Source: Timaviella obliquedivisa GSE-PSE-MK23-08B (GTDB lineage Bacteria > Cyanobacteriota > Cyanobacteriia > Elainellales > Elainellaceae). From it: a DNA stretch of 59,898 nt. The notes under the pieces are model-generated. The model had not been told where the DNA came from. It ran no database searches and saw only the letters and a program-made list of their open reading frames with translations. Shown one piece after another: positions 1 to 59,898 of the stretch; position 1 is the stretch's first letter; each line of letters opens with the position of its first letter. The stretch spans positions 1-59,898 of the forward strand of contig JAHHII010000020.1 of NCBI GenBank assembly GCA_019358855.1, in the 5' to 3' direction. The translations under genes and the position numbers were made by a program.

Positions 1-289
1 GTTATTTCAATTGGATTTGGCAGCACAGTCGATTCAAAACCACTGCTGCGCAACGGGCAGATTTAGCAACTCGCCCTTGGACCTGGCAGGACTTAGCAAC
101 TTTTCCCACAACAATTTAGCGCACTACAATTTAGCGCACTACCGACGAGTTAAGCCAGAGGACGATCGCGCTTTCAGAACGATCGCAACCCAATCAGGTC
201 TTCACATGAGGCTAGCGCTCCTAAAGTCTGTGACAGATAATAATAGATTTAACAAAGTCAAAACTTGGCGTGAGAGTTAGCAAGCCACT
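1..289. other. Left-edge region with no confident gene
   Basis: A plus-strand frame is open from the left edge to a stop near 280 and could be the tail of an upstream gene, but its translation resembles nothing I recognise. Positions 111-140 hold two perfect tandem copies of a 15-bp unit (ACAATTTAGCGCACT), and related TTAGCAAC words occur at about 63 and 93. The stretch also carries whatever promoter serves the helicase starting at 290. I treat it as non-coding. Confidence 0.3.
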
Positions 290-1783
290 ATGGGTCGTAC
301 CCCAACCTTAAAATTCGATCGCGGCACCCTCATTCTGCATCCTCCGCCCAAAGGTAAAGCTTGGGTGGACTATGCTACTTGGGACGATCGCATTGAGCGT
401 TTCCGAATTCCAGCTATTCAATATCGCGGCTTGGTAACTACGCTTCGCCGAGAAGAAATTGCCTATGACGATCAAGCCAAAAACTTTGGAACTGTCGAAC
501 TGACCTCTCATTTAGAACGACAGCCTTATCTTCACCAGCAAGAAGCCTTAGAAAACTGGATTGGGGCAGGGCATCGGGGCGTTGTGGTGCTACCGACTGC
601 ATCGGGAAAAACATACTTGGCGCAAATGGCAATGCAAGCCATGCCTTGCAGCACGTTAATTACAGTTCCAACTCTAGATTTGATGCACCAATGGTACGCC
701 AATTTATTAGCAGCATTTCCCGGTGCCGAGATCGGTCTACTGGGTGGTGGCTCCCGCGATCGCACTCCCATTCTGGTTGCCACTTATGACAGTGCCGCTA
801 TCCATGCTGAATCTTTAGGCAATCGCTATAAGCTGCTGATTTGCGATGAGTGTCACCATTTGCCCAGCGACTTTAATCGAGTGATTGCCGAGTTTGCGAT
901 CGCCCCCTATCGGCTAGGATTAACCGCTACTCCTGACCGGACAGACGGCAGACACGTCGATTTAGATTTTCTGCTTGGCTCTGTGGTTTACCATCGCACC
1001 GCCAAAGATTTAGCTGGAGATGCCCTCGCCAGTCATGAAATTATTCAACTTAAAGTGGCTCTCTCAGAACACGAGCGCGAACGGTACGACGAATTAATGG
1101 AGATTCGAGATAATTTTTTGAAGCGATCGAACCTGTGGTTGGGTTCCATAGAGGGCTGGCAGCGATTTGTTCAAGCTAGTGCCCAATCTCAGGCAGGCAG
1201 ACGGGCAATGCTAGCGCATCAAGAGGCACGGGCGATCGCCCTGGGAACTGAAGGTAAGCTTCGCATTCTTGCCGAACTCTTAGCCCAGCACCATCCTGAA
1301 CAAACCTTAATTTTCACTAACGACAACGCCACGGTTTACCGCATTTCCCAAGCTTTCCTCATTCCTGCCATTACCCACCAAACTCCCGTCAAAGAACGCC
1401 ACGAAATTCTGCAAAACTTTCGAGAGGGCAAGTACAAGACTTTGGCGGCTTCCCACGTTTTGAACGAAGGTGTAGACGTGCCCGAAGCGAGCGTAGCGAT
1501 TTTGCTTTCAGGGACGGGTTCTGCCCGCGAGTATATTCAGCGCTTAGGGCGAGTGTTGCGAAAAGGTCAGGCGCACAAACGAGCAGTGCTGTATGAGGTG
1601 GTGGCAGAAGAAACGACAGAGGAAGGAGTTTCGAGACGAAGGAGAGAGCCTCAGCGATCGCGGCAGCCACAGCAGTTAGAGTTGATAAGGTCGCCCTACG
1701 AAGAGTTTGAGCGGAAGCTGCCTCAGGCGGCGGAATCATCTGGAGCTTGGAACCAAGAGTCAGAGGAGGACACATCAGGCTAA
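290..1783 (+). CDS. DEAD/DEAH-box helicase of the XPB/Rad25-like type (SF2)
   Basis: A 497-residue superfamily 2 helicase, expected to couple ATP hydrolysis to translocation on duplex DNA. Visible motifs: Q-like HQQEAL upstream of motif I, Walker A LPTASGKT (about 101-108), DExH box DECHH (about 186-190), motif III LTATP (about 211), and C-terminal helicase motifs NEGVDVP and QRLGRVLRK. The last 50 residues are basic, then Gln/Glu-rich and probably disordered. In archaea and many cyanobacteria such XPB-like helicases are encoded beside a Bax1/DUF790 nuclease; none is present downstream, where an Uma2 gene converges and overlaps by 9 bp. Role in repair is inferred from family. The ATG at 290 lacks a strong ribosome binding site. 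Confidence 0.85.
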   Translation: MGRTPTLKFDRGTLILHPPPKGKAWVDYATWDDRIERFRIPAIQYRGLVTTLRREEIAYDDQAKNFGTVELTSHLERQPYLHQQEALENWIGAGHRGVVVLPTASGKTYLAQMAMQAMPCSTLITVPTLDLMHQWYANLLAAFPGAEIGLLGGGSRDRTPILVATYDSAAIHAESLGNRYKLLICDECHHLPSDFNRVIAEFAIAPYRLGLTATPDRTDGRHVDLDFLLGSVVYHRTAKDLAGDALASHEIIQLKVALSEHERERYDELMEIRDNFLKRSNLWLGSIEGWQRFVQASAQSQAGRRAMLAHQEARAIALGTEGKLRILAELLAQHHPEQTLIFTNDNATVYRISQAFLIPAITHQTPVKERHEILQNFREGKYKTLAASHVLNEGVDVPEASVAILLSGTGSAREYIQRLGRVLRKGQAHKRAVLYEVVAEETTEEGVSRRRREPQRSRQPQQLELIRSPYEEFERKLPQAAESSGAWNQESEEDTSG

Positions 1784-2332
1784 AAGCTCATCCACTGCTA
1801 TCTCGAATCCCAGTAGCACCTTCTGCGTCCTTGCAACCTCACCAGACACAAAAATCAGCCGCGCCTCCAGGGTCGCCACAATCACCCAGCGGCTATCAGG
1901 AAACACTAGCCATACTTCGTCTCCACCAGACTGGAGATACTCCTGGGCTTTAGCAATGACATCTTCGGCAAGGTCAGTTGGAGAAACAATCTCAGCACTG
2001 AGCGGAAAGCTCTGGGGCAGCGCCTTGGCATCGCCATACTGCGCAACCAACTCAGGCGTTAGGTAAGCAACATCTGGCGATCGCCCTTGCCTAAGTGTAC
2101 GACAAGGAACTTCTGTATAAACTTCCCCATCTAGCCTTTGATTATCCTTAAAACTTCCCCATAACCGGACAATTCTAGCCTGTACCTTACTATGCTTTAA
2201 CGTCATATTCTTCTTCTCAACTAGTTCCTCATTGACCCATTCAGTCCCATTAGGAGCCTGTTGCATCCAGTCTTCTAATGACTGAATTGAGGATGACTGA
2301 ATGGGCGAGGGATTAATTGGGGTAGCGACCAT
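1775..2332 (-). CDS. Uma2 family (DUF820) putative restriction-like endonuclease
   Basis: A 185-residue protein of the Uma2/DUF820 family, which is greatly expanded in cyanobacteria and has a PD-(D/E)XK nuclease-like fold; no cellular role is established. The family core is visible: PDVAYLTPEL, then SAEIVSPTDLAEDV, then EVWLVFPDSRWV, with acidic residues spaced as in the fold. It converges on the helicase gene and overlaps its last 9 bp. A second, longer Uma2 protein lies at 22625-23344. The family assignment is firm; nuclease activity is family-level inference. Confidence 0.85.
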   Translation of the reverse strand: MVATPINPSPIQSSSIQSLEDWMQQAPNGTEWVNEELVEKKNMTLKHSKVQARIVRLWGSFKDNQRLDGEVYTEVPCRTLRQGRSPDVAYLTPELVAQYGDAKALPQSFPLSAEIVSPTDLAEDVIAKAQEYLQSGGDEVWLVFPDSRWVIVATLEARLIFVSGEVARTQKVLLGFEIAVDELLA

Positions 2333-2466
2333 ACATTCTTTCCTGTTTTGATTGAACAGTAGTGTCTAAAGTTTATCCCACCCACTAACTTTCCTTCGTG
2401 GGAGCGGATTTTGTGAGGAATTTGTACACTACAAACGGAACCTTGAACAACCGATGGGGAAACCGG

Positions 2467-3996
2467 GTGCGTTTATTTACCACTATTGCCGGACTGCGCT
2501 GTTATCTAGAAACAAACCGCTCTAGAGGCAAAGAGTCTACGGGTCTGGTTCCTACAATGGGAGCGCTCCACGCAGGGCATTTGAGCCTGATTCATCGCGC
2601 TAGGAACGAGAACGATCGCCTGATCGTCTCGATCTTTGTCAACCCCTTGCAATTTGCCCCTAATGAAGATTTTCAGCAGTATCCCCGTGATTTAGAAGCA
2701 GACGGTGCGTTATGCGAGGCTGCTGGGGTAGATGCTATTTTTGCGCCTGATTCAGCAGAAGTTTATCCCCTGGGCAAAGAGGCGATCGTTCAGGTTATTC
2801 CTCCAGCGGCAATGATGGCGGGATTGTGTGGTCGATCGCGTCCAACCCACTTTCAAGGAGTCGCTACCGTAGTTACCAAGTTCCTGAACATTATTCAGCC
2901 CGATCGGGCTTACTTTGGGTTGAAAGACGCACAGCAGTTTGCCATTTTGCGCAGAGTGATTGCCGATTTAAACTTTGCCGTAGAAATGATAGGCTGTCCG
3001 ATTGTGCGAGAATCCAGTGGGTTAGCGCTAAGTTCTCGAAATCAATACCTGACTGTGGAACAGCGATCGCAAGCTGCTATCCTGTATCGGAGCCTACAAA
3101 CGGCAGCACAAGCTGTCCGCAATGGCACAGTCCTCCAATCCCAGATCATTGGCATCGTAAAAACCGAGTTAGAGCAATTTCCAGACATGAAACCCGAATA
3201 TATTGAATTGGTTAATCCCGAAACCTTAGCGCCCCTAGAGCAAGTTGAAGAATCGGGGTTACTAGCGATCGCTGCCCACCTGGGCAAAACTCGGTTAATT
3301 GATAATGTGTTGCTGCAAACTCGCCAACCCATTTTGGCGATCGATGGGCCGGCTGGAGCAGGTAAGTCTACGGTGGTACGGCGAGTGGCGCAAGCTTTGG
3401 GTTTGCTGTATTTAGACACGGGAGCAATGTATCGGGCGGTGACATGGTTGACGCTACAATCGGGCATTGCCATTGATGATGAAGCCGCGATCGCAGAACT
3501 AGTAAGCCGCTGCGAGATTGAAATTAGTGGTGATCCGGCGGCGGTGAGCGTACGGATCAATGGGCAGGATGTGACGCAGGCAATTCGTAGCTTGGAGGTA
3601 ACCTCACAGGTTTCAGCGATCGCGGCTCAGCTATTTGTGCGGCAAGAGTTGGTGCGACGGCAGCAGGCTTACGGACGCAAAGGTGGCATTGTGATGGATG
3701 GGCGCGACATTGGCACCCACGTTTTTCCAGATGCCGAGCTAAAGATTTTCCTAACGGCTTCTGTCGCAGAGCGGGCACGAAGACGACAGCAGGATTTAAT
3801 TTTACAGGGACAGGAAATCTCGCTGGCAGAGCTAGAGCGGGCGATCGCTCAGCGGGATCATCACGATAGTTCACGCGACTTTGCGCCCTTGCGGAAAGCG
3901 GTAGATGCGATCGAGATTCAAACAGATGATATGGACATTGAGGAAGTTACAGTAAGGATTATCAGCCTTTATCAGGAAAAGCGATTTAAGCAGTGA
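2467..3996 (+). CDS. panC/cmk: Bifunctional pantoate-beta-alanine ligase / (d)CMP kinase
   Basis: Fused enzyme characteristic of cyanobacteria. The N-terminal half is pantothenate synthetase (ATP-dependent condensation of pantoate with beta-alanine): HIGH-type VPTMGALHAGHLSL, FQGVATVVTKFLN, YFGLKDAQQ and the SSRNQYL loop. The C-terminal ~220 residues are cytidylate kinase: P-loop IDGPAGAGKSTV, LDTGAMYRAVT, and MDGRDIGTHVFPDA. The two link coenzyme A and pyrimidine nucleotide metabolism. The frame is open from a GTG at 2398, but homology begins at RLFTTIAGLR, so I place the start at the GTG at 2467, preceded by a GGGGAA sequence. Total about 509 residues. Confidence 0.93.
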   Translation: MRLFTTIAGLRCYLETNRSRGKESTGLVPTMGALHAGHLSLIHRARNENDRLIVSIFVNPLQFAPNEDFQQYPRDLEADGALCEAAGVDAIFAPDSAEVYPLGKEAIVQVIPPAAMMAGLCGRSRPTHFQGVATVVTKFLNIIQPDRAYFGLKDAQQFAILRRVIADLNFAVEMIGCPIVRESSGLALSSRNQYLTVEQRSQAAILYRSLQTAAQAVRNGTVLQSQIIGIVKTELEQFPDMKPEYIELVNPETLAPLEQVEESGLLAIAAHLGKTRLIDNVLLQTRQPILAIDGPAGAGKSTVVRRVAQALGLLYLDTGAMYRAVTWLTLQSGIAIDDEAAIAELVSRCEIEISGDPAAVSVRINGQDVTQAIRSLEVTSQVSAIAAQLFVRQELVRRQQAYGRKGGIVMDGRDIGTHVFPDAELKIFLTASVAERARRRQQDLILQGQEISLAELERAIAQRDHHDSSRDFAPLRKAVDAIEIQTDDMDIEEVTVRIISLYQEKRFKQ

Positions 3997-4183
3997 ATTT
4001 AAAGGAAAGGCTGCGGTTTCTACCACTGCTTCGTCAAGTTTCTAGACCTAATGCGAAGAATTGAAAAGTTTACACTGGGGTGATAGAGTCCGTTAATCTA
4101 TTGCTGTTGCGTGGGCAACCTCTGGGGCAATAGGGTTTTTGTGACATTATTTTCTGTATTACCGCTTAAGCCACTGCCTTAAC

Positions 4184-4888
4184 ATGCAAATTCTGACTAG
4201 CGCCAATCGCCCTTCTTCTCAATTTTTATCAACCTCAGTTCCGGCACGCACTCTTAGGTTAGTCGCGCTGGGAGACAGTTTGATTTATGGCTTTGGCGAT
4301 CCTGATGGTGGCGGTTGGATTGAGCGATTACGGCGGCGGTGGATGTCGCCGCAGGGTGAGGATCACGCGCTGTACAACTTGGGCGTGAGGGGCGATCGGG
4401 TTCGGCAAGTGTCTCAACGGCTGCAAGCTGAGTTTAGTCACCGAGGTGAGCTACGCCATCGTGTCCCGGATGACATCATCTTGTCTGTGGGGCTGAATGA
4501 CTCGGCTCGGTTAGGGCGATGGAACGGCAAAAACTTTACTGAGTTTGAGACTTTTCAGGAAGATGTTGTTGATTTACTCGACCAAGCCGCAGAGCTTTGT
4601 CCGGTCTATTTTGTCGGCATGACTCCAGTGGATGAGGCGCACATGCCTTTCTCCAATTGTCTGTATTACAACCACGCCGACCAATATCGCTATAAAGAGG
4701 TGATTCGCACGGTTTGTGTGGGGCGGCAAATCCCTTACTTAGATATTTTTGAGATGTGGCTCACTCGGAGCGAAGACTGGTGGCGATCGCGCTTACATGC
4801 CGATGGGCTCCATCCCAACAGCACAGGTTATCAGTCCTTACTCGAAGATTTTCTAGCCTGGGAACCCATTTGTCGATGGCTTGGATGA
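4184..4888 (+). CDS. GDSL/SGNH-family esterase-lipase
   Basis: A 234-residue SGNH hydrolase. Block I is LVALGDSLIYGFGD with the catalytic Ser in GDS; block III is ILSVGLNDSARLG with the oxyanion Asn; block V is LHADGLHPNSTGY supplying the Asp/His pair. No signal peptide or membrane segment is obvious, so it is probably cytoplasmic. The substrate is unknown; relatives hydrolyse acyl esters or thioesters. It stands alone after panC/cmk with a 187-bp gap and converges with the pentapeptide gene downstream. Confidence 0.85.
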   Translation: MQILTSANRPSSQFLSTSVPARTLRLVALGDSLIYGFGDPDGGGWIERLRRRWMSPQGEDHALYNLGVRGDRVRQVSQRLQAEFSHRGELRHRVPDDIILSVGLNDSARLGRWNGKNFTEFETFQEDVVDLLDQAAELCPVYFVGMTPVDEAHMPFSNCLYYNHADQYRYKEVIRTVCVGRQIPYLDIFEMWLTRSEDWWRSRLHADGLHPNSTGYQSLLEDFLAWEPICRWLG

Positions 4889-4902
4889 GGGAATGAATAA
4901 AG

Positions 4903-5469
4903 CTAACGACAGCCTAAGCTTTCACGGGTTTCTACGCCAGTGATAGGATTTACGCCCTCAGCGCGTTTGCAAAGCTCAACAATTTCATAGCGATCGAGCA
5001 GAGCATCGGTAAAGTCGGCTCCAGCGATCGCCACATCTTTAAAGCTCGTGCGGGACAGCGTTGCCTCCTGCAAAATTGCGTCTCGTAGATCTGCCCCCAC
5101 CCAAAACACTCGGTCTACCAATGCGCCCGTGAGGTTGGCTCCGCGCAGGTTGCCGTTGAGCATTACTGCCTTGGTCATCAAAGCATTGGTGAGGTCAGAG
5201 TTCTGGAAATTGATGCCGCGCATTTCGGCAGAGACAAAGGCTTTGCCCTTGAGGTCTTGATTAGAAAAATCTTGGTCGGTGAGATTGGCGCTGTTGTAAT
5301 TAACCGTGTCGATGATGGCGATCGCGGGTTTAATCATCAACATTAACCATAGGCAGGCTAGAGCGATCGTCATGAACAGCCTTACCCAAACTCTCCCTAA
5401 GCCGTTTCCTAAAGATCTACTCAGTGAATCGGCGAGAGATTCAGTTTGCCCTTGTGTTTGCCCTCTCAT
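4903..5469 (-). CDS. Secreted (probably lumenal) pentapeptide-repeat protein
   Basis: A 188-residue protein with an N-terminal hydrophobic segment (about residues 29-52, ending [10 protein letters not shown]) that looks like a signal peptide, followed by about 20 pentapeptide repeats of the A(D/N)LXX type such as [11 protein letters not shown] and GADLRDAIL, which form a right-handed quadrilateral beta-helix. The Cys-containing C-terminus ([13 protein letters not shown]...ESLGC) resembles thylakoid-lumen pentapeptide proteins of cyanobacteria and chloroplasts. Export is supported by the sequence; lumenal location is inferred. Start could alternatively be an internal Met about 33 residues in. 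Function unknown. Confidence 0.82.
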
Positions 5470-5495
5470 CGATCGATCCTCGCTTAGCCCTTAGT

Positions 5496-6917
5496 TTACG
5501 TACCAGGCTGTGGTTTCCAATCTGTCCCCACTCGAATGGTTAAATCAGATTCCAGATCACCTGTAGAAGCAGAAATTACTTTCCCCGTTCCTATCATTGA
5601 TTCTAGCGCTGAGGCGCTCTGCAAATCGCCTCGCTGCACAATAATTTGGGTCTCGGCTTGCTGGTCAGTCCAATCTTCTACGATATAGACATTACTGAAG
5701 CCCATACTTTGCAAATAGGTCGCCATCTGGCTGCCTAATTCTGGGTCATTAGAGGCATTCTGGATAGCAATTCGCAAGTCGGTGCTGCTGTTTTGATGGC
5801 TGAGGACTGCCACAGAACTCAGGTCAAAATATTCATGCATGACCTGATCCATTGCATCGGTATCCATGATCCAATAACTTGCTTGAAACTCTTCGGGTCC
5901 ACTAAACCGCCCCGGAAGCATCACCATCCGAAAGTTATCTTGCTTAAGGCTCAAGGTAAAGCTAGCCAACGCTAACAGTTCTTCTGAGGAAAGATTGGTA
6001 TCAATGTAACGTTGAAAAATTTCAATGGCCTGAGGGAGACGAGTCAGCATAGTTGGATTCATTAGCTTTTCTCGTAAGGCTCGAATCATTTGCTGTTGTC
6101 GCTGGACTCTCCCAATGTCGCCATGTTGGTCATTCCGAAACCGGGCAAATTGTTCTGCTTTTGCGCCATCTAGGTTTTGCCGACCCGCTTTAAGGTCAAT
6201 ATTGAGCTTCTGAGTCTCGTCTACATATTTCATGTCAATGGGCACAAACACATCCACACCGCCCATTAAATCGACCATTTCTCGAAAGGCACCTGTGCTG
6301 ATCCGCACATAGCGATCGATGGTGATGCCGTTCAGGTTTTGGCTGATGACCTGGGCAGCAGTTTTGGCACCCCCAATCACGTTTGCTTGATTAACCTTAA
6401 GCAAACCCTCTTGAGGCAATGTAACTTGCGTATCGCGTGGGACAGAAAGGACATTAATCGACTGGTCACCGGGGTCAAGATGAACCAGTAGCATCGTATC
6501 ACTGCGCCCCGAAAATACATGGGGGCTTGTCCCTGGCGGTAGATCTAGGGGAAGATCAATACCCATGACGAGGATGTTGACAGGGCGAGTAATGGGGTAG
6601 TTGAGCCCTTTACTGAGGACATCGCCAATAGAAAAAGCTTGACCTTTGTCTTGAGGAACGATCGCCGGGGGCAAAGGCATCATTAGCGCCGCCGTCATGC
6701 CTACTGCAATTGAAACAGCAGCCGTCAGCCCCACTGCTACCCCCCGCCCCAGCCATTTTGCAGGATGAAACGGAGAGGGGGAGGAACCTACCTTTTTCGA
6801 TGAAGCCTCTAGGGGTACCTTGACCGCCGAGTCCTGCTCCTCCACTGATTGATGTTGGGGTTGCTGTCGCTCTAACTTAGATTTCAACTGTCCCACTCCA
6901 TTTAGCCCTCTTTGCAT
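5496..6917 (-). CDS. LCP (LytR-CpsA-Psr) family transferase with LytR_C domain
   Basis: A 473-residue membrane-anchored protein. A cytoplasmic N-terminus of about 55 residues precedes one transmembrane helix (WLGRGVAVGLTAAVSIAVGM). The LCP core follows: ILVMGIDLP, SDTMLLVHLDP, VLSVPRDTQV, and ARFRNDQHGDIGRVQRQQQ, which carry the conserved Asp/Arg residues binding the polyprenyl pyrophosphate substrate. The last ~100 residues match the LytR C-terminal domain (LRIAIQNASNDPELGSQMA). LCP enzymes transfer glycopolymers from lipid carriers to the cell wall, so it may attach surface polysaccharide. It is divergent to the mannose-nucleotide gene at 7314, fitting an envelope-polysaccharide neighbourhood. 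Confidence 0.9.
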   Translation of the reverse strand: MQRGLNGVGQLKSKLERQQPQHQSVEEQDSAVKVPLEASSKKVGSSPSPFHPAKWLGRGVAVGLTAAVSIAVGMTAALMMPLPPAIVPQDKGQAFSIGDVLSKGLNYPITRPVNILVMGIDLPLDLPPGTSPHVFSGRSDTMLLVHLDPGDQSINVLSVPRDTQVTLPQEGLLKVNQANVIGGAKTAAQVISQNLNGITIDRYVRISTGAFREMVDLMGGVDVFVPIDMKYVDETQKLNIDLKAGRQNLDGAKAEQFARFRNDQHGDIGRVQRQQQMIRALREKLMNPTMLTRLPQAIEIFQRYIDTNLSSEELLALASFTLSLKQDNFRMVMLPGRFSGPEEFQASYWIMDTDAMDQVMHEYFDLSSVAVLSHQNSSTDLRIAIQNASNDPELGSQMATYLQSMGFSNVYIVEDWTDQQAETQIIVQRGDLQSASALESMIGTGKVISASTGDLESDLTIRVGTDWKPQPGT

Positions 6918-7313
6918 CGCTCAAACTAAATACACTGATGTTTATATCAGAAGCAACCAAAAGCAACTATTGTCTTTTGGGGTAACTCTCAAAAATCATA
7001 CTGTTTGCTCACACCTTCAAACTGTTCACTCCGTACAAGCGCTACCCTAAACAGGTCAATTTAAGCACAAATGGTATTATGACGCAGCCCACCCTCACCC
7101 TGTTAGATAAAAGCGAAACCTGCTAGCTTGGCTCATGTTGGGTGCTAGATCAAAGGCAACCGTAGGCAAATATCTTTTGCCTGGGAACATTAGCCATATC
7201 TCTAGAGAACCAACTTCTCTAAAGCCTATTCCGGAAAGCCCAACACTAATTTTCCTATCCTGATTGGGTGCTCTAGTCCTGAAAACCTTAGCGATATCTC
7301 AAAACAAAGCCTC
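6918..7313. promoter_or_regulatory. Divergent intergenic region with two hairpins before manC
   Basis: This 396-bp gap separates the divergent LCP and manC genes and must hold both promoters. Two clean inverted repeats lie on the manC side: AGGCAAA-TATCT-TTTGCCT at 7164-7182 and TAGAGAA-CCAAC-TTCTCTA at 7203-7221. Neither is followed by a T-run, so they are not obvious terminators. They could be leader structures or operators. I see no recognised riboswitch and no coding frame. Confidence 0.4.
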
Positions 7314-8363
7314 ATGATTCCTGTAATTTTAGCTGGTGGTAAAGGCGAACGGTTTTGGCCCCTCAGCCGCAAACAGCGTCCTAAGCAATTTTTAAGTTTG
7401 GATGGCAGCGGCAGAAGTCTGCTTCAAGCGACCGCCGATCGCCTTTTAGACCTGGCTGGCGGCTGGCAAGGATTGTGGGTGATTACGGCGGCACACTTGG
7501 CAGAGGGCGTGCAGCAGCAATTGCCCGACTTGCCTCTAGAGAATTTGCTGGTCGAAGTTGAAGGGCGAGACACGGCACCCGCCGTGGCTTGGGCAACCTT
7601 AGAGATTGCTAAGCGTCACGGTCAAGATGCCATGATTGGCTTTTTCCCAGCAGATCATTGGATTGGCGATCAAGAAGTATTCTGTCATACACTGCGGGCG
7701 GCAGAAGAATTGGCAAAAAGTCTGGGGGCGATCGCCACTCTCGGCATTACTCCCGCCTATCCGTCCACGGGCTATGGCTACATTGAACAGGGCGAGAAGG
7801 CAGGATTTTTCGGCAACTATCCCGCCTACAAAGTTCAGCGATTTACCGAAAAACCCGACCTGCCCACTGCCGAATCTTTTCTGGCTACTGGGCGCTTTAG
7901 CTGGAATGGCGGCATGTTCATTTTTTCTGCCGGAGTCATGTTGGCGGAACTGCAAACCCATGCTCCTGAGATTTTAGAGCCGCTGCAACAGCAGGGCCCT
8001 TCGGTTTACCCTAGCTTGCCTAAAAAGAGCATTGACTACGCCCTAATGGAAAAAACTGAAAAGGCGTATGTCCTACCTGTAACCTTTGCCTGGGATGACC
8101 TCGGCGATTGGAACGCCCTCGATCGCCTACTCAAGGCAGAGCAGCCTAACGTTGAGCTAGCGAACCATGTCGGGCTAGATACCTCGGGAGCCTTGCTTTA
8201 CGCTACAGGCGACGATGAATTAATCGTCACGATCGGCATGGACGATACCGTGATTGTGCGAGATGGGAAAGTGACTCTCGTTGTCAAAAAAGATCGCACT
8301 CAAGACATCAAGCAAATCCTCAAGCAACTCCAGAAAAATCCTCAGTTTAAAGACTTGCTATGA
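7314..8363 (+). CDS. manC: Mannose-1-phosphate guanylyltransferase
   Basis: A 349-residue nucleotidyltransferase making GDP-mannose from GTP and mannose-1-phosphate. The N-terminal signature PVILAGGKGERFWPLSR and the RPKQFL segment are characteristic, as are FFPADHWIGD and the FTEKPDLPTAESF sugar-phosphate region. It lacks the C-terminal phosphomannose-isomerase domain of the ~475-residue bifunctional enzymes and is the single-domain type. GDP-mannose feeds glycan and exopolysaccharide synthesis, consistent with the LCP gene next door and the GT4 and GT39 genes further along. Confidence 0.92.
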   Translation: MIPVILAGGKGERFWPLSRKQRPKQFLSLDGSGRSLLQATADRLLDLAGGWQGLWVITAAHLAEGVQQQLPDLPLENLLVEVEGRDTAPAVAWATLEIAKRHGQDAMIGFFPADHWIGDQEVFCHTLRAAEELAKSLGAIATLGITPAYPSTGYGYIEQGEKAGFFGNYPAYKVQRFTEKPDLPTAESFLATGRFSWNGGMFIFSAGVMLAELQTHAPEILEPLQQQGPSVYPSLPKKSIDYALMEKTEKAYVLPVTFAWDDLGDWNALDRLLKAEQPNVELANHVGLDTSGALLYATGDDELIVTIGMDDTVIVRDGKVTLVVKKDRTQDIKQILKQLQKNPQFKDLL

Positions 8364-8883
8364 AGACAAGTCGTAGATTCTTCAAGAGCTTATAAAGTTT
8401 AGAGCGCTTGTACGTCTATTTTTTAGGTGCTTTCCGATACTCGTACTTGTACCTATAATATTCACTATTACAGCCTCAATTTTTATCTGCTGATATTTTT
8501 ATCTGCTGAGGTATTGGGCTCTAGAAAATTGGGCTGTACTGACTCCTGGTTTCAAACATTACCTGGGTTGAAAATTCAGGTTAGTGAACCTGAATGAATT
8601 GTAGGAACGGTACTCCTCGTCTCACCCTATGACCTTGAGCAGAGTATGACCAGCGTTTGAACTGGAATTTTTGACTAGAACCCGTTCATTCGTTACTACT
8701 ATCTTTACAAAATCGCTGTGTCCCCTCTAACACTTGAACTAGAAGCTAATGCTAAGAAAAATGGAAGCTTCAAAATCAAAGAATTATGTTAAATCAGTTC
8801 AGGTGCAAGGCTTCCAAGAGATATTTTCAAAAAGTGACGCTGAATTGGCAAGCTACATTAACAGGTAGCCGTATGAGCCTTGT
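8364..8883. other. 520-bp intergenic region with direct repeat and hairpin
   Basis: No long frame is present. A 15-bp unit (ATTTTTATCTGCTGA) occurs twice with a 16-bp period at 8479-8509. A perfect inverted repeat with a 9-bp stem and AGTG loop spans 8574-8595 (ATTCAGGTT / AACCTGAAT), without a T-run. A short 35-codon frame at 8761-8868 is listed separately. The region presumably contains the end of the manC transcript and the promoter for the receiver-like gene. Confidence 0.4.
8761..8868 (+). CDS. Possible 35-residue small protein upstream of the receiver-like gene
   Basis: An ATG frame of 35 codons ending in TAG twelve bases before the ATG of the degenerate receiver gene. The predicted peptide is soluble and lysine-rich at its N-terminus (begins MEASKSKNYVKSVQ). 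There is only a weak purine stretch (AAGAAAA) before the start. It could be a small protein, a leader peptide coupled to the next gene, or a chance frame. I do not recognise it. Confidence 0.25.
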   Translation: MEASKSKNYVKSVQVQGFQEIFSKSDAELASYINR

Positions 8884-9288
8884 ATGAAATCGCCTCACAA
8901 TTCTCAGAACTATGTTTTGGTCTTAGAGCAAAACTCTAAGGACTTACAGCCCTTGGAGTCATTGTTCCATCGGTTGAGTTGCTCAATGGTAGTCACAGAT
9001 TCTCCTGCTCAAGCAGTTGCTAGGGCTAGTCAGGTTCCACCATACCTCATCATTTTGTCGGGCAGTCAAAGTGCTTGGTCTGAAGAATTGATTCATCAAT
9101 TTCGTCACATTGCCGATGCTTGCGACGGCACCATTTTGGCGTTAACTGATTCCCATGCGCCTAGCTGGCAGCGGCAAGAAGATAACCCAGGCTTTGATGG
9201 CTTTTTGGTAAAGCCCTTGCATGGCGATGTGTTGGTGTCTTTGCTTCAGTCGGCACTGGCGCGAAAGAGCTATAGTTCAGAAAATTGA
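8884..9288 (+). CDS. Degenerate response-regulator receiver domain (no phospho-acceptor Asp)
   Basis: A 134-residue stand-alone protein with the length and secondary-structure pattern of a CheY-like receiver. Beta-1 reads VLVLEQNS where a typical receiver has two acidic residues; the phospho-acceptor position after beta-3 reads LIILSGSQS, with Ser or Gly (about 59-60) where Asp is expected; the Thr of beta-4 (LALTDS) and the Lys of beta-5 (FLVKPL, Lys110) are kept. It should therefore not be phosphorylated in the usual way and may act as a constitutive or protein-binding pseudo-receiver. The polysaccharide deacetylase starts 42 bp downstream on the same strand. Confidence 0.75.
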   Translation: MKSPHNSQNYVLVLEQNSKDLQPLESLFHRLSCSMVVTDSPAQAVARASQVPPYLIILSGSQSAWSEELIHQFRHIADACDGTILALTDSHAPSWQRQEDNPGFDGFLVKPLHGDVLVSLLQSALARKSYSSEN

Positions 9289-9330
9289 TGAAGCCACAAA
9301 ATCGATTTCGGAAACCCGATTCATTGCAAC

Positions 9331-10038
9331 GTGCAGCTAGCTCCTGTTTATCCTCTGTTATATAAGGTTCTTAAACCTGTGTTCCCAGGTTGCCTATGGT
9401 CAGGGCGATCGGACATCAAAGCGATCGCCCTCACTATTGATGATGGGCCGCACCCTGCTCATACTCTGCGGCTTCTGAAAGTCCTTGAGCACTACCAGAT
9501 ACAAGCTAACTTTTTCTGGTTGGGGGTTTGTGTACAACGCTTTCCAGAAATTGCGAGAGCCGTTTGGCAGCAGGGTCACTGGATTGGACTCCATGGCTAT
9601 GATCATCGCTCTTTTCCGCAGCTTTCATCAGTGGCGTTACAACAAAGTTTAGTTGAAACCCAACAGGCGATCGCCCAATCTTGCCAACTCGATTTTATTG
9701 AGGTTCAACAGCGTATCCGAGATGTGCGTCCGCCTAATGGATTGTTTCTGCCACAGACTCTTGTTGATCTAGAGCGGTGGAACTATCGCCCTGTGATGTG
9801 GAGTGTCGTTCCTGAAGACTGGGTGCGTCCAGGAATAGAGGTGGCGGCTAGACGAATCTTAAGTCAGGTGCAAAATGGCTCATTGATTGTGCTGCACGAT
9901 GGCTGTTGTGGCGGCGATGATGTGGCGGCGATCGCGGCTCAGGTCATTCCGCTTCTTCTACAACAAGGGTATCAATTTGTGACGATCGATGAACTTTGGC
10001 AACAGCGCCTCTTACCTCTGCCAACAAGCACAAAATAA
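9331..10038 (+). CDS. Polysaccharide deacetylase (NodB homology domain, CE4)
   Basis: A 235-residue carbohydrate esterase 4 protein removing N- or O-acetyl groups from polysaccharide or peptidoglycan. Motif 1 LTIDDGPHP contains the catalytic and metal Asp pair, motif 2 HGYDHRSF the two metal His, motif 3 RPPNGLF the Arg groove residue, and motif 5 IVLHDG the catalytic His. There is no clear signal peptide, which is unusual for a wall-acting enzyme. The start is a GTG at 9331 chosen because homology begins soon after. Adjacent to the pseudo-receiver upstream and convergent with the CPBP protease gene. Confidence 0.85.
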   Translation: MQLAPVYPLLYKVLKPVFPGCLWSGRSDIKAIALTIDDGPHPAHTLRLLKVLEHYQIQANFFWLGVCVQRFPEIARAVWQQGHWIGLHGYDHRSFPQLSSVALQQSLVETQQAIAQSCQLDFIEVQQRIRDVRPPNGLFLPQTLVDLERWNYRPVMWSVVPEDWVRPGIEVAARRILSQVQNGSLIVLHDGCCGGDDVAAIAAQVIPLLLQQGYQFVTIDELWQQRLLPLPTSTK

Positions 10039-10045
10039 TTTTTCT

Positions 10046-10633
10046 TCAACGGCTTCTATCGAGTTTCCACAGACAGGCGGAGACTAAATTTGTTGTGACA
10101 TGAGCGGCAATGGGAACTAGTAAACTTCCGGTAGCCACCGCACTGTAGCCCAAAACTCCACCCATGATCGTTGCCCAAATGACGTAGGGAAGGTGTTGAC
10201 TACCGCTAAAGTGCATCACACCAAAGCAAGCGCTGGAAATGAGAACGCCGAACCAGGTCAAGCCAATTGCAGGCAGCATCACCCCTCGAAACAGTAGCTC
10301 TTCGCTCATGCCAGGGAGTAAGCCTAGCCAAATCAAGTCTATCCAGTTGAGCGGTTTGAGCACCATTGCCAGGTAAAAGTCTGCACTTTGGCGATAGGCA
10401 GCCCAAACCCGATAGGCGATCGCGCTAGCTGCCGTAATTCCTAGCCCCAGAGCAATGCCTATAAGGAGCGATCGTCCTCCCGCCCACCTCATCGGCAGCA
10501 TTTCAGTTGGGTCAAAAAGTAGCCATAGGCGAGAAACAATGAGCAACACAACGGCAGTCACTCCCATCGCAATCAAAATTTGAATGCGCGTGAGTGTCTC
10601 GGTGCTAGGAGTGGGAGGGGTTTGCTGGGACAC
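10046..10633 (-). CDS. CPBP family intramembrane glutamic metalloprotease
   Basis: Polytopic membrane protein with the CPBP/Abi signature: EELLFRG (motif 1, catalytic Glu pair), FGVMHFSG (motif 2) and HVTTNL (motif 3). The family includes Rce1-type prenyl-protein proteases and bacteriocin-immunity proteins; the substrate here is unknown. The frame extends to an ATG at 10711, but the extra 26 residues are a poorly conserved-looking hydrophobic stretch with no good ribosome binding site, so I prefer the GTG at 10633 (about 195 residues). The start is uncertain. It lies tail-to-tail with the deacetylase, 7 bp apart. Confidence 0.8.
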   Translation of the reverse strand: MSQQTPPTPSTETLTRIQILIAMGVTAVVLLIVSRLWLLFDPTEMLPMRWAGGRSLLIGIALGLGITAASAIAYRVWAAYRQSADFYLAMVLKPLNWIDLIWLGLLPGMSEELLFRGVMLPAIGLTWFGVLISSACFGVMHFSGSQHLPYVIWATIMGGVLGYSAVATGSLLVPIAAHVTTNLVSACLWKLDRSR

Positions 10634-10862
10634 TTTTATAATTACAAACAGAAAATTACAAACGAAAATTAAAAGAGAGTATGAATTACACGCTACCACT
10701 TTAGAAAACATCTTTGCGATCGAAAAAGCTTACAGATGTAGTTTTCCTGAGCGAGGCATTGCACCGGTTTACTGCTGAGACGACAGCGTTGCGGATACAA
10801 TCAATATCTGTAGATTGTGAGGAGAACGGCTGTGTTCTACCCCACTTTATCCAAGGGCAGCC

Positions 10863-11753
10863 ATGTTACTCGATATTGCAAGCCTGATGACTCAATCGGA
10901 GATGGCTCAACTCGCTTCTCCAGGGCCCATGATTGGTTCTTTGCCGATTCGCTGGTATGGGTTGCTGATCGCCTCTGCGGTTTTAATTGGGGTTAGTTTA
11001 TCGACCTATTTGGCAAAACGGCGCGGCGTAAACCCAGATTTGATCAGTGACTTGGCAATTTGGTTGGTCGTTGCTGCTATTCCCTGTGCGCGGCTTTACT
11101 ATGTTGCGTTTGAGTGGGAAAGTTATGCTTCTCGTCCGGCAGAGATCTTGGCAATTTGGCATGGAGGCATTGCCATTCATGGAGCGCTGATTGGTGGTGC
11201 GCTTGCCAGCTTAATTTTTGCCAAGCTGAACAAAATTTCGTTTTGGGTGCTAGCCGATTTAGTTGCACCGTCTGTAATTTTGGGTCAGGCGATCGGGCGA
11301 TGGGGTAATTTTTTCAACTCTGAGGCATTTGGTCGTCCGACCGATTTGCCTTGGAAGTTGTACATTCCTCCAGCCCAACGACCCAATGATTATGCTCAGT
11401 TTGAGTACTTCCACCCTACGTTTCTTTACGAATCGCTGTGGAACTTGGGTGTATTTGCTATTTTGCTAACGCTGTTTTTTCGGGGGTTGAAGCCCCACAG
11501 TAAGCTCAAGAATGGCACCTTAATTCTTACCTACTTGTTAGCGTATAGCTTGGGACGGTTTTGGATTGAAGGACTGCGGATGGATAGTTTAATGCTAGGA
11601 TCTTTGCGGATTGCTCAATTTGTTAGCTTGTTAGGCATTGTTTTGGGGAGTGGAGGATTGTTTTGGCTGTACAAAATGCGACGATCGCTCCCCGATGTGA
11701 TTTCACCAGATGCATCTTTAGGAAACTCCTCTTCAGGCAGAACTAAAGTTTAA
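10863..11753 (+). CDS. lgt: Prolipoprotein diacylglyceryl transferase
   Basis: A 296-residue integral membrane enzyme that transfers diacylglycerol from phosphatidylglycerol to the lipobox Cys of prolipoproteins. Key signatures are [13 protein letters not shown] (essential His region) and [13 protein letters not shown] (Lgt signature with catalytic Arg/Asn), plus the late [13 protein letters not shown] motif. About seven transmembrane helices are visible. The length is usual for cyanobacterial Lgt. The ATG at 10863 is followed by a short leader before the first helix; [10 protein letters not shown]-like homology starts around residue 22. Confidence 0.93.
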
Positions 11754-11758
11754 CAGGC

Positions 11759-11852
11759 AAAAAAAATCCCAGAGGAAACCTCCAGGATTTGAATCAGGGT
11801 GCATCTACCAGTCACCTTTACGCAGTAGGTAGGAGATGTCCGGTGATTGTTT
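11759..11852 (-). ncRNA. Probable small RNA, copy 1 of a tandem pair, with intrinsic terminator
   Basis: Read on the minus strand, a stem-loop (CCTGGAGG-TTT-CCTCTGGG) is followed by a run of eight T at 11766-11759, a good intrinsic terminator. Upstream the segment contains ACCGGACAT (about 11846-11838), a small hairpin ACCTAC-TGC-GTAAAGGT, and GGTAGATGCACCCTGATTCA. These blocks recur in the same order in copy 2. A -10-like TATGAA lies at 11864-11859, putting a start near 11852. No protein frame fits. It could instead be read as an lgt terminator, but the T-run lies on the opposite strand. No known family was recognised. Confidence 0.6.
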
Positions 11853-11921
11853 ACAGAGTTCATACAGTCTTTACGCGAACGCAGAAGTTATAAGGATTCT
11901 TCTAAAAACTTTTGCTCTATC

Positions 11922-12028
11922 CAAAGAAAGACCCCAGAGGAAATCCTCTGGGGCTTGAATCAGGGTGCATCTACCAGCTACTTTTACTCACAGTAAACAG
12001 AATGTCCGGTATTCACATTGGTAGTTTA
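11922..12028 (-). ncRNA. Probable small RNA, copy 2 of a tandem pair, with intrinsic terminator
   Basis: Same architecture as the copy 170 bp away: ACCGGACAT at about 12012-12004, a small hairpin TTTAC-TGTGA-GTAAA, the conserved GGTAGATGCACCCTGATTCA block, then a terminator stem CCCCAGAGG-ATTT-CCTCTGGGG followed by TCTTTCTTT. Stems are kept while their bases differ from copy 1, and loops and the single-stranded block are identical, which is what selection on RNA structure produces. The TGTAAAC word at the presumed 5' end is shared and follows an AT-rich -10-like TAAAGAAT (12040-12032). Located between lgt and cobM, opposite to both. Confidence 0.6.
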
Positions 12029-12138
12029 CACATTCTTTAAAAGAGGGCATCTTTTTTTAAGGGCTTATCGAAGGTGGATAAGTTTTAGGGTAACCAAAAA
12101 AGTTGCCATTGCTCAAGTTTATTCTCTGACATTACCCC

Positions 12139-12963
12139 ATGAGTACTATTCGTTTAGAGCCAAAAGTGTACATTGTGGGTGCAGGGCCCGGTGACCCCGA
12201 TTTATTGACCGTAAAGGCTCAAACGCTTTTGCAAAATGCCGACGTAATTCTGTTTGCCGACTCCCTTGTGCCCCGCCAAATTTTGCAGTGGGTGCAGCCG
12301 GATGCAGAAGTCATTCGGACTGCCAATAAGACTTTAGAGGAAATTTTGCCTTTAATGATTGACCGAGTGCGATCGCGTCTTTCGGTCGTGCGGCTTCATT
12401 CAGGCGATCCTAGTCTCTATAGTGCTGCCTCCGAGCAAATGCAGGCACTCGCGGCTGCCGAAATTCCTTTTGAAGTGATTCCTGGCATTAGTGCCTTTCA
12501 ACTTGCGGCTGCTCGTCTTAAGGTAGAGTTGACGGTTCCCGAGCTGGTGCAGACTATTATTCTGACACGCATCAGCGGACATACCCGTGTTCCTGAAACA
12601 GAAGACCTTAGTGCCCTCGCAGCCCATCAAGCGACCCTTTGCCTTTACCTTAGTGCCCGCCATGTCCAAGCCGCGCAAAATAAGCTGATGCAGCACTATC
12701 CCAGCGATTGCCCGGTGGCAGTTTGCTTTCGTTTAGGCTGGCAAGATGAAAAGCTTTGGGTGGTGCCGCTGAGCGAAATGACAGCAATTACAGAGCGAGA
12801 AAACTTGGTGAGGACAACCCTATATGTGATCAGTCCGGCGTTGGAACTGGCGGGAAATGTGGATGGCAGCGGGTTTAAAGGAAACAGATTTAAGAACGAT
12901 GGGGGGCGATCGCGTCTTTATAATCCTGACCACGCACATATTTTTCGCCCCAAAGAACCTTAG
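12139..12963 (+). CDS. cobM: Precorrin-4 C11-methyltransferase
   Basis: A 274-residue SAM-dependent tetrapyrrole methylase (CobM/CbiF class) acting at C-11 of precorrin-4 in cobalamin synthesis. The N-terminal signature VYIVGAGPGDPDLLTVKA and the LHSGDPSLYSA segment define the family, and ELVQTIILTRISGHTRVP is typical of CobM. The C-terminal ~30 residues beyond the methylase fold are basic and variable. It stands alone without other cob genes; no cobalamin riboswitch is recognisable in the leader. Confidence 0.92.
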   Translation: MSTIRLEPKVYIVGAGPGDPDLLTVKAQTLLQNADVILFADSLVPRQILQWVQPDAEVIRTANKTLEEILPLMIDRVRSRLSVVRLHSGDPSLYSAASEQMQALAAAEIPFEVIPGISAFQLAAARLKVELTVPELVQTIILTRISGHTRVPETEDLSALAAHQATLCLYLSARHVQAAQNKLMQHYPSDCPVAVCFRLGWQDEKLWVVPLSEMTAITERENLVRTTLYVISPALELAGNVDGSGFKGNRFKNDGGRSRLYNPDHAHIFRPKEP

Positions 12964-13035
12964 AGCTTTGTCTTAAGGCTTGGCTCTCTAAAACCTCGCT
13001 AAAATAAAGGTATTAAGAAATACAAACAAAATCTC

Positions 13036-14562
13036 ATGGAAAGTCTTCGCACAAACGCAAAGCGTCGAGTGGTCGTTGTGGGAGCCGGAATTGGGGGATT
13101 GACGGCAGCGGCGCTTCTAGCACATCGGGGCTATCAGGTATTGGTGCTAGACCAAGCGATCGTTCCAGGTGGCTGCGCTTCTACATTTCAGCGGCGCGGC
13201 TTTACATTTGATGTGGGCGCGACCCAAGTAGCTGGACTGGAACCCGGCGGTATTCACCACCGAATTTTTTCAGAACTAGACATTGAGTCGCCTGCCGCTA
13301 CCTTCTGTGATCCGGCTTGCGCCGTGTATCTGCCGGGTGAAACTGAACCCATTAGCGTTTGGCGTGACCCCGATCGCTGGAAAGCCGAGCGCCAACGTCA
13401 GTTTCCGGGCAGTGAACCCTTCTGGCAGTTATTGTCCGATCTATTTCGCTATAGCTGGGCGTTTCAATCCCGCGATCCAATTTTACCGCCGCGTAATGTC
13501 TGGGATTTTCTGCAACTGGTGCAAGCCGTTCGCCCCGATACGCTGATGACGTTGCCCTATACTTTTTCCACGGTGGGGCAAATGTTGCGCTTGTATCGCT
13601 TAGGGAACGATCGCCGCCTCAAAACTTTTCTGGATTTGCAGCTAAAGCTTTACTCTCAAGTAAATTCTGACGAGACCGCTTTACTGTATGCAGCAACTGC
13701 TCTGGGCGTTTCGCAAGCGCCCTTGGGGCTATATCACTTGCAGGGCAGCATGCAGGCATTGAGCGATCGCCTCGTGACTTCCCTAGAGCGGGATGGCGGT
13801 AAGCTGTTAATGCGCCATTCTGTGCAGAAAATTAACGGCGACCCCTTGCGGGCATCGGCAACCGCTCGCAGCGTCGAGATTCGCGACCAAAAAACGGGCG
13901 AAGTTTGGACAGAACCCGCTGATCATGTGGTGGCAAACGTCACCGTTCAAAACCTGGTGCAGCTTCTGGGCGACCAAGTTTCCCCCGGATATCAGCACCG
14001 AGTCGAAAAACTGCCCTCTGCTTCGGGTGCCTTTGTCGTGTACCTGGGTGTTAAGCAAGCCGCGATTCCTCCAAACTGCCCGCCCCATCTGCAATTTTTG
14101 TATGACTATGAGGGTCCCATTGCTGAAAATAACTCTCTCTTTGTTTCTGTAAGCCATGCAGGAGATGGGCGCGCTCCAGAAGGGTGTGCTACGGTGATTG
14201 CTTCTTCGTTTACTGATCCAACTGCCTGGGCACAGTGCCAGGATTACGAAGGGTTAAAGCAGCAGTACACCGAAACGGCAATCGCCCGTTTATCGCAGTT
14301 TTTTGACCTCACCTCCGATACAGTGGTCTACACTGAAGCCGCCACGCCCAGAACCTTTGCGCAATATACAGGGCGCGATCGCGGCGTAGTCGGCGGCATT
14401 GGGCAGCGAGTCGGAACATTTGGGCCCTTCGGTTTTGCCAATCGCACACCCATTCAGAATCTTTGGCTAGTGGGCGACTCTACCCACCCCGGCGAAGGAA
14501 CCGCTGGGGTCAGCTATTCAGCATTAACTGTTGTCCGCCAGATTGAGGCAGGGGAGCAGTAA
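13036..14562 (+). CDS. crtD: CrtI-type carotenoid desaturase, probably C-3',4' desaturase
   Basis: A 508-residue FAD-dependent oxidoreductase of the phytoene-desaturase superfamily. The Rossmann FAD motif is VVVVGAGIGGLTAAALLAHRG (about 12-32), followed by VPGGCASTF; the C-terminal FAD contact is LWLVGDSTHPGEGTAGVSYS. Overall order and length agree with cyanobacterial CrtD, which desaturates the C-3',4' bond in myxoxanthophyll (myxol glycoside) synthesis. A general carotene isomerase/desaturase is the alternative, but CrtH and CrtQ differ in these motifs. 72 bp downstream of cobM. Confidence 0.85.
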   Translation: MESLRTNAKRRVVVVGAGIGGLTAAALLAHRGYQVLVLDQAIVPGGCASTFQRRGFTFDVGATQVAGLEPGGIHHRIFSELDIESPAATFCDPACAVYLPGETEPISVWRDPDRWKAERQRQFPGSEPFWQLLSDLFRYSWAFQSRDPILPPRNVWDFLQLVQAVRPDTLMTLPYTFSTVGQMLRLYRLGNDRRLKTFLDLQLKLYSQVNSDETALLYAATALGVSQAPLGLYHLQGSMQALSDRLVTSLERDGGKLLMRHSVQKINGDPLRASATARSVEIRDQKTGEVWTEPADHVVANVTVQNLVQLLGDQVSPGYQHRVEKLPSASGAFVVYLGVKQAAIPPNCPPHLQFLYDYEGPIAENNSLFVSVSHAGDGRAPEGCATVIASSFTDPTAWAQCQDYEGLKQQYTETAIARLSQFFDLTSDTVVYTEAATPRTFAQYTGRDRGVVGGIGQRVGTFGPFGFANRTPIQNLWLVGDSTHPGEGTAGVSYSALTVVRQIEAGEQ

Positions 14563-14596
14563 CTTACTTAGTAACTTAACTATTAACAAACTGGTC

Positions 14597-14959
14597 TTAA
14601 CCCTGGATCATCTGCTCAGAAATCCAGCTTAGATAGGGCGATGACCCGAGATCAATAGGTAATGCAATAATCTCAGGAACTTCGTAGGAGTGGAGTTCTC
14701 GCACTTTGGCTTCAAGCTGTGAAAAGTTGCGTAGATCGGTTTTGATCATCAGTTGCCATTCGGCTTCGTTATGGACTTTGCCGTTCCAGGTATAGAGCGA
14801 GTGAATGGGCATTAAACTAACACACGCAGCCAGCTTAAACTGAAGGAGAGCCTGGGCGATCGCTTCTCCCTCGCTTTGGGAAGATGCGGTCACTAACACT
14901 AAACCGTATTGTTTTAAGCTGTTCTGTTTTAAATTAGCCTGTTCTAAATCTTGCATCAT
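14597..14959 (-). CDS. cutA: Divalent-cation tolerance protein CutA
   Basis: Small trimeric ferredoxin-fold protein of the CutA1 family. The recognisable order is LVLVTASSQSEGEAIAQAL, KLAACVSLMPIHSLYTWNGKV, EWQLMIKTD, and HSYEVPEIIALPI. Its physiological role in bacteria is not settled; copper-tolerance and signalling roles have been proposed for the family. The frame runs to 15001, but that would overlap the divergent gene at 14984, and homology starts at about residue 33, so I prefer one of the adjacent ATGs at 14959/14956. The residues ahead of the core hold a short internal near-repeat (NLKQNSLKQ). Confidence 0.88.
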   Translation of the reverse strand: MMQDLEQANLKQNSLKQYGLVLVTASSQSEGEAIAQALLQFKLAACVSLMPIHSLYTWNGKVHNEAEWQLMIKTDLRNFSQLEAKVRELHSYEVPEIIALPIDLGSSPYLSWISEQMIQG

Positions 14960-14983
14960 ATTATCAAGCCTTAGAGAGTTGAC

Positions 14984-15382
14984 ATGGATAGTATCTCTCA
15001 AACTTTACTGGAACCAGTGTTTAAATCCGTTCAGGCATGGCTAGCAACGCACCCAGTCATTGCCTGGGCGATGAGCCATCCCCTATGGGCGATCGCGCTC
15101 TTGTTCATTGCTCTGCTGCTGAGTTGGGGCTTATTAGGAGCGATCGCCCGACTGGTTCAACAAGCCTGGTTGCTCATTCTGCAAGCGCCCCTAAAACTGT
15201 TGCAATGGCTCTTCAGAGGTTTGTTCAAAGCCATTCCCAAAAGAGTATTGGCTGAGGAACCGACGGCTCTGGAACAACGTGAACAACGATTGCTAGAAAC
15301 ATTAAATCGTCTAGAGGCATTGCAGCAAGAGCAAGAAGAACTGATGCAAGAAGTTAAAACAATTTTGATGTTGAAAAGTTAA
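14984..15382 (+). CDS. Small membrane protein with C-terminal coiled coil, unknown function
   Basis: A 132-residue protein. Residues about 31-58 form a strong transmembrane helix (LWAIALLFIALLLSWGLLGA), continued by an amphipathic hydrophobic stretch to about 80. The last ~45 residues are a Glu/Gln/Leu heptad coiled coil (LETLNRLEALQQEQEELMQEV). No catalytic motif is present. It is followed 15 bp later by another membrane protein and is divergent to cutA. I recognise it only as a cyanobacterial-style hypothetical; scaffold or adaptor roles are guesses. Confidence 0.7.
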   Translation: MDSISQTLLEPVFKSVQAWLATHPVIAWAMSHPLWAIALLFIALLLSWGLLGAIARLVQQAWLLILQAPLKLLQWLFRGLFKAIPKRVLAEEPTALEQREQRLLETLNRLEALQQEQEELMQEVKTILMLKS

Positions 15383-15397
15383 GGAAAGATTCATATC

Positions 15398-16042
15398 ATG
15401 CAGAAAAAAATTGCGCTCTGGGCACTTTGGCTGGGATTTATCATTTACGCCTTTTTCCTAGCCCCTCCTGAAAGTCCTGAAACCTGGACAGTGATTCAAA
15501 ATCTTTCTACAGGCAAATTCCAAGGTATCAACCCTCTAGTGATTTCTGTATTCAATCTTCTGGGTGTTATACCGTTACTGTATAGCTGTTTAATCTACAT
15601 TGACGGCAGAGTGCAAAAGGTTCCAGCTTGGCCTTTCTCAGTCGGTTCATTTGTGGTGGGGGCTTTTGCCCTAATTCCTTACCTGGCACTACGCGAACCG
15701 AATGATACGTTTGTAGGGCAGAAGAATGCGTGGTTGAAGATCATGGATTCGCGATGGACAGGAGGAATAGTCGCGATCGCGACTCTCACTCTGTTATTTT
15801 ACGGACTAATGAACGGGGATTGGAATGATTTTGTGCAACAGTGGCAAACCAGCCGATTCGTTAATGTGACAAGCTTGGATTTTTGTTTAGTGTGCTTGCT
15901 GTTTCCCGTTTTGCTAGGAGACGACATGACCCGAAGAGGCTTAAAAGATCGACGAATTTTTTGGGCGGTTGCGCTCGTGCCGTTACTGGGAGCGATCGCC
16001 TATGTCACACTGCGTCCACCTTTAATAGTTCCAGAAAATTAA
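15398..16042 (+). CDS. Conserved polytopic membrane protein, unknown function
   Basis: A 214-residue protein with about six hydrophobic segments: residues 5-22, 46-66 (PLVISVFNLLGVIPLLYSCL), 78-95, 120-136, 155-170 and 188-205. The hydrophilic loop after helix 3 carries REPNDTFVG. Proteins of this general look are shared by cyanobacteria and chloroplasts, but I do not recognise a characterised homologue. It probably shares a transcript with the coiled-coil membrane protein 15 bp upstream and ends close to a terminator that belongs to the opposing RRM gene. Confidence 0.72.
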   Translation: MQKKIALWALWLGFIIYAFFLAPPESPETWTVIQNLSTGKFQGINPLVISVFNLLGVIPLLYSCLIYIDGRVQKVPAWPFSVGSFVVGAFALIPYLALREPNDTFVGQKNAWLKIMDSRWTGGIVAIATLTLLFYGLMNGDWNDFVQQWQTSRFVNVTSLDFCLVCLLFPVLLGDDMTRRGLKDRRIFWAVALVPLLGAIAYVTLRPPLIVPEN

Positions 16043-16044
16043 CC

Positions 16045-16072
16045 CAAAAAAAGCAGGCGTAATGCCTGCTTT
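16045..16072 (-). terminator. Intrinsic terminator of the RRM gene
   Basis: Stem AAGCAGGC (16051-16058) pairs with GCCTGCTT (16064-16071) around a 5-nt loop. On the minus strand it is followed by a seven-T run (16052-16046), placing it as the terminator of the RNA-binding protein gene. On the plus strand only TTTCC follows, so it may also act weakly for the membrane-protein operon. Confidence 0.8.
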
Positions 16073-16105
16073 CCAGAAACTTTAAGCCAGAATTAGGCTT
16101 GACAG

Positions 16106-16432
16106 TTACCAGCGATTCCCACCACCCGAACGACTGAAGCCATCCCGGTTGTCACCTCCGCGATCGCCAGAGAAAGAACGCTTATTGTCTTCACGGGGTC
16201 TGGCTTTGCTGACTCGCATATCACGACCCATCCACTCAGCGCCATCTAGGGCTTCAATGGCTGCTGTTTCCTCGGTTTCAGCTTCCATTTCTACAAAGGC
16301 AAAGCCTCGGACTTTACCCGTTTCCCGATCGGTGGGCAAAGACAAGCTTTTGACCGTTCCATGCTCTGCAAAAACTTTCGATAGTTCGTCCTGAGTGACC
16401 CCATAAGCGAGGTTTCCAACATAAATAGACAT
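16106..16432 (-). CDS. RRM-type RNA-binding protein (Rbp family)
   Basis: About 108 residues with one RNA recognition motif: RNP2 is IYVGNL right after the start and RNP1 is RGFAFVEME. A Gly/Arg/Asp-rich tail (SGDRGGDNRDGFSRSGGGNRW) follows, as in the cold-inducible glycine-rich Rbp proteins of cyanobacteria. Such proteins bind mRNA and help in cold acclimation and thylakoid-mRNA localisation. The frame extends to 16504, but the RRM begins at MSIYVGNL, so ATG 16432 is the start. The long upstream stretch to the divergent gene probably contains a structured cold-responsive leader, which is inference. Confidence 0.92.
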   Translation of the reverse strand: MSIYVGNLAYGVTQDELSKVFAEHGTVKSLSLPTDRETGKVRGFAFVEMEAETEETAAIEALDGAEWMGRDMRVSKARPREDNKRSFSGDRGGDNRDGFSRSGGGNRW

Positions 16433-16688
16433 ATTGCGCGTCTCCAATAATGGTGTAGGGCGTGTAGCGAAGGTTATAAATTCGGGAGAACGCCTACAAG
16501 TCAATGAAAACGAATCGCGTCCGAAAATCTCTTCAGGCTTACCAATGTAACACAGCCATGAAAGAATGGAAGAACACTAGAACTCTTTTAGAGAACAAGA
16601 CTAGTCATAGGTTCTAACATAGGGATTAGGGATACACCCTATTAGTTCAGCAGCCCCTCTATCATTGACTCTGAGCAGGATTGAAGCT

Positions 16689-18263
16689 ATGCAAGGTCTT
16701 ACTTTTTCTTCAAATGAATCGTTAGAAAAAGTTACAAAAATTCAGCAGTTGCAGATGCAATTACGCGATCGCTGGCTGTCGGTTGATGAATTTGATACGG
16801 AAGAAAATGATGTGTTAGTCATTCCTTCTCTCAGCTTAGATCAACGCGAACTCCTGAAAGTAAAAGGCGTTCATTATTACGAAGAAAGGCTGTTGTTTTC
16901 TATTATTCGTCTTCGCAATCCGCGTACCCGCGTCATTTATATTACCTCGCAACCGATTCATCCTAATGTCGTTGATTATTACCTGCAATTGTTACCTGGC
17001 GTGCCTTTCCCCCATGCCCGCGATCGCCTCCTCTTGCTGTCTACCCACGATGCCGCGCTGAAGCCACTAACCCAGAAAATTCTAGAACGCCCTCGTCTAC
17101 TCGCGCAATTACGGCAACTGATTCGGCATGATAAAGCCTATCTCACCTGCTACAATTCCACGCCATTAGAACAAGAGTTGGCGCTACAACTCAATATTCC
17201 GCTGTTGGCGCTCGACCCCAATTTGCTGTATTGGGGAACTAAAAGCGGCAGCCGCGAAGCCTTTGCCGAAGCAACAATTCCTCATCCTGATGGCAGTGCC
17301 CTCGTGTGGACGGTGGAGGAACTAGCGCAAGTCACGGTCGATTTATGGGAGCGACAGCCTACTCTCAAGCGAATTGTCATTAAGCTCAATGAGGGCTTTT
17401 CGGGAGAGGGCAATGCGCTGTTGGATTTGCGATCGCTGTCAAAAATTGCCCCTGGGCAGGCTTCGACGGCTGAACGAGTGGCGGTAATTGGCGATCGCTT
17501 CCAGTCTCTTAGCTTCCAATGCGACACCGAAACCTGGACAAACTTTAGCAGCCGCATTCCAGAACTAGGCGCGATCGCTGAAGCTTTCATCGAAGGAGAC
17601 GAGAAGCGATCGCCCAGCGTTCAAGGCTGCATTAATCCCAATGGCGAGGTTGAAATCTTATCGACCCACGATCAAATACTCGGCGGCCCCGACGGACAAA
17701 TATTTTTAGGATGCAGCTTTCCTGCCGATGCGACCTATCGCCTAGCTCTGCAAGAGTACGGCACTAAAGTTGGCAAAGTTTTGGCAGCAAAGGGCGTGCT
17801 AGAGCGATTCAGTGTAGATTTTGTGGCAGTGCATCATCCTCAAGATTCATCTCAGCGTTATTCATCTCACACACAATGGGAGTTACAGGCGATCGAGATC
17901 AACATTCGCAAGGGCGGCACAACTCATCCATTTATGACGCTCAAGCTAGTAACTCAAGGGCAATATGATAATGAAACGGGCTTGTTTTGCAACCAGCATG
18001 GCAAACCTAAGTATTATGTGGCGACCGATAATTTACAAAACGACGCGTACAAAGGGCTTCTTCCCCATGACTTAATCGATATTATTGCCCAGCAGCATCT
18101 CCACTTCAATAGCACTACGGAGACGGGTAGCATTTTTCACCTGGCAGGCTGTCTTTCAGAATTTGGCAAGGTTGGCGTGACCAGCATTGGCAATTCACCC
18201 ACAGAAGCAGAAGCTCTCTATAAACAGGTAATCCAAGCGTTAGATGACGCGGTGCTGAATTGA
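16689..18263 (+). CDS. ATP-grasp ligase resembling peptide ligase PGM1-related proteins
   Basis: About 524 residues. The N-terminal half (LVIPSLSLDQRELLKVKGVHYYEERLLF onward) looks like a pre-ATP-grasp domain. The second half is an ATP-grasp fold: RIVIKLNEGFSGEGN (ATP-binding Lys and glycine loop), EAFIEGDEKRSP, and the metal-binding segment QAIEINIRKGGTTHPF with Glu/Asn. The enzyme should form an amide or peptide bond through an acyl phosphate. It resembles cyanobacterial PGM1-related peptide ligases; substrates are unknown. A TTG frame opens at 16665, but ATG 16689 is more likely. Two alpha/beta hydrolases follow on the same strand. Confidence 0.75.
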   Translation: MQGLTFSSNESLEKVTKIQQLQMQLRDRWLSVDEFDTEENDVLVIPSLSLDQRELLKVKGVHYYEERLLFSIIRLRNPRTRVIYITSQPIHPNVVDYYLQLLPGVPFPHARDRLLLLSTHDAALKPLTQKILERPRLLAQLRQLIRHDKAYLTCYNSTPLEQELALQLNIPLLALDPNLLYWGTKSGSREAFAEATIPHPDGSALVWTVEELAQVTVDLWERQPTLKRIVIKLNEGFSGEGNALLDLRSLSKIAPGQASTAERVAVIGDRFQSLSFQCDTETWTNFSSRIPELGAIAEAFIEGDEKRSPSVQGCINPNGEVEILSTHDQILGGPDGQIFLGCSFPADATYRLALQEYGTKVGKVLAAKGVLERFSVDFVAVHHPQDSSQRYSSHTQWELQAIEINIRKGGTTHPFMTLKLVTQGQYDNETGLFCNQHGKPKYYVATDNLQNDAYKGLLPHDLIDIIAQQHLHFNSTTETGSIFHLAGCLSEFGKVGVTSIGNSPTEAEALYKQVIQALDDAVLN

Positions 18264-18302
18264 TTAGCACTCAAATTTTTCAGTTCTTTTAAAAATTCTC
18301 TG

Positions 18303-19268
18303 GTGATAGGCAAACTCAGTTCGCGTTATAGTGGGAATATCGTTAAGAAATGTAATATTGATAGCGTGGTTACCCAAACATCAGTTTCTCCTGTTGAGTT
18401 TTCTACTCCCTTCGATGTTCAGACCTGGATTTGGCAAGATCATCAGATTCGCTACACCGTTTTGGGTGAAGGACGACCTTTAATTCTGATTCATGGCTTT
18501 GGAGCCTCAATGGGGCACTGGCGAAAAAATATTCCTGTGCTTGCTGAAGCAGGCTATAGGGTTTTTGCGATCGATCTCCTGGGGTTCGGGCGATCGGATA
18601 AGGCGCTGATTCGCTACTCGGTTGAACTCTGGGAAGAAATGCTTACCGACTTTTGGACGGCAAAAGTTCAGGAACCTGCTGTGTTCGTGGGTAACTCGAT
18701 TGGGGCACTGCTGAGTTTAATGATGTTGACCCATCATCCTGAAATGGCGGCAGGTGGCGTACTTTTGAACGCGGCGGGCGGCTTGAACCATCGTCCTGAG
18801 GAACTGAAAGCGCCCCTGAGATTGGTGATGGGCGCTTTCACCAAATTGGTGAGTTCAGAACTTATTGGTGGCTTTTTGTTCGATCGCATTCGTCAAAAAT
18901 CTCGACTCAAGAAAACTCTAGGGCAGGTCTATTTCGATCGCACTGCCATCACCGATGAACTAGTAGAAATTCTCTACCAACCTTCCTGTGATCCGGGCGC
19001 CCAAAAGGTTTTTGCCTCTATTCTGACTGCCCCTCCTGGGCCCCGTCCTGAAGAACTTTTGCCTCAAGTCACTCAGCCTTTGTTAGTAATTTGGGGTGAA
19101 GCCGACCCTTGGACTCCGATCGCAGGTTCTAAGCTTTATCAAACACTTGCTGAAAAATCTCCTGAACAAGTTCAGTTTGTCGCCATTCCTGACACAGGGC
19201 ACTGTCCTCACGATGAGCGTCCAGAAATCGTTAATGCTGCCATCTTAAATTGGCTTGCTACGGGTTAA
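18303..19268 (+). CDS. Alpha/beta hydrolase
   Basis: A 321-residue alpha/beta hydrolase. The oxyanion segment is LILIHGFGASMGHW, the nucleophile elbow is GNSIGAL, the acid is in WGEADPWTP, and the catalytic His is in DTGHCPHDERPE. It resembles cyanobacterial and chloroplast hydrolases related to pheophytinase, but substrate cannot be told from sequence. The GTG at 18303 is uncertain; homology starts near WIWQDHQIRYTV (residue ~42), and a GTG at 18366 is an alternative. It lies 39 bp after the ATP-grasp gene and ends 4 bp before the next lipase-like gene, suggesting one operon. Confidence 0.83.
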   Translation: MIGKLSSRYSGNIVKKCNIDSVVTQTSVSPVEFSTPFDVQTWIWQDHQIRYTVLGEGRPLILIHGFGASMGHWRKNIPVLAEAGYRVFAIDLLGFGRSDKALIRYSVELWEEMLTDFWTAKVQEPAVFVGNSIGALLSLMMLTHHPEMAAGGVLLNAAGGLNHRPEELKAPLRLVMGAFTKLVSSELIGGFLFDRIRQKSRLKKTLGQVYFDRTAITDELVEILYQPSCDPGAQKVFASILTAPPGPRPEELLPQVTQPLLVIWGEADPWTPIAGSKLYQTLAEKSPEQVQFVAIPDTGHCPHDERPEIVNAAILNWLATG

Positions 19269-19272
19269 ACTC

Positions 19273-20004
19273 ATGATAACTCCTACAATCATTTTGCCGG
19301 GTTATTTAGCAGGGGCTAAGCCTTATCAAGAAATGGCATCCAGCTTGCAAAGTATGGGTATTCCTGCGGTTATTGTGCCGTTGCAGCGACGTGACTGGTT
19401 GCCTACGGTGGGCGGGCGATCGATGTTACCCATTTTGCAAAAGCTGGATCAAACCGTGCAGCAAGTGATGGCAGAATCAGGGAGCGATCGCGTTAACTTG
19501 GTCGGTCATTCTGCCGGAGGGTGGGTAGCTCGAATTTATTTAGGAGAACTTCCTTACGACGTTCATGCTGCCAATGCTGGACAAGTTTGTCTTTGGAAAG
19601 CTTGGGCGTTTGTCAATACGCTGATCACCCTAGGAACGCCCCACGTCAGCCAAGAGCGCTGGACGAAACGCAACCTTGATTTTGTCAAAAATAATTATCC
19701 AGGCGCATTTTATGACAGTGTGCGCTATGTCTGTGTGGCTGGAAAAGCGAGCTATGGCGATCGCACCTGGCAAAGCTGGTTTACCTACAGCAGCTACGAG
19801 CTCACCTGCGGTCAGGGCAATTGTTGGGGCGATGGCATTACGCCCGTTGAGTCGGCGCATTTAGCAGGGGCAGAAAATATTACGTTAGAAAATGTTTGGC
19901 ACTCTCCCCGTCCACAGAAGCTCTGGTATGGTACGCCAGAAGTTGTGAAGGCTTGGGCAACCTATTTGCCTGGAAATACAAGTTTGCCTGGAAATACAAG
20001 GTAG
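19273..20004 (+). CDS. Lipase-like alpha/beta hydrolase
   Basis: About 243 residues. The core starts at TPTIILPGYLAGAKPY and the nucleophile elbow is NLVGHSAGGWVARIYLG; LITLGTPHVSQ is typical of PGAP1/lipase-class hydrolases. The catalytic His is probably in the late VWHSPRPQ segment. The frame opens at a TTG (19255) inside the previous gene, but the ATG at 19273, 4 bp after that gene's stop, is the better start. The C-terminus ends in a duplicated pentamer-plus motif produced by an 18-bp tandem repeat (19965-20000). Confidence 0.8.
   Translation: MITPTIILPGYLAGAKPYQEMASSLQSMGIPAVIVPLQRRDWLPTVGGRSMLPILQKLDQTVQQVMAESGSDRVNLVGHSAGGWVARIYLGELPYDVHAANAGQVCLWKAWAFVNTLITLGTPHVSQERWTKRNLDFVKNNYPGAFYDSVRYVCVAGKASYGDRTWQSWFTYSSYELTCGQGNCWGDGITPVESAHLAGAENITLENVWHSPRPQKLWYGTPEVVKAWATYLPGNTSLPGNTR
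19965..20000 (+). repeat. 18-bp perfect tandem duplication at the lipase 3' end
   Basis: TTTGCCTGGAAATACAAG occurs twice in direct succession, in frame, adding six residues (SLPGNT/NTS-type) just before the stop codon. It is a recent-looking slippage product with no sign of wider repetition. Confidence 0.9.
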
Positions 20005-20085
20005 ATTTAGCAGTGGTTTCTGCACCCTACAATTTTTTCTCAGAACCCTTACAATCAATAAACTTAATCCTTCTTTACCTCATAC

Positions 20086-20469
20086 ATGCTTACTGCAATC
20101 CTACCCTTTAGCTTGGCAATCAACCCCACAGCCTTAGCCGGAGTGAGTCTTTGGGCTTTAGCAATTTATTTAGGGTTTTCCCCTGTGAGCGATTGGGTGA
20201 TGGAACAATTAAATCGCTGGATGAACTTTGCCGAGCATCTCTACACTTCGGCTGAAGAATTCGAGCGAACAAAGTCTGCGCGCGAGTCACAAAATTCTTT
20301 TTACGCTTCATTGTTGAGCATTGTGCCGTTCTTACTAGTGGGCGGATTGTGTAATTGGGGTGTTGAGATCAGTTTGGGTGAGGGCTGGTCAATTAGTATA
20401 GGAATTTTGGCTTGCATGAGTTGTGGCGTGTATGAGCTAGGTCGTCAGGATGGACGATCGCAAGAGTAA
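20086..20469 (+). CDS. Small two-helix membrane protein, unknown function
   Basis: A 127-residue protein. An N-terminal hydrophobic stretch (residues ~2-33) and two C-terminal helices (about 76-92 and 97-115, ending CMSCGVYELGRQ) flank a hydrophilic, charged segment (SAEEFERTKSARESQNSF). No catalytic motif is visible. It is on the same strand 81 bp after the lipase-like gene and may belong to the same transcript. I do not recognise a characterised homologue. Confidence 0.65.
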   Translation: MLTAILPFSLAINPTALAGVSLWALAIYLGFSPVSDWVMEQLNRWMNFAEHLYTSAEEFERTKSARESQNSFYASLLSIVPFLLVGGLCNWGVEISLGEGWSISIGILACMSCGVYELGRQDGRSQE

Positions 20470-20837
20470 GGCGATCGTGTTCTCGAACGTTAATTTTCTA
20501 TTGAGGCAGTGGTTCTGACAATGAGAAGCGATCGTTCACACAAGTTCTTTTTTGCATTCACGATGAGTTAAAATTCAGTGCAAAATTTTGAAATAAATAA
20601 TACCTGTTAGGGTACTGCTTGACTTGCTTATGCCCAAATTGTGATGTGCGTGTAAGTTTATTTAAGGAGAGAAAATTCTGATACTTCCGAGCATAACTCT
20701 AGTGGGTTTCTACTGTCTGAAGCTGGGAATAAGTATAATGCTCTAGTTCCCGTTAAAGCCAACAAAATTCTGACGCTTCGGTTTCTAGCTCCAATGATAT
20801 GCTATTAGGCGTTACCCAATGAGGAGCGAGAGTCCGG
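20470..20837. other. 368-bp intergenic region, nothing identified
   Basis: AT-rich, with several short frames but no convincing gene. A ribosome-binding-like AAGGAGAG at about 20667 is followed by no ATG or GTG at a suitable distance. I see no tRNA, terminator with a T-run, or repeat. Confidence 0.4.
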
Positions 20838-21242
20838 TTGAACCCAACGCAGCATCCACTTCAACATGGACAGGTATTTTATAGTCCGGGTGGACACTTC
20901 TGTTACCGGGTTGTTGGCTCTTGCTGCCGCTTATTTGATCGTGAAGAATTGCCTTGGCCATGCTGTCGGCTGCAATGGCGCGGCAAGGAACCAAGCTGGC
21001 GACGCATTGGCAAACGCTTTACCCCTGATATTTCTACTATTAAAAGCCCATCTTATTGCGTTGAAGTCATTGGGCAAGAACAATCTAACCGAACTTTTAT
21101 CCTGACTTTTTACTCGGTCAAACTTCCCAAGACCGTTCAAGAATGGTGGTATTCTAAAAGGCTTGATGATCCTACACTTGCTCCTCCCACGCCCGCATCT
21201 TTCCTAGATTCAACAACCCGTACGGGTCAACCTGCTTCTTAA
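20838..21242 (+). CDS. Uncertain 134-residue basic protein
   Basis: A TTG-initiated frame whose composition (Trp-, Arg- and Cys-rich: HFCYRVVGSCCRLFDREE, CCRLQWRGKE, TVQEWWYSKRLDD) is more protein-like than a random frame. It overlaps the 3' end of the convergent FAD-oxidase gene by 71 bp, so its last ~24 residues are probably not under selection. It could be a real small cyanobacterial protein of unknown function or a decayed gene. There is no clear ribosome binding site. Confidence 0.35.
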   Translation: MNPTQHPLQHGQVFYSPGGHFCYRVVGSCCRLFDREELPWPCCRLQWRGKEPSWRRIGKRFTPDISTIKSPSYCVEVIGQEQSNRTFILTFYSVKLPKTVQEWWYSKRLDDPTLAPPTPASFLDSTTRTGQPAS

Positions 21243-22563
21243 ACGCGAGTTGCACAGGGTTAATGGTTTTCATACCGCCATCTTCCAAAATGTAGGTGTG
21301 GGGATTGGCTATAAATGCGCCCTGGTCTTCATGGTATTTGATAATTTCTTGAAGTCGTTCGGCAGTGCTATACCGTACGATTTGCAATGCCGCAGGCAGG
21401 GCAACACCACCTACCCGAATAAATTCTAAATGCATCATCACTTCATCCCCAAAGTGTTGATACAGTTGCCCTAGAAGCTTTAGATCTTTGTCGGGTGGGA
21501 ACAGAGTTTGGAGATAGGTGAGGGACGGATCAACGCTGCGTGCGTGGAGGGTGGTGTGGTTCCAAGTATATTCAGCGATCGCCACGCCCTTCCCTGCATC
21601 CTCTGCTCTTTTTTCATAACAAATGCGCCCTCCAAACTCTTTCACCAATTCGCCAAACGGCTCTAGGCAGGATTCAGCAATCATTAATAATGCACAATGG
21701 CTGTCTGTAGAGATGTAGTTACGGAAAGCTGCAAAGTAGGTAGGGATAGGATCGGCGCAAATGCAAATCAGCTTTTTTATAATGCCATCAGAATCCGCTA
21801 ACGCTTGCCCAAAGCGTGCTGCCGTCATAAAGTCAGAAAATGTAACGATTAACTCTGTCCAAGGATATGCCGGGCTGAGAGGGATTTCTAATTCGGTGAT
21901 AATGCCATTAGTGCCGTAGGCATGATTCACTTTTTGCACTTCGTCGCCGCGTAGCTCAAGGACGCGGGGTTTGTCTTCCATGGTTACAACGCGAACTGCA
22001 TGAAGATTGCCGCGATCGCGCAGTTGCCCATAAGTGATCGAGCCAATGCCACCACTGCCACCACTAATAAATCCACCGATCGTTGCCGTGCGATAGGTCG
22101 AGGGAGCCATGCGAATTTCCCAGCCTGTCTCCCGCGTTTGCTTATCTAGCGCGGCTAGTTTAACGCCGGGTTCAACACACGCTAATCCAGGCTTGACCCA
22201 CTTCACTGTCTGCATTTTGCTCAAGTCTAGAATTACGCCGCCCTGCAAAGGCACACATTGCCCATAGTTTCCAGTTCCTGCGCCACGCACGGTCAGAGGT
22301 GACTTAAACTTGACGCACACTTCCGCAACTCTTAGAACTTCTGCTTCATGGGCAGGACGTACGACTATATCACCCACTTTACCAGTAAGTTGCGGGGTCA
22401 GAATAGGACTAAACGTGTAGTAATCCTGGGAAAGTTTGGTGATTTGATCTAAATCTCGAATCACTTCAATCCCTTCTAATGCTGCTGCTAATGAATCCCA
22501 GGCGATCGCCAACCGTGAACCTGCTAATGCCATCCGCTCAATCTCCATCAATAAAGCCGTCAT
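21172..22563 (-). CDS. FAD-binding oxidoreductase (GlcD/BBE-like, PCMH type)
   Basis: A 463-residue flavoprotein. The FAD-binding PCMH domain (about residues 45-225) shows VVRPAHEAEVLRVAEVC, LTVRGAGTGNYGQ and VILDLSKM, then ATIGGFISGGSGGIGSITYG, the pyrophosphate-binding region. The C-terminal part is a cap domain as in glycolate, lactate or berberine-bridge oxidases. The substrate is probably a small hydroxy acid or similar, but this is family inference. The start may be a later Met (residue 11). Followed on the minus strand, after a 61-bp gap upstream, by the Uma2 gene. Confidence 0.85.
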   Translation of the reverse strand: MTALLMEIERMALAGSRLAIAWDSLAAALEGIEVIRDLDQITKLSQDYYTFSPILTPQLTGKVGDIVVRPAHEAEVLRVAEVCVKFKSPLTVRGAGTGNYGQCVPLQGGVILDLSKMQTVKWVKPGLACVEPGVKLAALDKQTRETGWEIRMAPSTYRTATIGGFISGGSGGIGSITYGQLRDRGNLHAVRVVTMEDKPRVLELRGDEVQKVNHAYGTNGIITELEIPLSPAYPWTELIVTFSDFMTAARFGQALADSDGIIKKLICICADPIPTYFAAFRNYISTDSHCALLMIAESCLEPFGELVKEFGGRICYEKRAEDAGKGVAIAEYTWNHTTLHARSVDPSLTYLQTLFPPDKDLKLLGQLYQHFGDEVMMHLEFIRVGGVALPAALQIVRYSTAERLQEIIKYHEDQGAFIANPHTYILEDGGMKTINPVQLAFKKQVDPYGLLNLGKMRAWEEQV

Positions 22564-22624
22564 CTCCTTATCATGACTGACTTATGGGTCTTCCAGAGAC
22601 TTCTGACCCTTTATCAATGTATTG

Positions 22625-23344
22625 CTAAGGGGCGGACTCTGGATCAGCACCTAATGCTCTTAGCTGCGCCTTAAGCCTTTCATTCTCCACTTCTGTCTGC
22701 TGCCTCGCATCTTCTGCCTGCTGCCTCGCATCTTCTGCTTGCCGCCTTGCCGCTTTTTCCTGACCCAGTGCATCTGCCAACTCTTGAGGAATCAACAGTT
22801 TTTCGCCAGTGTCTTCCCGATAAAACCCAATGAGTTGTCCTTCCACTTGTAACCGCAGTCGCAACGGTTCGCTGCGACTATCAGTAATTAATTGATATTC
22901 TTCATTAAGCAGCCGATATCCTCGCAACTGTTCTTCAATCCATTCTCCTCGCGGATCAAACAACCAATATTCTTGAACCCCCAGCCCTTCATAGAGCGTC
23001 TTCTTTGCACCCAGATCTTGATTCTTCGTGCTTTTAGAAGTCATCTCAAACACAACAGCCGGAACCTCCCCTTCCTCCCAAGTTTTATAGTTATCTCGTC
23101 CGCCTGGAGCGACATTAAAAATTACCATGACATCCGGTGCAACGCGCAATCGAGGGAAGCCTTGAGCATAGTATAGAAATTGATTTCCTAAGACCGTCGC
23201 TTGCTGAGCGAGCAAGTATTGCCGTAGCACCTCTAAGGTGACCATCAAGGCATAGAGATGGACGTATGATTCTGCCACGGGTTCACCATCTGAACAGGGG
23301 TAAAAAATTTCGGTTGGCTGGGGTTGTAGTAAAGAAGTCGTCAT
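22625..23344 (-). CDS. Uma2 family protein with C-terminal coiled coil
   Basis: A 239-residue Uma2/DUF820 protein of the long cyanobacterial type. Core motifs are PDVMVIFNVAPG, VFEMTSKSTKNQD and VQEYWLFDPRGEW, with the family's acidic triad pattern. The last ~45 residues are a coiled coil built on a repeated heptapeptide RQQAEDA (three near-copies), encoded by a short tandem DNA repeat at about 22690-22745. Function is unknown; a nuclease-like fold is family knowledge. Confidence 0.88.
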   Translation of the reverse strand: MTTSLLQPQPTEIFYPCSDGEPVAESYVHLYALMVTLEVLRQYLLAQQATVLGNQFLYYAQGFPRLRVAPDVMVIFNVAPGGRDNYKTWEEGEVPAVVFEMTSKSTKNQDLGAKKTLYEGLGVQEYWLFDPRGEWIEEQLRGYRLLNEEYQLITDSRSEPLRLRLQVEGQLIGFYREDTGEKLLIPQELADALGQEKAARRQAEDARQQAEDARQQTEVENERLKAQLRALGADPESAP

Positions 23345-23374
23345 GGCTTAAACCTGAAGAGTTCTGGGCTAGTT

Positions 23375-23917
23375 CTATCTTAAATAAAATGCGATCGCCG
23401 TATTGCCATAGGTTTTCTGTCGATTGAGACTAAGGGAATGGATTGCCTCCGGCAAAATCTTCCCAGGTGAATGTTCCACCGCCATTTCACCTTGTGGGGC
23501 AAGGAGTTGGTGGTGGGCGATCGCCTCTAACACAGGCTCATACAAATCACTGGCATAGGGCGGATCAAAATAAATGCGGTCAAAAGGCGCTTGATCTGAT
23601 AATTCTACCAACCGCTTTACCACGTCTCCCCGAATCACCTGAAACGTTTGATGAGGTTTCGCCACCTGCCGCCAGTTCTGCTGAATGATTTCACAAGCCT
23701 GACTCGATTGCTCAATGCCAATGACTAGCGCCGCCCCACGACATAGCGCCTCTGCTCCCATCGCGCCGCTACCCGTACAAAGATCAAGCCAGCGACAGCC
23801 CGCAATTTTGCCTTGCCAAATATTGAACAAGGCTTCCCGTACCCGACCTGGAGTCGGGCGAGTGGCAGAACCTGGGAGGGTTTTGAGAAGGCGGTTGCCA
23901 TGAATTCGCAGCGCCAT
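23375..23917 (-). CDS. rsmD: 16S rRNA (guanine966-N2)-methyltransferase
   Basis: A 180-residue Rossmann-fold SAM methyltransferase. It starts with LRIHGNRLLKTLPG and TRPTPGRVREALFNIW, the RsmD signature; the SAM loop is WLDLCTGSGAMGAEAL and motif IV is FDRIYFDPPYASD (the DPPY catalytic motif). It modifies G966 of 16S rRNA during 30S maturation. It sits 5 bp downstream of hisH on the same strand, so the two are probably co-transcribed. Confidence 0.92.
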   Translation of the reverse strand: MALRIHGNRLLKTLPGSATRPTPGRVREALFNIWQGKIAGCRWLDLCTGSGAMGAEALCRGAALVIGIEQSSQACEIIQQNWRQVAKPHQTFQVIRGDVVKRLVELSDQAPFDRIYFDPPYASDLYEPVLEAIAHHQLLAPQGEMAVEHSPGKILPEAIHSLSLNRQKTYGNTAIAFYLR

Positions 23918-23922
23918 TTCAC

Positions 23923-24582
23923 TTAACCTGCACCCACAAGCTGTTTGCTTTCAGGATGTTTGCTGTTGACGAAAGCTACGAAATTTGAGAGGACTTGTAA
24001 TCCAGCGGCTGACGATTTTTCGGGGTGGAATTGGGTCGCCATTAAGTTTTGACGGGCGATCGCCGCTGTCACCGTTTGGCTACCGTGGGTAATGGTCGCC
24101 GCATTCATCGCTGGGTCAAGCGGATCGGCGTAAAACGAGTGAACAAAATACATCCAAGGCTCAGCCGGAAGCTGTTGCCAAAGCGCCAAATCGGGCTGAG
24201 TCAGTTGAAGTTGGTTCCAACCCATGTGGGGAATAGTCAGTCGAGGTTCTGGGCGAAAAAGCCGCACCATGCCAGGGATAACGCCTAAACCAGGTTCATA
24301 TCCTTCTTCGCTGCCATCCAATAGAATCTGTAGCCCCAGGCAAATACCCAAGAACGGCTTACCACTAGCAATGATGTCTTGAATCGGGTGAATCAAATCG
24401 CGCGATCGCAAATGCTGAATGGCAGGATCAAACGAACCGACTCCAGGTAGTACTACAGCATCTGCCTGTTCCATTACCCTCACAGAATCGGTGACTTGAG
24501 GCAGTGCACCCGCCCTCTCCAGCCCTTTGCAAGCCGAGTGCAAGTTGCCCATGTCATAATCCACTACAGCAATAACGGTCAT
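23923..24582 (-). CDS. hisH: Imidazole glycerol phosphate synthase, glutamine amidotransferase subunit
   Basis: A 219-residue class I glutamine amidotransferase supplying ammonia to HisF in histidine synthesis. VVDYDMGNLHSACKGLERAG opens the protein, the nucleophile Cys is in FLGICLGLQILLDGS, and the His-Glu pair is in ATQFHPEKSS. Length is normal. HisF is not in the window. Transcribed ahead of rsmD. Confidence 0.95.
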   Translation of the reverse strand: MTVIAVVDYDMGNLHSACKGLERAGALPQVTDSVRVMEQADAVVLPGVGSFDPAIQHLRSRDLIHPIQDIIASGKPFLGICLGLQILLDGSEEGYEPGLGVIPGMVRLFRPEPRLTIPHMGWNQLQLTQPDLALWQQLPAEPWMYFVHSFYADPLDPAMNAATITHGSQTVTAAIARQNLMATQFHPEKSSAAGLQVLSNFVAFVNSKHPESKQLVGAG

Positions 24583-24674
24583 GTTTTGCTCCTGTCTAAT
24601 CGCACAATTCCTATCTATTAGCTAATAGTTTACTTCCTATGCTCCAATGGTTGAGGAAAGCTTGAGGAACGCGA

Positions 24675-25829
24675 ATGAGGATTGGGTTAGCGATAGTATT
24701 GGCAGGAATTGGACTGTTCCTCAGTGCCTGGATTATTTTGCCGCCGCCCAACTTTTTTCTGCTGCGCTTGGCAGTCGGTGCGCCAGAGATCAGTCCAGTC
24801 CTAATTGTTATTAACGCGATCGCCCTCCTCCTATTGCTAGCCACCTACAGCACCTCCCCGCTCAAATCCATTGCCTTAGTCTGCGCCACTGCCGGACTCG
24901 CCTTCAGCGCTTTACCCCTAGTTCAACTTCCCTCTATGGTGCAGCAAGCCAATGGTGCCTTGGAGCAAATAGGCATAAAAGATTCTCCATTAACTCGCCT
25001 ACGATCACAGCCCTTCGTCTTGCTTGATGTTTTTCGGGGCATTCCCATCCCCCCTACGCGCCGCGTCCAAACCATTCAGTTCACCCAGTCTGATGGCATA
25101 CCGCTTAGCCTCAACCTTTATCGCCCAACGCAAGTCGGAAAATACCCGGCGATCGTCGTGATTCATGGGGGCGGTTGGCAGAATGGCAGCCCAAATGATA
25201 ACGCTCAGTTTAGTCAATATATGGCGGCTCAGGGCTATAGCGTAGTGTCAATCGACTATCGGCGGGCACCCCAGCATCGATTCCCGGCACAGTTAGAAGA
25301 TGTGAGAACAGCGATCGCCTACATCCGAGAACACGCCGATGAACTAGAAGTGGATGTTAATCGGATGGCATTGATGGGGCGATCGGCAGGAGCACATTTA
25401 GCCATGCTCGCGGCTTACGAACCCGATGCTCCTCCCATTCGTGCAGTCGTCAACTACTACGGTCCCGTTAACCTAACGACAGGTTACCAAGACCCGCCCA
25501 ATCCCGATCCCATTGGCAGTCGGGGCTTACTCAGAGACTTTTTAGGCGGCACACCCGCAGACCTACCTGAGTTATATCAGCAAGCCTCTCCCTGGAATTA
25601 TGTCAACAACATGGTGCCGTCTTCTCTCTTAATCTATGGGCACAGAGACCATGTAGTACAATCTAAATTTGGGCGAAAGCTATACGATAGATTAGAGAAA
25701 ACTGGAAATCAAGCAATTTTTTTAGAAATTCCTTGGGCAGAACATGCCTTTGATGCCATTTTTCAAGGCGTAAGTAGTCAGGTAGCACTTTATTACACCG
25801 AGCGATTTTTGGCTTGGGCTCTGAAGTAA
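24675..25829 (+). CDS. Membrane-anchored alpha/beta hydrolase (acetyl-esterase/BD-FAE type)
   Basis: A 384-residue protein. Three or four hydrophobic segments occupy the first ~85 residues (GLAIVLAGIGLFLSAWIILP and following). The hydrolase domain has the HSL-type oxyanion motif VIHGGGWQNGS, the nucleophile GRSAGAHLA, an acid near YGHRDHVVQ and the His in WAEHAFDA. It resembles carboxylesterases acting on short acyl esters. The N-terminal membrane segments suggest action at a membrane surface, which is inferred. Confidence 0.83.
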   Translation: MRIGLAIVLAGIGLFLSAWIILPPPNFFLLRLAVGAPEISPVLIVINAIALLLLLATYSTSPLKSIALVCATAGLAFSALPLVQLPSMVQQANGALEQIGIKDSPLTRLRSQPFVLLDVFRGIPIPPTRRVQTIQFTQSDGIPLSLNLYRPTQVGKYPAIVVIHGGGWQNGSPNDNAQFSQYMAAQGYSVVSIDYRRAPQHRFPAQLEDVRTAIAYIREHADELEVDVNRMALMGRSAGAHLAMLAAYEPDAPPIRAVVNYYGPVNLTTGYQDPPNPDPIGSRGLLRDFLGGTPADLPELYQQASPWNYVNNMVPSSLLIYGHRDHVVQSKFGRKLYDRLEKTGNQAIFLEIPWAEHAFDAIFQGVSSQVALYYTERFLAWALK

Positions 25830-25844
25830 TTAAGTCTATAAAAA

Positions 25845-25884
25845 CTTAAGGGGCTGGAGAACAATATCATCCAACCCCTTAAGC
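25845..25884 (-). terminator. Intrinsic terminator between convergent genes
   Basis: CTTAAGGGG(C)TGGA pairs with TCCAACCCCTTAAG across a short AT-rich loop. On the minus strand the stem is followed by TTTTTATAG, so it mainly ends the GT4 transcript; on the plus strand it may also stop the esterase transcript, though without a T-run. Confidence 0.75.
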
Positions 25885-25902
25885 TCATAAATTCTCAACC
25901 CA

Positions 25903-27213
25903 CTAAACCTGAGTCTTTTCCAATTCAATGGGCACTGCTTCCAGCAAAACATCTTCAGTTGTTAGCTCTGGCAAAGAGGTGCGCCGAGTTGCCGTAATTT
26001 GGTAAAACAACTCTTCATAGCGACTCAGTGCTTGTTCAAAGGAATAGTTCAAAACCGCATACCGCCGTCCTTGTAGTCCTAATGCCTCAGCCTCAGCCGG
26101 GTTTTCTTGAAGATGTAAGATTGCTTCTGCCAGCTTATCTGGCTGCTCAGGTTCCACAACCATACCGCCGCCGCTCTGAAGAATTGCCCTTGCAGCAGTT
26201 CCATTAGATGGCACCGAAGCAATGATGGGGCGACCACTGGCAAGCAGCACTTGAATTTTAGAGGGCATGTTAAACGATATCACGTTGTTCTTTTGCATGA
26301 CTAACCCTACATCTGCTGCTGCCAACATTTCTGGTAACTGCTCCCTCGGCTGAAAAGGTAGCAACCGCACATTTTCTAGCTGGTACTCAATGCAGGTTTC
26401 TTTGAGAACTGCCAACGCTTGAGGTTCGCCCACAATTACAAAAACAATTTCGGGAACATGGCTCAAGTGAGCCGCGGCTCGAATAACGGTTTTCAGTCCT
26501 TGGGTCAGGGCAATGTTGCCAGAGTACATAACGACAAACTTGTCTTCAAGGTCATGGGCTCTTCTAAAAGCATTATCGATTTTGGGCAAAGGGCGAATAA
26601 ATTTCACATCAACCCAGTTTGGGATGCAGCGAATTTTTTTAGCAGGAACGCCTTTAGCCGTGAGGTTGTCGGTAAAGCCATCAGTAATCACGCTAATAGT
26701 GTGTGCCGTGTGATAGGCGAACTTTTCTAATACCTCAAAGACTCGAATAGCTTGCTTATTGGTTAACAGACCGACATGAACGGCTGCATCGGGCAAGATG
26801 TCTTGCAGGTTTAGCACGACGGGGCAGGAGTACAACCAGCCTAGCAAGGCAGCAGGCACTGACACAGGCAGGGGAGGAACCGTCAGCAAAATCGCGTTGG
26901 GTCGCCAGCCTCGGAGCGCTTGAGTGAGGCTGCTGATCACAAAGCTACCATCTAGTAACATGCGGTTAAGCAATCCGGGTTGAGGGCGCGTCCAGACACA
27001 ACTCCGCTGGATGATAACGCCATTGCGTTCTTCGGTGCAGTAAAGCTTGCCCTTATATTCGGGATAAACTTGACGCTGAGGATAATTGGGCATTCCTGTA
27101 ACAACTCTTACCTCGTGCCCTCTTGCTACGAGTCCTTCAGCTAGCTCCGTCATGAGTGGAGCGATACCAATAGGTTCAGGATAGTAATTGTAGGAGTAAA
27201 TTAGAATTCGCAT
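25903..27213 (-). CDS. Glycosyltransferase family 4, WcaI-like
   Basis: A 436-residue GT-B enzyme. The N-terminus MRILIYSYNYYPEPIGIAP and GHEVRVVTGMPNYPQ are typical of WcaI-type colanic-acid glycosyltransferases. The donor-binding domain shows VVMYSGNIALTQGLKTV, PFQPREQLPEMLAAADVGLV, and a late SGRPIIASV segment with the Glu region NGTAARAILQSGGGMVVEPE. It likely adds a sugar to a lipid-linked exopolysaccharide unit at the cytoplasmic membrane face. The upstream gap of 695 bp isolates it from ftsY. Confidence 0.87.
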   Translation of the reverse strand: MRILIYSYNYYPEPIGIAPLMTELAEGLVARGHEVRVVTGMPNYPQRQVYPEYKGKLYCTEERNGVIIQRSCVWTRPQPGLLNRMLLDGSFVISSLTQALRGWRPNAILLTVPPLPVSVPAALLGWLYSCPVVLNLQDILPDAAVHVGLLTNKQAIRVFEVLEKFAYHTAHTISVITDGFTDNLTAKGVPAKKIRCIPNWVDVKFIRPLPKIDNAFRRAHDLEDKFVVMYSGNIALTQGLKTVIRAAAHLSHVPEIVFVIVGEPQALAVLKETCIEYQLENVRLLPFQPREQLPEMLAAADVGLVMQKNNVISFNMPSKIQVLLASGRPIIASVPSNGTAARAILQSGGGMVVEPEQPDKLAEAILHLQENPAEAEALGLQGRRYAVLNYSFEQALSRYEELFYQITATRRTSLPELTTEDVLLEAVPIELEKTQV

Positions 27214-27734
27214 GAATTTTGGCTCGACTAAGACAGTTTGGCGAGTAACTTATGAATAGAATTAGGCTTAAAAGAAAGGGCGATCGCGCTTTCTTTTAAA
27301 GATTTGACAGTGAAGTTTTGTACATTGATTAGTTGAAGAAAATAAGCATCTTTAACGCCTAGTAGTTCATTCTTTTCAATGTATTAACTTTTATTTGGGG
27401 GTTTATCATAAATAAAAACCACTGTATAATTACCAAACTCCTTTTCCAGTAAGGCTTTTAGGTTTTTATAAATAGGATTAATATCTAAACTCATAGGAAT
27501 TTTAGAAATCTAAAATTAGTCTTCTAGAAATCTCTATAAGTATTTTTAATTTTTGAAAAGGTGTCTTTAGAGTTGTTCTTGAGAGATGAATGAAATCATA
27601 AAGAATGATTTTTTAAGAATAGAAAAATGAACTAAGGGTTAATTAAGTTATTAGCATTTCAATAGAGTCTATTATTTCTTGAGCTACGTATAGCCCTTGT
27701 AACTTACAAGTTAATCGAATCTCAGTATTCTCTA

Positions 27735-27757
27735 ATCAGTATCAGTACTGATTTTTT
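27735..27757 (+). terminator. Orphan intrinsic terminator-like hairpin
   Basis: ATCAGTA-TCAG-TACTGAT followed directly by six T on the plus strand. No plus-strand gene lies upstream for several kilobases, so it may end an unannotated small transcript in the AT-rich gap, or be coincidental. Confidence 0.4.
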
Positions 27758-27808
27758 ATTTAATGTATTAAATTTAATAAACAAAGATTGAACTACTGAG
27801 TTGCCATA

Positions 27809-27840
27809 AAAAGCCCCTTTTTCCATACTAAAAAAGGGGC
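27809..27840 (-). terminator. Intrinsic terminator of the nusB-ftsY operon
   Basis: On the minus strand GCCCCTTTTT / AAAAAGGGGC pair around a short loop, followed by TTTTTATGG. Located about 70 bp after the ftsY stop. Confidence 0.82.
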
Positions 27841-27908
27841 GTGACATGAATTGATTTGTTGCAGCAAATTACTTGCTGCAAGCAACGAATGTAGTTCGAT
27901 CGCTCAAT

Positions 27909-29465
27909 CTATCCGTTGAGCAACGCCTCAACAAATTCGTAGCTAGAAAAAGGACGGAGGTCTTCGATGCCCTCGCCCGCGCCAATGAAGCGGATTGGCA
28001 GATTGAGTTGCTGGACTACAGCCAAAGCAATGCCACCTTTGGCAGTTCCATCTAGTTTAGTTAGAACAACACCGCTGAGTTGAGCAGCTTCAGAAAAGAC
28101 CTCAGCTTGGCGTAGCCCATTTTGCCCCAGGGTGGAATCTAGGACGAGAAGGGATTCGACATGGGCACCCGGAGCTTTTTTGTCGATGATGCGACGAATC
28201 TTGCTGAGTTCGTCCATCAAGTTTTTCTTGTTCTGAAGCCTACCTGCGGTATCGACAATTAAAAGCTCGGTGCCACGAGATTGGGCAGCGGCGATCGCAT
28301 CGAACACTACGGCTGCTGGGTCAGTATTCTTACCAGGATTGGCAATTACTTCTACGTTGCTGCGATCGCCCCAGACCTGAACTTGCTGCACAGCAGCAGC
28401 CCGGAAAGTATCAGCAGCAGCAATTAAACAGCGATAACCCGATTTCTGGGCAATGTGAACAATTTTGCCAATAGTAGTGGTTTTGCCTGCGCCGTTCACT
28501 CCAGTAATTAGCCAAATGTTCAAGGTGTCTTTTTCAGGTACAAAAGTGAGGGCATGGGCATTACCCAAAGGCTTGTCCAACATTTCGCGGAGGAGTTGCT
28601 TGAGATAGGCGATCGCTTCGGCTGGAGGCAAAACTTCTTCGCGGAGCCTATTTTGCAACGATTCCACAATAAAATCAGTCGCTTCAACGCCCACATCTGC
28701 TTGCAGCAAAAGAGATTCAATCTCCATGACAGCATCTTGATTGAGAGGACCCTGCCCTACGATCGACTTAAGTTGATTAACGAGATTGCGACGAGTCTTA
28801 TCTAGCCCTTGGCGAAGTTGCTTCAACCAAGTGATTTCTTCAATAGAAACTTGGTCAGGGCGACGACCTTGAGATGCTAAGACTTCGGCAGACCACAGAA
28901 AAGCTTCATCCAGAACAAAATCAGGAATAGTGGAAGAAGTGTCTAATGAGGCAGCTATAACAGCAGGCACAACTGGCTCGGGTTCAGCGATCGATTCGGC
29001 TTTGAGGCGTTCTAAGCGTTCGAGCCGTTCGGCTTCAGCTTGTGCCCAAAAGGGTAAGGGGGCGACTTCGGGAGCAGTGGTTTCGTCGATCGATTCTATG
29101 GGTTCTGTCGGTTCTGCGGGTTCTGCGATCGCCTCAGCCGTCTCTGCTGTGATATTCTCTACGATTACTTTCACGCCTGCTTCTACAACAGAAGTTTCTT
29201 CTGCAACGGACTCAACCTGTCGTACAGCGCCTTCTAGAGGAAGCGTAGGTTCAGCAGGTTCTTCAACTGCTTTCTGTTTTTGAATGTTAGCATAGGCAGC
29301 TTTTGCCCAACTCAGAGCATCTTGGTCAATCGCGGTTTCCTTAGCTTCCTCACCCGTTTCCTCAGTGGCAGCTTCAGAATTTACCTCTGCCTGACTTGGA
29401 GATTCTGCCGATTGTCCAGGTTGGGGCTGATTAAATTGGCGATTGAACCAATTGAAAGGAGTCAT
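27909..29465 (-). CDS. ftsY: Signal recognition particle receptor FtsY
   Basis: A 518-residue SRP-receptor GTPase that docks ribosome-SRP complexes for co-translational membrane insertion. The last ~300 residues are the NG domain: P-loop GVNGAGKTTTIGKI, DTFRAAA, G3 DTAGRLQNK and G4 TKLDGTAKGG. The first ~200 residues are an acidic, Glu/Ala/Pro-rich extension with repetitive AEPAEPTEPIES-like segments, as in the variable A domain that mediates membrane association. It follows nusB by 39 bp on the same strand; their pairing is common in cyanobacteria. Confidence 0.95.
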   Translation of the reverse strand: MTPFNWFNRQFNQPQPGQSAESPSQAEVNSEAATEETGEEAKETAIDQDALSWAKAAYANIQKQKAVEEPAEPTLPLEGAVRQVESVAEETSVVEAGVKVIVENITAETAEAIAEPAEPTEPIESIDETTAPEVAPLPFWAQAEAERLERLERLKAESIAEPEPVVPAVIAASLDTSSTIPDFVLDEAFLWSAEVLASQGRRPDQVSIEEITWLKQLRQGLDKTRRNLVNQLKSIVGQGPLNQDAVMEIESLLLQADVGVEATDFIVESLQNRLREEVLPPAEAIAYLKQLLREMLDKPLGNAHALTFVPEKDTLNIWLITGVNGAGKTTTIGKIVHIAQKSGYRCLIAAADTFRAAAVQQVQVWGDRSNVEVIANPGKNTDPAAVVFDAIAAAQSRGTELLIVDTAGRLQNKKNLMDELSKIRRIIDKKAPGAHVESLLVLDSTLGQNGLRQAEVFSEAAQLSGVVLTKLDGTAKGGIALAVVQQLNLPIRFIGAGEGIEDLRPFSSYEFVEALLNG

Positions 29466-29504
29466 AAAACTTACTTAACTGAGTATTTTTATTGAGATGG
29501 GTAC

Positions 29505-30125
29505 TTAAACGCGAGACGCAATGGCTTGGCTGACGCGTCGCAGGACTCCATTGATGAAGCGATGCCCGTCTTCGCCGCTGTAACGCTTTGCCAATTCTAC
29601 CGCTTCGTTGATTGCCACTTGCTCAGGAATGCCGAGAAACCACATTTCGGCGATCGCAATTCGCAAAATATCTTGGTCGATGCGCACCAACCGATGCACC
29701 TGCCAATCGACCATAGAAGTTTCCAAAAGCTGGTCGATTTCAGTCCGGCTTTTTTGCACTTGGGTCAAAATTTCAAGGACATAATCTCGCACATCTTGCT
29801 GGTTAGAAAGCTGGACAAACTCAGGGATTTCTACAGCATGACCAATGCGGTTAATGGCAGCTTGAGCCAAGTCCATTGCATCTTGCACCATTGCCCGAGA
29901 ACTTTGCAAATCAACCGCTCTGGTTTGACTAGACAAGAGGCGATCGCTCCCCCGCTCTAGCTCCGCAACAGCGGTTTCTAAAGTTTCCTGGGCTTCCGCT
30001 GTGAGGGTACGGATTGCTGCCACAACGACATCTTGAAGTTGCTGCGTCGCAATGCGTTCTGGCTTGGTTGGAAGCTGACTGATGCTGAGGAGAGCCAGTT
30101 CACGGGCGATTCGACGAGCTTTCAT
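29505..30125 (-). CDS. nusB: Transcription antitermination factor NusB
   Basis: A 206-residue NusB-family protein. The N-terminus ARRIARELALLSISQ and C-terminal ILRIAIAEMWFLGIPEQVAINEAVELAKRYSG...INGVLRR are diagnostic. Cyanobacterial NusB is longer than the ~140-residue enterobacterial protein because of a central helical insertion (about residues 55-110). It binds boxA RNA with S10 in rRNA antitermination. First gene of the nusB-ftsY transcript. Confidence 0.94.
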   Translation of the reverse strand: MKARRIARELALLSISQLPTKPERIATQQLQDVVVAAIRTLTAEAQETLETAVAELERGSDRLLSSQTRAVDLQSSRAMVQDAMDLAQAAINRIGHAVEIPEFVQLSNQQDVRDYVLEILTQVQKSRTEIDQLLETSMVDWQVHRLVRIDQDILRIAIAEMWFLGIPEQVAINEAVELAKRYSGEDGHRFINGVLRRVSQAIASRV

Positions 30126-30198
30126 AATGGGGTTGGCGAGGTTCGGCTTGGCTATTGTAGCAGAGATGAGAAGCGACCTGTTGGGGTGGTTCTAGAGG

Positions 30199-31989
30199 CT
30201 ATTGAAGTGGAATGCGGATGAGTTGAAAGACACCAGATTGAGAGAGAAACTGGTATTGGTTGGGACTAAGTTGGGTATCTCTAAGTTTTCGAGCACGAAC
30301 AACGAGCAGAACGGAACGACGTTTACGGTTGCGCTTGAGTTTTTGAATAGCGGGGAGCACTTTGTCGTGTTCGGTAATAAAGGTGAAGGGACTTCGGGTA
30401 TAGAACACAAGGCTGGGCTTGCTGTAGCCCACCATCATCAATCGTTCCCCCGGTTGGCGAACTTGAAGAATAGTATTAGCAATGGTGCGTAGGGGAAGTT
30501 GGCGTTGGGCATCGACTAAAGCAACGCTGGGCAACAGAATGATTAGTAAAAGGGCAAAGAAGCTGACTAGTTGAACCCTCCAAATCCAGCGACCCTGGCG
30601 GCGTAAGAGTAGGATGAGACTAGCGATCGCCAATCCTAGCCAGAGGCTGGCTGCCAAAGTAGGAATGCCCAACTGCTGCACTGCCGCCTGCAACTGAGGC
30701 AAGTCTTTATCGCTTTTAAGCCATCGCGGACTTAGCAAAGAAGCCGCCGCCAACAGCAAGGCAAATAGGATGCTGCCAATATGACTGAACAAAATGCCCC
30801 GGCTGCTTTGGAGACGGTATTTGAAACTATACATAGAGTCTCGCCAGAACAGCGCGACTAAAACAGCAGCAGCAGGAAGGAGCGGGATGGTGTAGCTGGG
30901 AAGCTTGGTAGCCGCGATCGTAAAAAAGCCGAAAATAACGATGAACCAGATTAGGGCAAAAATACCCAGATGTTGAGAACGAGGCTGTTTGCGCCAATGG
31001 TTAATGCGCCAGAACTGTAAACGGGCGATCGCCACGGGCAAATAAGCCGACCATGGCGCAAAGCTCATGGGCACTACTGCAAAGAAAAACCACCAAGGCG
31101 CACTGTGATTATTGACGACCCGGGAAAAGCGCTCCAGATTGTGATAGCCAAAGAACGCGTTGATGTATGCCTCACCGTTTGCCTGAATGACCAACACATA
31201 CCAAGGCACCGTTAGCGCCAAAAACACGAGAATGCCTCGGAGCAACTGCATCTCCTGCAACACTGCTCTTCCATTGCCCATATACAGCAAAAAAAAGCCA
31301 ATAATCAACCCCGGCAATACTAGCCCAACTGGGCCTTTGGTCAGGACTGCCAAAGCCATCAAAATGTAAAAAGCTAAATACCAACGGGCTTGGGCTTTAG
31401 CCTGCCCCAACAGCGCGTAGCCAATGAAGAAGGAAAACAGCGCAGCGCCTATGCAACCGCTGAGTAGCATGTCAGAAACGCCAGTTCTCGCCCAGGCAAT
31501 GGTCTGCACGTTGAGAGCAATAAGCGCTGCGCCGAGCCAAGCGGTGAACCAGGACGATCGCGATAAATCTCCTTTCTCGTGAGCCAAACTCTTGTGAGCT
31601 AAACTAAGCGAACCAAATTGCTTGAGCGTGTAGAATCCTAAACCTGTCAAACCCGTTGCCGCCAAGGCTGAAGGAAACCGGACTGTCCAGGTATTGACCC
31701 CACCAACTTTGAAGGCGATCGCCATCAGCCAGTACACCAAGGGCGGCTTATCAAATCGCGTGATCCCATTGAAATAAGGCGTGACCCAATCACCCGTCAC
31801 CACCATTTGCCGAGAAGCTTCAGCAAACAGCGGCTCAGTTTCATCTACCAATCCAGTCCCATCTAACTGCCACCAAAACGCTATAAAGCAAATTGTGGCG
31901 ACCCAGAAAGTGGCTAGCATCCAGGCAATTATAGGTTGGTCTTCCCAATGAAAAGAGGGCTGAGAGAGGCGATCGTGATTCAATGACAT
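30199..31989 (-). CDS. Glycosyltransferase family 39 (ArnT/PMT-like) membrane enzyme
   Basis: A 596-residue polytopic protein of the GT-C fold. The first periplasmic loop carries DETEPLFAEASRQMV and RFDKPPLVYWLMA, typical of ArnT-like enzymes that take sugar from a polyprenyl-phosphate donor. About 12 transmembrane segments follow, then a C-terminal soluble domain of ~100 residues (GERLMMVGYSKPSLVFYTRS). The acceptor, lipid or protein, is unknown. Fits the window's several envelope-glycan genes. Confidence 0.88.
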   Translation of the reverse strand: MSLNHDRLSQPSFHWEDQPIIAWMLATFWVATICFIAFWWQLDGTGLVDETEPLFAEASRQMVVTGDWVTPYFNGITRFDKPPLVYWLMAIAFKVGGVNTWTVRFPSALAATGLTGLGFYTLKQFGSLSLAHKSLAHEKGDLSRSSWFTAWLGAALIALNVQTIAWARTGVSDMLLSGCIGAALFSFFIGYALLGQAKAQARWYLAFYILMALAVLTKGPVGLVLPGLIIGFFLLYMGNGRAVLQEMQLLRGILVFLALTVPWYVLVIQANGEAYINAFFGYHNLERFSRVVNNHSAPWWFFFAVVPMSFAPWSAYLPVAIARLQFWRINHWRKQPRSQHLGIFALIWFIVIFGFFTIAATKLPSYTIPLLPAAAVLVALFWRDSMYSFKYRLQSSRGILFSHIGSILFALLLAAASLLSPRWLKSDKDLPQLQAAVQQLGIPTLAASLWLGLAIASLILLLRRQGRWIWRVQLVSFFALLLIILLPSVALVDAQRQLPLRTIANTILQVRQPGERLMMVGYSKPSLVFYTRSPFTFITEHDKVLPAIQKLKRNRKRRSVLLVVRARKLRDTQLSPNQYQFLSQSGVFQLIRIPLQ

Positions 31990-32083
31990 GGGTAAACAAG
32001 ACAGAGAGTTCTCTAGACCCTACTTTACAGGCAATCCTGCCTGGTACAGGCAACTTTGGCACAGCTAACCTCGGCACAAACCC

Positions 32084-32617
32084 TTATGGGCGTAGCACTA
32101 ATTGCCACTCTGCAACCTTTGCGTTCCAGCCTGGAGCCTTCGTCTGACCCACAACGTAGGGGCCCCAGTACCGCTGAGAGCCATCCTGAGCAAATGCCAC
32201 CAAAATATCTCCCAGATATAGCTGTAGTTCCTTCTCTGGAAGAGAAAGCACCAGCCCCTTTTCTCTTCCCTCTTCGGGCGAAAAATCCCAGTGGGCAGGC
32301 TGGGCGTAAGGAGTTGATTCGCCTGGTGCTGACTTAGCTAAGAGCGCAACTCGGATAGGATGCTTCGTTTGATTACTGACCCTAAGACTGCCGATCGCGC
32401 CTTCCGTGATAGGGTCAGAGGCAATCGCCAAGGGGGGAGCAGTTGGTGTGGCAGTTGGCGGCGGCAACGGCACCACTTCACCAGGAGAAGTTTTATCCAC
32501 CGAAGTCGGCTCAAAGCTGATACTGACAGGCAGAAAGCGCACTAGTAAAAGAATGCCTAGTGCTGCCAAAACAGCAATCAATGCGGGATGCAGCTTTTGT
32601 TTTACGTCTTTTGTCAT
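32084..32617 (-). CDS. Single-pass membrane protein with proline-rich linker, unknown
   Basis: A 177-residue protein: a short basic N-terminus, one transmembrane helix (PALIAVLAALGILLLVRFLP), a Pro/Thr-rich linker (VVPLPPPTATPTAPP), then a ~110-residue domain beginning SLRVSNQTKHPIRVALLA that looks like a beta-sandwich. The topology suggests a periplasmic or lumenal anchored domain. I do not recognise a named family. Confidence 0.65.
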   Translation of the reverse strand: MTKDVKQKLHPALIAVLAALGILLLVRFLPVSISFEPTSVDKTSPGEVVPLPPPTATPTAPPLAIASDPITEGAIGSLRVSNQTKHPIRVALLAKSAPGESTPYAQPAHWDFSPEEGREKGLVLSLPEKELQLYLGDILVAFAQDGSQRYWGPYVVGQTKAPGWNAKVAEWQLVLRP

Positions 32618-32651
32618 ATCTATCCCGCCTACCTAAGTCTGCTCTTCTCTA

Positions 32652-32690
32652 AATCTAGTGCAGAGATCAGCATCTAGTGTAGAGATCTGA
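32652..32690. repeat. 19-bp imperfect tandem repeat upstream of ycf20
   Basis: ATCTAGTGCAGAGATCAGC is followed immediately by ATCTAGTGTAGAGATCTGA. It lies between two divergent genes, about 75 bp before the Ycf20 start, and could be a pair of operator-like sites or simple slippage. Confidence 0.6.
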
Positions 32691-32766
32691 GCCTTTAGGA
32701 TGAGACAGGTAAAGATTATTATTTGAGTTAGGCTGCGGAATCACCATTTTAATAGAGGGCTTGGCG

Positions 32767-33183
32767 ATGCAGAACACACGCCTCAATACGTTAGTAGAAG
32801 GTTCGTTGCAGCGACTTACCCAATGGTTGCGCAATCCGTGGCGACGAATTTCGATGCTAATTATTAGTTTGTTGTTTGGTAATTTTTTAGCGTCTGCTGT
32901 CTCGACGATCGCCGGACAACGGGCAGAACCTGACATTCTTGGGGCTGCGATCGTGGTAGCAATAGCAGAAGTGATTAGTTGGATGACTTATGCCAACAGT
33001 CCTCGATCGCCAAGAGCCAGTCAGCCAGTCAGCCCAGCCAGCCAGCCAGTTAACCAGTCAGCTAGTCAGCTAATCAATCAGCCTAGAACATACCAGCGTT
33101 CTCTACTGATCGAGGCATTGAACGGGCTAAAGTTGGGGCTACTCTACGGTTTATTTGTTCAGGCATTTACCTTAGGAAGTTGA
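32767..33183 (+). CDS. ycf20: Ycf20-like protein (DUF565)
   Basis: About 138 residues. MQNTRLNTLVEGSLQRLTQWLRNPWRR and ISLLFGNFLASAVSTIAGQ followed by ALNGLKLGLLYGLFVQAFTLGS match the plastid/cyanobacterial Ycf20 family; plant and algal members affect non-photochemical quenching, and the biochemical role is unknown. Two or three transmembrane helices. Residues about 83-107 form a Ser/Gln/Pro-rich insert made of short CAGTCAGC-type repeats that I do not expect in ordinary Ycf20. The ATG at 32767 is preferred over the TTG at 32761. The next gene begins at the stop codon. Confidence 0.86.
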   Translation: MQNTRLNTLVEGSLQRLTQWLRNPWRRISMLIISLLFGNFLASAVSTIAGQRAEPDILGAAIVVAIAEVISWMTYANSPRSPRASQPVSPASQPVNQSASQLINQPRTYQRSLLIEALNGLKLGLLYGLFVQAFTLGS

Positions 33184-34089
33184 GTGATGCCCCAACCCAA
33201 CTGGAAGGAGTTAGAAACATCGCTTCCTGCCGTCCTTGAGCCGTTTTGCCGAGATCAGTTGGGCTGGGAATCTTGTCCGCCAAAATTACTACAAAATTTT
33301 TGGCTCCCCCTAGCCAAGCAATTGATCACTTGGCATGAGCAGGTAGAGGGCGTACTGATTCAAGGAATTTTGGGCGGACAAGGCACAGGCAAGACGACCT
33401 TAGCCGCCATTTTGACCCAGGTTCTCACTCACTTGGGCTTACGGGTCTGTCGGCTCTCACTTGATGACCTATACAAAACCTACGCCGATCGCCGCCAACT
33501 AGAACAGATCGATCCCCGCATACGCTGGCGAGGCCCACCCGGAACGCATGATGTAGAACTGGGACTAGAAGTACTTCAGCAGCTTAAACAAACGCATTCG
33601 GCTCAACTTCCCCGCTTTGACAAATCAGCTTGGAATGGCAAGGGCGATCGCACCACTTCTGAAACCGTCGCTAATGTAGATATCATTTTGTTTGAAGGCT
33701 GGTTTGTCGGAGTTAGACCCATTGACCCGGCTCTATTTGATCATGCACCCTCACCTATTGAGACGGAAAGCGATCGGGCATTTGCACGTGACATGAACAC
33801 TCGTCTGGCAAACTATTTGCCGCTGTGGAATCTCCTTGATCGGCTAATTGTGCTTATCCCTAATGACTATCGCCTCAGTCAACAGTGGCGACGACAAGCG
33901 GAACAAGGAATGATAGGGACAGGTCGATCGGGGATGTCAGCAACCGAAGTAGACGAGTTTGTAGAATATTTTTGGCGATCGCTTCACCCCGAACTTTTCA
34001 TTACACCCTTTCTGCATAACACTCAAGCCGATTGGGTTGTTGAAATTAGCCCTGACCACTATCCAACAGCCATTCACCCATTACTTTAA
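33184..34089 (+). CDS. glyK: D-glycerate 3-kinase (plant GLYK-like)
   Basis: A 301-residue P-loop kinase. Walker A is GGQGTGKTTLA, then RLSLDDLYKTYADR, RGPPGTHDVELGLEVL and ILFEGWFVGVR; this order is that of the plant/cyanobacterial glycerate kinases that return photorespiratory glycerate to 3-phosphoglycerate. The start overlaps the preceding stop: GTG at 33184 or ATG at 33187. Tight coupling with ycf20 suggests one transcript. A short stem-loop with T-run near 34180-34200 may end it. Confidence 0.88.
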   Translation: MMPQPNWKELETSLPAVLEPFCRDQLGWESCPPKLLQNFWLPLAKQLITWHEQVEGVLIQGILGGQGTGKTTLAAILTQVLTHLGLRVCRLSLDDLYKTYADRRQLEQIDPRIRWRGPPGTHDVELGLEVLQQLKQTHSAQLPRFDKSAWNGKGDRTTSETVANVDIILFEGWFVGVRPIDPALFDHAPSPIETESDRAFARDMNTRLANYLPLWNLLDRLIVLIPNDYRLSQQWRRQAEQGMIGTGRSGMSATEVDEFVEYFWRSLHPELFITPFLHNTQADWVVEISPDHYPTAIHPLL

Positions 34090-34280
34090 ATAAATCAGAA
34101 AAAATAAACTTGGTATAAAGATAAACTTGGTACTCTAGATTAGAGCCGTGATTTCACATAGAATACGGGTAACAACAGACACTCTAGTGTGTATTTTTTG
34201 CTACAGGCTAAATTCTTCACCTCAGGGTGCCTGGTCTGTGCAATACCAATGCCAGTCAGAGAACAATAAGGAAAATCATT

Positions 34281-34880
34281 ATGGCTAACCAAAATGGTCG
34301 GAAAATAGGCAATTACGTCAACGTGATGGAGTTGCTGGTTAAAGAGGAGGTTGAACTACAATTGACAGCACTCCAGGCTCGGGCGCCTCAGGCTTTGCGT
34401 CAGGTCAACACCGCTGAACTCTTAGCGCTTGCCATGAATCATTTGCCGTCTCTGTATGCCACCAGCAAGAAAGGGCTGCGATACCAGCGTCAGGTGGGAA
34501 AAACCCAATATGCCCCTCAGGTCAAAGACGTTGTCCATCGCGCTTTAGCCACCGTTTTAAATGATCCTCTCCGCACCGCCGAGCCGCTCCCACCCCAAAA
34601 TTTTGAAGCCCTTCACGAAACACTAGAGGAAGTGCGATCGCTCCTCGGAAATCCCTCAATCAATTGGGATAATCTGCCTGCTGCAATTGAGCAAGCGCTT
34701 AAACAAGCCCAAGAAGGAAGCGTTAGTCGTAGCAGCCGTCAAGCCGTTTACGCCGCTGCGAGAACACCAGGTTATCGCCGTCCTGCCTCGGAGGTGTCTC
34801 CCTCAATCTCATCAGACATTACCGTTCCCCTTCACGCCCCCATTGATCAAACAGGTTGGAACGAGTTCTCTCGTTATTAA
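34281..34880 (+). CDS. ComFB domain protein
   Basis: About 199 residues. The first ~95 residues carry the late-competence ComFB domain: YVNVMELLVKEEVELQL, TAELLALAMNHLPSLYATSKKGLRYQ. In cyanobacteria ComFB-type proteins are small regulators; some bind cyclic di-nucleotides, but nothing here proves it. The remainder is variable and Ser/Pro-rich. The frame opens at GTG 34227, but the ATG at 34281 follows an AAGGAAAA ribosome binding site. It converges on the aldolase gene with 4 bp shared. Confidence 0.85.
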   Translation: MANQNGRKIGNYVNVMELLVKEEVELQLTALQARAPQALRQVNTAELLALAMNHLPSLYATSKKGLRYQRQVGKTQYAPQVKDVVHRALATVLNDPLRTAEPLPPQNFEALHETLEEVRSLLGNPSINWDNLPAAIEQALKQAQEGSVSRSSRQAVYAAARTPGYRRPASEVSPSISSDITVPLHAPIDQTGWNEFSRY

Positions 34881-35518
34881 CCCTCGCCCCTGACTAACGC
34901 TACGAGCCGCTTTGCCCGTTGCGTTACGGCTTGCCAGTCGCCCCGTGCGATCGCTTCTTGAGGAAACAATTGACCCGACACCCCTACAGCGATCGCCCCA
35001 GCCTCTAAAAATGTCCTGGCATTTTCTAGCGTCACTCCGCCTGTCGGAATCATGGGAATATTTGCCAATGGTGCACAGATGTGGCGAATATAATCTGCAC
35101 CGCCCACTGACTGAATTGGAAAAATCTTGATACAGGTTGCACCTGCTTGCCATGCCGTGACAATTTCAGTTGGCGATAGCGCTCCTGGAACAATCGGCAC
35201 TTGCAAATCGACAGCAGCCCGAATTAAATCTACATTGGCGTGGGGCGTAAAAAGAAACTGTGCTCCTGCCGCGATCGCCTTCTCCATGTCTATCCGAGTC
35301 AACAGCGTACCCGCTCCAATCATACAATGGGGCAGATGAGCACGAAGATGTTGAATCAGTTGGGCTGGGCGATCGCTATTCCACGTAATCTCAATCAGTT
35401 CCATGCCACCCTCAGCCGCCGCTTTTGCTAGGTGAAGGCCCAGGTCGTACTGAGCCACCCGAATGACGGCGATCGCTCGTTGTTGTTGGACTTGAGAGAG
35501 CCACAAAAGACTAGACAT
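34877..35518 (-). CDS. eda: 2-keto-3-deoxy-6-phosphogluconate aldolase
   Basis: About 213 residues of a class I KDPG/KHG aldolase, splitting KDPG into pyruvate and glyceraldehyde-3-phosphate (Entner-Doudoroff pathway). Active-site landmarks are GMELIEITWNSD (Glu), GAGTLLT, and the Schiff-base Lys in CIKIFPIQSVGG, with PTGGV late. The frame reaches 35569, but the first 17 residues lie outside the family; Met at 35518 (MSSLLWLSQVQQQR) is preferred. No other Entner-Doudoroff gene is adjacent; gnd at 43 kb serves the oxidative pentose pathway. Confidence 0.9.
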   Translation of the reverse strand: MSSLLWLSQVQQQRAIAVIRVAQYDLGLHLAKAAAEGGMELIEITWNSDRPAQLIQHLRAHLPHCMIGAGTLLTRIDMEKAIAAGAQFLFTPHANVDLIRAAVDLQVPIVPGALSPTEIVTAWQAGATCIKIFPIQSVGGADYIRHICAPLANIPMIPTGGVTLENARTFLEAGAIAVGVSGQLFPQEAIARGDWQAVTQRAKRLVALVRGEG

Positions 35519-35758
35519 AAGCAGAGAAACCCAAAGAATTTGCTGAAACTTTTCTGAGCGACGGTGCACAGATCGTTGAAAACTGTGGGCACAATCGAAC
35601 GTGTTTTGACAGCTTCAGACTTCACACTTCTTCGTGAGTCGGGTATGAAAAGTACGTTTATCTGTAAACTTTGTACCTCTCTTCAGACAGATTCGATATC
35701 GTTATCAGGGTACATGTTATGACCTCTCCGTTCCCTTCATCCCCTTTATCTGAATCTA

Positions 35759-37321
35759 ATGAATCCATCACGTTCGCCTGATGTAGCTCTTTATGAACTT
35801 GCAACTAGCCTCGAACCCACTCCCCAGACTTTACAAATTAGCCCCACAACTTTTAAATCTTTAGTGGGAATTGTTTTAGATCTGTTGCTGGAGCACAACA
35901 TTGCAGCTACAATTTGGCTGAAATTGCCTAAAGGAGAAGTTTGGCAGTCAGAAATAGAGCGATTTTGCCAATCAGCGATCGCTCCCCATACGGTCTACAG
36001 CTTGCATACCTACCAAGAGCGAGTCAAAACCAACACCCACGTCCCACCCGCTGCAAGCCGCCTATCTGCCGATTGGAATGGCTTAGACACTCTTGACTTA
36101 AACACGGGCACTCCAGTTGCTATTTTAGAGGAAACCTCTCAAGTCTACAATCTTCCTCTGGCAGCCGAAAGTCAGCTTAAACGCGAATATTTCATCACAG
36201 TTGTCTCTAACGAATTCTGCGGTTCAATATTAGCGCATCGCCCCCGTTCACTTCGTCCGCGTGCAGAAGGTAATGGGATGGATCTACCTGACCCGAAGCT
36301 AGGCACAGACGACTCTCTAGAGCAAAAGCATCCTCTGTTTGGAATGCTTTCCTTCGACCCGGCAATTGTGCAAATGGCGATCGAGGGCATTAATCAAGCC
36401 ATTCGGTATGGGCAACCTGCAAGCCGATCTGATGCCGAAATCAAAGACCTTTTAGTCGGTTGGGAGCAGCTTCTTGCCCGAGGCGTTAAACCCACACTCA
36501 ACCCCAAAATGGTGAGCAACCTGCTGGCTAAACAAGTGCAGCGACAGGAAGAAATTTGGCGGAGCGGGGCAGCGCAACGGAGACAGGCAGACTCAGCATT
36601 AGTATTACGTCAAGCGAACGAAGACTTGCTTAAAACGCTGCAACAGAAAGATGAGTTCATTAAAAACTTAGGTCAAGAGTTACGAACGCCGCTGACCACG
36701 ATGAAAACTGCCCTTTCCTTATTGAACTCGCCGACCCTTAAGCCCCAACAGCGACAACGGTATATGGAAATGTTGAGCAGAGAGTGCGATCGCCAAGGTT
36801 CTCTCATTGCCGGGGTTTTAGACCTGGTACAAATTGAAAGCTCTCCTGACTCTGCGCCTATGGAGTCTCTTCGCCTCAGCGAAATTATCCCTGGCGTTGT
36901 CAGCACCTATCAACCCCTTGCGCAAGAGAAGGGCATCATGCTGGCATACACGATCCCTGAAGATCTACCGCCAATCTCTTGCTTTAGCCAAGGACTCAAG
37001 CAAATTGCAATTAACCTATTGCACAACAGCATTAAGTTCACGGCTAGTGGAGGACAAGTTTGGGTGAGAGCCAAACAGCAGGGCGACACCATTCAACTAG
37101 AGTTCCGCGATACAGGCATTGGCATTGTGGCAACAGAAGTCCCGAAGGTTTTCGATCGCTTCTACCGCATCCGCCAAGGAGGAGACGATGGTAACGGGGT
37201 AGGATTAGGGTTGGCGATCGTGCAGCAGTTGCTGGTTCGCTGTGGCGGATCAATCTCGGTGAGAAGTAAGTTAGGTGAAGGATCGGCATTTTGCGTCACG
37301 TTGCCCATTGAGCGATCGTAG
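35759..37321 (+). CDS. DICT-domain sensor histidine kinase with altered H-box
   Basis: A 520-residue protein. Residues ~1-160 match the DICT sensory domain (TFKSLVGIVLDLLLEHNIAATIWLKL). A coiled segment precedes a HisKA-like helix pair: EFIKNLGQELRTPLTTMK, where Gln306 (codon CAA) replaces the phospho-accepting His. The ATP-binding domain is intact: N-box NLLHNSIKFT, G1 DTGIGI, F-box VFDRFYRI, G2 GVGLGLAIVQQ. It has no membrane helix. It could bind ATP without autophosphorylating on the usual site, acting as a partner or regulator of another kinase. Confidence 0.85.
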   Translation: MNPSRSPDVALYELATSLEPTPQTLQISPTTFKSLVGIVLDLLLEHNIAATIWLKLPKGEVWQSEIERFCQSAIAPHTVYSLHTYQERVKTNTHVPPAASRLSADWNGLDTLDLNTGTPVAILEETSQVYNLPLAAESQLKREYFITVVSNEFCGSILAHRPRSLRPRAEGNGMDLPDPKLGTDDSLEQKHPLFGMLSFDPAIVQMAIEGINQAIRYGQPASRSDAEIKDLLVGWEQLLARGVKPTLNPKMVSNLLAKQVQRQEEIWRSGAAQRRQADSALVLRQANEDLLKTLQQKDEFIKNLGQELRTPLTTMKTALSLLNSPTLKPQQRQRYMEMLSRECDRQGSLIAGVLDLVQIESSPDSAPMESLRLSEIIPGVVSTYQPLAQEKGIMLAYTIPEDLPPISCFSQGLKQIAINLLHNSIKFTASGGQVWVRAKQQGDTIQLEFRDTGIGIVATEVPKVFDRFYRIRQGGDDGNGVGLGLAIVQQLLVRCGGSISVRSKLGEGSAFCVTLPIERS

Positions 37322-37353
37322 AGACAACTCAAGTTAAGACAGCAATGCCCATC

Positions 37354-38691
<1,338 letters not shown>

Positions 38692-38746
38692 TCAGAATAA
38701 CCTGAGTCTGGGAAGATTTACCCAGAAAAGTCTAAGGATTTTCAGG

Positions 38747-39517
38747 CTAATTCTGGCGATGGACTAGCGTTGCACTTCCCTGCGCTGTGGCTAGCACCAC
38801 TACCTCACTTAAGTTGACATGGGCTGGACGAGTTGCACAAAACACCACAATTTCAGCGATATCCTCAGGCGTTAGCGGCGTAACGCCCTGATAAACCTGT
38901 TTAGCGCGATCGCTGTCGCCTTGAAATCTTACCTGGCTAAACTCAGTTTCGACCATGCCCGGATCGACGGAAGTAACACGCACGGACGTACCGAGTAGAT
39001 CCATCTTCAGACCTTCGGACAAGACGCGAACAGCAGCTTTTGTAGCGCAGTAAACATTCCCATTAGGATAAGTCTGGTGTCCGGCGATTGAGCCAATGTT
39101 AATGACGTGTCCTTGAGATCGGCTAACCATACCCGGAACCAGCGATCGCGTCATGTACAGCAACCCTTTAACGTTCGTATCAATCATTTCTTCCCAATCT
39201 TGCACACTGCCTTCGTGAAGCTTGTCTAAGCCTCGGCTCAAGCCTGCGTTGTTCACCAAAATATCGACCGCCGACCAGGCAGCAGGGAGAGCAGCAAGGA
39301 TTGATTCAACTTGAGCGCGATCGCGCACGTCCAGTTGCAGCAGGTAGGTTTGACAGCCCGATTTTGCCAGATCCTCAGCCAGTTTTTCTAAGCGATCGAG
39401 CCGTCGTGCTGCCAAAATCAGCTTGGCACCTGCGTGGGCAAATGCTTGGGCGCAGGCTGCTCCAATGCCGCTGCTGGCTCCAGTGATGAGAACGATTTGG
39501 TTTTGGATCGAAGCCAT
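38747..39517 (-). CDS. Short-chain dehydrogenase/reductase (YdfG-like)
   Basis: A 256-residue classical SDR. Cofactor motif LITGASSGIGAACA, LAARRLDRLEKL (Arg at the end of beta-2 favours NADP), NNAG motif, SIAG, and the catalytic YCATKAAV. Closest in pattern to the serine/3-hydroxy-acid dehydrogenase YdfG group. The substrate cannot be fixed from sequence. It follows serS on the same strand with a 115-bp gap. Confidence 0.87.
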   Translation of the reverse strand: MASIQNQIVLITGASSGIGAACAQAFAHAGAKLILAARRLDRLEKLAEDLAKSGCQTYLLQLDVRDRAQVESILAALPAAWSAVDILVNNAGLSRGLDKLHEGSVQDWEEMIDTNVKGLLYMTRSLVPGMVSRSQGHVINIGSIAGHQTYPNGNVYCATKAAVRVLSEGLKMDLLGTSVRVTSVDPGMVETEFSQVRFQGDSDRAKQVYQGVTPLTPEDIAEIVVFCATRPAHVNLSEVVVLATAQGSATLVHRQN

Positions 39518-39587
39518 GATTGCAGTACCGTAATTTTTTGTGGTGTTTGCCCCCGTGAAAGCTTCTAGTAAAAACTTTCAGCGGAAA

Positions 39588-41147
39588 CTAATTCTCTTTT
39601 GTTTGTTTCCAATCTTCCATTGCCCCCATCACGAAACTTGCCGCTGGATGGTTAAGAAACTGCTCTAATGCAGCCGTACCACCTGCTTGGATGGCGCTTA
39701 GAACACGCTGCATTAAAGTAGGATTGTTTTCGATTTGGGCGATCGCTTCAGCAGCCAACTGCATTTTGCCTGTTGTGGTATTGGTTGGATAGGTTTTGGA
39801 AAGTTGGTCTAGAAGTTTTTGAATCTCAGCGGCGGCTTCTACGAGAGTTTGGCGTTGTTCTAGAGAATAGATAACTTGGTTGCCCTCAACATTGCCAGCA
39901 ACAGCAGTAACGGGAGCATTGAAATGTTGAGTAACTTTTGAAGTTTCTTTGTCTGCCATTGTTTCTACAATCCGTTCTAAATTTGTATTGCTTTGACGTA
40001 AAAATCTCACTTCGTCTTTGTACTCTGCGACTCGTTCTCCTAGTAATTTAAGATCTTTCTCATACAACTCTTTCGCCTGACTCTCGATCGCTGCCTTATC
40101 CAATTGAGGTGCGACCTCTAAGCGAATGACAAAGGCTCCACCGCTTTTCTTCTCGATCGCCTGGATAGCTATGTTTTCATCGCCGTACCGCGATCGTAAC
40201 TCTTGAAATGATTGAAAAAATGCTTTCCAGTCAATACCGTCGGCAAAAATGAGATCAACAGTTTCGAGGGCTTTGCGGTATAAAGTGGTAAACTCACCAG
40301 GAATATAGGTTCCATATAGGGGACGACGATCGTGAAAATGAAACCTCTGACTTTGTTCAGACCATTCAGCTTTGCAAAAAATAAAATCACATATTGCATT
40401 GTCTAATTGGGTGGACACATTGATATTCCAATCTTGTAGACAACTCCCAGAGAAAACTGCCTCTGTGAAATTAGTAGATAACGCTTGGCAAACGGAAAGA
40501 TTAGCACCGCTAAGATTTGCTTTCGTACAGTCAGATCCAACAAGGTAGGTTCCTCTAAGTAAAGCTCCACTCAGATCCGCCCCCCAAAGAATGGCTTCAT
40601 TGAGAATTGCGTCGTTAAGAATGACACCAACCAACTTTGCCGATTTTAGGTTTGCTCCACGTAGATTGGAACGTCTGAGATTTGTGCCGTCAAGAACTGC
40701 TTGCGAGAGTTGTGCATAGCTAAGATCAGCATCAGAAAGATAGCTCATGGGGAGGTAAGCATGGGTGAGATAAGCCCTCCTGAGATTTACTCCAAAAAGA
40801 TTGGTTTTTAAGAGTTTGGCTTGAACAAGGACAGCACGACCGAAGTCTGCTTTAGTAAAATCAGCCTCTGTCAAGTTAGCCCCAAAGAGAGTTGCACTAT
40901 TAAAATTACTGTTGAAAGAATTAGTTTGACTTAAGTCTGCTTTGAATAGATGTGCCCCAGCAAAGTTAGTCCTAGTGAGATTAGCTCTACTCAAATTAAT
41001 TTCACTCAAGTCAATCTTATCCAGCTTCGCTTCGCTCAGGTCAGGTAGGATATCCAGATTGCTCTCCCTCCAACGATTCCAGCTATCAACGCCTCTCCTC
41101 AACTCCACCAAATGTTCTTCGATCGCCACGCAATCTCCTTCCTTCAA
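39588..41147 (-). CDS. Pentapeptide-repeat protein with coiled-coil and C-terminal module
   Basis: A 519-residue soluble protein. Residues ~6-35 (HLVELRRGVDSWNRWRESNLDILPDLS) are the leader common to cyanobacterial pentapeptide proteins; ~35-220 are A(D/N)LXX repeats. Residues ~285-345 form an alpha/beta segment (FFQSFQELRSRYGDENIAIQ...FVIRLEV) resembling small adaptor domains. A coiled coil follows (~345-385), then a ~110-residue tail (VTAVAGNVEGNQVIY...GTAALEQFLNHP) that recurs, from memory, at the ends of many cyanobacterial repeat, NTPase and effector-like proteins. Function unknown; a scaffold or conflict-system role is speculative. Confidence 0.8.
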   Translation of the reverse strand: MKEGDCVAIEEHLVELRRGVDSWNRWRESNLDILPDLSEAKLDKIDLSEINLSRANLTRTNFAGAHLFKADLSQTNSFNSNFNSATLFGANLTEADFTKADFGRAVLVQAKLLKTNLFGVNLRRAYLTHAYLPMSYLSDADLSYAQLSQAVLDGTNLRRSNLRGANLKSAKLVGVILNDAILNEAILWGADLSGALLRGTYLVGSDCTKANLSGANLSVCQALSTNFTEAVFSGSCLQDWNINVSTQLDNAICDFIFCKAEWSEQSQRFHFHDRRPLYGTYIPGEFTTLYRKALETVDLIFADGIDWKAFFQSFQELRSRYGDENIAIQAIEKKSGGAFVIRLEVAPQLDKAAIESQAKELYEKDLKLLGERVAEYKDEVRFLRQSNTNLERIVETMADKETSKVTQHFNAPVTAVAGNVEGNQVIYSLEQRQTLVEAAAEIQKLLDQLSKTYPTNTTTGKMQLAAEAIAQIENNPTLMQRVLSAIQAGGTAALEQFLNHPAASFVMGAMEDWKQTKEN

Positions 41148-41173
41148 TTATCCAGTCGCCTAAGACAACTCAA

Positions 41174-41494
41174 TTAACCCACTTTCCGCTGCTGCAAAAA
41201 TTCAGCAAAGTCTCGAACTTCTGCTAACAACTCGTCAGGTAAAACGTTGAGAATTGCTAAAACCTGCGCTTGAATCATCTCTCGTTCGGGTTGAATATCC
41301 GATCGCTCCAGCGTCAGAACCGCGATCGTTTCGCCTGTTTCTTGCACAAATTCCACTTCAAAGCCCTGCCCATCACCATAACAATGAACCACAGCCCCTC
41401 TGCTCCCTTTGAGCAATTGAGGCTCCTGCACATCGCGGGTTAACGTCACCATGTCTAATTCTCTAATCACCTTTACCTTCTTCTGATTGAACAA
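41174..41494 (-). CDS. DUF4926 protein with DUF2281-like tail
   Basis: A 106-residue protein. Residues ~13-70 match DUF4926 (LDMVTLTRDVQEPQLLKGSRGAVVHCYGDGQGFEVEFV...LTLERSDIQ), a small beta-rich domain often encoded in toxin-antitoxin-like pairs. Residues ~78-105 (VLAILNVLPDELLAEVRDFAEFLQQRK) look like the DUF2281 helix seen in antitoxin-type proteins. No toxin gene is adjacent. Start could be the later Met at 41452. Lies between recQ and the pentapeptide gene on the same strand. Confidence 0.72.
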   Translation of the reverse strand: MFNQKKVKVIRELDMVTLTRDVQEPQLLKGSRGAVVHCYGDGQGFEVEFVQETGETIAVLTLERSDIQPEREMIQAQVLAILNVLPDELLAEVRDFAEFLQQRKVG

Positions 41495-41529
41495 AAATAT
41501 AGCCGAGCTATCCCAACCTCCAAATCCCC

Positions 41530-42987
41530 CTATCTCCTAGCCAAACACCGATCGCAATGTCCACATCCTTTACCGTTGCCCAACGCCTTGGCTTCCAGAG
41601 CAAACCCAAATACTTCTAGTAAAAACTTCCAGCGGCAATCCCGCGCTTTAAGATACCAATCCATCGACTGAGCCGCTTTTAGAGGATTAGAAGTGATTTT
41701 AGCGATCGCGCCACTCAGTTTGTACTGAAACGGAGTCAGCCATTCTAACTGTCCAACACCATGCAGCAACGCCAACGCTACTGCACCATCTTTAAACTGC
41801 CGCGCCACCGCAGTTGCATCGCCTTCAGCCGGAATTTTCTTCAGCAACCCTTGTGCCGTCTGGATTTGCTTGCGACCCTGACCGAGAAAAAACTTTTGAC
41901 GCTGCTGATCTTCAGGGTCAAGCCATCCGGTTGGCTCACTCACTAGCGTCAGTGCCTCCGCCGATCGCCCATCCCGCCCGGCTCTGCCCACCTCCTGCAC
42001 ATATTCCGAAAGCAGAATTGGCGCATGGAAATGAACCACCCATCTAACGTTGGGCTTGTTGATGCCCATGCCAAATGCCGAGGTACAAACCACAAACTGA
42101 AGGGTGCCGTCTAGCCATGCAGTTTCCATGGGGCGGCGTTCAGAAGGACTCAAGCCGCCATGATACGCCGCTGTTTTGCAGCCTTGGGCTTGCAGCCAGC
42201 TAGCAAGCACTTCACCATCTTTGCGGGTGCGAACGTAGACGAGTCCTGACTGTTGGGATCTTGCCTGAATGAATTTCAACAACTTTTGGCGACGATCGCG
42301 CGAACTCCAAGCAATTTTCACTACCAGGTGAAGATTTGAGCGGTAAGGGCTTTGGCGAAACCGTTGGGGGTTTTCAAGCTGAAGAACTTGTTGAATGGTT
42401 TGTTGCGCAGCCGGATCGGCAGTAGCGGTGAAGGCAGCGATCGCCATCTTAGTTCCGGGCGGCTTGGTTTTTAGCAGCGCTGGACGCACCGCTCCGAGGC
42501 GGCGATAGGCTGGACGAAAAGTTTCTCCCCACTGTACCAGGCAGTGAGCTTCATCTAAAATTAGACCGTTGATGACTAGCCCAGGCTGACAAAGCTTTTC
42601 CCAAACTGGAGGACTGAGAAGGGTTTCAGGCGAAAGATACAGCAGGCGGAGACGACTTAAATTCTGAAGAGTCCGGAAGCGATCGTTTTTCGATATTTCA
42701 CTGTGGAGTAAGGCGGCTGGCAGATGGCGATCGCATAACTCCTGCACCTGGTTTTCCATTAAGGCAACTAAGGGCGACACCACCAGAGTTAACCCTTCAG
42801 ACAAAAGGGCTGGCAGTTGAAAACAAACCGACTTCCCGCCGCCTGTCGGCATCACCACTAAGGCATCTTGCGGGTTCAGCAAACATTGAACAATTTCGCC
42901 TTGGGGATAGCGGAAACTAGAATAGCCCCAGATTTTTTGAAATGCAGCCTGGACAGACTGCCAGTTGTTTCGATCGTGTGAATGCAT
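41530..42987 (-). CDS. recQ: ATP-dependent DNA helicase RecQ
   Basis: A 485-residue 3'-5' DNA helicase. Walker A VVMPTGGGKSVCFQLPAL, DExH box ILDEAHCLVQWGETFRPAYR, AFTATADP, and motif VI YVQEVGRAGRDGRS are all present. A zinc-binding tail (GKGCGHCDRCL) is kept, but the winged-helix and HRDC domains of full-length RecQ (~600-700 residues) are missing, giving a short cyanobacterial type. Roles in recombination and fork repair are family knowledge. Confidence 0.92.
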   Translation of the reverse strand: MHSHDRNNWQSVQAAFQKIWGYSSFRYPQGEIVQCLLNPQDALVVMPTGGGKSVCFQLPALLSEGLTLVVSPLVALMENQVQELCDRHLPAALLHSEISKNDRFRTLQNLSRLRLLYLSPETLLSPPVWEKLCQPGLVINGLILDEAHCLVQWGETFRPAYRRLGAVRPALLKTKPPGTKMAIAAFTATADPAAQQTIQQVLQLENPQRFRQSPYRSNLHLVVKIAWSSRDRRQKLLKFIQARSQQSGLVYVRTRKDGEVLASWLQAQGCKTAAYHGGLSPSERRPMETAWLDGTLQFVVCTSAFGMGINKPNVRWVVHFHAPILLSEYVQEVGRAGRDGRSAEALTLVSEPTGWLDPEDQQRQKFFLGQGRKQIQTAQGLLKKIPAEGDATAVARQFKDGAVALALLHGVGQLEWLTPFQYKLSGAIAKITSNPLKAAQSMDWYLKARDCRWKFLLEVFGFALEAKALGNGKGCGHCDRCLARR

Positions 42988-43082
42988 CGTGGACAGAGCA
43001 TAGCGTTATTCAACATTCGACAGCATAGCGGATTGTCTAGTCCAATCGAGACATCCAGCCCAATCGAGACATTCTTCAGACA

Positions 43083-43124
43083 ATAAAAGATCCCCGGCTC
43101 TTTGGAAAAACCAGGGATCTTTCA
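43083..43124 (-). terminator. Intrinsic terminator of gnd
   Basis: AAAGATCCC and GGGATCTTT pair around an interrupted CGG/CCA stem; on the minus strand the stem is followed by TTTTATTG. Lies 27 bp after the gnd stop. Confidence 0.75.
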
Positions 43125-43150
43125 TGGTCTGAAGCGCTATCGACAGAAGA

Positions 43151-44557
43151 CTAGAACCATTCTGCGTGGAAAGTTCCAGGCTTATCGGTGCGCTCAAAGG
43201 TATGAGCACCAAAGTAGTCGCGCTGAGCTTGGGTGAGGTTTTGGGGAAGGCGATCGCGTCGATAGCTATCAAAGTAGTCGAGCGAGGCACTGAACGCAGG
43301 CACAGGTATGCCCAACTTTGCCGATACTGACAACACTTCTCGCCAAGACCCTTGCCGATCCAAAATCGTCTGTTTAAATTCTGGAGCTAGCAGCAAGTTA
43401 GGAAGATTAGGATCTTCTTTGTAGGCATCCTTAATTTTGTTCAGGAAACCTGCACGAATGATGCAGCCCCCCTTCCAAATACGCGCAATTTCGCTGAGGT
43501 TCAGCCCATAGCCAAACTCTTTAGATGCTGTGCCCATCAACGCCATCCCCTGGGCATAGGAACAGATTTTAGAGCAGTACAGCGCATCTCGAATCATCGT
43601 AATGAATGCCTTAGAATCGCCGTCATACTTGCCAGTCGGGCCTGTCAACTGCTGAGATGCCGCTACCCGCTCCTGCTTAATAGAAGACATAATCCTGGCA
43701 TTCACTGCTGCAATGATGGTCGGAATGCTCACGCCTAATTCCAGTGCCGTCATGATCGTCCAGCGTCCGGTGCCTTTTTGTCCGGCAGCATCCATAATCG
43801 ACTCGACCAAGGGCTGACCAGTCTCTTCGTCCATTTTGGTGAAGATATTGGCAGTAATTTCAATGAGGAAGGAATTTAGCTCGTCGGTCAGGTTCCATTC
43901 AGAGAAAACTTCGTGGAGTTGTTCGCCGTTTAAACCTAGCGTGTTTTTAAGTAGGTCATAAGCTTCGGCAATCAACTGCATGTCGCCGTATTCGATGCCA
44001 TTGTGAACCATTTTGACGTAGTGTCCGGCACCGCTGGGTCCAATGTAGGTCACGCAAGGGCCGTCATCCACTTGTGCCGCAATTTTGGTAACAATTGGCT
44101 CAATCTCTGTGTACGCCGCTTGGGTGCCACCAGGCATCATGCTGGGCCCATTCAGTGCGCCTTCTTCGCCGCCGCTAACGCCCATACCAATAAAGCGCAA
44201 GCCTGAAGATTCAAGTGCTGCAACGCGGCGATCGGTGTCTGTGTACAACGAGTTACCGCCATCAATAATCATGTCACCTTCTTCCAAAAAAGGCGTGAGC
44301 TGTCCAATGGTGGCATCAACAGGGGCACCTGCCTTGACCATGATCATGATTTTGCGAGGGCGATCGAGAGACTTGACAAATTCTTCAATGGAATAAGTCG
44401 GGTTAATCTGCTTGCCTTGTCCGCGCTGCGCCATAAACTCGTCAGTTTTTGCCGACGTGCGGTTAAAAACGGATAACGGGAAGCCGTTGCGCTCAATGTT
44501 GAGTACGAGGTTTTCACCCATTACAGCTAGACCAATTAGACCAAAACTTTGTGACAT
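43151..44557 (-). CDS. gnd: 6-phosphogluconate dehydrogenase, decarboxylating
   Basis: A ~468-residue enzyme oxidising 6-phosphogluconate to ribulose-5-phosphate with NADP in the oxidative pentose phosphate pathway, the main night-time NADPH source in cyanobacteria. GLIGLAVMGENLVLNI (Rossmann), IIDGGNSLYTDTDRR, GVSGGEEGALNGPSMMPGG, and the catalytic KMVHNGIEYGDMQLI are seen. The frame reaches 44587, but homology starts at MSQSFGLIGLA (ATG 44557). Confidence 0.96.
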   Translation of the reverse strand: MSQSFGLIGLAVMGENLVLNIERNGFPLSVFNRTSAKTDEFMAQRGQGKQINPTYSIEEFVKSLDRPRKIMIMVKAGAPVDATIGQLTPFLEEGDMIIDGGNSLYTDTDRRVAALESSGLRFIGMGVSGGEEGALNGPSMMPGGTQAAYTEIEPIVTKIAAQVDDGPCVTYIGPSGAGHYVKMVHNGIEYGDMQLIAEAYDLLKNTLGLNGEQLHEVFSEWNLTDELNSFLIEITANIFTKMDEETGQPLVESIMDAAGQKGTGRWTIMTALELGVSIPTIIAAVNARIMSSIKQERVAASQQLTGPTGKYDGDSKAFITMIRDALYCSKICSYAQGMALMGTASKEFGYGLNLSEIARIWKGGCIIRAGFLNKIKDAYKEDPNLPNLLLAPEFKQTILDRQGSWREVLSVSAKLGIPVPAFSASLDYFDSYRRDRLPQNLTQAQRDYFGAHTFERTDKPGTFHAEWF

Positions 44558-44846
44558 AGGGCTTATCTCTCTGCTTATGAGGGTCAATTTAATTCCAGTA
44601 AAGCAATTAAACTTTGGCGTTATCCCCTACAGAGTAGTCAATGGTTGTGGAATAGCGGGCTAGCTGAAAGGTTTTCTTTATCTGATAGGTGTTGTGGATC
44701 GCATTCTGATTGGTAAATGCTATCTAGGCTACAAATTCTACTCCTTGACCCAGCTAGAAACAGCACCGCTGATGTTCCTGGCTTTTTGAAGAAAGTAGGA
44801 TCACGCAAGGCAGTAAAATGCTTCTGTAAATTCTGAAGGAAATTTG

Positions 44847-45149
44847 ATGTCTACTGAACCTAATCTCTCATCCAGCACCACCGGAGCCGATGCCATTGAT
44901 GTGGCGATCGCTCAGGGCATAGACTTTGATGGCTCTGCCATTCCCCCCGCCAAGCTTGATCTTTATACTCAGGTCATGGGACTAGAGGCAGGTCGGCAGC
45001 GCAGCGGTGTCAGTAATACGATGCGATCGCGGATTGTTAGAATCGGCGCTAAACACATAGCTCAAGCCGAACTCAACCAAATGCTCATCAATGCAGACTT
45101 TGCGCCCCTTAAAGAAAAAGAAGTTGCATTTTACTATGGCGGTCAGTAG
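44847..45149 (+). CDS. Small conserved-looking protein, unknown function
   Basis: About 100 residues, soluble. The first 18 residues are Ser/Thr-rich and variable; the rest (GIDFDGSAIPPAKLDLYTQVMGLEAGRQ, MRSRIVRIGAKHIAQAELNQML, LKEKEVAFYYGG) is dense and looks conserved. The ATG at 44847 follows GAAGGAAA, a good ribosome binding site. No catalytic motif or membrane segment. I do not recognise the family. It stands alone, divergent from gnd. Confidence 0.7.
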   Translation: MSTEPNLSSSTTGADAIDVAIAQGIDFDGSAIPPAKLDLYTQVMGLEAGRQRSGVSNTMRSRIVRIGAKHIAQAELNQMLINADFAPLKEKEVAFYYGGQ

Positions 45150-45479
45150 GCGACAGCCAGAGAACGGGGAAGGCTAAAACAGTTAGAAACTTTCTAATAA
45201 ATTTATGGGTTTGGGCGTTAGAACTAGAAAAAACTTGTCAAGACTATGGGAGAAGCTAAATAGCATCGAACAGATTATAGAGCGCTGCGCGTTCAAGCTG
45301 CTTTTCCGCTCAATCTCACTTGACATCTCAAATTGAAACTGTAGTTCTATGCCCTGATTTCTGTTGCTAGCGCCAAGTCTGTTGCCAGCACAAAGACAGA
45401 ATCTCAGCCCATTCGATTCACTAAAAGAATCTGATATGGACAACGCCTTCCCCGAACTCTCTATATTAGTCGCCAGTTT
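45150..45479. other. 330-bp intergenic region, nothing identified
   Basis: Between the small unknown gene and the receiver-GAF regulator. Only an 86-residue minus-strand frame without protein-like composition is present. A short direct repeat (CTGTTGCTAGCGCCA / CTGTTGCCAGCACA) lies near 45360-45392. No terminator with a T-run is clear. Confidence 0.4.
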
Positions 45480-46367
45480 ATGAACTTAGATCGTCCCAAA
45501 AAGCCAAAAATGCTCGTTGTCGATGACGAACCCGACAACCTGGACTTGCTCTATCGCACCTTTCGCCGTGACTTCAATGTATTCAAAGCAGATAGTGGCA
45601 TTGCGGCTCTAGAGGTTTTGGCGACAGCAGGGGAAGTGGCAGTTATTATTTCTGACCAGCGAATGCCCGAAATGAAGGGAACGGAGTTTCTGAGCAAGAC
45701 GGTACCTCAGTTTCCCGATACAATGCGGATTATTTTGACTGGGTTTACCGATGTCGAAGATTTGGTCGATGCCATCAATTCTGGGCAAGTTTACAAGTAC
45801 ATTACCAAGCCCTGGGATCCCAATGAGCTTAAATCTGTAGTGCAGCGGGCTGCCGAAACCTACGAGCTGCTAAAACAGCGCACTGAGGAATTACTGCAAG
45901 CGCAAGCGCACACGGCATTGTTCAACAGCATTTTGCAAACGGTACGGCAGGGTGCCACTGTGGAAGCTTGTTTAGCGCCGATCGCCACTACCCTTGGCAC
46001 CAGCTTTGGCACCGATGGCTGCATTTTGCAATTGGTAGAGGGAACGTCTTTAACCGCACACGGTGGCCATAGCACTAACGGAGAGTTAAAGAACTGGCTA
46101 GAGCTAGAGCCTTTGACGCAAGCAGCGATCGCCACCCAGCAGTTTCAATCCGCCATTAGCGATACCCCAGGCATTGTCAATCCGCTTTACGCTGAGGCAG
46201 GCTTATCATCTCACCTAATTGTTCCTACGACTTTCCACAACAAAGTTCTAGCCGTGCTTTCTCTGCAATGGAAGTCGCCTCGCTCCCTATCAGAGCCTGA
46301 GTTGACCATGCTCCATCAAGCCGCTCAACAGATAGGCATGGCGCTCAATAGCGTTCGCTGCCCTTAA
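45480..46367 (+). CDS. Response regulator with receiver, coiled coil and GAF domain
   Basis: A 295-residue protein. The receiver (residues ~9-125) is complete: MLVVDDEPDNL acidic pair, IISDQRMPEMKG with the phospho-acceptor Asp, LTGFTD and YITKPWD with the Lys. A helical linker (ETYELLKQRTEELLQAQ) leads to a GAF domain (~150-292; LHQAAQQIGMALNSVRC at the end). There is no DNA-binding or enzymatic output, so it probably acts through protein contacts or ligand binding. It ends 3 bp before menG. Confidence 0.87.
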   Translation: MNLDRPKKPKMLVVDDEPDNLDLLYRTFRRDFNVFKADSGIAALEVLATAGEVAVIISDQRMPEMKGTEFLSKTVPQFPDTMRIILTGFTDVEDLVDAINSGQVYKYITKPWDPNELKSVVQRAAETYELLKQRTEELLQAQAHTALFNSILQTVRQGATVEACLAPIATTLGTSFGTDGCILQLVEGTSLTAHGGHSTNGELKNWLELEPLTQAAIATQQFQSAISDTPGIVNPLYAEAGLSSHLIVPTTFHNKVLAVLSLQWKSPRSLSEPELTMLHQAAQQIGMALNSVRCP

Positions 46368-46370
46368 GCA

Positions 46371-47108
46371 ATGGCGGAGAGCGCTAGGATTAAGGGGTCG
46401 TTCAAATCGCTAAACGTGAGTTCTCCCCCTCAAGCTCAAGAGATTCAAGCCATTTTTGACCGGATTGCCCCCCAGTATGATCAGCTTAACAATGGGCTGA
46501 GCCTGGGATTACATTGGATTTGGAAGCAAATGGCAGTCAAATGGAGCCAGGCGCGCGCTGGCTCCATTTGTCTAGATGTTTGCTGCGGCAGTGGTGATGT
46601 AGCACAACTCTTGGCAAGGCAAGTAGGCACCACTGGCAAAGTCTATGGCGTTGACTTTTCTAGTCAGCAGTTAGCGATCGCCCAAGCCCGTGCGCCCCAT
46701 CTACCGATTACCTGGATCGAGGGAGATGCACTCCATCTTCCGTTTGCTGACCAGCACTTTGATGCAGCAACCATGAGCTATGGCTTGCGGAATGTAGTAG
46801 ATATTTCTGCCAGCCTCGAAGAAATCCACCGAGTGCTTAAACCAGGGGCGAAGGCAGCGATTCTAGATTTTAATCGTCCCCAAAGTTCTCAGCTTCGAGC
46901 TTTCCAACAGTGGTATCTCGACCATTTTGTCGTGCCAACCGCCCAACGCTTAGGACTGCGAGAAGAGTATGCTTACATCAGTCCTAGCCTCGATCGCTTT
47001 CCTACGGGTTCTGAACAGGTCGATCTTGCTTTACAAGTAGGATTTGAGAAGGCTGTGCATTATGCGATCGCTGGAGGAATGATGGGCGTTTTGGTTGCCC
47101 AAACCTGA
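46371..47108 (+). CDS. menG: Quinone-biosynthesis methyltransferase MenG/UbiE type
   Basis: A 245-residue SAM methyltransferase. IFDRIAPQYDQLNNGLSLGLH and WKQMAV are the UbiE/COQ5 N-terminal signature, with LDVCCGSGDVAQLLA (SAM motif I) and GLRNVVDISASLEEIHRVLKPG. In cyanobacteria this family adds the methyl group of phylloquinone (2-phytyl-1,4-naphthoquinone methylation), the photosystem I cofactor. The start could be slightly later at a Met/GTG near the SPPQAQEI segment, but the ATG at 46371 directly follows the regulator gene. Confidence 0.9.
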   Translation: MAESARIKGSFKSLNVSSPPQAQEIQAIFDRIAPQYDQLNNGLSLGLHWIWKQMAVKWSQARAGSICLDVCCGSGDVAQLLARQVGTTGKVYGVDFSSQQLAIAQARAPHLPITWIEGDALHLPFADQHFDAATMSYGLRNVVDISASLEEIHRVLKPGAKAAILDFNRPQSSQLRAFQQWYLDHFVVPTAQRLGLREEYAYISPSLDRFPTGSEQVDLALQVGFEKAVHYAIAGGMMGVLVAQT

Positions 47109-47147
47109 TTTCTCTGAATTTTTTACCGTTTACCCCGGTTTCCTGCC

Positions 47148-48377
47148 TTGGATCTTGCACACCTTTGGCTACTTCTATCGCCTCCTATTGTGGGTGGCAT
47201 TATTGGCTATTTCACCAATGATATTGCCATTAAGATGCTGTTTCGTCCCTACAAAGCAATTTACGTGGGCGGGCGTAAGTTACCTTTTACGCCAGGTTTA
47301 ATTCCTAGCAATCAGGAAAAGTTGGCTAAGCGGATTTCCGATACTATTATGGGTTCGCTGCTAACGCCAGAAGAATTGCAGAATTTGGCGCGTAAACTTT
47401 TGCAAACAGAGCGATTAGAAATGGCGATCGCTTGGCTACTAAAGCTTGCTTTGGAGCAAGTCCAAGGGCTGAACCAACAGAAGACTGCCAAGATTGTCGC
47501 TAATATTCTGCGAGATTTGTTAGGGCAATCGCTACCCCGAATGTTAAAGGTATTGGCACGGCGCGAAGACTTTTTAGAACCACAGTTGAACCAGCTTTTT
47601 GACCAAGTGCTACTAGAGCTTCAATTGACAGAAGTACAAGCCAATCAGCTTTCAGCCTGGTTTCTTAAAGCAGTGTTGCCCCCAGATGTTTTGAGACAAG
47701 CGATCGTCGATTTTTTGACCGATCGCAACATTAAAATTATCGACGAAGGCTTTCGGGAAAAGACCAGTGGTACTTATTGGGTTGTTGCTAATTTGTTTGG
47801 CGTACGCAATGCGCTCACTCGCCTCCGCACTTACTGTCTAGACGAAAGAGAAGCCAGCAATGCCCGCATCGAAGAATTAATTAAATCCCTCAGCATTCGA
47901 GAACGGGTGCAAGAGTGGTTGCAAAATCTTTCAATGCAGAATCTACCCGTGTCTACCGTAAGGCAGCTTCGTAAAACCCTGCGAGACAGCATCCGCGATT
48001 ATCTACAAAACTCTGGCACAGAAATGATCCAAGGGCTGAGCGCGTCGATCGAGTGGGAAAACATCGCTTCTGTTCTACTCAACCGCCTCCGCACCTCTGA
48101 AGTAGTGACCAGTTCGCTAGTTCCAGTTAGCCAAGAATTAGCCCTAGTCATAGAGCGTTACTTGGAGCGGGATTTAGAGGCGATCGTGGCACAAGCTATT
48201 CCTATTCTCAATATCGATCAGGTAATTATTAACCGGGTTAAAGCGACTTCGGCGAAGGAGTTGGAACTGGCGATTCAAGGAATTGTTAAAAGCGAATTGC
48301 AGGCGATCGTTAATTTGGGTGGAGTTTTGGGAGTAGTGATTGGTGCGTTTCAATCTATTAGTTTGTTGTTGCAATAA
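47148..48377 (+). CDS. DUF445 family membrane protein
   Basis: A 409-residue protein. The N-terminal helix contains the family signature [20 protein letters not shown], followed by [14 protein letters not shown]. The centre is helical and hydrophilic, and a C-terminal helix ([19 protein letters not shown]) probably returns to the membrane. DUF445 is of unknown function, widespread in bacteria. The start is a TTG at 47148, chosen because the conserved N-terminal helix begins there and no ATG/GTG precedes it in frame. Confidence 0.85.
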
Positions 48378-48418
48378 AGAGGTGGTTGAATAGGCGATGG
48401 CTTAAGATATGCTACTAA

Positions 48419-48468
48419 TTTGGAGCGATTGATCTTGTACGGCTTTGGAGCGATTGATCTTGTACGGC
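48419..48468 (+). repeat. 25-bp perfect tandem duplication at the Vat-like gene start
   Basis: A 25-bp unit beginning TTTGGAGCGATTG and ending TTGTACGGC is present twice in succession (48419-48443 and 48444-48468). The period is not a multiple of three, so the two copies are in different frames; only the second leads into the acetyltransferase. The first copy read in its own frame gives a 21-codon peptide that stops early. Confidence 0.92.
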
Positions 48469-49092
48469 GCAGATCCGAAGGATAAGCATCCAATGAGGGG
48501 ATTTCCACAAGTCTGCTTCATTCAAAACACCGTGTCAAATCCCGATATTATTATTGGAGATTACACGTACTACGACGATCCAGAAGATTCAGAAGATTTT
48601 GAGCGTAATGTTTTATACCATTTTCCATTCATCGGCGATCGCTTAATCATCGGCAAGTTTTGTGCTTTGGCAAGAGGCATCAAGTTCATCATGAATGGTG
48701 CCAATCACAAGTTGGATGGATTTTCGACCTATCCATTTCAGATTTTTAGTAACGGCTGGGAGAAAGTAGCTCCTCAAACTGAAGAACTGCCCTACAAAGG
48801 CGATACGGTTATCGGCAACGATGTGTGGATTGGCTACGAAGCAGTAATAATGCCAGGAGTACAGGTGGGAGATGGAGCTATCATTGCAGCAAAGTCAGTC
48901 GTTGTAAGCAATGTTTTGCCCTATACAATTGTTGGCGGCAATCCAGCCAAACGGATCCGACAGCGCTTTGATGATGACGTGATCCAAGCATTACTTGAAG
49001 TCGCTTGGTGGAATTGGGACAGTGAGAAAATTACGCGCAATTTGGAGAAAATTGTAGCGGCAGATGTTGAAGCTCTGACAAATTGTGATTAG
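48445..49092 (+). CDS. Vat-like xenobiotic acetyltransferase (hexapeptide repeat)
   Basis: A 215-residue left-handed beta-helix acetyltransferase. GADPKDKHPMRGFPQVCFI, YHFPFIGDRLIIGKFCALARG, FIMNGANHKLDGFSTYPF, GNDVWIGYEAVIMPGV and YTIVGGNPAKRIRQRF closely follow streptogramin A acetyltransferases (VatA type), including the catalytic His in NGANHK. Chromosomal relatives exist in many environmental bacteria and their natural substrates are unclear, so drug resistance should not be assumed. The start is taken as TTG 48445; the next candidate is the ATG at 48493. Confidence 0.85.
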   Translation: MERLILYGADPKDKHPMRGFPQVCFIQNTVSNPDIIIGDYTYYDDPEDSEDFERNVLYHFPFIGDRLIIGKFCALARGIKFIMNGANHKLDGFSTYPFQIFSNGWEKVAPQTEELPYKGDTVIGNDVWIGYEAVIMPGVQVGDGAIIAAKSVVVSNVLPYTIVGGNPAKRIRQRFDDDVIQALLEVAWWNWDSEKITRNLEKIVAADVEALTNCD

Positions 49093-49304
49093 CAGTGCAG
49101 TAAAACAAATCTGTTAGCTCAGTTTTCTCAGTAAGCATAATTCCCCGGCGGTAGCAGAAAAGGTACTCTGGAAGATGACAATCTATTGACTTAGTAGAAA
49201 TATTGTTGAGGGAAGGGGCGATCGCGCTGGTTGTTCCTTCCGATTAGATCGCATAGAAAACAAATTACATTCTCAAGGCTGATAGAACCAGGATACAGTG
49301 CCGT

Positions 49305-52052
49305 TTAATCAATCGGGTCAAACCTTTTCACTAGGAGCGCCCACAAAATGATAGGCAGTCCGGCAGCAATGCTGAGAAGGGCTTGAGTAAGAGTCAGGGG
49401 TTGAGTGTCAAAGAGCCCATTCATCACACTCCATTGACTAAACAAAACTTGTAGTATCCCCAAAGCCCCCGCTCCAATAACTGGAGCATAGCTGATAGGT
49501 CGGCGGTGACCAAAGAGGTTTGCCATAACAGAGGGAACAAAACTACTGATGGTCAGGAGGTAGAAAGTCTCGGAGGCAACCAGTGCATTGATAGCAACCG
49601 TCCGAGCAATGTCAGCATCGTTTGTCATTTTTAATGCCCACTCAAACATGCCGAAGGTGACGATACAGTTCCAAATCGAGATGATTAAAACTCGGAAGAT
49701 TAAACTCTTAGAAAGCAATGCTTCACTGGGGTTGCGAGGCGGTTGTTGCATAGCACGCTGGGATTTCGGCTCAAACGCTAGCGGCAAGGAAAGCGCGATC
49801 GCACTAACTAAATTGACCCACAGAATTTGCACAGGAACAATCGGCAGTATGGTTCCAAGCAACACGCCCAGTAAAACGGTCAGAGACTCACCCCCGCTTA
49901 TTGGTAAGATAAACCCGATCGCCCGCCGTAAATTGCGATAAACGGTACGTCCTTCTTCAACAGCTGCCCCGATTGAGGCAAAATTATTATCAGTTAAAAT
50001 CATGTGCGCCGCTTCTTTGGCGACTTCCGTGCCCATGCCCATTGCCACACCAATATCCGCCTGTTTTAGGGCAGGAGCATCGTTAACGCCATCACCTGTC
50101 ATCGCTACAATTTCGCCTTTCGCTTTCAACGCTTCAACTAGACGCAGTTTTTGTTCAGGGGCGACTCGCGCAAAGACATCGGTGGCTTCCACAGCATTTC
50201 CCAAGCCGTCGGAATTCATCTGGACAAGCTCGCGACCAGTAAATGCAGTCTGAGATTGTTGCAAGCCAATCATCTGAGCGATCGCGGTTGCGGTCGTCGG
50301 ATGGTCTCCCGTGATCATCTTGACTTTAATTCCGGCAGTATGACAGTCCCGGACAGCAGCGATCGCTTCTGGACGGGGTGGGTCGATCATGCCCTGCAAG
50401 CCCAGAAAGACTAGATCTTGCTCAAGCTCATCTGGCTCAATAGTTTCGGCATCTGGGGCGATCGTTTTTTTGGCGAATGCCAGCACCCGCAACCCTTTTT
50501 GAGCCATTGCCTCCGCTTGCTGCTGAGTTAACGCAACATCCAGCGCAGTTTGTTCTGCCTGGGAATTCATCAAACTTCGACAGCGCGGCAGAATGGCTTC
50601 GATCGAACCTTTGACATAAACACCGCGATCGGTTCCCTGCTGATGCAACGTTGCCATATATTGAGCTTTCGAGCTAAAAGGAAGTACATCCAAGCGCGGC
50701 AGTTCAGTATCCAAAGCCCCTCGATCCAATCCGGCTTTCTCGGCAGCAATCAGCAATGCGCCTTCAGTGGGGTCGCCTACAATCTCCCATTGGTCATCCC
50801 CAAGCTGAAGATGCGAATCGTTACAAAGCAACCCAGCTAACAAACAGTCGCGTAGTGCCGCATTGGTAGTTAGGTTAACCCGCTGCTGGTTATATAAAAT
50901 CTCCCCCTGAGGTTCATAACCGACTCCGGTTACCGAGTATTGTTGTCCACCCGCAGCGATTTCCTGAACGGTCATCTGGTTTTTGGTCAGGGTGCCCGTT
51001 TTGTCAGAACAGATGACTGTCGTGCTACCCAACGTTTCAACCGCTGGCAGTTCCCGGATGATCACGTGACGCTTTGCCATCCGGGACACCCCGATCGCCA
51101 GGGTAATGGTGACAATTGCAGGCAACCCCTCAGGAACAGCACTAACTGCCAGTGCTACGGCTGCTTTGAACGTTTCAAAAAAGTCTCCACCCCGTCCAAT
51201 TCCAATCGCTAACGCCATCGCTGCTAATACCAAAACGGCATAGAGCAAGGTACGGCTAAACTTCTCAATCTTGCGGGTTAGCGGCGTTTTGAGGTGACCA
51301 GACTGCTGCATCAGTTGCGCTACCCGTCCGGCTTCAGTCTGATCTGCGATCGCAGTCACTAGCCCCATCCCTTGCCCCGCCGTAACCAAACTGCCCGTGT
51401 ACGCCATGTTGATGCGATCGGCAAGCGAAATATCTTGAGGCAACTGCTCTGTAACTTTGATGATTGGAACCGACTCGCCAGTGATGCCAGACTCATCAAT
51501 CTGCAAATCAAAAGCATCGGTTAAGCGTAAGTCTGCGGGAACTTTATCGCCTGCCGTCAGCACAACCAAGTCTCCCAAGGTCAGTTCACTGGAAGAAATT
51601 TGTACCTTCTCTTCATCCCGAAACACCGTTGCGCTCATCGTTACGACTTCTGCGAGAGCCGCGATTGCATTCTCAGCCTTTGACTCTTGGATAAAGCCAA
51701 TTAAAGCATTGCCGATCGCAACAGTAAAAATAACGCTTGCATCTACAGGTTCTTTGAACAGGGCTGTAACGGTCGCAGCCACCAGGAGAATATATTGAAC
51801 AGGCTGTTGAAATTGCTGAAGGAACCGCCGCCAGCGACTTTCCCGTGACTGACTAGCAAGGCGATTGTAGCCGTATTGAGTCTGCCGTTTTGGGATCTCA
51901 TCAAGCGTTAAACCCCGATTAGAGTCACTTTCAAGAAGTTGAGATGCCTTTTCTATGGAGAGATGATGCCAAGGATGTGATAGCAAAATGAACTTGCTTC
52001 CTTCCAAAAAACGCAATAGGTTTCTGTATAGTGAGTCGTTAAACTCAGACAA
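49305..52052 (-). CDS. Cation-transporting P-type ATPase (type II, PacL/PMA-like)
   Basis: A 915-residue P2-type ATPase. Cation-ATPase N domain (WHHLSIEKASQLL), TGES actuator loop, transmembrane-4 motif VSAVPEGLPAIVT, phosphorylation site CSDKTGTLTKNQ, hinge MTGDGVNDAPALKQADIG. Transmembrane-6 reads WVNLVSAIALSLPLAFEP, without the Asp of the NxxTD pair that calcium pumps use, so calcium specificity is doubtful. The frame starts with TTG at 52052; conserved sequence begins about 25 residues later, and a TTG near 51986 is an alternative. No gene follows on the minus strand for 212 bp. Confidence 0.9.
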   Translation of the reverse strand: MSEFNDSLYRNLLRFLEGSKFILLSHPWHHLSIEKASQLLESDSNRGLTLDEIPKRQTQYGYNRLASQSRESRWRRFLQQFQQPVQYILLVAATVTALFKEPVDASVIFTVAIGNALIGFIQESKAENAIAALAEVVTMSATVFRDEEKVQISSSELTLGDLVVLTAGDKVPADLRLTDAFDLQIDESGITGESVPIIKVTEQLPQDISLADRINMAYTGSLVTAGQGMGLVTAIADQTEAGRVAQLMQQSGHLKTPLTRKIEKFSRTLLYAVLVLAAMALAIGIGRGGDFFETFKAAVALAVSAVPEGLPAIVTITLAIGVSRMAKRHVIIRELPAVETLGSTTVICSDKTGTLTKNQMTVQEIAAGGQQYSVTGVGYEPQGEILYNQQRVNLTTNAALRDCLLAGLLCNDSHLQLGDDQWEIVGDPTEGALLIAAEKAGLDRGALDTELPRLDVLPFSSKAQYMATLHQQGTDRGVYVKGSIEAILPRCRSLMNSQAEQTALDVALTQQQAEAMAQKGLRVLAFAKKTIAPDAETIEPDELEQDLVFLGLQGMIDPPRPEAIAAVRDCHTAGIKVKMITGDHPTTATAIAQMIGLQQSQTAFTGRELVQMNSDGLGNAVEATDVFARVAPEQKLRLVEALKAKGEIVAMTGDGVNDAPALKQADIGVAMGMGTEVAKEAAHMILTDNNFASIGAAVEEGRTVYRNLRRAIGFILPISGGESLTVLLGVLLGTILPIVPVQILWVNLVSAIALSLPLAFEPKSQRAMQQPPRNPSEALLSKSLIFRVLIISIWNCIVTFGMFEWALKMTNDADIARTVAINALVASETFYLLTISSFVPSVMANLFGHRRPISYAPVIGAGALGILQVLFSQWSVMNGLFDTQPLTLTQALLSIAAGLPIILWALLVKRFDPID

Positions 52053-52381
52053 TTGCCAGTATTAAGCAACTGCCAGTAACAGTAATATCTCAACTCTAGC
52101 AAAACCTCTTTGCTGTTGCTTCTCTCCTTGGATCAGTAGATTGCTATCAATCTCACTCTTGCCCTGGAAGCTCACGTTAGTTTGCTCAATTTATATAGAT
52201 ATGCAAGATCATCTCTCCACCACGTTTGGACGATCGTCGATCTGATTGAAAAGCGATCGATTGAGAACAGTCATAATTGGATTCTCTGTCAGCGAATTCT
52301 GGGTACTGCCACCGTGATTTATGAACCGAGATTCAGCCAGTCTGCTTGATATTGTCAGATTTTTAGTATCTTTTGCCCAAA
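52053..52381. other. Upstream region of the P-type ATPase, nothing identified
   Basis: About 330 bp, AT-rich in its central part, with no coding frame that I can support. It must carry the ATPase promoter and end the psbY transcript at its right side. Confidence 0.4.
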
Positions 52382-52419
52382 GTAAAAAGCAAGAGATGAC
52401 TCAGTGGGTCGTCTCTTGC
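52382..52419 (-). terminator. Intrinsic terminator, probably of psbY
   Basis: A 12-bp stem with one mismatch (GCAAGAGATGAC / GTCGTCTCTTGC) around a 7-nt loop, followed on the minus strand by TTTTTACTTT (52388 downward). The only minus-strand gene upstream is psbY at 52615-52734, so this is its likely terminator, now separated from it by the inserted repeat element. Confidence 0.7.
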
Positions 52420-52453
52420 CATTCTTGTAATAGCCTCATCACGATCGCTTCTG

Positions 52454-52606
52454 AGAGGTTGTCTGAGAAGTCTAGGTTGCTATCCAACCCGCCCCCAAAG
52501 TCCCCCATTTTGGGGGACTTTGAAGAAGGAGTGGCTCGGAAGTCGCCCCAAAATGGGGGGTTGGGGGGCAAGTGTAAGAATCTTTGATACTTCTCAGACA
52601 TCCTCT
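52454..52606. mobile_element. MITE-like element with 18-bp terminal inverted repeats
   Basis: AGAGGTTGTCTGAGAAGT at 52454-52471 is matched in inverse orientation (17 of 18) by ACTTCTCAGACATCCTCT at 52589-52606. Between them lie a perfect 27-bp palindrome (52496-52522, arms CAAAGTCCCCC) and a second copy of the same arm inverted (52540-52570), both centred on CCCCATTTTGGGG. The whole 153-bp piece can fold into a long hairpin and encodes nothing. This is the form of a non-autonomous transposable element. No target-site duplication is evident. Confidence 0.65.
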
Positions 52607-52614
52607 GACAACTT

Positions 52615-52734
52615 CTACGCTTCTTTGTTCAGAAAGCCTTGAATTTGCTTGATTGCGACCTTACCAATGTTATAAAAAGCCCAGCTTCCCGCCAAAATAA
52701 CAGGCAGAAGCACCACCAAAATTCGCCAGTCCAT
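52615..52734 (-). CDS. psbY: Photosystem II protein PsbY
   Basis: A 39-residue single-helix protein: [20 protein letters not shown], then [16 protein letters not shown]. The MDWR start, the hydrophobic helix with the Pro, and the basic amphipathic tail ending in a QxQxFL motif match cyanobacterial PsbY (about 39-41 residues), a peripheral subunit of photosystem II near cytochrome b559. A GGGAGG ribosome binding site precedes the ATG at 52734 by 9 nt; an ATG at 52743 directly abuts that site and is less likely. Its 3' side is interrupted by the MITE-like element 8 bp after the stop. Confidence 0.85.
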
Positions 52735-52812
52735 AGTGTCCATCCTCCCAATAAAGATTTTTGAAAAACTCTCATCTTTAATTTCTATTTTGCGATGAGT
52801 TGAGACAATTTT

Positions 52813-53361
52813 CTAGTCTTTCTTAAATCCAATATCTGTTCCGGTTCCAGCATGAACCCTTGCCAGTTGCTCATATCGACGAGCGTGTTCAATTAACTCT
52901 GCTGCCTCATCCTCTGAAAGCTGGCGTAATACCTTCGCTGGCACCCCAACTACAAGCGATCGCTCTGGCACATCTTTGGTCACTACCGACCCTGCGCCCA
53001 CTATGCAACCTGCGCCCACTTTGACCCCATCTAATACTATCGCCCCAATCCCCACTAGGCTGCCCCGTCCAATTTGGGCGCTGTGGATTACGGCTCGATG
53101 CCCGATCGTCACATAATCTTCTAAAACTGTGGGCTGACCGGGATCGCCATGCAAAATTGCCCCATCTTGAACATTTGTGCATTGCCCAACGACAATTTTT
53201 TCTACATCGCCCCGAACCACTGCCCCATACCAAATACTTGCGCCTGCCATAATCTCTACGTGTCCTATGACGATCGCGTTAGGAGCAACGAAGGCAGCTT
53301 TGGACAAATCGGGAGGCGACCAGTAGGTCGGTAAACTTGATAACTTTGCAGAAGGATTCAT
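52813..53361 (-). CDS. Gamma-class carbonic anhydrase-like hexapeptide protein
   Basis: A 182-residue left-handed beta-helix protein. SIWYGAVVRGDVEKIVVG, NVQDGAILHGDPG, and TIGHRAVIHSAQIG supply the three His ligands (LHGD and GHxxxxH) of gamma carbonic anhydrases. Catalysis also needs acidic loop residues that simple homologues lack, so the protein may bind metal without activity. C-terminal helix (EAAELIEHARRYEQLA) is the usual trimerisation helix. Distinct from CcmM, which has extra RbcS-like repeats. Confidence 0.85.
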   Translation of the reverse strand: MNPSAKLSSLPTYWSPPDLSKAAFVAPNAIVIGHVEIMAGASIWYGAVVRGDVEKIVVGQCTNVQDGAILHGDPGQPTVLEDYVTIGHRAVIHSAQIGRGSLVGIGAIVLDGVKVGAGCIVGAGSVVTKDVPERSLVVGVPAKVLRQLSEDEAAELIEHARRYEQLARVHAGTGTDIGFKKD

Positions 53362-53522
53362 GGGCTAATTCACAACGGTAAGACCAGGTAAAGAGATAAA
53401 ACTTTAACCACACAAAAACTACAAATGTCCTGAAGATCCCGGTGGAGAGCAAATCCCTCCAGCTATAATAAGTCCACAGGGCGATCGAAACATTGGTCAC
53501 GCATGGCGATAAGAGTTTCATG

Positions 53523-54029
53523 ATGAATCCAGCTTTTCAATATCCTATTTTTGGGCCCGAAATTCAGTGTCCTCACTGTCGCCAAACCATTCAGGCGCTG
53601 ACTTTGACTGATACCTATCTATGCCAACGCCATGGTGCATTTGAGTCAGATCCTAAAACCGCCGAACTGGTTCATCTTCAGTCGGGGCGGCACTGGCGGC
53701 TATGGAACAACGAGTGGCATCGCCAACATACCCATGCAGATGGCATTCGCTTTGAAATTCATGAAGCCCTCGATCGCCTCTATACCCAGGGCTATCGTGC
53801 CACCCGCGTCATTATCGCCCAGCGCTACAAAGATTTAATCAGCACCTATTTAGAGCGCAGTGCCCCCTGGCGAGGTCAGCCTGAAGCTAGCCGTCCGCGT
53901 CTCTATGGATTGCCCGTAGATTTCAGCCCTGATCCTATTGATGAGCCTTGCTGGGATGTTATTAATTTTGATTTGGAAAAAGAACCCGGCGCACCTGTTC
54001 GTTACCCTTACTTTCGGTTATTTGAGTAA
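53523..54029 (+). CDS. TIGR02652-like cyanobacterial protein with zinc-ribbon N-terminus
   Basis: About 168 residues. CPHCRQTIQALTLTDTYLCQRHGAF forms a small CxxC...CxxH zinc-ribbon-like segment. The rest (RHWRLWNNEWHRQHTHADGIRFEIHEALDRL, GYRATRVIIAQRYKDLI, FSPDPIDEPCWDVINFDLEKEPG) agrees with the cyanobacteria-restricted TIGR02652 family of unknown function. The ATG at 53523 or 53520 is preferred to the TTG at 53493. 9 bp before the VOC gene, probably one transcript. Confidence 0.82.
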   Translation: MNPAFQYPIFGPEIQCPHCRQTIQALTLTDTYLCQRHGAFESDPKTAELVHLQSGRHWRLWNNEWHRQHTHADGIRFEIHEALDRLYTQGYRATRVIIAQRYKDLISTYLERSAPWRGQPEASRPRLYGLPVDFSPDPIDEPCWDVINFDLEKEPGAPVRYPYFRLFE

Positions 54030-54038
54030 AGCTTAAAA

Positions 54039-54485
54039 ATGCATCACGCCTCTATTCGCACTGCTGATATTCATCGGGCGATCGCTTTCTACGAGCAACT
54101 CGGATTTCAAATCCAAGAACGATTTACCGCAGGCATTACTCTTGCCTGCTGGATGGAAGGTATGGGTGGACGCATTGAGCTAGTTCAGGTGCCCCAGCCT
54201 CGCCCAGCCGTCGATGCCTTTGCAGACGAACACTACACAGGGTACTATCATCTTTCCTTTGACCTGACCCCTGTCATAACCGACCTCTCGGAGTGGTTAG
54301 CAGAATTACAGCAAAGATTTGAGGTTGCTGCTGTTGCAGGTCAAGTACAGCCCTTAAAAGTACTACTGCCCCCGACCCAACAGCAGATAGGAACCCATAT
54401 TTACGAAGTGACCTTTGTTGCCGATGCCGATGAACTACCGCTGGAGTTTATCAGAATGATGATTAATCCTAATGAAAGCCGTTAA
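54039..54485 (+). CDS. Glyoxalase/VOC family protein
   Basis: A 148-residue vicinal-oxygen-chelate protein. HHASIRTADIHRAIAFYEQLGF opens the fold with a metal-binding His, GRIELVQVP gives the first Glu, YYHLSFDL the second His and LPLEFIRMM the last Glu. Metal-dependent lyase, dioxygenase or isomerase activity is possible; the substrate is unknown. Confidence 0.83.
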   Translation: MHHASIRTADIHRAIAFYEQLGFQIQERFTAGITLACWMEGMGGRIELVQVPQPRPAVDAFADEHYTGYYHLSFDLTPVITDLSEWLAELQQRFEVAAVAGQVQPLKVLLPPTQQQIGTHIYEVTFVADADELPLEFIRMMINPNESR

Positions 54486-54577
54486 CATAATGTGTAGAAG
54501 CTTTGCAGTTCTTGTAATGCATAAGCTAAATTTGGAATTACATTGCTTTATATCCTTAACTCGTCAAAAATTGTCTT

Positions 54578-54766
54578 ATGGAACCTGGTAGTACATCCGC
54601 TGATATCGCTGCTAAGCAAAATTCCCAAAAGCTAGCAAACGTTATCGGCACGCTGATTGCGCTATTAACCTTGGCTGTGCCCTTGCTGGCGATCGTTCAC
54701 TATTCGTCAGGCAGCAGAGGAAATTGGCAAGCACCCGCTCAGCTTTCTCCCATTTCTCAAGAATAG
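54578..54766 (+). CDS. Small single-pass membrane protein, unknown
   Basis: A 62-residue protein with one transmembrane helix (VIGTLIALLTLAVPLLAIVHY) and short hydrophilic ends. It starts at ATG 54578 with no strong ribosome binding site. It resembles the many small cyanobacterial membrane proteins, but I recognise no family. Confidence 0.5.
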   Translation: MEPGSTSADIAAKQNSQKLANVIGTLIALLTLAVPLLAIVHYSSGSRGNWQAPAQLSPISQE

Positions 54767-54901
54767 GCAAGCTTCGGCTTAAGGCTACGAAAAGTTTCTG
54801 CTTCCTTACTGAAGCCGCCATTTTTATTGCTCCCTTCTTCCCGTAGAATGATCCGGGGAGCAGTCTTTGCTGTGACCTAGTTGTTGATTTGGAGAAACGC
54901 T

Positions 54902-55414
54902 GTGGATTTATCGCTTATTCCCCCTCAGCCCAAGCCCGGAATTTTGAATGTGATCATTGAAATTCCGGCGGGGAGCAAAAATAAATATGAATTTGATAAA
55001 GAGTTAAATGCCTTCACGCTCGATCGGGTGCTCTCCTCATCTGTACAGTATCCCCTCGACTATGGATTCATTCCTAATACGTTAGGGGATGATGGCGATC
55101 CGCTAGACGGCATGGTGATGATGGATGAGCCAACTTTCCCCGGTTGCATTATTGCAGCTCGACCCATTGGCATGTTGGAAATGGTAGATGGGGGCGATCG
55201 CGATGAAAAAATTCTGTGTGTGCCCGACAAAGATCCCCGTTACGCCCACGTCAAGTCGCTCAAAGACGTTGCGCCGCATCGGTTAGAGGAAGTGGCTGAG
55301 TTTTTTAGGTCTTATAAAAACTTAGAAAAGAAGGTAACTGAAATCCTAGGCTGGAAAGATGTAGATCAAGTTGCTGCCCTAGTAGATCTCTGCATTAAGG
55401 CAGCATCCAAATAA
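54902..55414 (+). CDS. ppa: Inorganic pyrophosphatase
   Basis: A 170-residue family I soluble pyrophosphatase, pulling biosynthetic reactions by hydrolysing PPi. [46 protein letters not shown] (the DGDPLD metal site), and [17 protein letters not shown] are all present. The frame opens upstream at 54881, but the GTG at 54902 after GGAG (7-nt spacing) starts the conserved [13 protein letters not shown]. Confidence 0.95.
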
Positions 55415-55563
55415 GCGCTAAGATATTTATAAAGGGGCTTGTAGAATCTATTTTCTATAGGTCTCTTTTTTCAGAGCTAGGAGGGCTTTCCCCAAGGCAG
55501 GCATCTCCTCACAACTGAGATGAGCAAAGTTTTGGAGGAGTTGAGAAGGCGATCGCGTTAAGC

Positions 55564-55959
55564 ATGACTAAAATTTTTGGCATGATTGAAATTCTTGAAA
55601 CTCAGATTGAAAGCATCGAAGAACGACTGAGGCAGGCAATGCTTGCTTCTAATGTCAGCGTCTTGGATGAATTACTAGCCCCCGAAATTATCATCACCAG
55701 TCATCTTGGAGAATTATTAAAAAAACAAGATGATCTAGCTGCCCATGAATTTGGACTGATTAGGATACACGAGTTAAAACCTTCTGAGCAGCAGATTCAA
55801 ATATATGGAGCAATGGCGATCGTTTCAGTCCGAATGCAATTGTCTGGTAGTTACAATGCCAGTCCTGCAAACGGAGACTTTCGTTTCACAAGAGTTTGGG
55901 CTGTCTCTCCAAGCGGAGCTTTGCATATTGTCGCTGCACACATAGGTCTGGTAGTTTAA
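55564..55959 (+). CDS. NTF2-like protein (DUF4440 type)
   Basis: A 131-residue protein with the SnoaL/DUF4440 NTF2-like fold: an N-terminal helix (ETQIESIEERLRQAMLASNVSVLDELLAPEIIITS) and C-terminal strands ending FRFTRVWAVSPSGALHIVAAHIG. Such proteins bind small ligands or act as isomerases; the ligand is unknown. It precedes the GNAT gene by 35 bp. Confidence 0.75.
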   Translation: MTKIFGMIEILETQIESIEERLRQAMLASNVSVLDELLAPEIIITSHLGELLKKQDDLAAHEFGLIRIHELKPSEQQIQIYGAMAIVSVRMQLSGSYNASPANGDFRFTRVWAVSPSGALHIVAAHIGLVV

Positions 55960-55994
55960 TCGAGAAAAATGCTGACGCGATCGCAAATTGATCA

Positions 55995-56504
55995 ATGAAA
56001 GTTCGACCTGCCACGCCTAGTGATGTGCCTCTGATTTTCTCATTTATCCAAAAAAAATCAGAATTTGACCGAAACATCGGTGCATTTTCTGGTGTACTAC
56101 AAGTGTCTGAAGACAAAATACGCAGAACACTTTTCGGAGCTATTCCTTTTTCTTTCGTTTTGTTTGCAGAGTTTTCAGCGCATGAGATCGGCTTTGCGCT
56201 ATATGGATTCCGATACTCGTCATTTGTAGGGCAGCCCAGCATTTGGCTGGATGATCTATACGTGGACAGCGAAATGAGAAGTAAAGGTGCAGGAGCCGCA
56301 TTAATGGCTCGGTTAGCTCAAATTGCGCAGGAAAATGAATGTACCTACCTTGCTTGGAATGCTGATGCTCGAAATGCCTCTGGAATTCGCTTTTACAAGC
56401 GGTTGGGTGCAGAAATTACGGAGCAGCATGGCAACCGATGTTTTTTAAGATGGATTCCGTGGGCAGATGTGCAGCCTATGTCTGAGGTAGGCACAAGTTA
56501 TTAG
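55995..56504 (+). CDS. GNAT family N-acetyltransferase
   Basis: A 169-residue acetyl-CoA-dependent acyltransferase. VRPATPSDVPLIFSFIQ, IGFALYGFRYSSFVG, LDDLYVDSEMRSKGAGAALMARLAQIA (motif A, acetyl-CoA loop) and YLAWNADARNASGIRFYKRLGAEI are typical. The pattern resembles spermidine/diamine or thialysine acetyltransferases. Substrate not assignable. Confidence 0.87.
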   Translation: MKVRPATPSDVPLIFSFIQKKSEFDRNIGAFSGVLQVSEDKIRRTLFGAIPFSFVLFAEFSAHEIGFALYGFRYSSFVGQPSIWLDDLYVDSEMRSKGAGAALMARLAQIAQENECTYLAWNADARNASGIRFYKRLGAEITEQHGNRCFLRWIPWADVQPMSEVGTSY

Positions 56505-56567
56505 GTTGATCATTTTGGTATCTCAAAGCGATCGCACCCTAACCGTAGCGCGTTAATCACCTATCAC

Positions 56568-56963
56568 TCACCGCTTCCGCCGCCGCCGCACTCTGCTCCC
56601 ATCCACCGGAAACCCCGCGATCGGAATCACCTGATATTTTCGCTCTTCTTCTCGCTGCTTCACTTCGGTATAGTCCAACCAATAAATGCAGTCTACCGGG
56701 CAAGTATCGATCGCCTCTTGCACCACGTCTTCCGAGTCCCCATCTTGGCGCACCACGCGCGATCGCCCATAATCTGGCTCAATGTAAAAGGTATTACGGG
56801 CAACATGAGCACAGTGTTTACAGCCAATACAAATCACCTCATCAACGTACACGCCCCGTTGCCGTGCCGTGCCGCCTAGCTCCGGCTCTAAACCCGTACG
56901 TTCTGGCGCGTCTCGCAATTGGCCGCCTAGTTCTGGCTCAAAACCACCGTGCAAATCGCTCAT
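56568..56963 (-). CDS. Ferredoxin-like [4Fe-4S] protein of the DUF1257 cluster
   Basis: A 131-residue protein. A ~40-residue N-terminal extension has two PELGG repeats; the ferredoxin core has CIGCKHCAH (CxxCxxC) and a distal CPVDC, enough for one [4Fe-4S] cluster, with a J-domain-like insert of bacterial type (YIEPDYGRSRVVRQ). The tail is Arg-rich (SRVRRRRKR). The frame reaches 57020, but the ATG at 56963 is the start. It lies downstream of DUF1257 and DUF2997 genes on the same strand, a cyanobacterial grouping of unknown process. Confidence 0.88.
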   Translation of the reverse strand: MSDLHGGFEPELGGQLRDAPERTGLEPELGGTARQRGVYVDEVICIGCKHCAHVARNTFYIEPDYGRSRVVRQDGDSEDVVQEAIDTCPVDCIYWLDYTEVKQREEERKYQVIPIAGFPVDGSRVRRRRKR

Positions 56964-57071
56964 AGCGTCTTCTCTATAATTAGGATGCAAGTTTTGGAAA
57001 CAAAGGAGGGTTGAGAGCAAGCCCCCATCCCTCCTAATCCAAACTTTTCTAGATGACGAAAGACTTTAAGC

Positions 57072-57458
57072 CTAAGCGCTCCAGCGTTGCAGCACTAAGC
57101 GAATTGAGCCATCTTGCTGCTGCTGTTGCTCTGATAGCTGAAACCCTTGCCGGGTCGTTTCTTCTACAACCGTGTGGTAGGCGTAGCGCTGAGTCACTTT
57201 GTTTAAGAAGCCTTGGACGGTTAGCGGCTGCTGCCAGTATTGTAGATCAGCAACTAGCTCATATTCCTGACCATTCCAGCTAAACCCGACATCGTAACCA
57301 TTGTCTTGCTCAATGGTGACTTCTGCCGTACGGGTTTGTCCTCGATAACCTTTAACAGGTTGATCGCCTGCTTTCCAATCAACCCCAACATCAGTTAAAG
57401 CAGCTTTTAAAGAAGAGAGATCACGAATCTGAGTTTTAATTTGGCTAAAGTGTGACAT
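57072..57458 (-). CDS. ycf35: Ycf35-like protein (DUF1257)
   Basis: A 128-residue protein. MSHFSQIKTQIRDLSSLKAAL, YDVGFSWNGQEYELVADLQYW and QRYAYHTVVEETTRQGF are the DUF1257/Ycf35 signature, shared by cyanobacteria and red-lineage plastids. It has no catalytic motif, and its function is unknown. It sits between the ferredoxin-like and DUF2997 genes and is probably co-transcribed with them. Confidence 0.92.
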   Translation of the reverse strand: MSHFSQIKTQIRDLSSLKAALTDVGVDWKAGDQPVKGYRGQTRTAEVTIEQDNGYDVGFSWNGQEYELVADLQYWQQPLTVQGFLNKVTQRYAYHTVVEETTRQGFQLSEQQQQQDGSIRLVLQRWSA

Positions 57459-57506
57459 GGCGAGGAGTGTGATAAACGAAGGGGAACAAAAATTGAACTT
57501 AAAACA

Positions 57507-57713
57507 CTACCACTCGCTGTGGTTCTGAGTCATGACCGACGCAGACTGTTGCAGCACCTGAGCAAAATACTCAGAAGTGGTTTCTTGATTTAATACCCGA
57601 CCTAACTTAGCTTCGATCGCCGCTGTGACTTCAGCACAGGACGCGCCTGTAATACCCGTAACTTTTTCTTGAACTCGACCATCGGGATAGATGATGAACT
57701 CTAAGGTTTCCAT
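57507..57713 (-). CDS. DUF2997 family protein
   Basis: A 68-residue protein: METLEFIIYPDGRVQEKVTGITGASCAEVTAAIE is the DUF2997 signature (IxPDGxVxxxVxGxxGxxC), with a conserved Cys. First gene of the DUF2997-DUF1257-ferredoxin operon. The conserved Cys and the neighbouring ferredoxin hint at a redox or metal process, which is only inference. Confidence 0.9.
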   Translation of the reverse strand: METLEFIIYPDGRVQEKVTGITGASCAEVTAAIEAKLGRVLNQETTSEYFAQVLQQSASVMTQNHSEW

Positions 57714-58031
57714 CTTTTACGACCAGCTTTTTGGGGCTATGAAACATGTCGGTTCACTAGACCAAACTCTTCAAACTCGCGATCGCATTAAGTTTTATTA
57801 ACAAAATGCATCATTTCGAGTTAAAGCATGTTGATTGTTTGCACAAAAGTGAGCCGTTGCTTGGGTTATTAAGATAGTTTCCCTTAACTTTCTAATGCAG
57901 TCAAGGAGAATTGCAGCGAGAGCAAAAGTCTAAACTCTACGGTGCCACTAGATTTTCTAACCCCCTACGTTCTTGAATGCGTTAGGGTATCGGTAGTCTT
58001 TTCATCCACATCCAAGCAATATCAACGGTTC
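57714..58031. promoter_or_regulatory. Divergent promoter region between DUF2997 and the ABC exporter
   Basis: A 318-bp gap that must serve both operons. An AAGGAGAATTG sequence at about 57903-57913 resembles a ribosome binding site and precedes a 21-codon frame, probably by chance. No terminator or repeat is seen. Confidence 0.4.
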
Positions 58032-58964
58032 ATGAGCATTTTAGAAGCCCATCATCTTCACAAAAATTATCGTTTAAAAGGAAAAGTACTGGCAGCAGTT
58101 CAAGACGTTTCATTGAAGATTGAGGGAAATGAGGTTTTAGCTTTTTTGGGAGCCAATGGAGCGGGAAAAACGACCACCATTAAAATGATTGCAGGTTTGA
58201 TATTGCCCGATCAAGGCTCGGTCAGGATTGGTGGACGAGATCCGCACCGTGATCCCTGGGCGTTGCGATCGCTGGGTGCCGTTTTAGAAGGAACCCGCAA
58301 CACATACTGGCGGCTGACTCCTGAAGAAAATCTGGAATATTTTGGCGTACTACGGGGATTAAAGCGAGCAGTAGCACGACGCAGAACTTTAGAATTGCTC
58401 GATCGCTTTGAGTTAACTCACAAACGCCGGGAAATGGTACAAACCCTGTCTCGCGGAATGCAGCAAAAACTGGCGATCGCCGTCGCTCTCATCCATGATC
58501 CTCAGCTTTTACTATTAGATGAACCGACCTTAGGGCTAGATGTAGAAGCAACCGAGAACGTTAAAAACATCATCCGGGAGGTGGCAGCCGAAGGTCGGGC
58601 AATCCTGCTCACCACCCATCAACTTGATATTGCCGAAGAATTATCCGATCGGGTCGCCATTATTCAGAATGGGGCGATCGCCATTGAACAGCCTACGGCT
58701 AACCTGATTCGTCAATTCTCTGGAACTGCCTACACCATTGAGCTTGCTTGTAGCTTGGATGGCGATCGCATCAGTAAAGTTGAGGCTTTGGGCGGCGTGG
58801 TTAAGGGCAATAAAATTTACATTCGAGAGCCAGAAGTAGTTTACGACGTGCTAGATATTCTCAAGCCTTTACCTTTAGTCAAAGTTGAACAAGATCAGGC
58901 AAGTTTGACAGAAATTTTTCTACAAGTGATCCAAAAAGTTAAAAACCCATCAGCGCCCCTCTAA
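58032..58964 (+). CDS. ABC transporter ATP-binding protein (ABC-2 exporter type)
   Basis: About 310 residues. Walker A LGANGAGKTTTIKMIAG, signature LSRGMQQKLAIAVAL, Walker B LLLLDEPTLGLDVE and the switch His in LLTTHQ are complete. The C-terminal ~80 residues are the extension found in DrrA/CcmA-type exporters. The frame opens at GTG 57942, but homology starts at the ATG at 58032 (MSILEAHHLHKNY). The permease starts 6 bp after it ends. Cargo unknown. Confidence 0.93.
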   Translation: MSILEAHHLHKNYRLKGKVLAAVQDVSLKIEGNEVLAFLGANGAGKTTTIKMIAGLILPDQGSVRIGGRDPHRDPWALRSLGAVLEGTRNTYWRLTPEENLEYFGVLRGLKRAVARRRTLELLDRFELTHKRREMVQTLSRGMQQKLAIAVALIHDPQLLLLDEPTLGLDVEATENVKNIIREVAAEGRAILLTTHQLDIAEELSDRVAIIQNGAIAIEQPTANLIRQFSGTAYTIELACSLDGDRISKVEALGGVVKGNKIYIREPEVVYDVLDILKPLPLVKVEQDQASLTEIFLQVIQKVKNPSAPL

Positions 58965-58970
58965 TGCACC

Positions 58971-59744
58971 ATGCTTGATCTTTTCTTGGCAGAGCTTAAG
59001 CGGAGTTGGATTATCCTCAGCCGCTACGCAACCGAAACCATCGGGGGCATTATTGCGACCACCTTTGTATTTTATGGATTATTCCTTAGCAGCCGCTACA
59101 TTGCAGGGCCCGGAATAGCATTAGGCGATCGCCTCGATTCAGTCATTGTCGGCTACATCCTCTGGACGTTGATGTTATTCATCATGGGAGATGTGGCAGG
59201 CGGGTTGCAGGACGAGGCACGTACTGGCACCTTGGAGCAAATGTTTCTTACGCCCTATGGGGCTGCCAGAGTATTTGTGATCCGGGCGATCGGCAGCCTC
59301 AGCATTCAACTCACCCTCAACGTTGTCATTGTCGTGGCAATCATACTGATCACAGGCAGCAAGCTAGAATTTCCGCCTGCTTTAGTGCCCCCGTTCATTA
59401 CAGCGCTGCTAGGAGCCTATGGCTTAGCCTTTACTGTTGGGTCGCTTACCCTCGTATTCAAGCAAGTGCGACAGGTGCAAAGCATTCTACAATTTGGGCT
59501 ACTGCTGCTGCTGGCGGCTCCTACCGAAACTTGGACAGGCTCATTGCAGCTTGTAGGCTGGCTAATGCCCATTGCGCCAGGGGCAGGTCTGCTGCGAGAT
59601 GTCATGGCTCGGGGGCTAGAGCTAGATGGAATGAGAATGGCGATCGCATCTCTTAATGGACTGTTTTATTTTACGATGGGCGTTCTTTTGTTTGGTTGGG
59701 CAGAACGACTCACTAAGCGCCAAGGTAGACTAGGGGGATACTGA
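58971..59744 (+). CDS. ABC-2 type transporter permease
   Basis: A 257-residue protein with six transmembrane helices (for example GGIIATTFVFYGLFLSS, VIVGYILWTLMLFIMGDVAGG, LLGAYGLAFTVGSLTLVF). The DEARTGTLEQMFLTPYG segment is the conserved ABC-2 coupling region. It pairs with the ATPase just upstream as a half-size exporter of lipid, drug or polysaccharide; the cargo cannot be inferred. Confidence 0.9.
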   Translation: MLDLFLAELKRSWIILSRYATETIGGIIATTFVFYGLFLSSRYIAGPGIALGDRLDSVIVGYILWTLMLFIMGDVAGGLQDEARTGTLEQMFLTPYGAARVFVIRAIGSLSIQLTLNVVIVVAIILITGSKLEFPPALVPPFITALLGAYGLAFTVGSLTLVFKQVRQVQSILQFGLLLLLAAPTETWTGSLQLVGWLMPIAPGAGLLRDVMARGLELDGMRMAIASLNGLFYFTMGVLLFGWAERLTKRQGRLGGY

Positions 59745-59788
59745 ATCTTGAACTTTAGGAGAAACTACTGAGATAAGCTACTCAACAT

Positions 59789-59898
59789 TTAACTTGCAAG
59801 TAGCCCATTTCCTTTGTTCTTCACTTTTCGTTGCCACTTAATCTTTAGTTCTCCTTGATTCAGGAGGCGATCCAGTAGCTCTCTCAATTCTTCCACCG
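59789..59898 (-). CDS. Possible C-terminal fragment of a gene running off the right edge
   Basis: On the minus strand the last 110 bp read as an uninterrupted frame ending at a TAA (59791-59789). Its translation is amphipathic and basic (VEELRELLDRLLNQGELKI...), more protein-like than the other frames. The start is outside the window. Too short to identify. Confidence 0.35.
   Translation of the reverse strand, partial: VEELRELLDRLLNQGELKIKWQRKVKNKGNGLLAS

Follow-up and report, generated by a model that had tools for sequence, protein, structure and literature searches.

Tandem NsiR1 genes between lgt and cobM

The window, i.e., the whole 59,898-base stretch of DNA analyzed here, contains two short minus-strand units between the plus-strand genes lgt and cobM, both of which were named by NCBIfam models above cut-off (Table 1). 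A preliminary description of the locus had placed tandem duplicated small RNA genes on this strand between these genes, and the Rfam search agrees with it: both units match model RF02399, the NsiR1 family, over its whole length (positions 1–60) and above its gathering score of 39 bits. NsiR1 is familiar as a small regulatory RNA of heterocysts, the nitrogen-fixing cells. The same matches dispose of the accompanying suggestion that the RNAs form an undescribed family. With the cut-off at 39 bits and scores of 58.7 bits for copy 1 and 50.8 bits for copy 2, its probability is close to nil. Spot 42, ErsA, and other weak Rfam matches scored far under their own cut-offs and were rejected.

The 20-nt block GGTAGATGCACCCTGATTCA is exact in both units and has only these two occurrences in the window. 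A search of all 59,898 bases with up to three mismatches gave no third match, and 100 shuffles gave none. The perfect conservation claimed for this block is thus borne out, as is its single-stranded state, since the core is largely unpaired in the predicted folds. The RNA starts were relocated: the Rfam matches put them near 11976 and 11810, and not near 12028 and 11852 as previously described. With lengths of 54 and 52 nt, an open 5′ core, and a Rho-independent terminator, the pair has the layout of the ~60-nt NsiR1 class, and on the model matches both RNAs are fresh members of this known family.

Table 1. Features of the tandem NsiR1 locus in the window and the sister RNA of the same genome (G000)
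Feature	Coordinates	Strand	Remark
lgt, convergent neighbor	10863..11753	+	NCBIfam TIGR00544 above cut-off
NsiR1 copy 2	11759..11810	-	Rfam RF02399, 50.8 bits, RNA ~52 nt
Core of copy 2 (GGTAGATGCACCCTGATTCA)	11790..11809	-	conserved
-10 element of copy 2, GTAAAG	11816..11821	-	G-A-A letters
DIF1-like -35 of copy 2, ACCGGA	11839..11844	-	position -34, one mismatch to TCCGGA
NsiR1 copy 1	11923..11976	-	Rfam RF02399, 58.7 bits, RNA ~54 nt
Core of copy 1 (GGTAGATGCACCCTGATTCA)	11956..11975	-	conserved, largely unpaired, predicted target-pairing region
-10 element of copy 1, GTAAAA	11982..11987	-	G-A-A letters
DIF1-like -35 of copy 1, ACCGGA	12005..12010	-	position -34, one mismatch to TCCGGA
cobM, divergent neighbor	12139..12963	+	NCBIfam TIGR01465 above cut-off
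Sister RNA in G000	C4:45112-45135	+	L233:1110-1163; others L240, L241, L251, L260-L289

Folding and promoters of the pair

Each RNA is predicted to fold into a weak 3-bp 5′ loop, the open core, and a terminator hairpin. The terminator stem and T-run noted earlier are present in both copies, with whole-RNA folds of z = −3.18 for copy 1 (0/200 shuffles as good) and z = −1.65 for copy 2 (9/200). The claim that stem bases differ while pairing is kept also holds for the terminator, where a C-G pair of one copy is replaced by U-A in the other and two further pairs have become wobble pairs through a single change each. Several stem levels are altered on both sides among 19 related NsiR1 copies, in a tabulation of individual folds that is biased towards pairing. 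The short hairpin proposed upstream of the block did not stand: z is +0.79 in one unit, where 159/200 shuffles fold as well or better, and −0.74 in the other, where 46/200 do, i.e., it folds no better than shuffled sequence, and it sits between promoter elements.

Together with this hairpin, the upstream blocks TGTAAAC and ACCGGACAT had been taken for parts of the RNAs. They belong instead to promoter DNA with a DIF1-like −35 element. DIF1 is given as TCCGGA at −35 in the available text of PMC6133370, according to which a non-SigA −10 region is needed too. The letters conserved in NsiR1 promoters are G at −11, A at −9, and A at −7, and the pair has all of them. The word TGTAAAC does occur in both units as a minus-strand copy (from 12030 and from 11855), but it lies at about −54 from one RNA and −45 from the other; as the offset differs, it is not an element in shared register.

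NsiR1 and its partners in the host genome

In the host genome (G000; 4.91 Mb in 29 contigs, 100% complete), seven NsiR1 copies at six sites score above the cut-off, two of them in tandem. All seven (7/7) have, at −36, −35, or −34, a hexamer that departs from DIF1 by no more than one mismatch. One of the remaining copies (C4:457841–457904, minus strand) precedes hetF (C4:458184, plus strand) in divergent orientation, and the others have varied neighbors. NsiR1 is also found upstream of hetF in four of the five relatives examined, the exception being G024, where no copy adjoins hetF. The gap is ~260–280 nt in three of these relatives and 593 nt in G039; the hetF frame of G233 is broken in its draft assembly. 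In Anabaena, as far as the available text of PMC8406250 goes, the nsiR1 genes lie opposite to hetF, the hetF start site falls within nsiR1.2, and change or removal of nsiR1.1 shifted hetF-gfp reporters little, which weakens the case for a strong cis effect.

HetR was identified in G000 by NF009718 above cut-off, ~500 nt downstream of a PatX-like protein of 65 aa with the RGSGR motif. The order at this locus (C13:51663–53336, L232) is a DIF1-like TCCTGA, the PatX-like gene, and hetR, similar to Leptolyngbya BL0902, for which the accessible part of PMC11298460 reports a DIF1 promoter predicted before patX-hetR. The genome encodes one HetP-family protein. No match to nifD was obtained in G000 at E-values up to 1e-60, and hence nitrogen fixation by this organism is unlikely.

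Conservation of the lgt–cobM site

The same-genus genome G233 has six NsiR1 copies, namely the lgt–cobM pair, the hetF copy, and three others, each of which shares at least one neighbor with its G000 counterpart. NsiR1 between lgt and cobM was also found in G039 and G053, and this arrangement with both genes was seen in six named records: Elainella Prado103, Oscillatoriophycideae NC_groundwater_1537, Leptolyngbya FACHB-321 and FACHB-8, uncultured cyanobacterium PMM_0085, and Cyanobacteria bacterium T3Sed10. Four further named records have NsiR1 with cobM only, and in G066 ~14 kb separates the copy next to lgt from the three next to cobM. Across the loci bearing lgt or cobM, DIF1 within one mismatch at −35/−34 precedes 20 of 21 distinct copies, the two of the window included.

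The promoter is also widespread in named records at large, which we labeled heterocystous, non-heterocystous, or unclear by genus, assuming that Plectonema radiosum belongs with the non-heterocystous group. Among the matches listed, DIF1 within one mismatch at −35/−34 was present in 94/98 copies from 33 heterocystous records, 91/93 copies from 67 non-heterocystous records, and 20/23 copies from 19 unclear records. The heterocystous set comprises 98 of 103 copies, after removal of three whose upstream stretch was shorter than 60 bases and two that contained N; none were dropped from the other groups. The matches listed include NsiR1 of Leptolyngbya PCC 6406 and PCC 7375, Spirulina CS-785/01, Oscillatoria CS-180, Microcoleus vaginatus HSN003, and Phormidesmis priestleyi ULC007. 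Separately, two loci from metagenome-assembled genomes titled Clostridia and Verrucomicrobia (L019, L025) contain the exact 17-nt NsiR1 core with no DIF1 at −35/−34; these cores are either chance matches or cyanobacterial contamination.

Co-occurrence of NsiR1 with HetR

We surveyed 388 genomes of the class, in which 200 have NsiR1 over the cut-off (the same number as the strong group in a split made by hand on best E-values) and 195 have HetR. NsiR1 is present in 193/195 hetR-positive and 7/193 hetR-negative genomes (Fisher p = 2e-99, relatedness ignored). The genomes are related to each other, and a table by family serves as a rough correction: 21 families have both, two NsiR1 only, one HetR only, and 19 neither (p = 5e-9). 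Within the hetR-positive genomes, NsiR1 occurs in 103/105 without nifD and in 90/90 with it, nifD being scored generously, as E up to 1e-60 (130 genomes, compared with 117 at the family cut-off). This distribution suggests that NsiR1 follows HetR and not nitrogen fixation.

Five of the seven hetR-negative genomes with NsiR1 belong to families otherwise possessing HetR; G093 is 62% and G367 70% complete, while the assemblies of G243, G308, and G385 are split into 440–660 contigs. The other two, G006 and G021, are 99% complete and have kept NsiR1 (loci L236, L238, L242, L245, and L247), and neither a Pfam search nor a search with the G000 HetR found HetR in them. Their NsiR1 copies have TCCGGA or TCCTGA at −34/−35. 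Hence HetR is not strictly required for keeping the DIF1 promoter, and HetZ is a candidate for its keeper in these genomes, which offer natural cases for separating HetR from HetZ.

Conversely, G164 and G238 have hetR and no NsiR1 above the cut-off. Matches to RF02399 below the cut-off were seen in 11/388 genomes, plus one control genome, E. coli. Those in G278 and in the g98 genomes looked at, three out of six, do not contain the core and were rejected as terminator look-alikes, and those of G164, G238, G266, and G271 represent a second RNA, described below.

A sister RNA with the same core

The second RNA (class II, hereafter the sister RNA) has the 15-nt core UAGAUGCACCCUGAU in common with NsiR1 and a Rho-independent terminator. 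Its G000 representative scores 23.6 bits with the NsiR1 model, against the cut-off of 39, and besides sub-threshold NsiR1 an Rfam search of the G000, G164, and G238 units gave no family of note. In G164 and G238, this NsiR1-core RNA below the cut-off and without DIF1 is the only match. A strict pattern, TAGATGCACCCTGATGRN{1,7}RGAG, for which the reversed-pattern control gave 0 throughout, was found in 159/388 genomes, Nostocaceae among them. The sister RNA is present in 154/200 genomes with NsiR1 and in 5/188 others (G037, G164, G238, G266, and G271). HetR is encoded in 151 of the 159 genomes with the sister RNA, and none was found in eight. Among the matches listed there is usually one sister RNA per genome.

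Sharing its core and terminator with NsiR1, the sister RNA differs in its promoter. DIF1 at −36 to −33 was found in 0/36 sister units, while in 30/36 the best TATAAT match is at −11 and has two mismatches or fewer, and 27/36 contain the palindrome GGGGTGACACCCC with no more than three mismatches (at −39 in 23 units and at −37 in 4), as compared with 0.4% of shuffled upstream stretches; in the G266 and G271 units the palindrome is visibly absent. The terminator stem is 98.5% paired over 33 distinct sequences, with 3/8 pairs changed on both sides, and its covariation score exceeds all 500 shuffles, although it may be inflated by relatedness and by drawing the structure from these same sequences. 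The literature we found does not describe the sister RNA, and a text search, with supplementary tables outside its reach, located the core letters in no cyanobacterial paper.

Related units were noticed in IMG/VR contigs. Two viral contigs, at L303:8805 (minus) and L316:3674 (plus), contain an NsiR1-like unit with CCCGGA or TCCGGA ~38 nt before a TAGATG core and a terminator-like hairpin; L303 also has terminase and portal genes, and its unit adjoins an IS605/TnpB-like gene. L301:1626 (minus) and L325:10992 (minus), on contigs of 103 and 74 kb, have the core, a terminator-like hairpin, and a TATAAT-like −10 but no DIF1, and may be relatives of the sister RNA that are carried by phages.

Candidate targets

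In Nostoc, the available text of PMC9045159 describes pairing of NsiR1.4 with the start region of hetP-like alr3234, which it represses, and reports NsiR1.1 as a repressor of hetF. In G000, the hetP start region ranks 23 to 64 of 75 over the seven NsiR1 copies, and duplexes with the hetF start region rank 11 to 59 of 75. As a positive control, four hetP-like genes of Desmonostoc vinosum HA7617-LM4 (G283, recognized by its locus L128, whose sequence is contained without a difference in the named record L071) were paired with two NsiR1 variants, and the outcome was modest, with 2/8 tests at p ≤ 0.02, uncorrected. In one gene, which we guess to be the alr3234 counterpart, the site covers the start codon (p = 0.01 and 0.065); a second has a weaker site upstream (p = 0.02 and 0.08), and the remaining two genes gave p = 0.15–0.18. 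HetP as a Nostoc-type target in G000 is thus unsupported by the duplex ranks, with the control being modest. Since hetP is not part of the Rfam definition, these ranks count only against the same target and not against the family assignment.

A search of G000 for 12-mer near-complements of the core gave 23 matches, compared with three for the pattern read backwards. Five of the 23 were taken as NsiR1 genes and one as the sister RNA; the other 17 fall under a uniform-base estimate of ~22 and above the backward control. Two of the 17 lie outside open frames and at most 130 nt upstream of a frame of at least 60 aa. Within the window, a 12-nt near-complement with one mismatch occupies positions 35704–35715 (plus strand), 3 nt before an ATG and ~55 nt before an open frame (35759–37321, plus strand) that we presume to encode a histidine kinase.

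Probable function of the pair and alternative explanations

The family assignment, the promoter anatomy, the seven copies at six sites, the copy beside hetF, the conservation of the lgt–NsiR1–cobM order, and the co-occurrence with hetR are read from sequence. The explanation of the locus that we consider probable is that of two NsiR1 small RNA genes with their own DIF1-type promoters and Rho-independent terminators, which in a host of filamentous type would be induced and whose core would block target mRNAs. The DIF1 promoter, with its link to HetR/HetZ, would switch transcription on, probably when nitrogen or developmental stress sets in. Base pairing of the 5′ core, which is mostly unpaired in the fold, with translation-initiation regions would then keep ribosomes off them, as in Nostoc. 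Several copies may provide dosage, and the differing linkers after the core may confer different secondary targets. Translation block by the open core appears the most likely mode of action, with copy number and linkers as its variables.

Transcription could also be independent of HetR, in which case HetZ or a sigma factor would recognize DIF1 and the RNA would serve general nitrogen or stress control. The DIF1-like NsiR1 promoters retained in G006 and G021, in which no hetR was found, speak for this, and the available text of PMC11298460 refers to Du et al. (2020) for regulation by HetZ, whether direct or indirect, via the DIF1 promoter; the tight co-occurrence of NsiR1 with hetR tells against it, and we regard it as rather unlikely. 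A mainly cis role has less to recommend it. The lgt–cobM pair might be antisense to a long cobM leader or to lgt read-through, as has been proposed for NsiR1.1 and the hetF leader. The geometry does resemble that at hetF, with NsiR1 on the minus strand and cobM on the plus strand, the start of cobM being 163 nt upstream of where the RNA begins, at a site conserved in relatives. However, the lgt-linked and cobM-linked copies of G066 are far apart, the remaining G000 copies have varied neighbors, and the Anabaena hetF reporters in the available text of PMC8406250 responded little to changes in nsiR1.1, so we give a cis role a small probability.

That the copies are functionless relics from a heterocystous ancestor is very unlikely. 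This reading is favored by the lack of a nifD match in G000, but the core is exact, promoter and terminator are intact, and stem changes are two-sided (in folds biased to pairing). The retention of NsiR1 in nearly all hetR-positive genomes without nifD (103/105) and of DIF1 in 20/21 copies at the lgt/cobM loci also points against decay.

NsiR1 beyond heterocysts

The window pair resembles NsiR1 of Nostoc/Anabaena sp. PCC 7120 in core, length, terminator, DIF1 −35, and non-canonical −10, and the two genomes are alike in having multiple, partly tandem copies, including one that lies upstream of hetF and points in the opposite direction. In contrast, the copies of PCC 7120 form one array of 12, whereas those of G000 are dispersed over six sites; linkers and stems differ, and the hetP target is unsupported in G000. 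As the host has no detectable nifD, heterocyst-specific expression is unlikely to apply in it. An NsiR1-like RNA outside heterocyst-formers has been reported before: RNA162 of Limnospira indica PCC 8005, 57 nt in length, whose level changed under radiation according to the available text of PMC8400943, comes like the window pair from a non-heterocystous, hetR-bearing genus. In the literature found, we encountered no report of a HetR association on this scale or of its being independent of nifD, nor of conserved DIF1 beyond heterocyst-formers or the sister RNA; an earlier report of NsiR1 in non-heterocystous genomes is possible.

We lean towards the view that two RNA classes of filamentous cyanobacteria share UAGAUGCACCCUGAU as a regulatory seed of ancient origin, namely NsiR1, which is multi-copy, DIF1-driven, and a near-obligate companion of HetR also in genomes without nifD, and the mostly single-copy sister RNA with a GGGGTGACACCCC operator. 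Heterocyst development would have taken over an older HetR–NsiR1–HetF circuit, and the two classes would bring different signals to the same targets. Provided that it is transcribed, the sister RNA would add another input to this set of targets. Judging by the genomic distribution, NsiR1 seems to be a companion of the regulator HetR outside heterocysts as well, and its label as heterocyst-specific seems to reflect where it was studied. Since it is short, easy to assay, preceded by a DIF1 promoter, and present at several sites in a genome, NsiR1 could serve as both a reporter and an output of HetR beyond heterocyst-formers.
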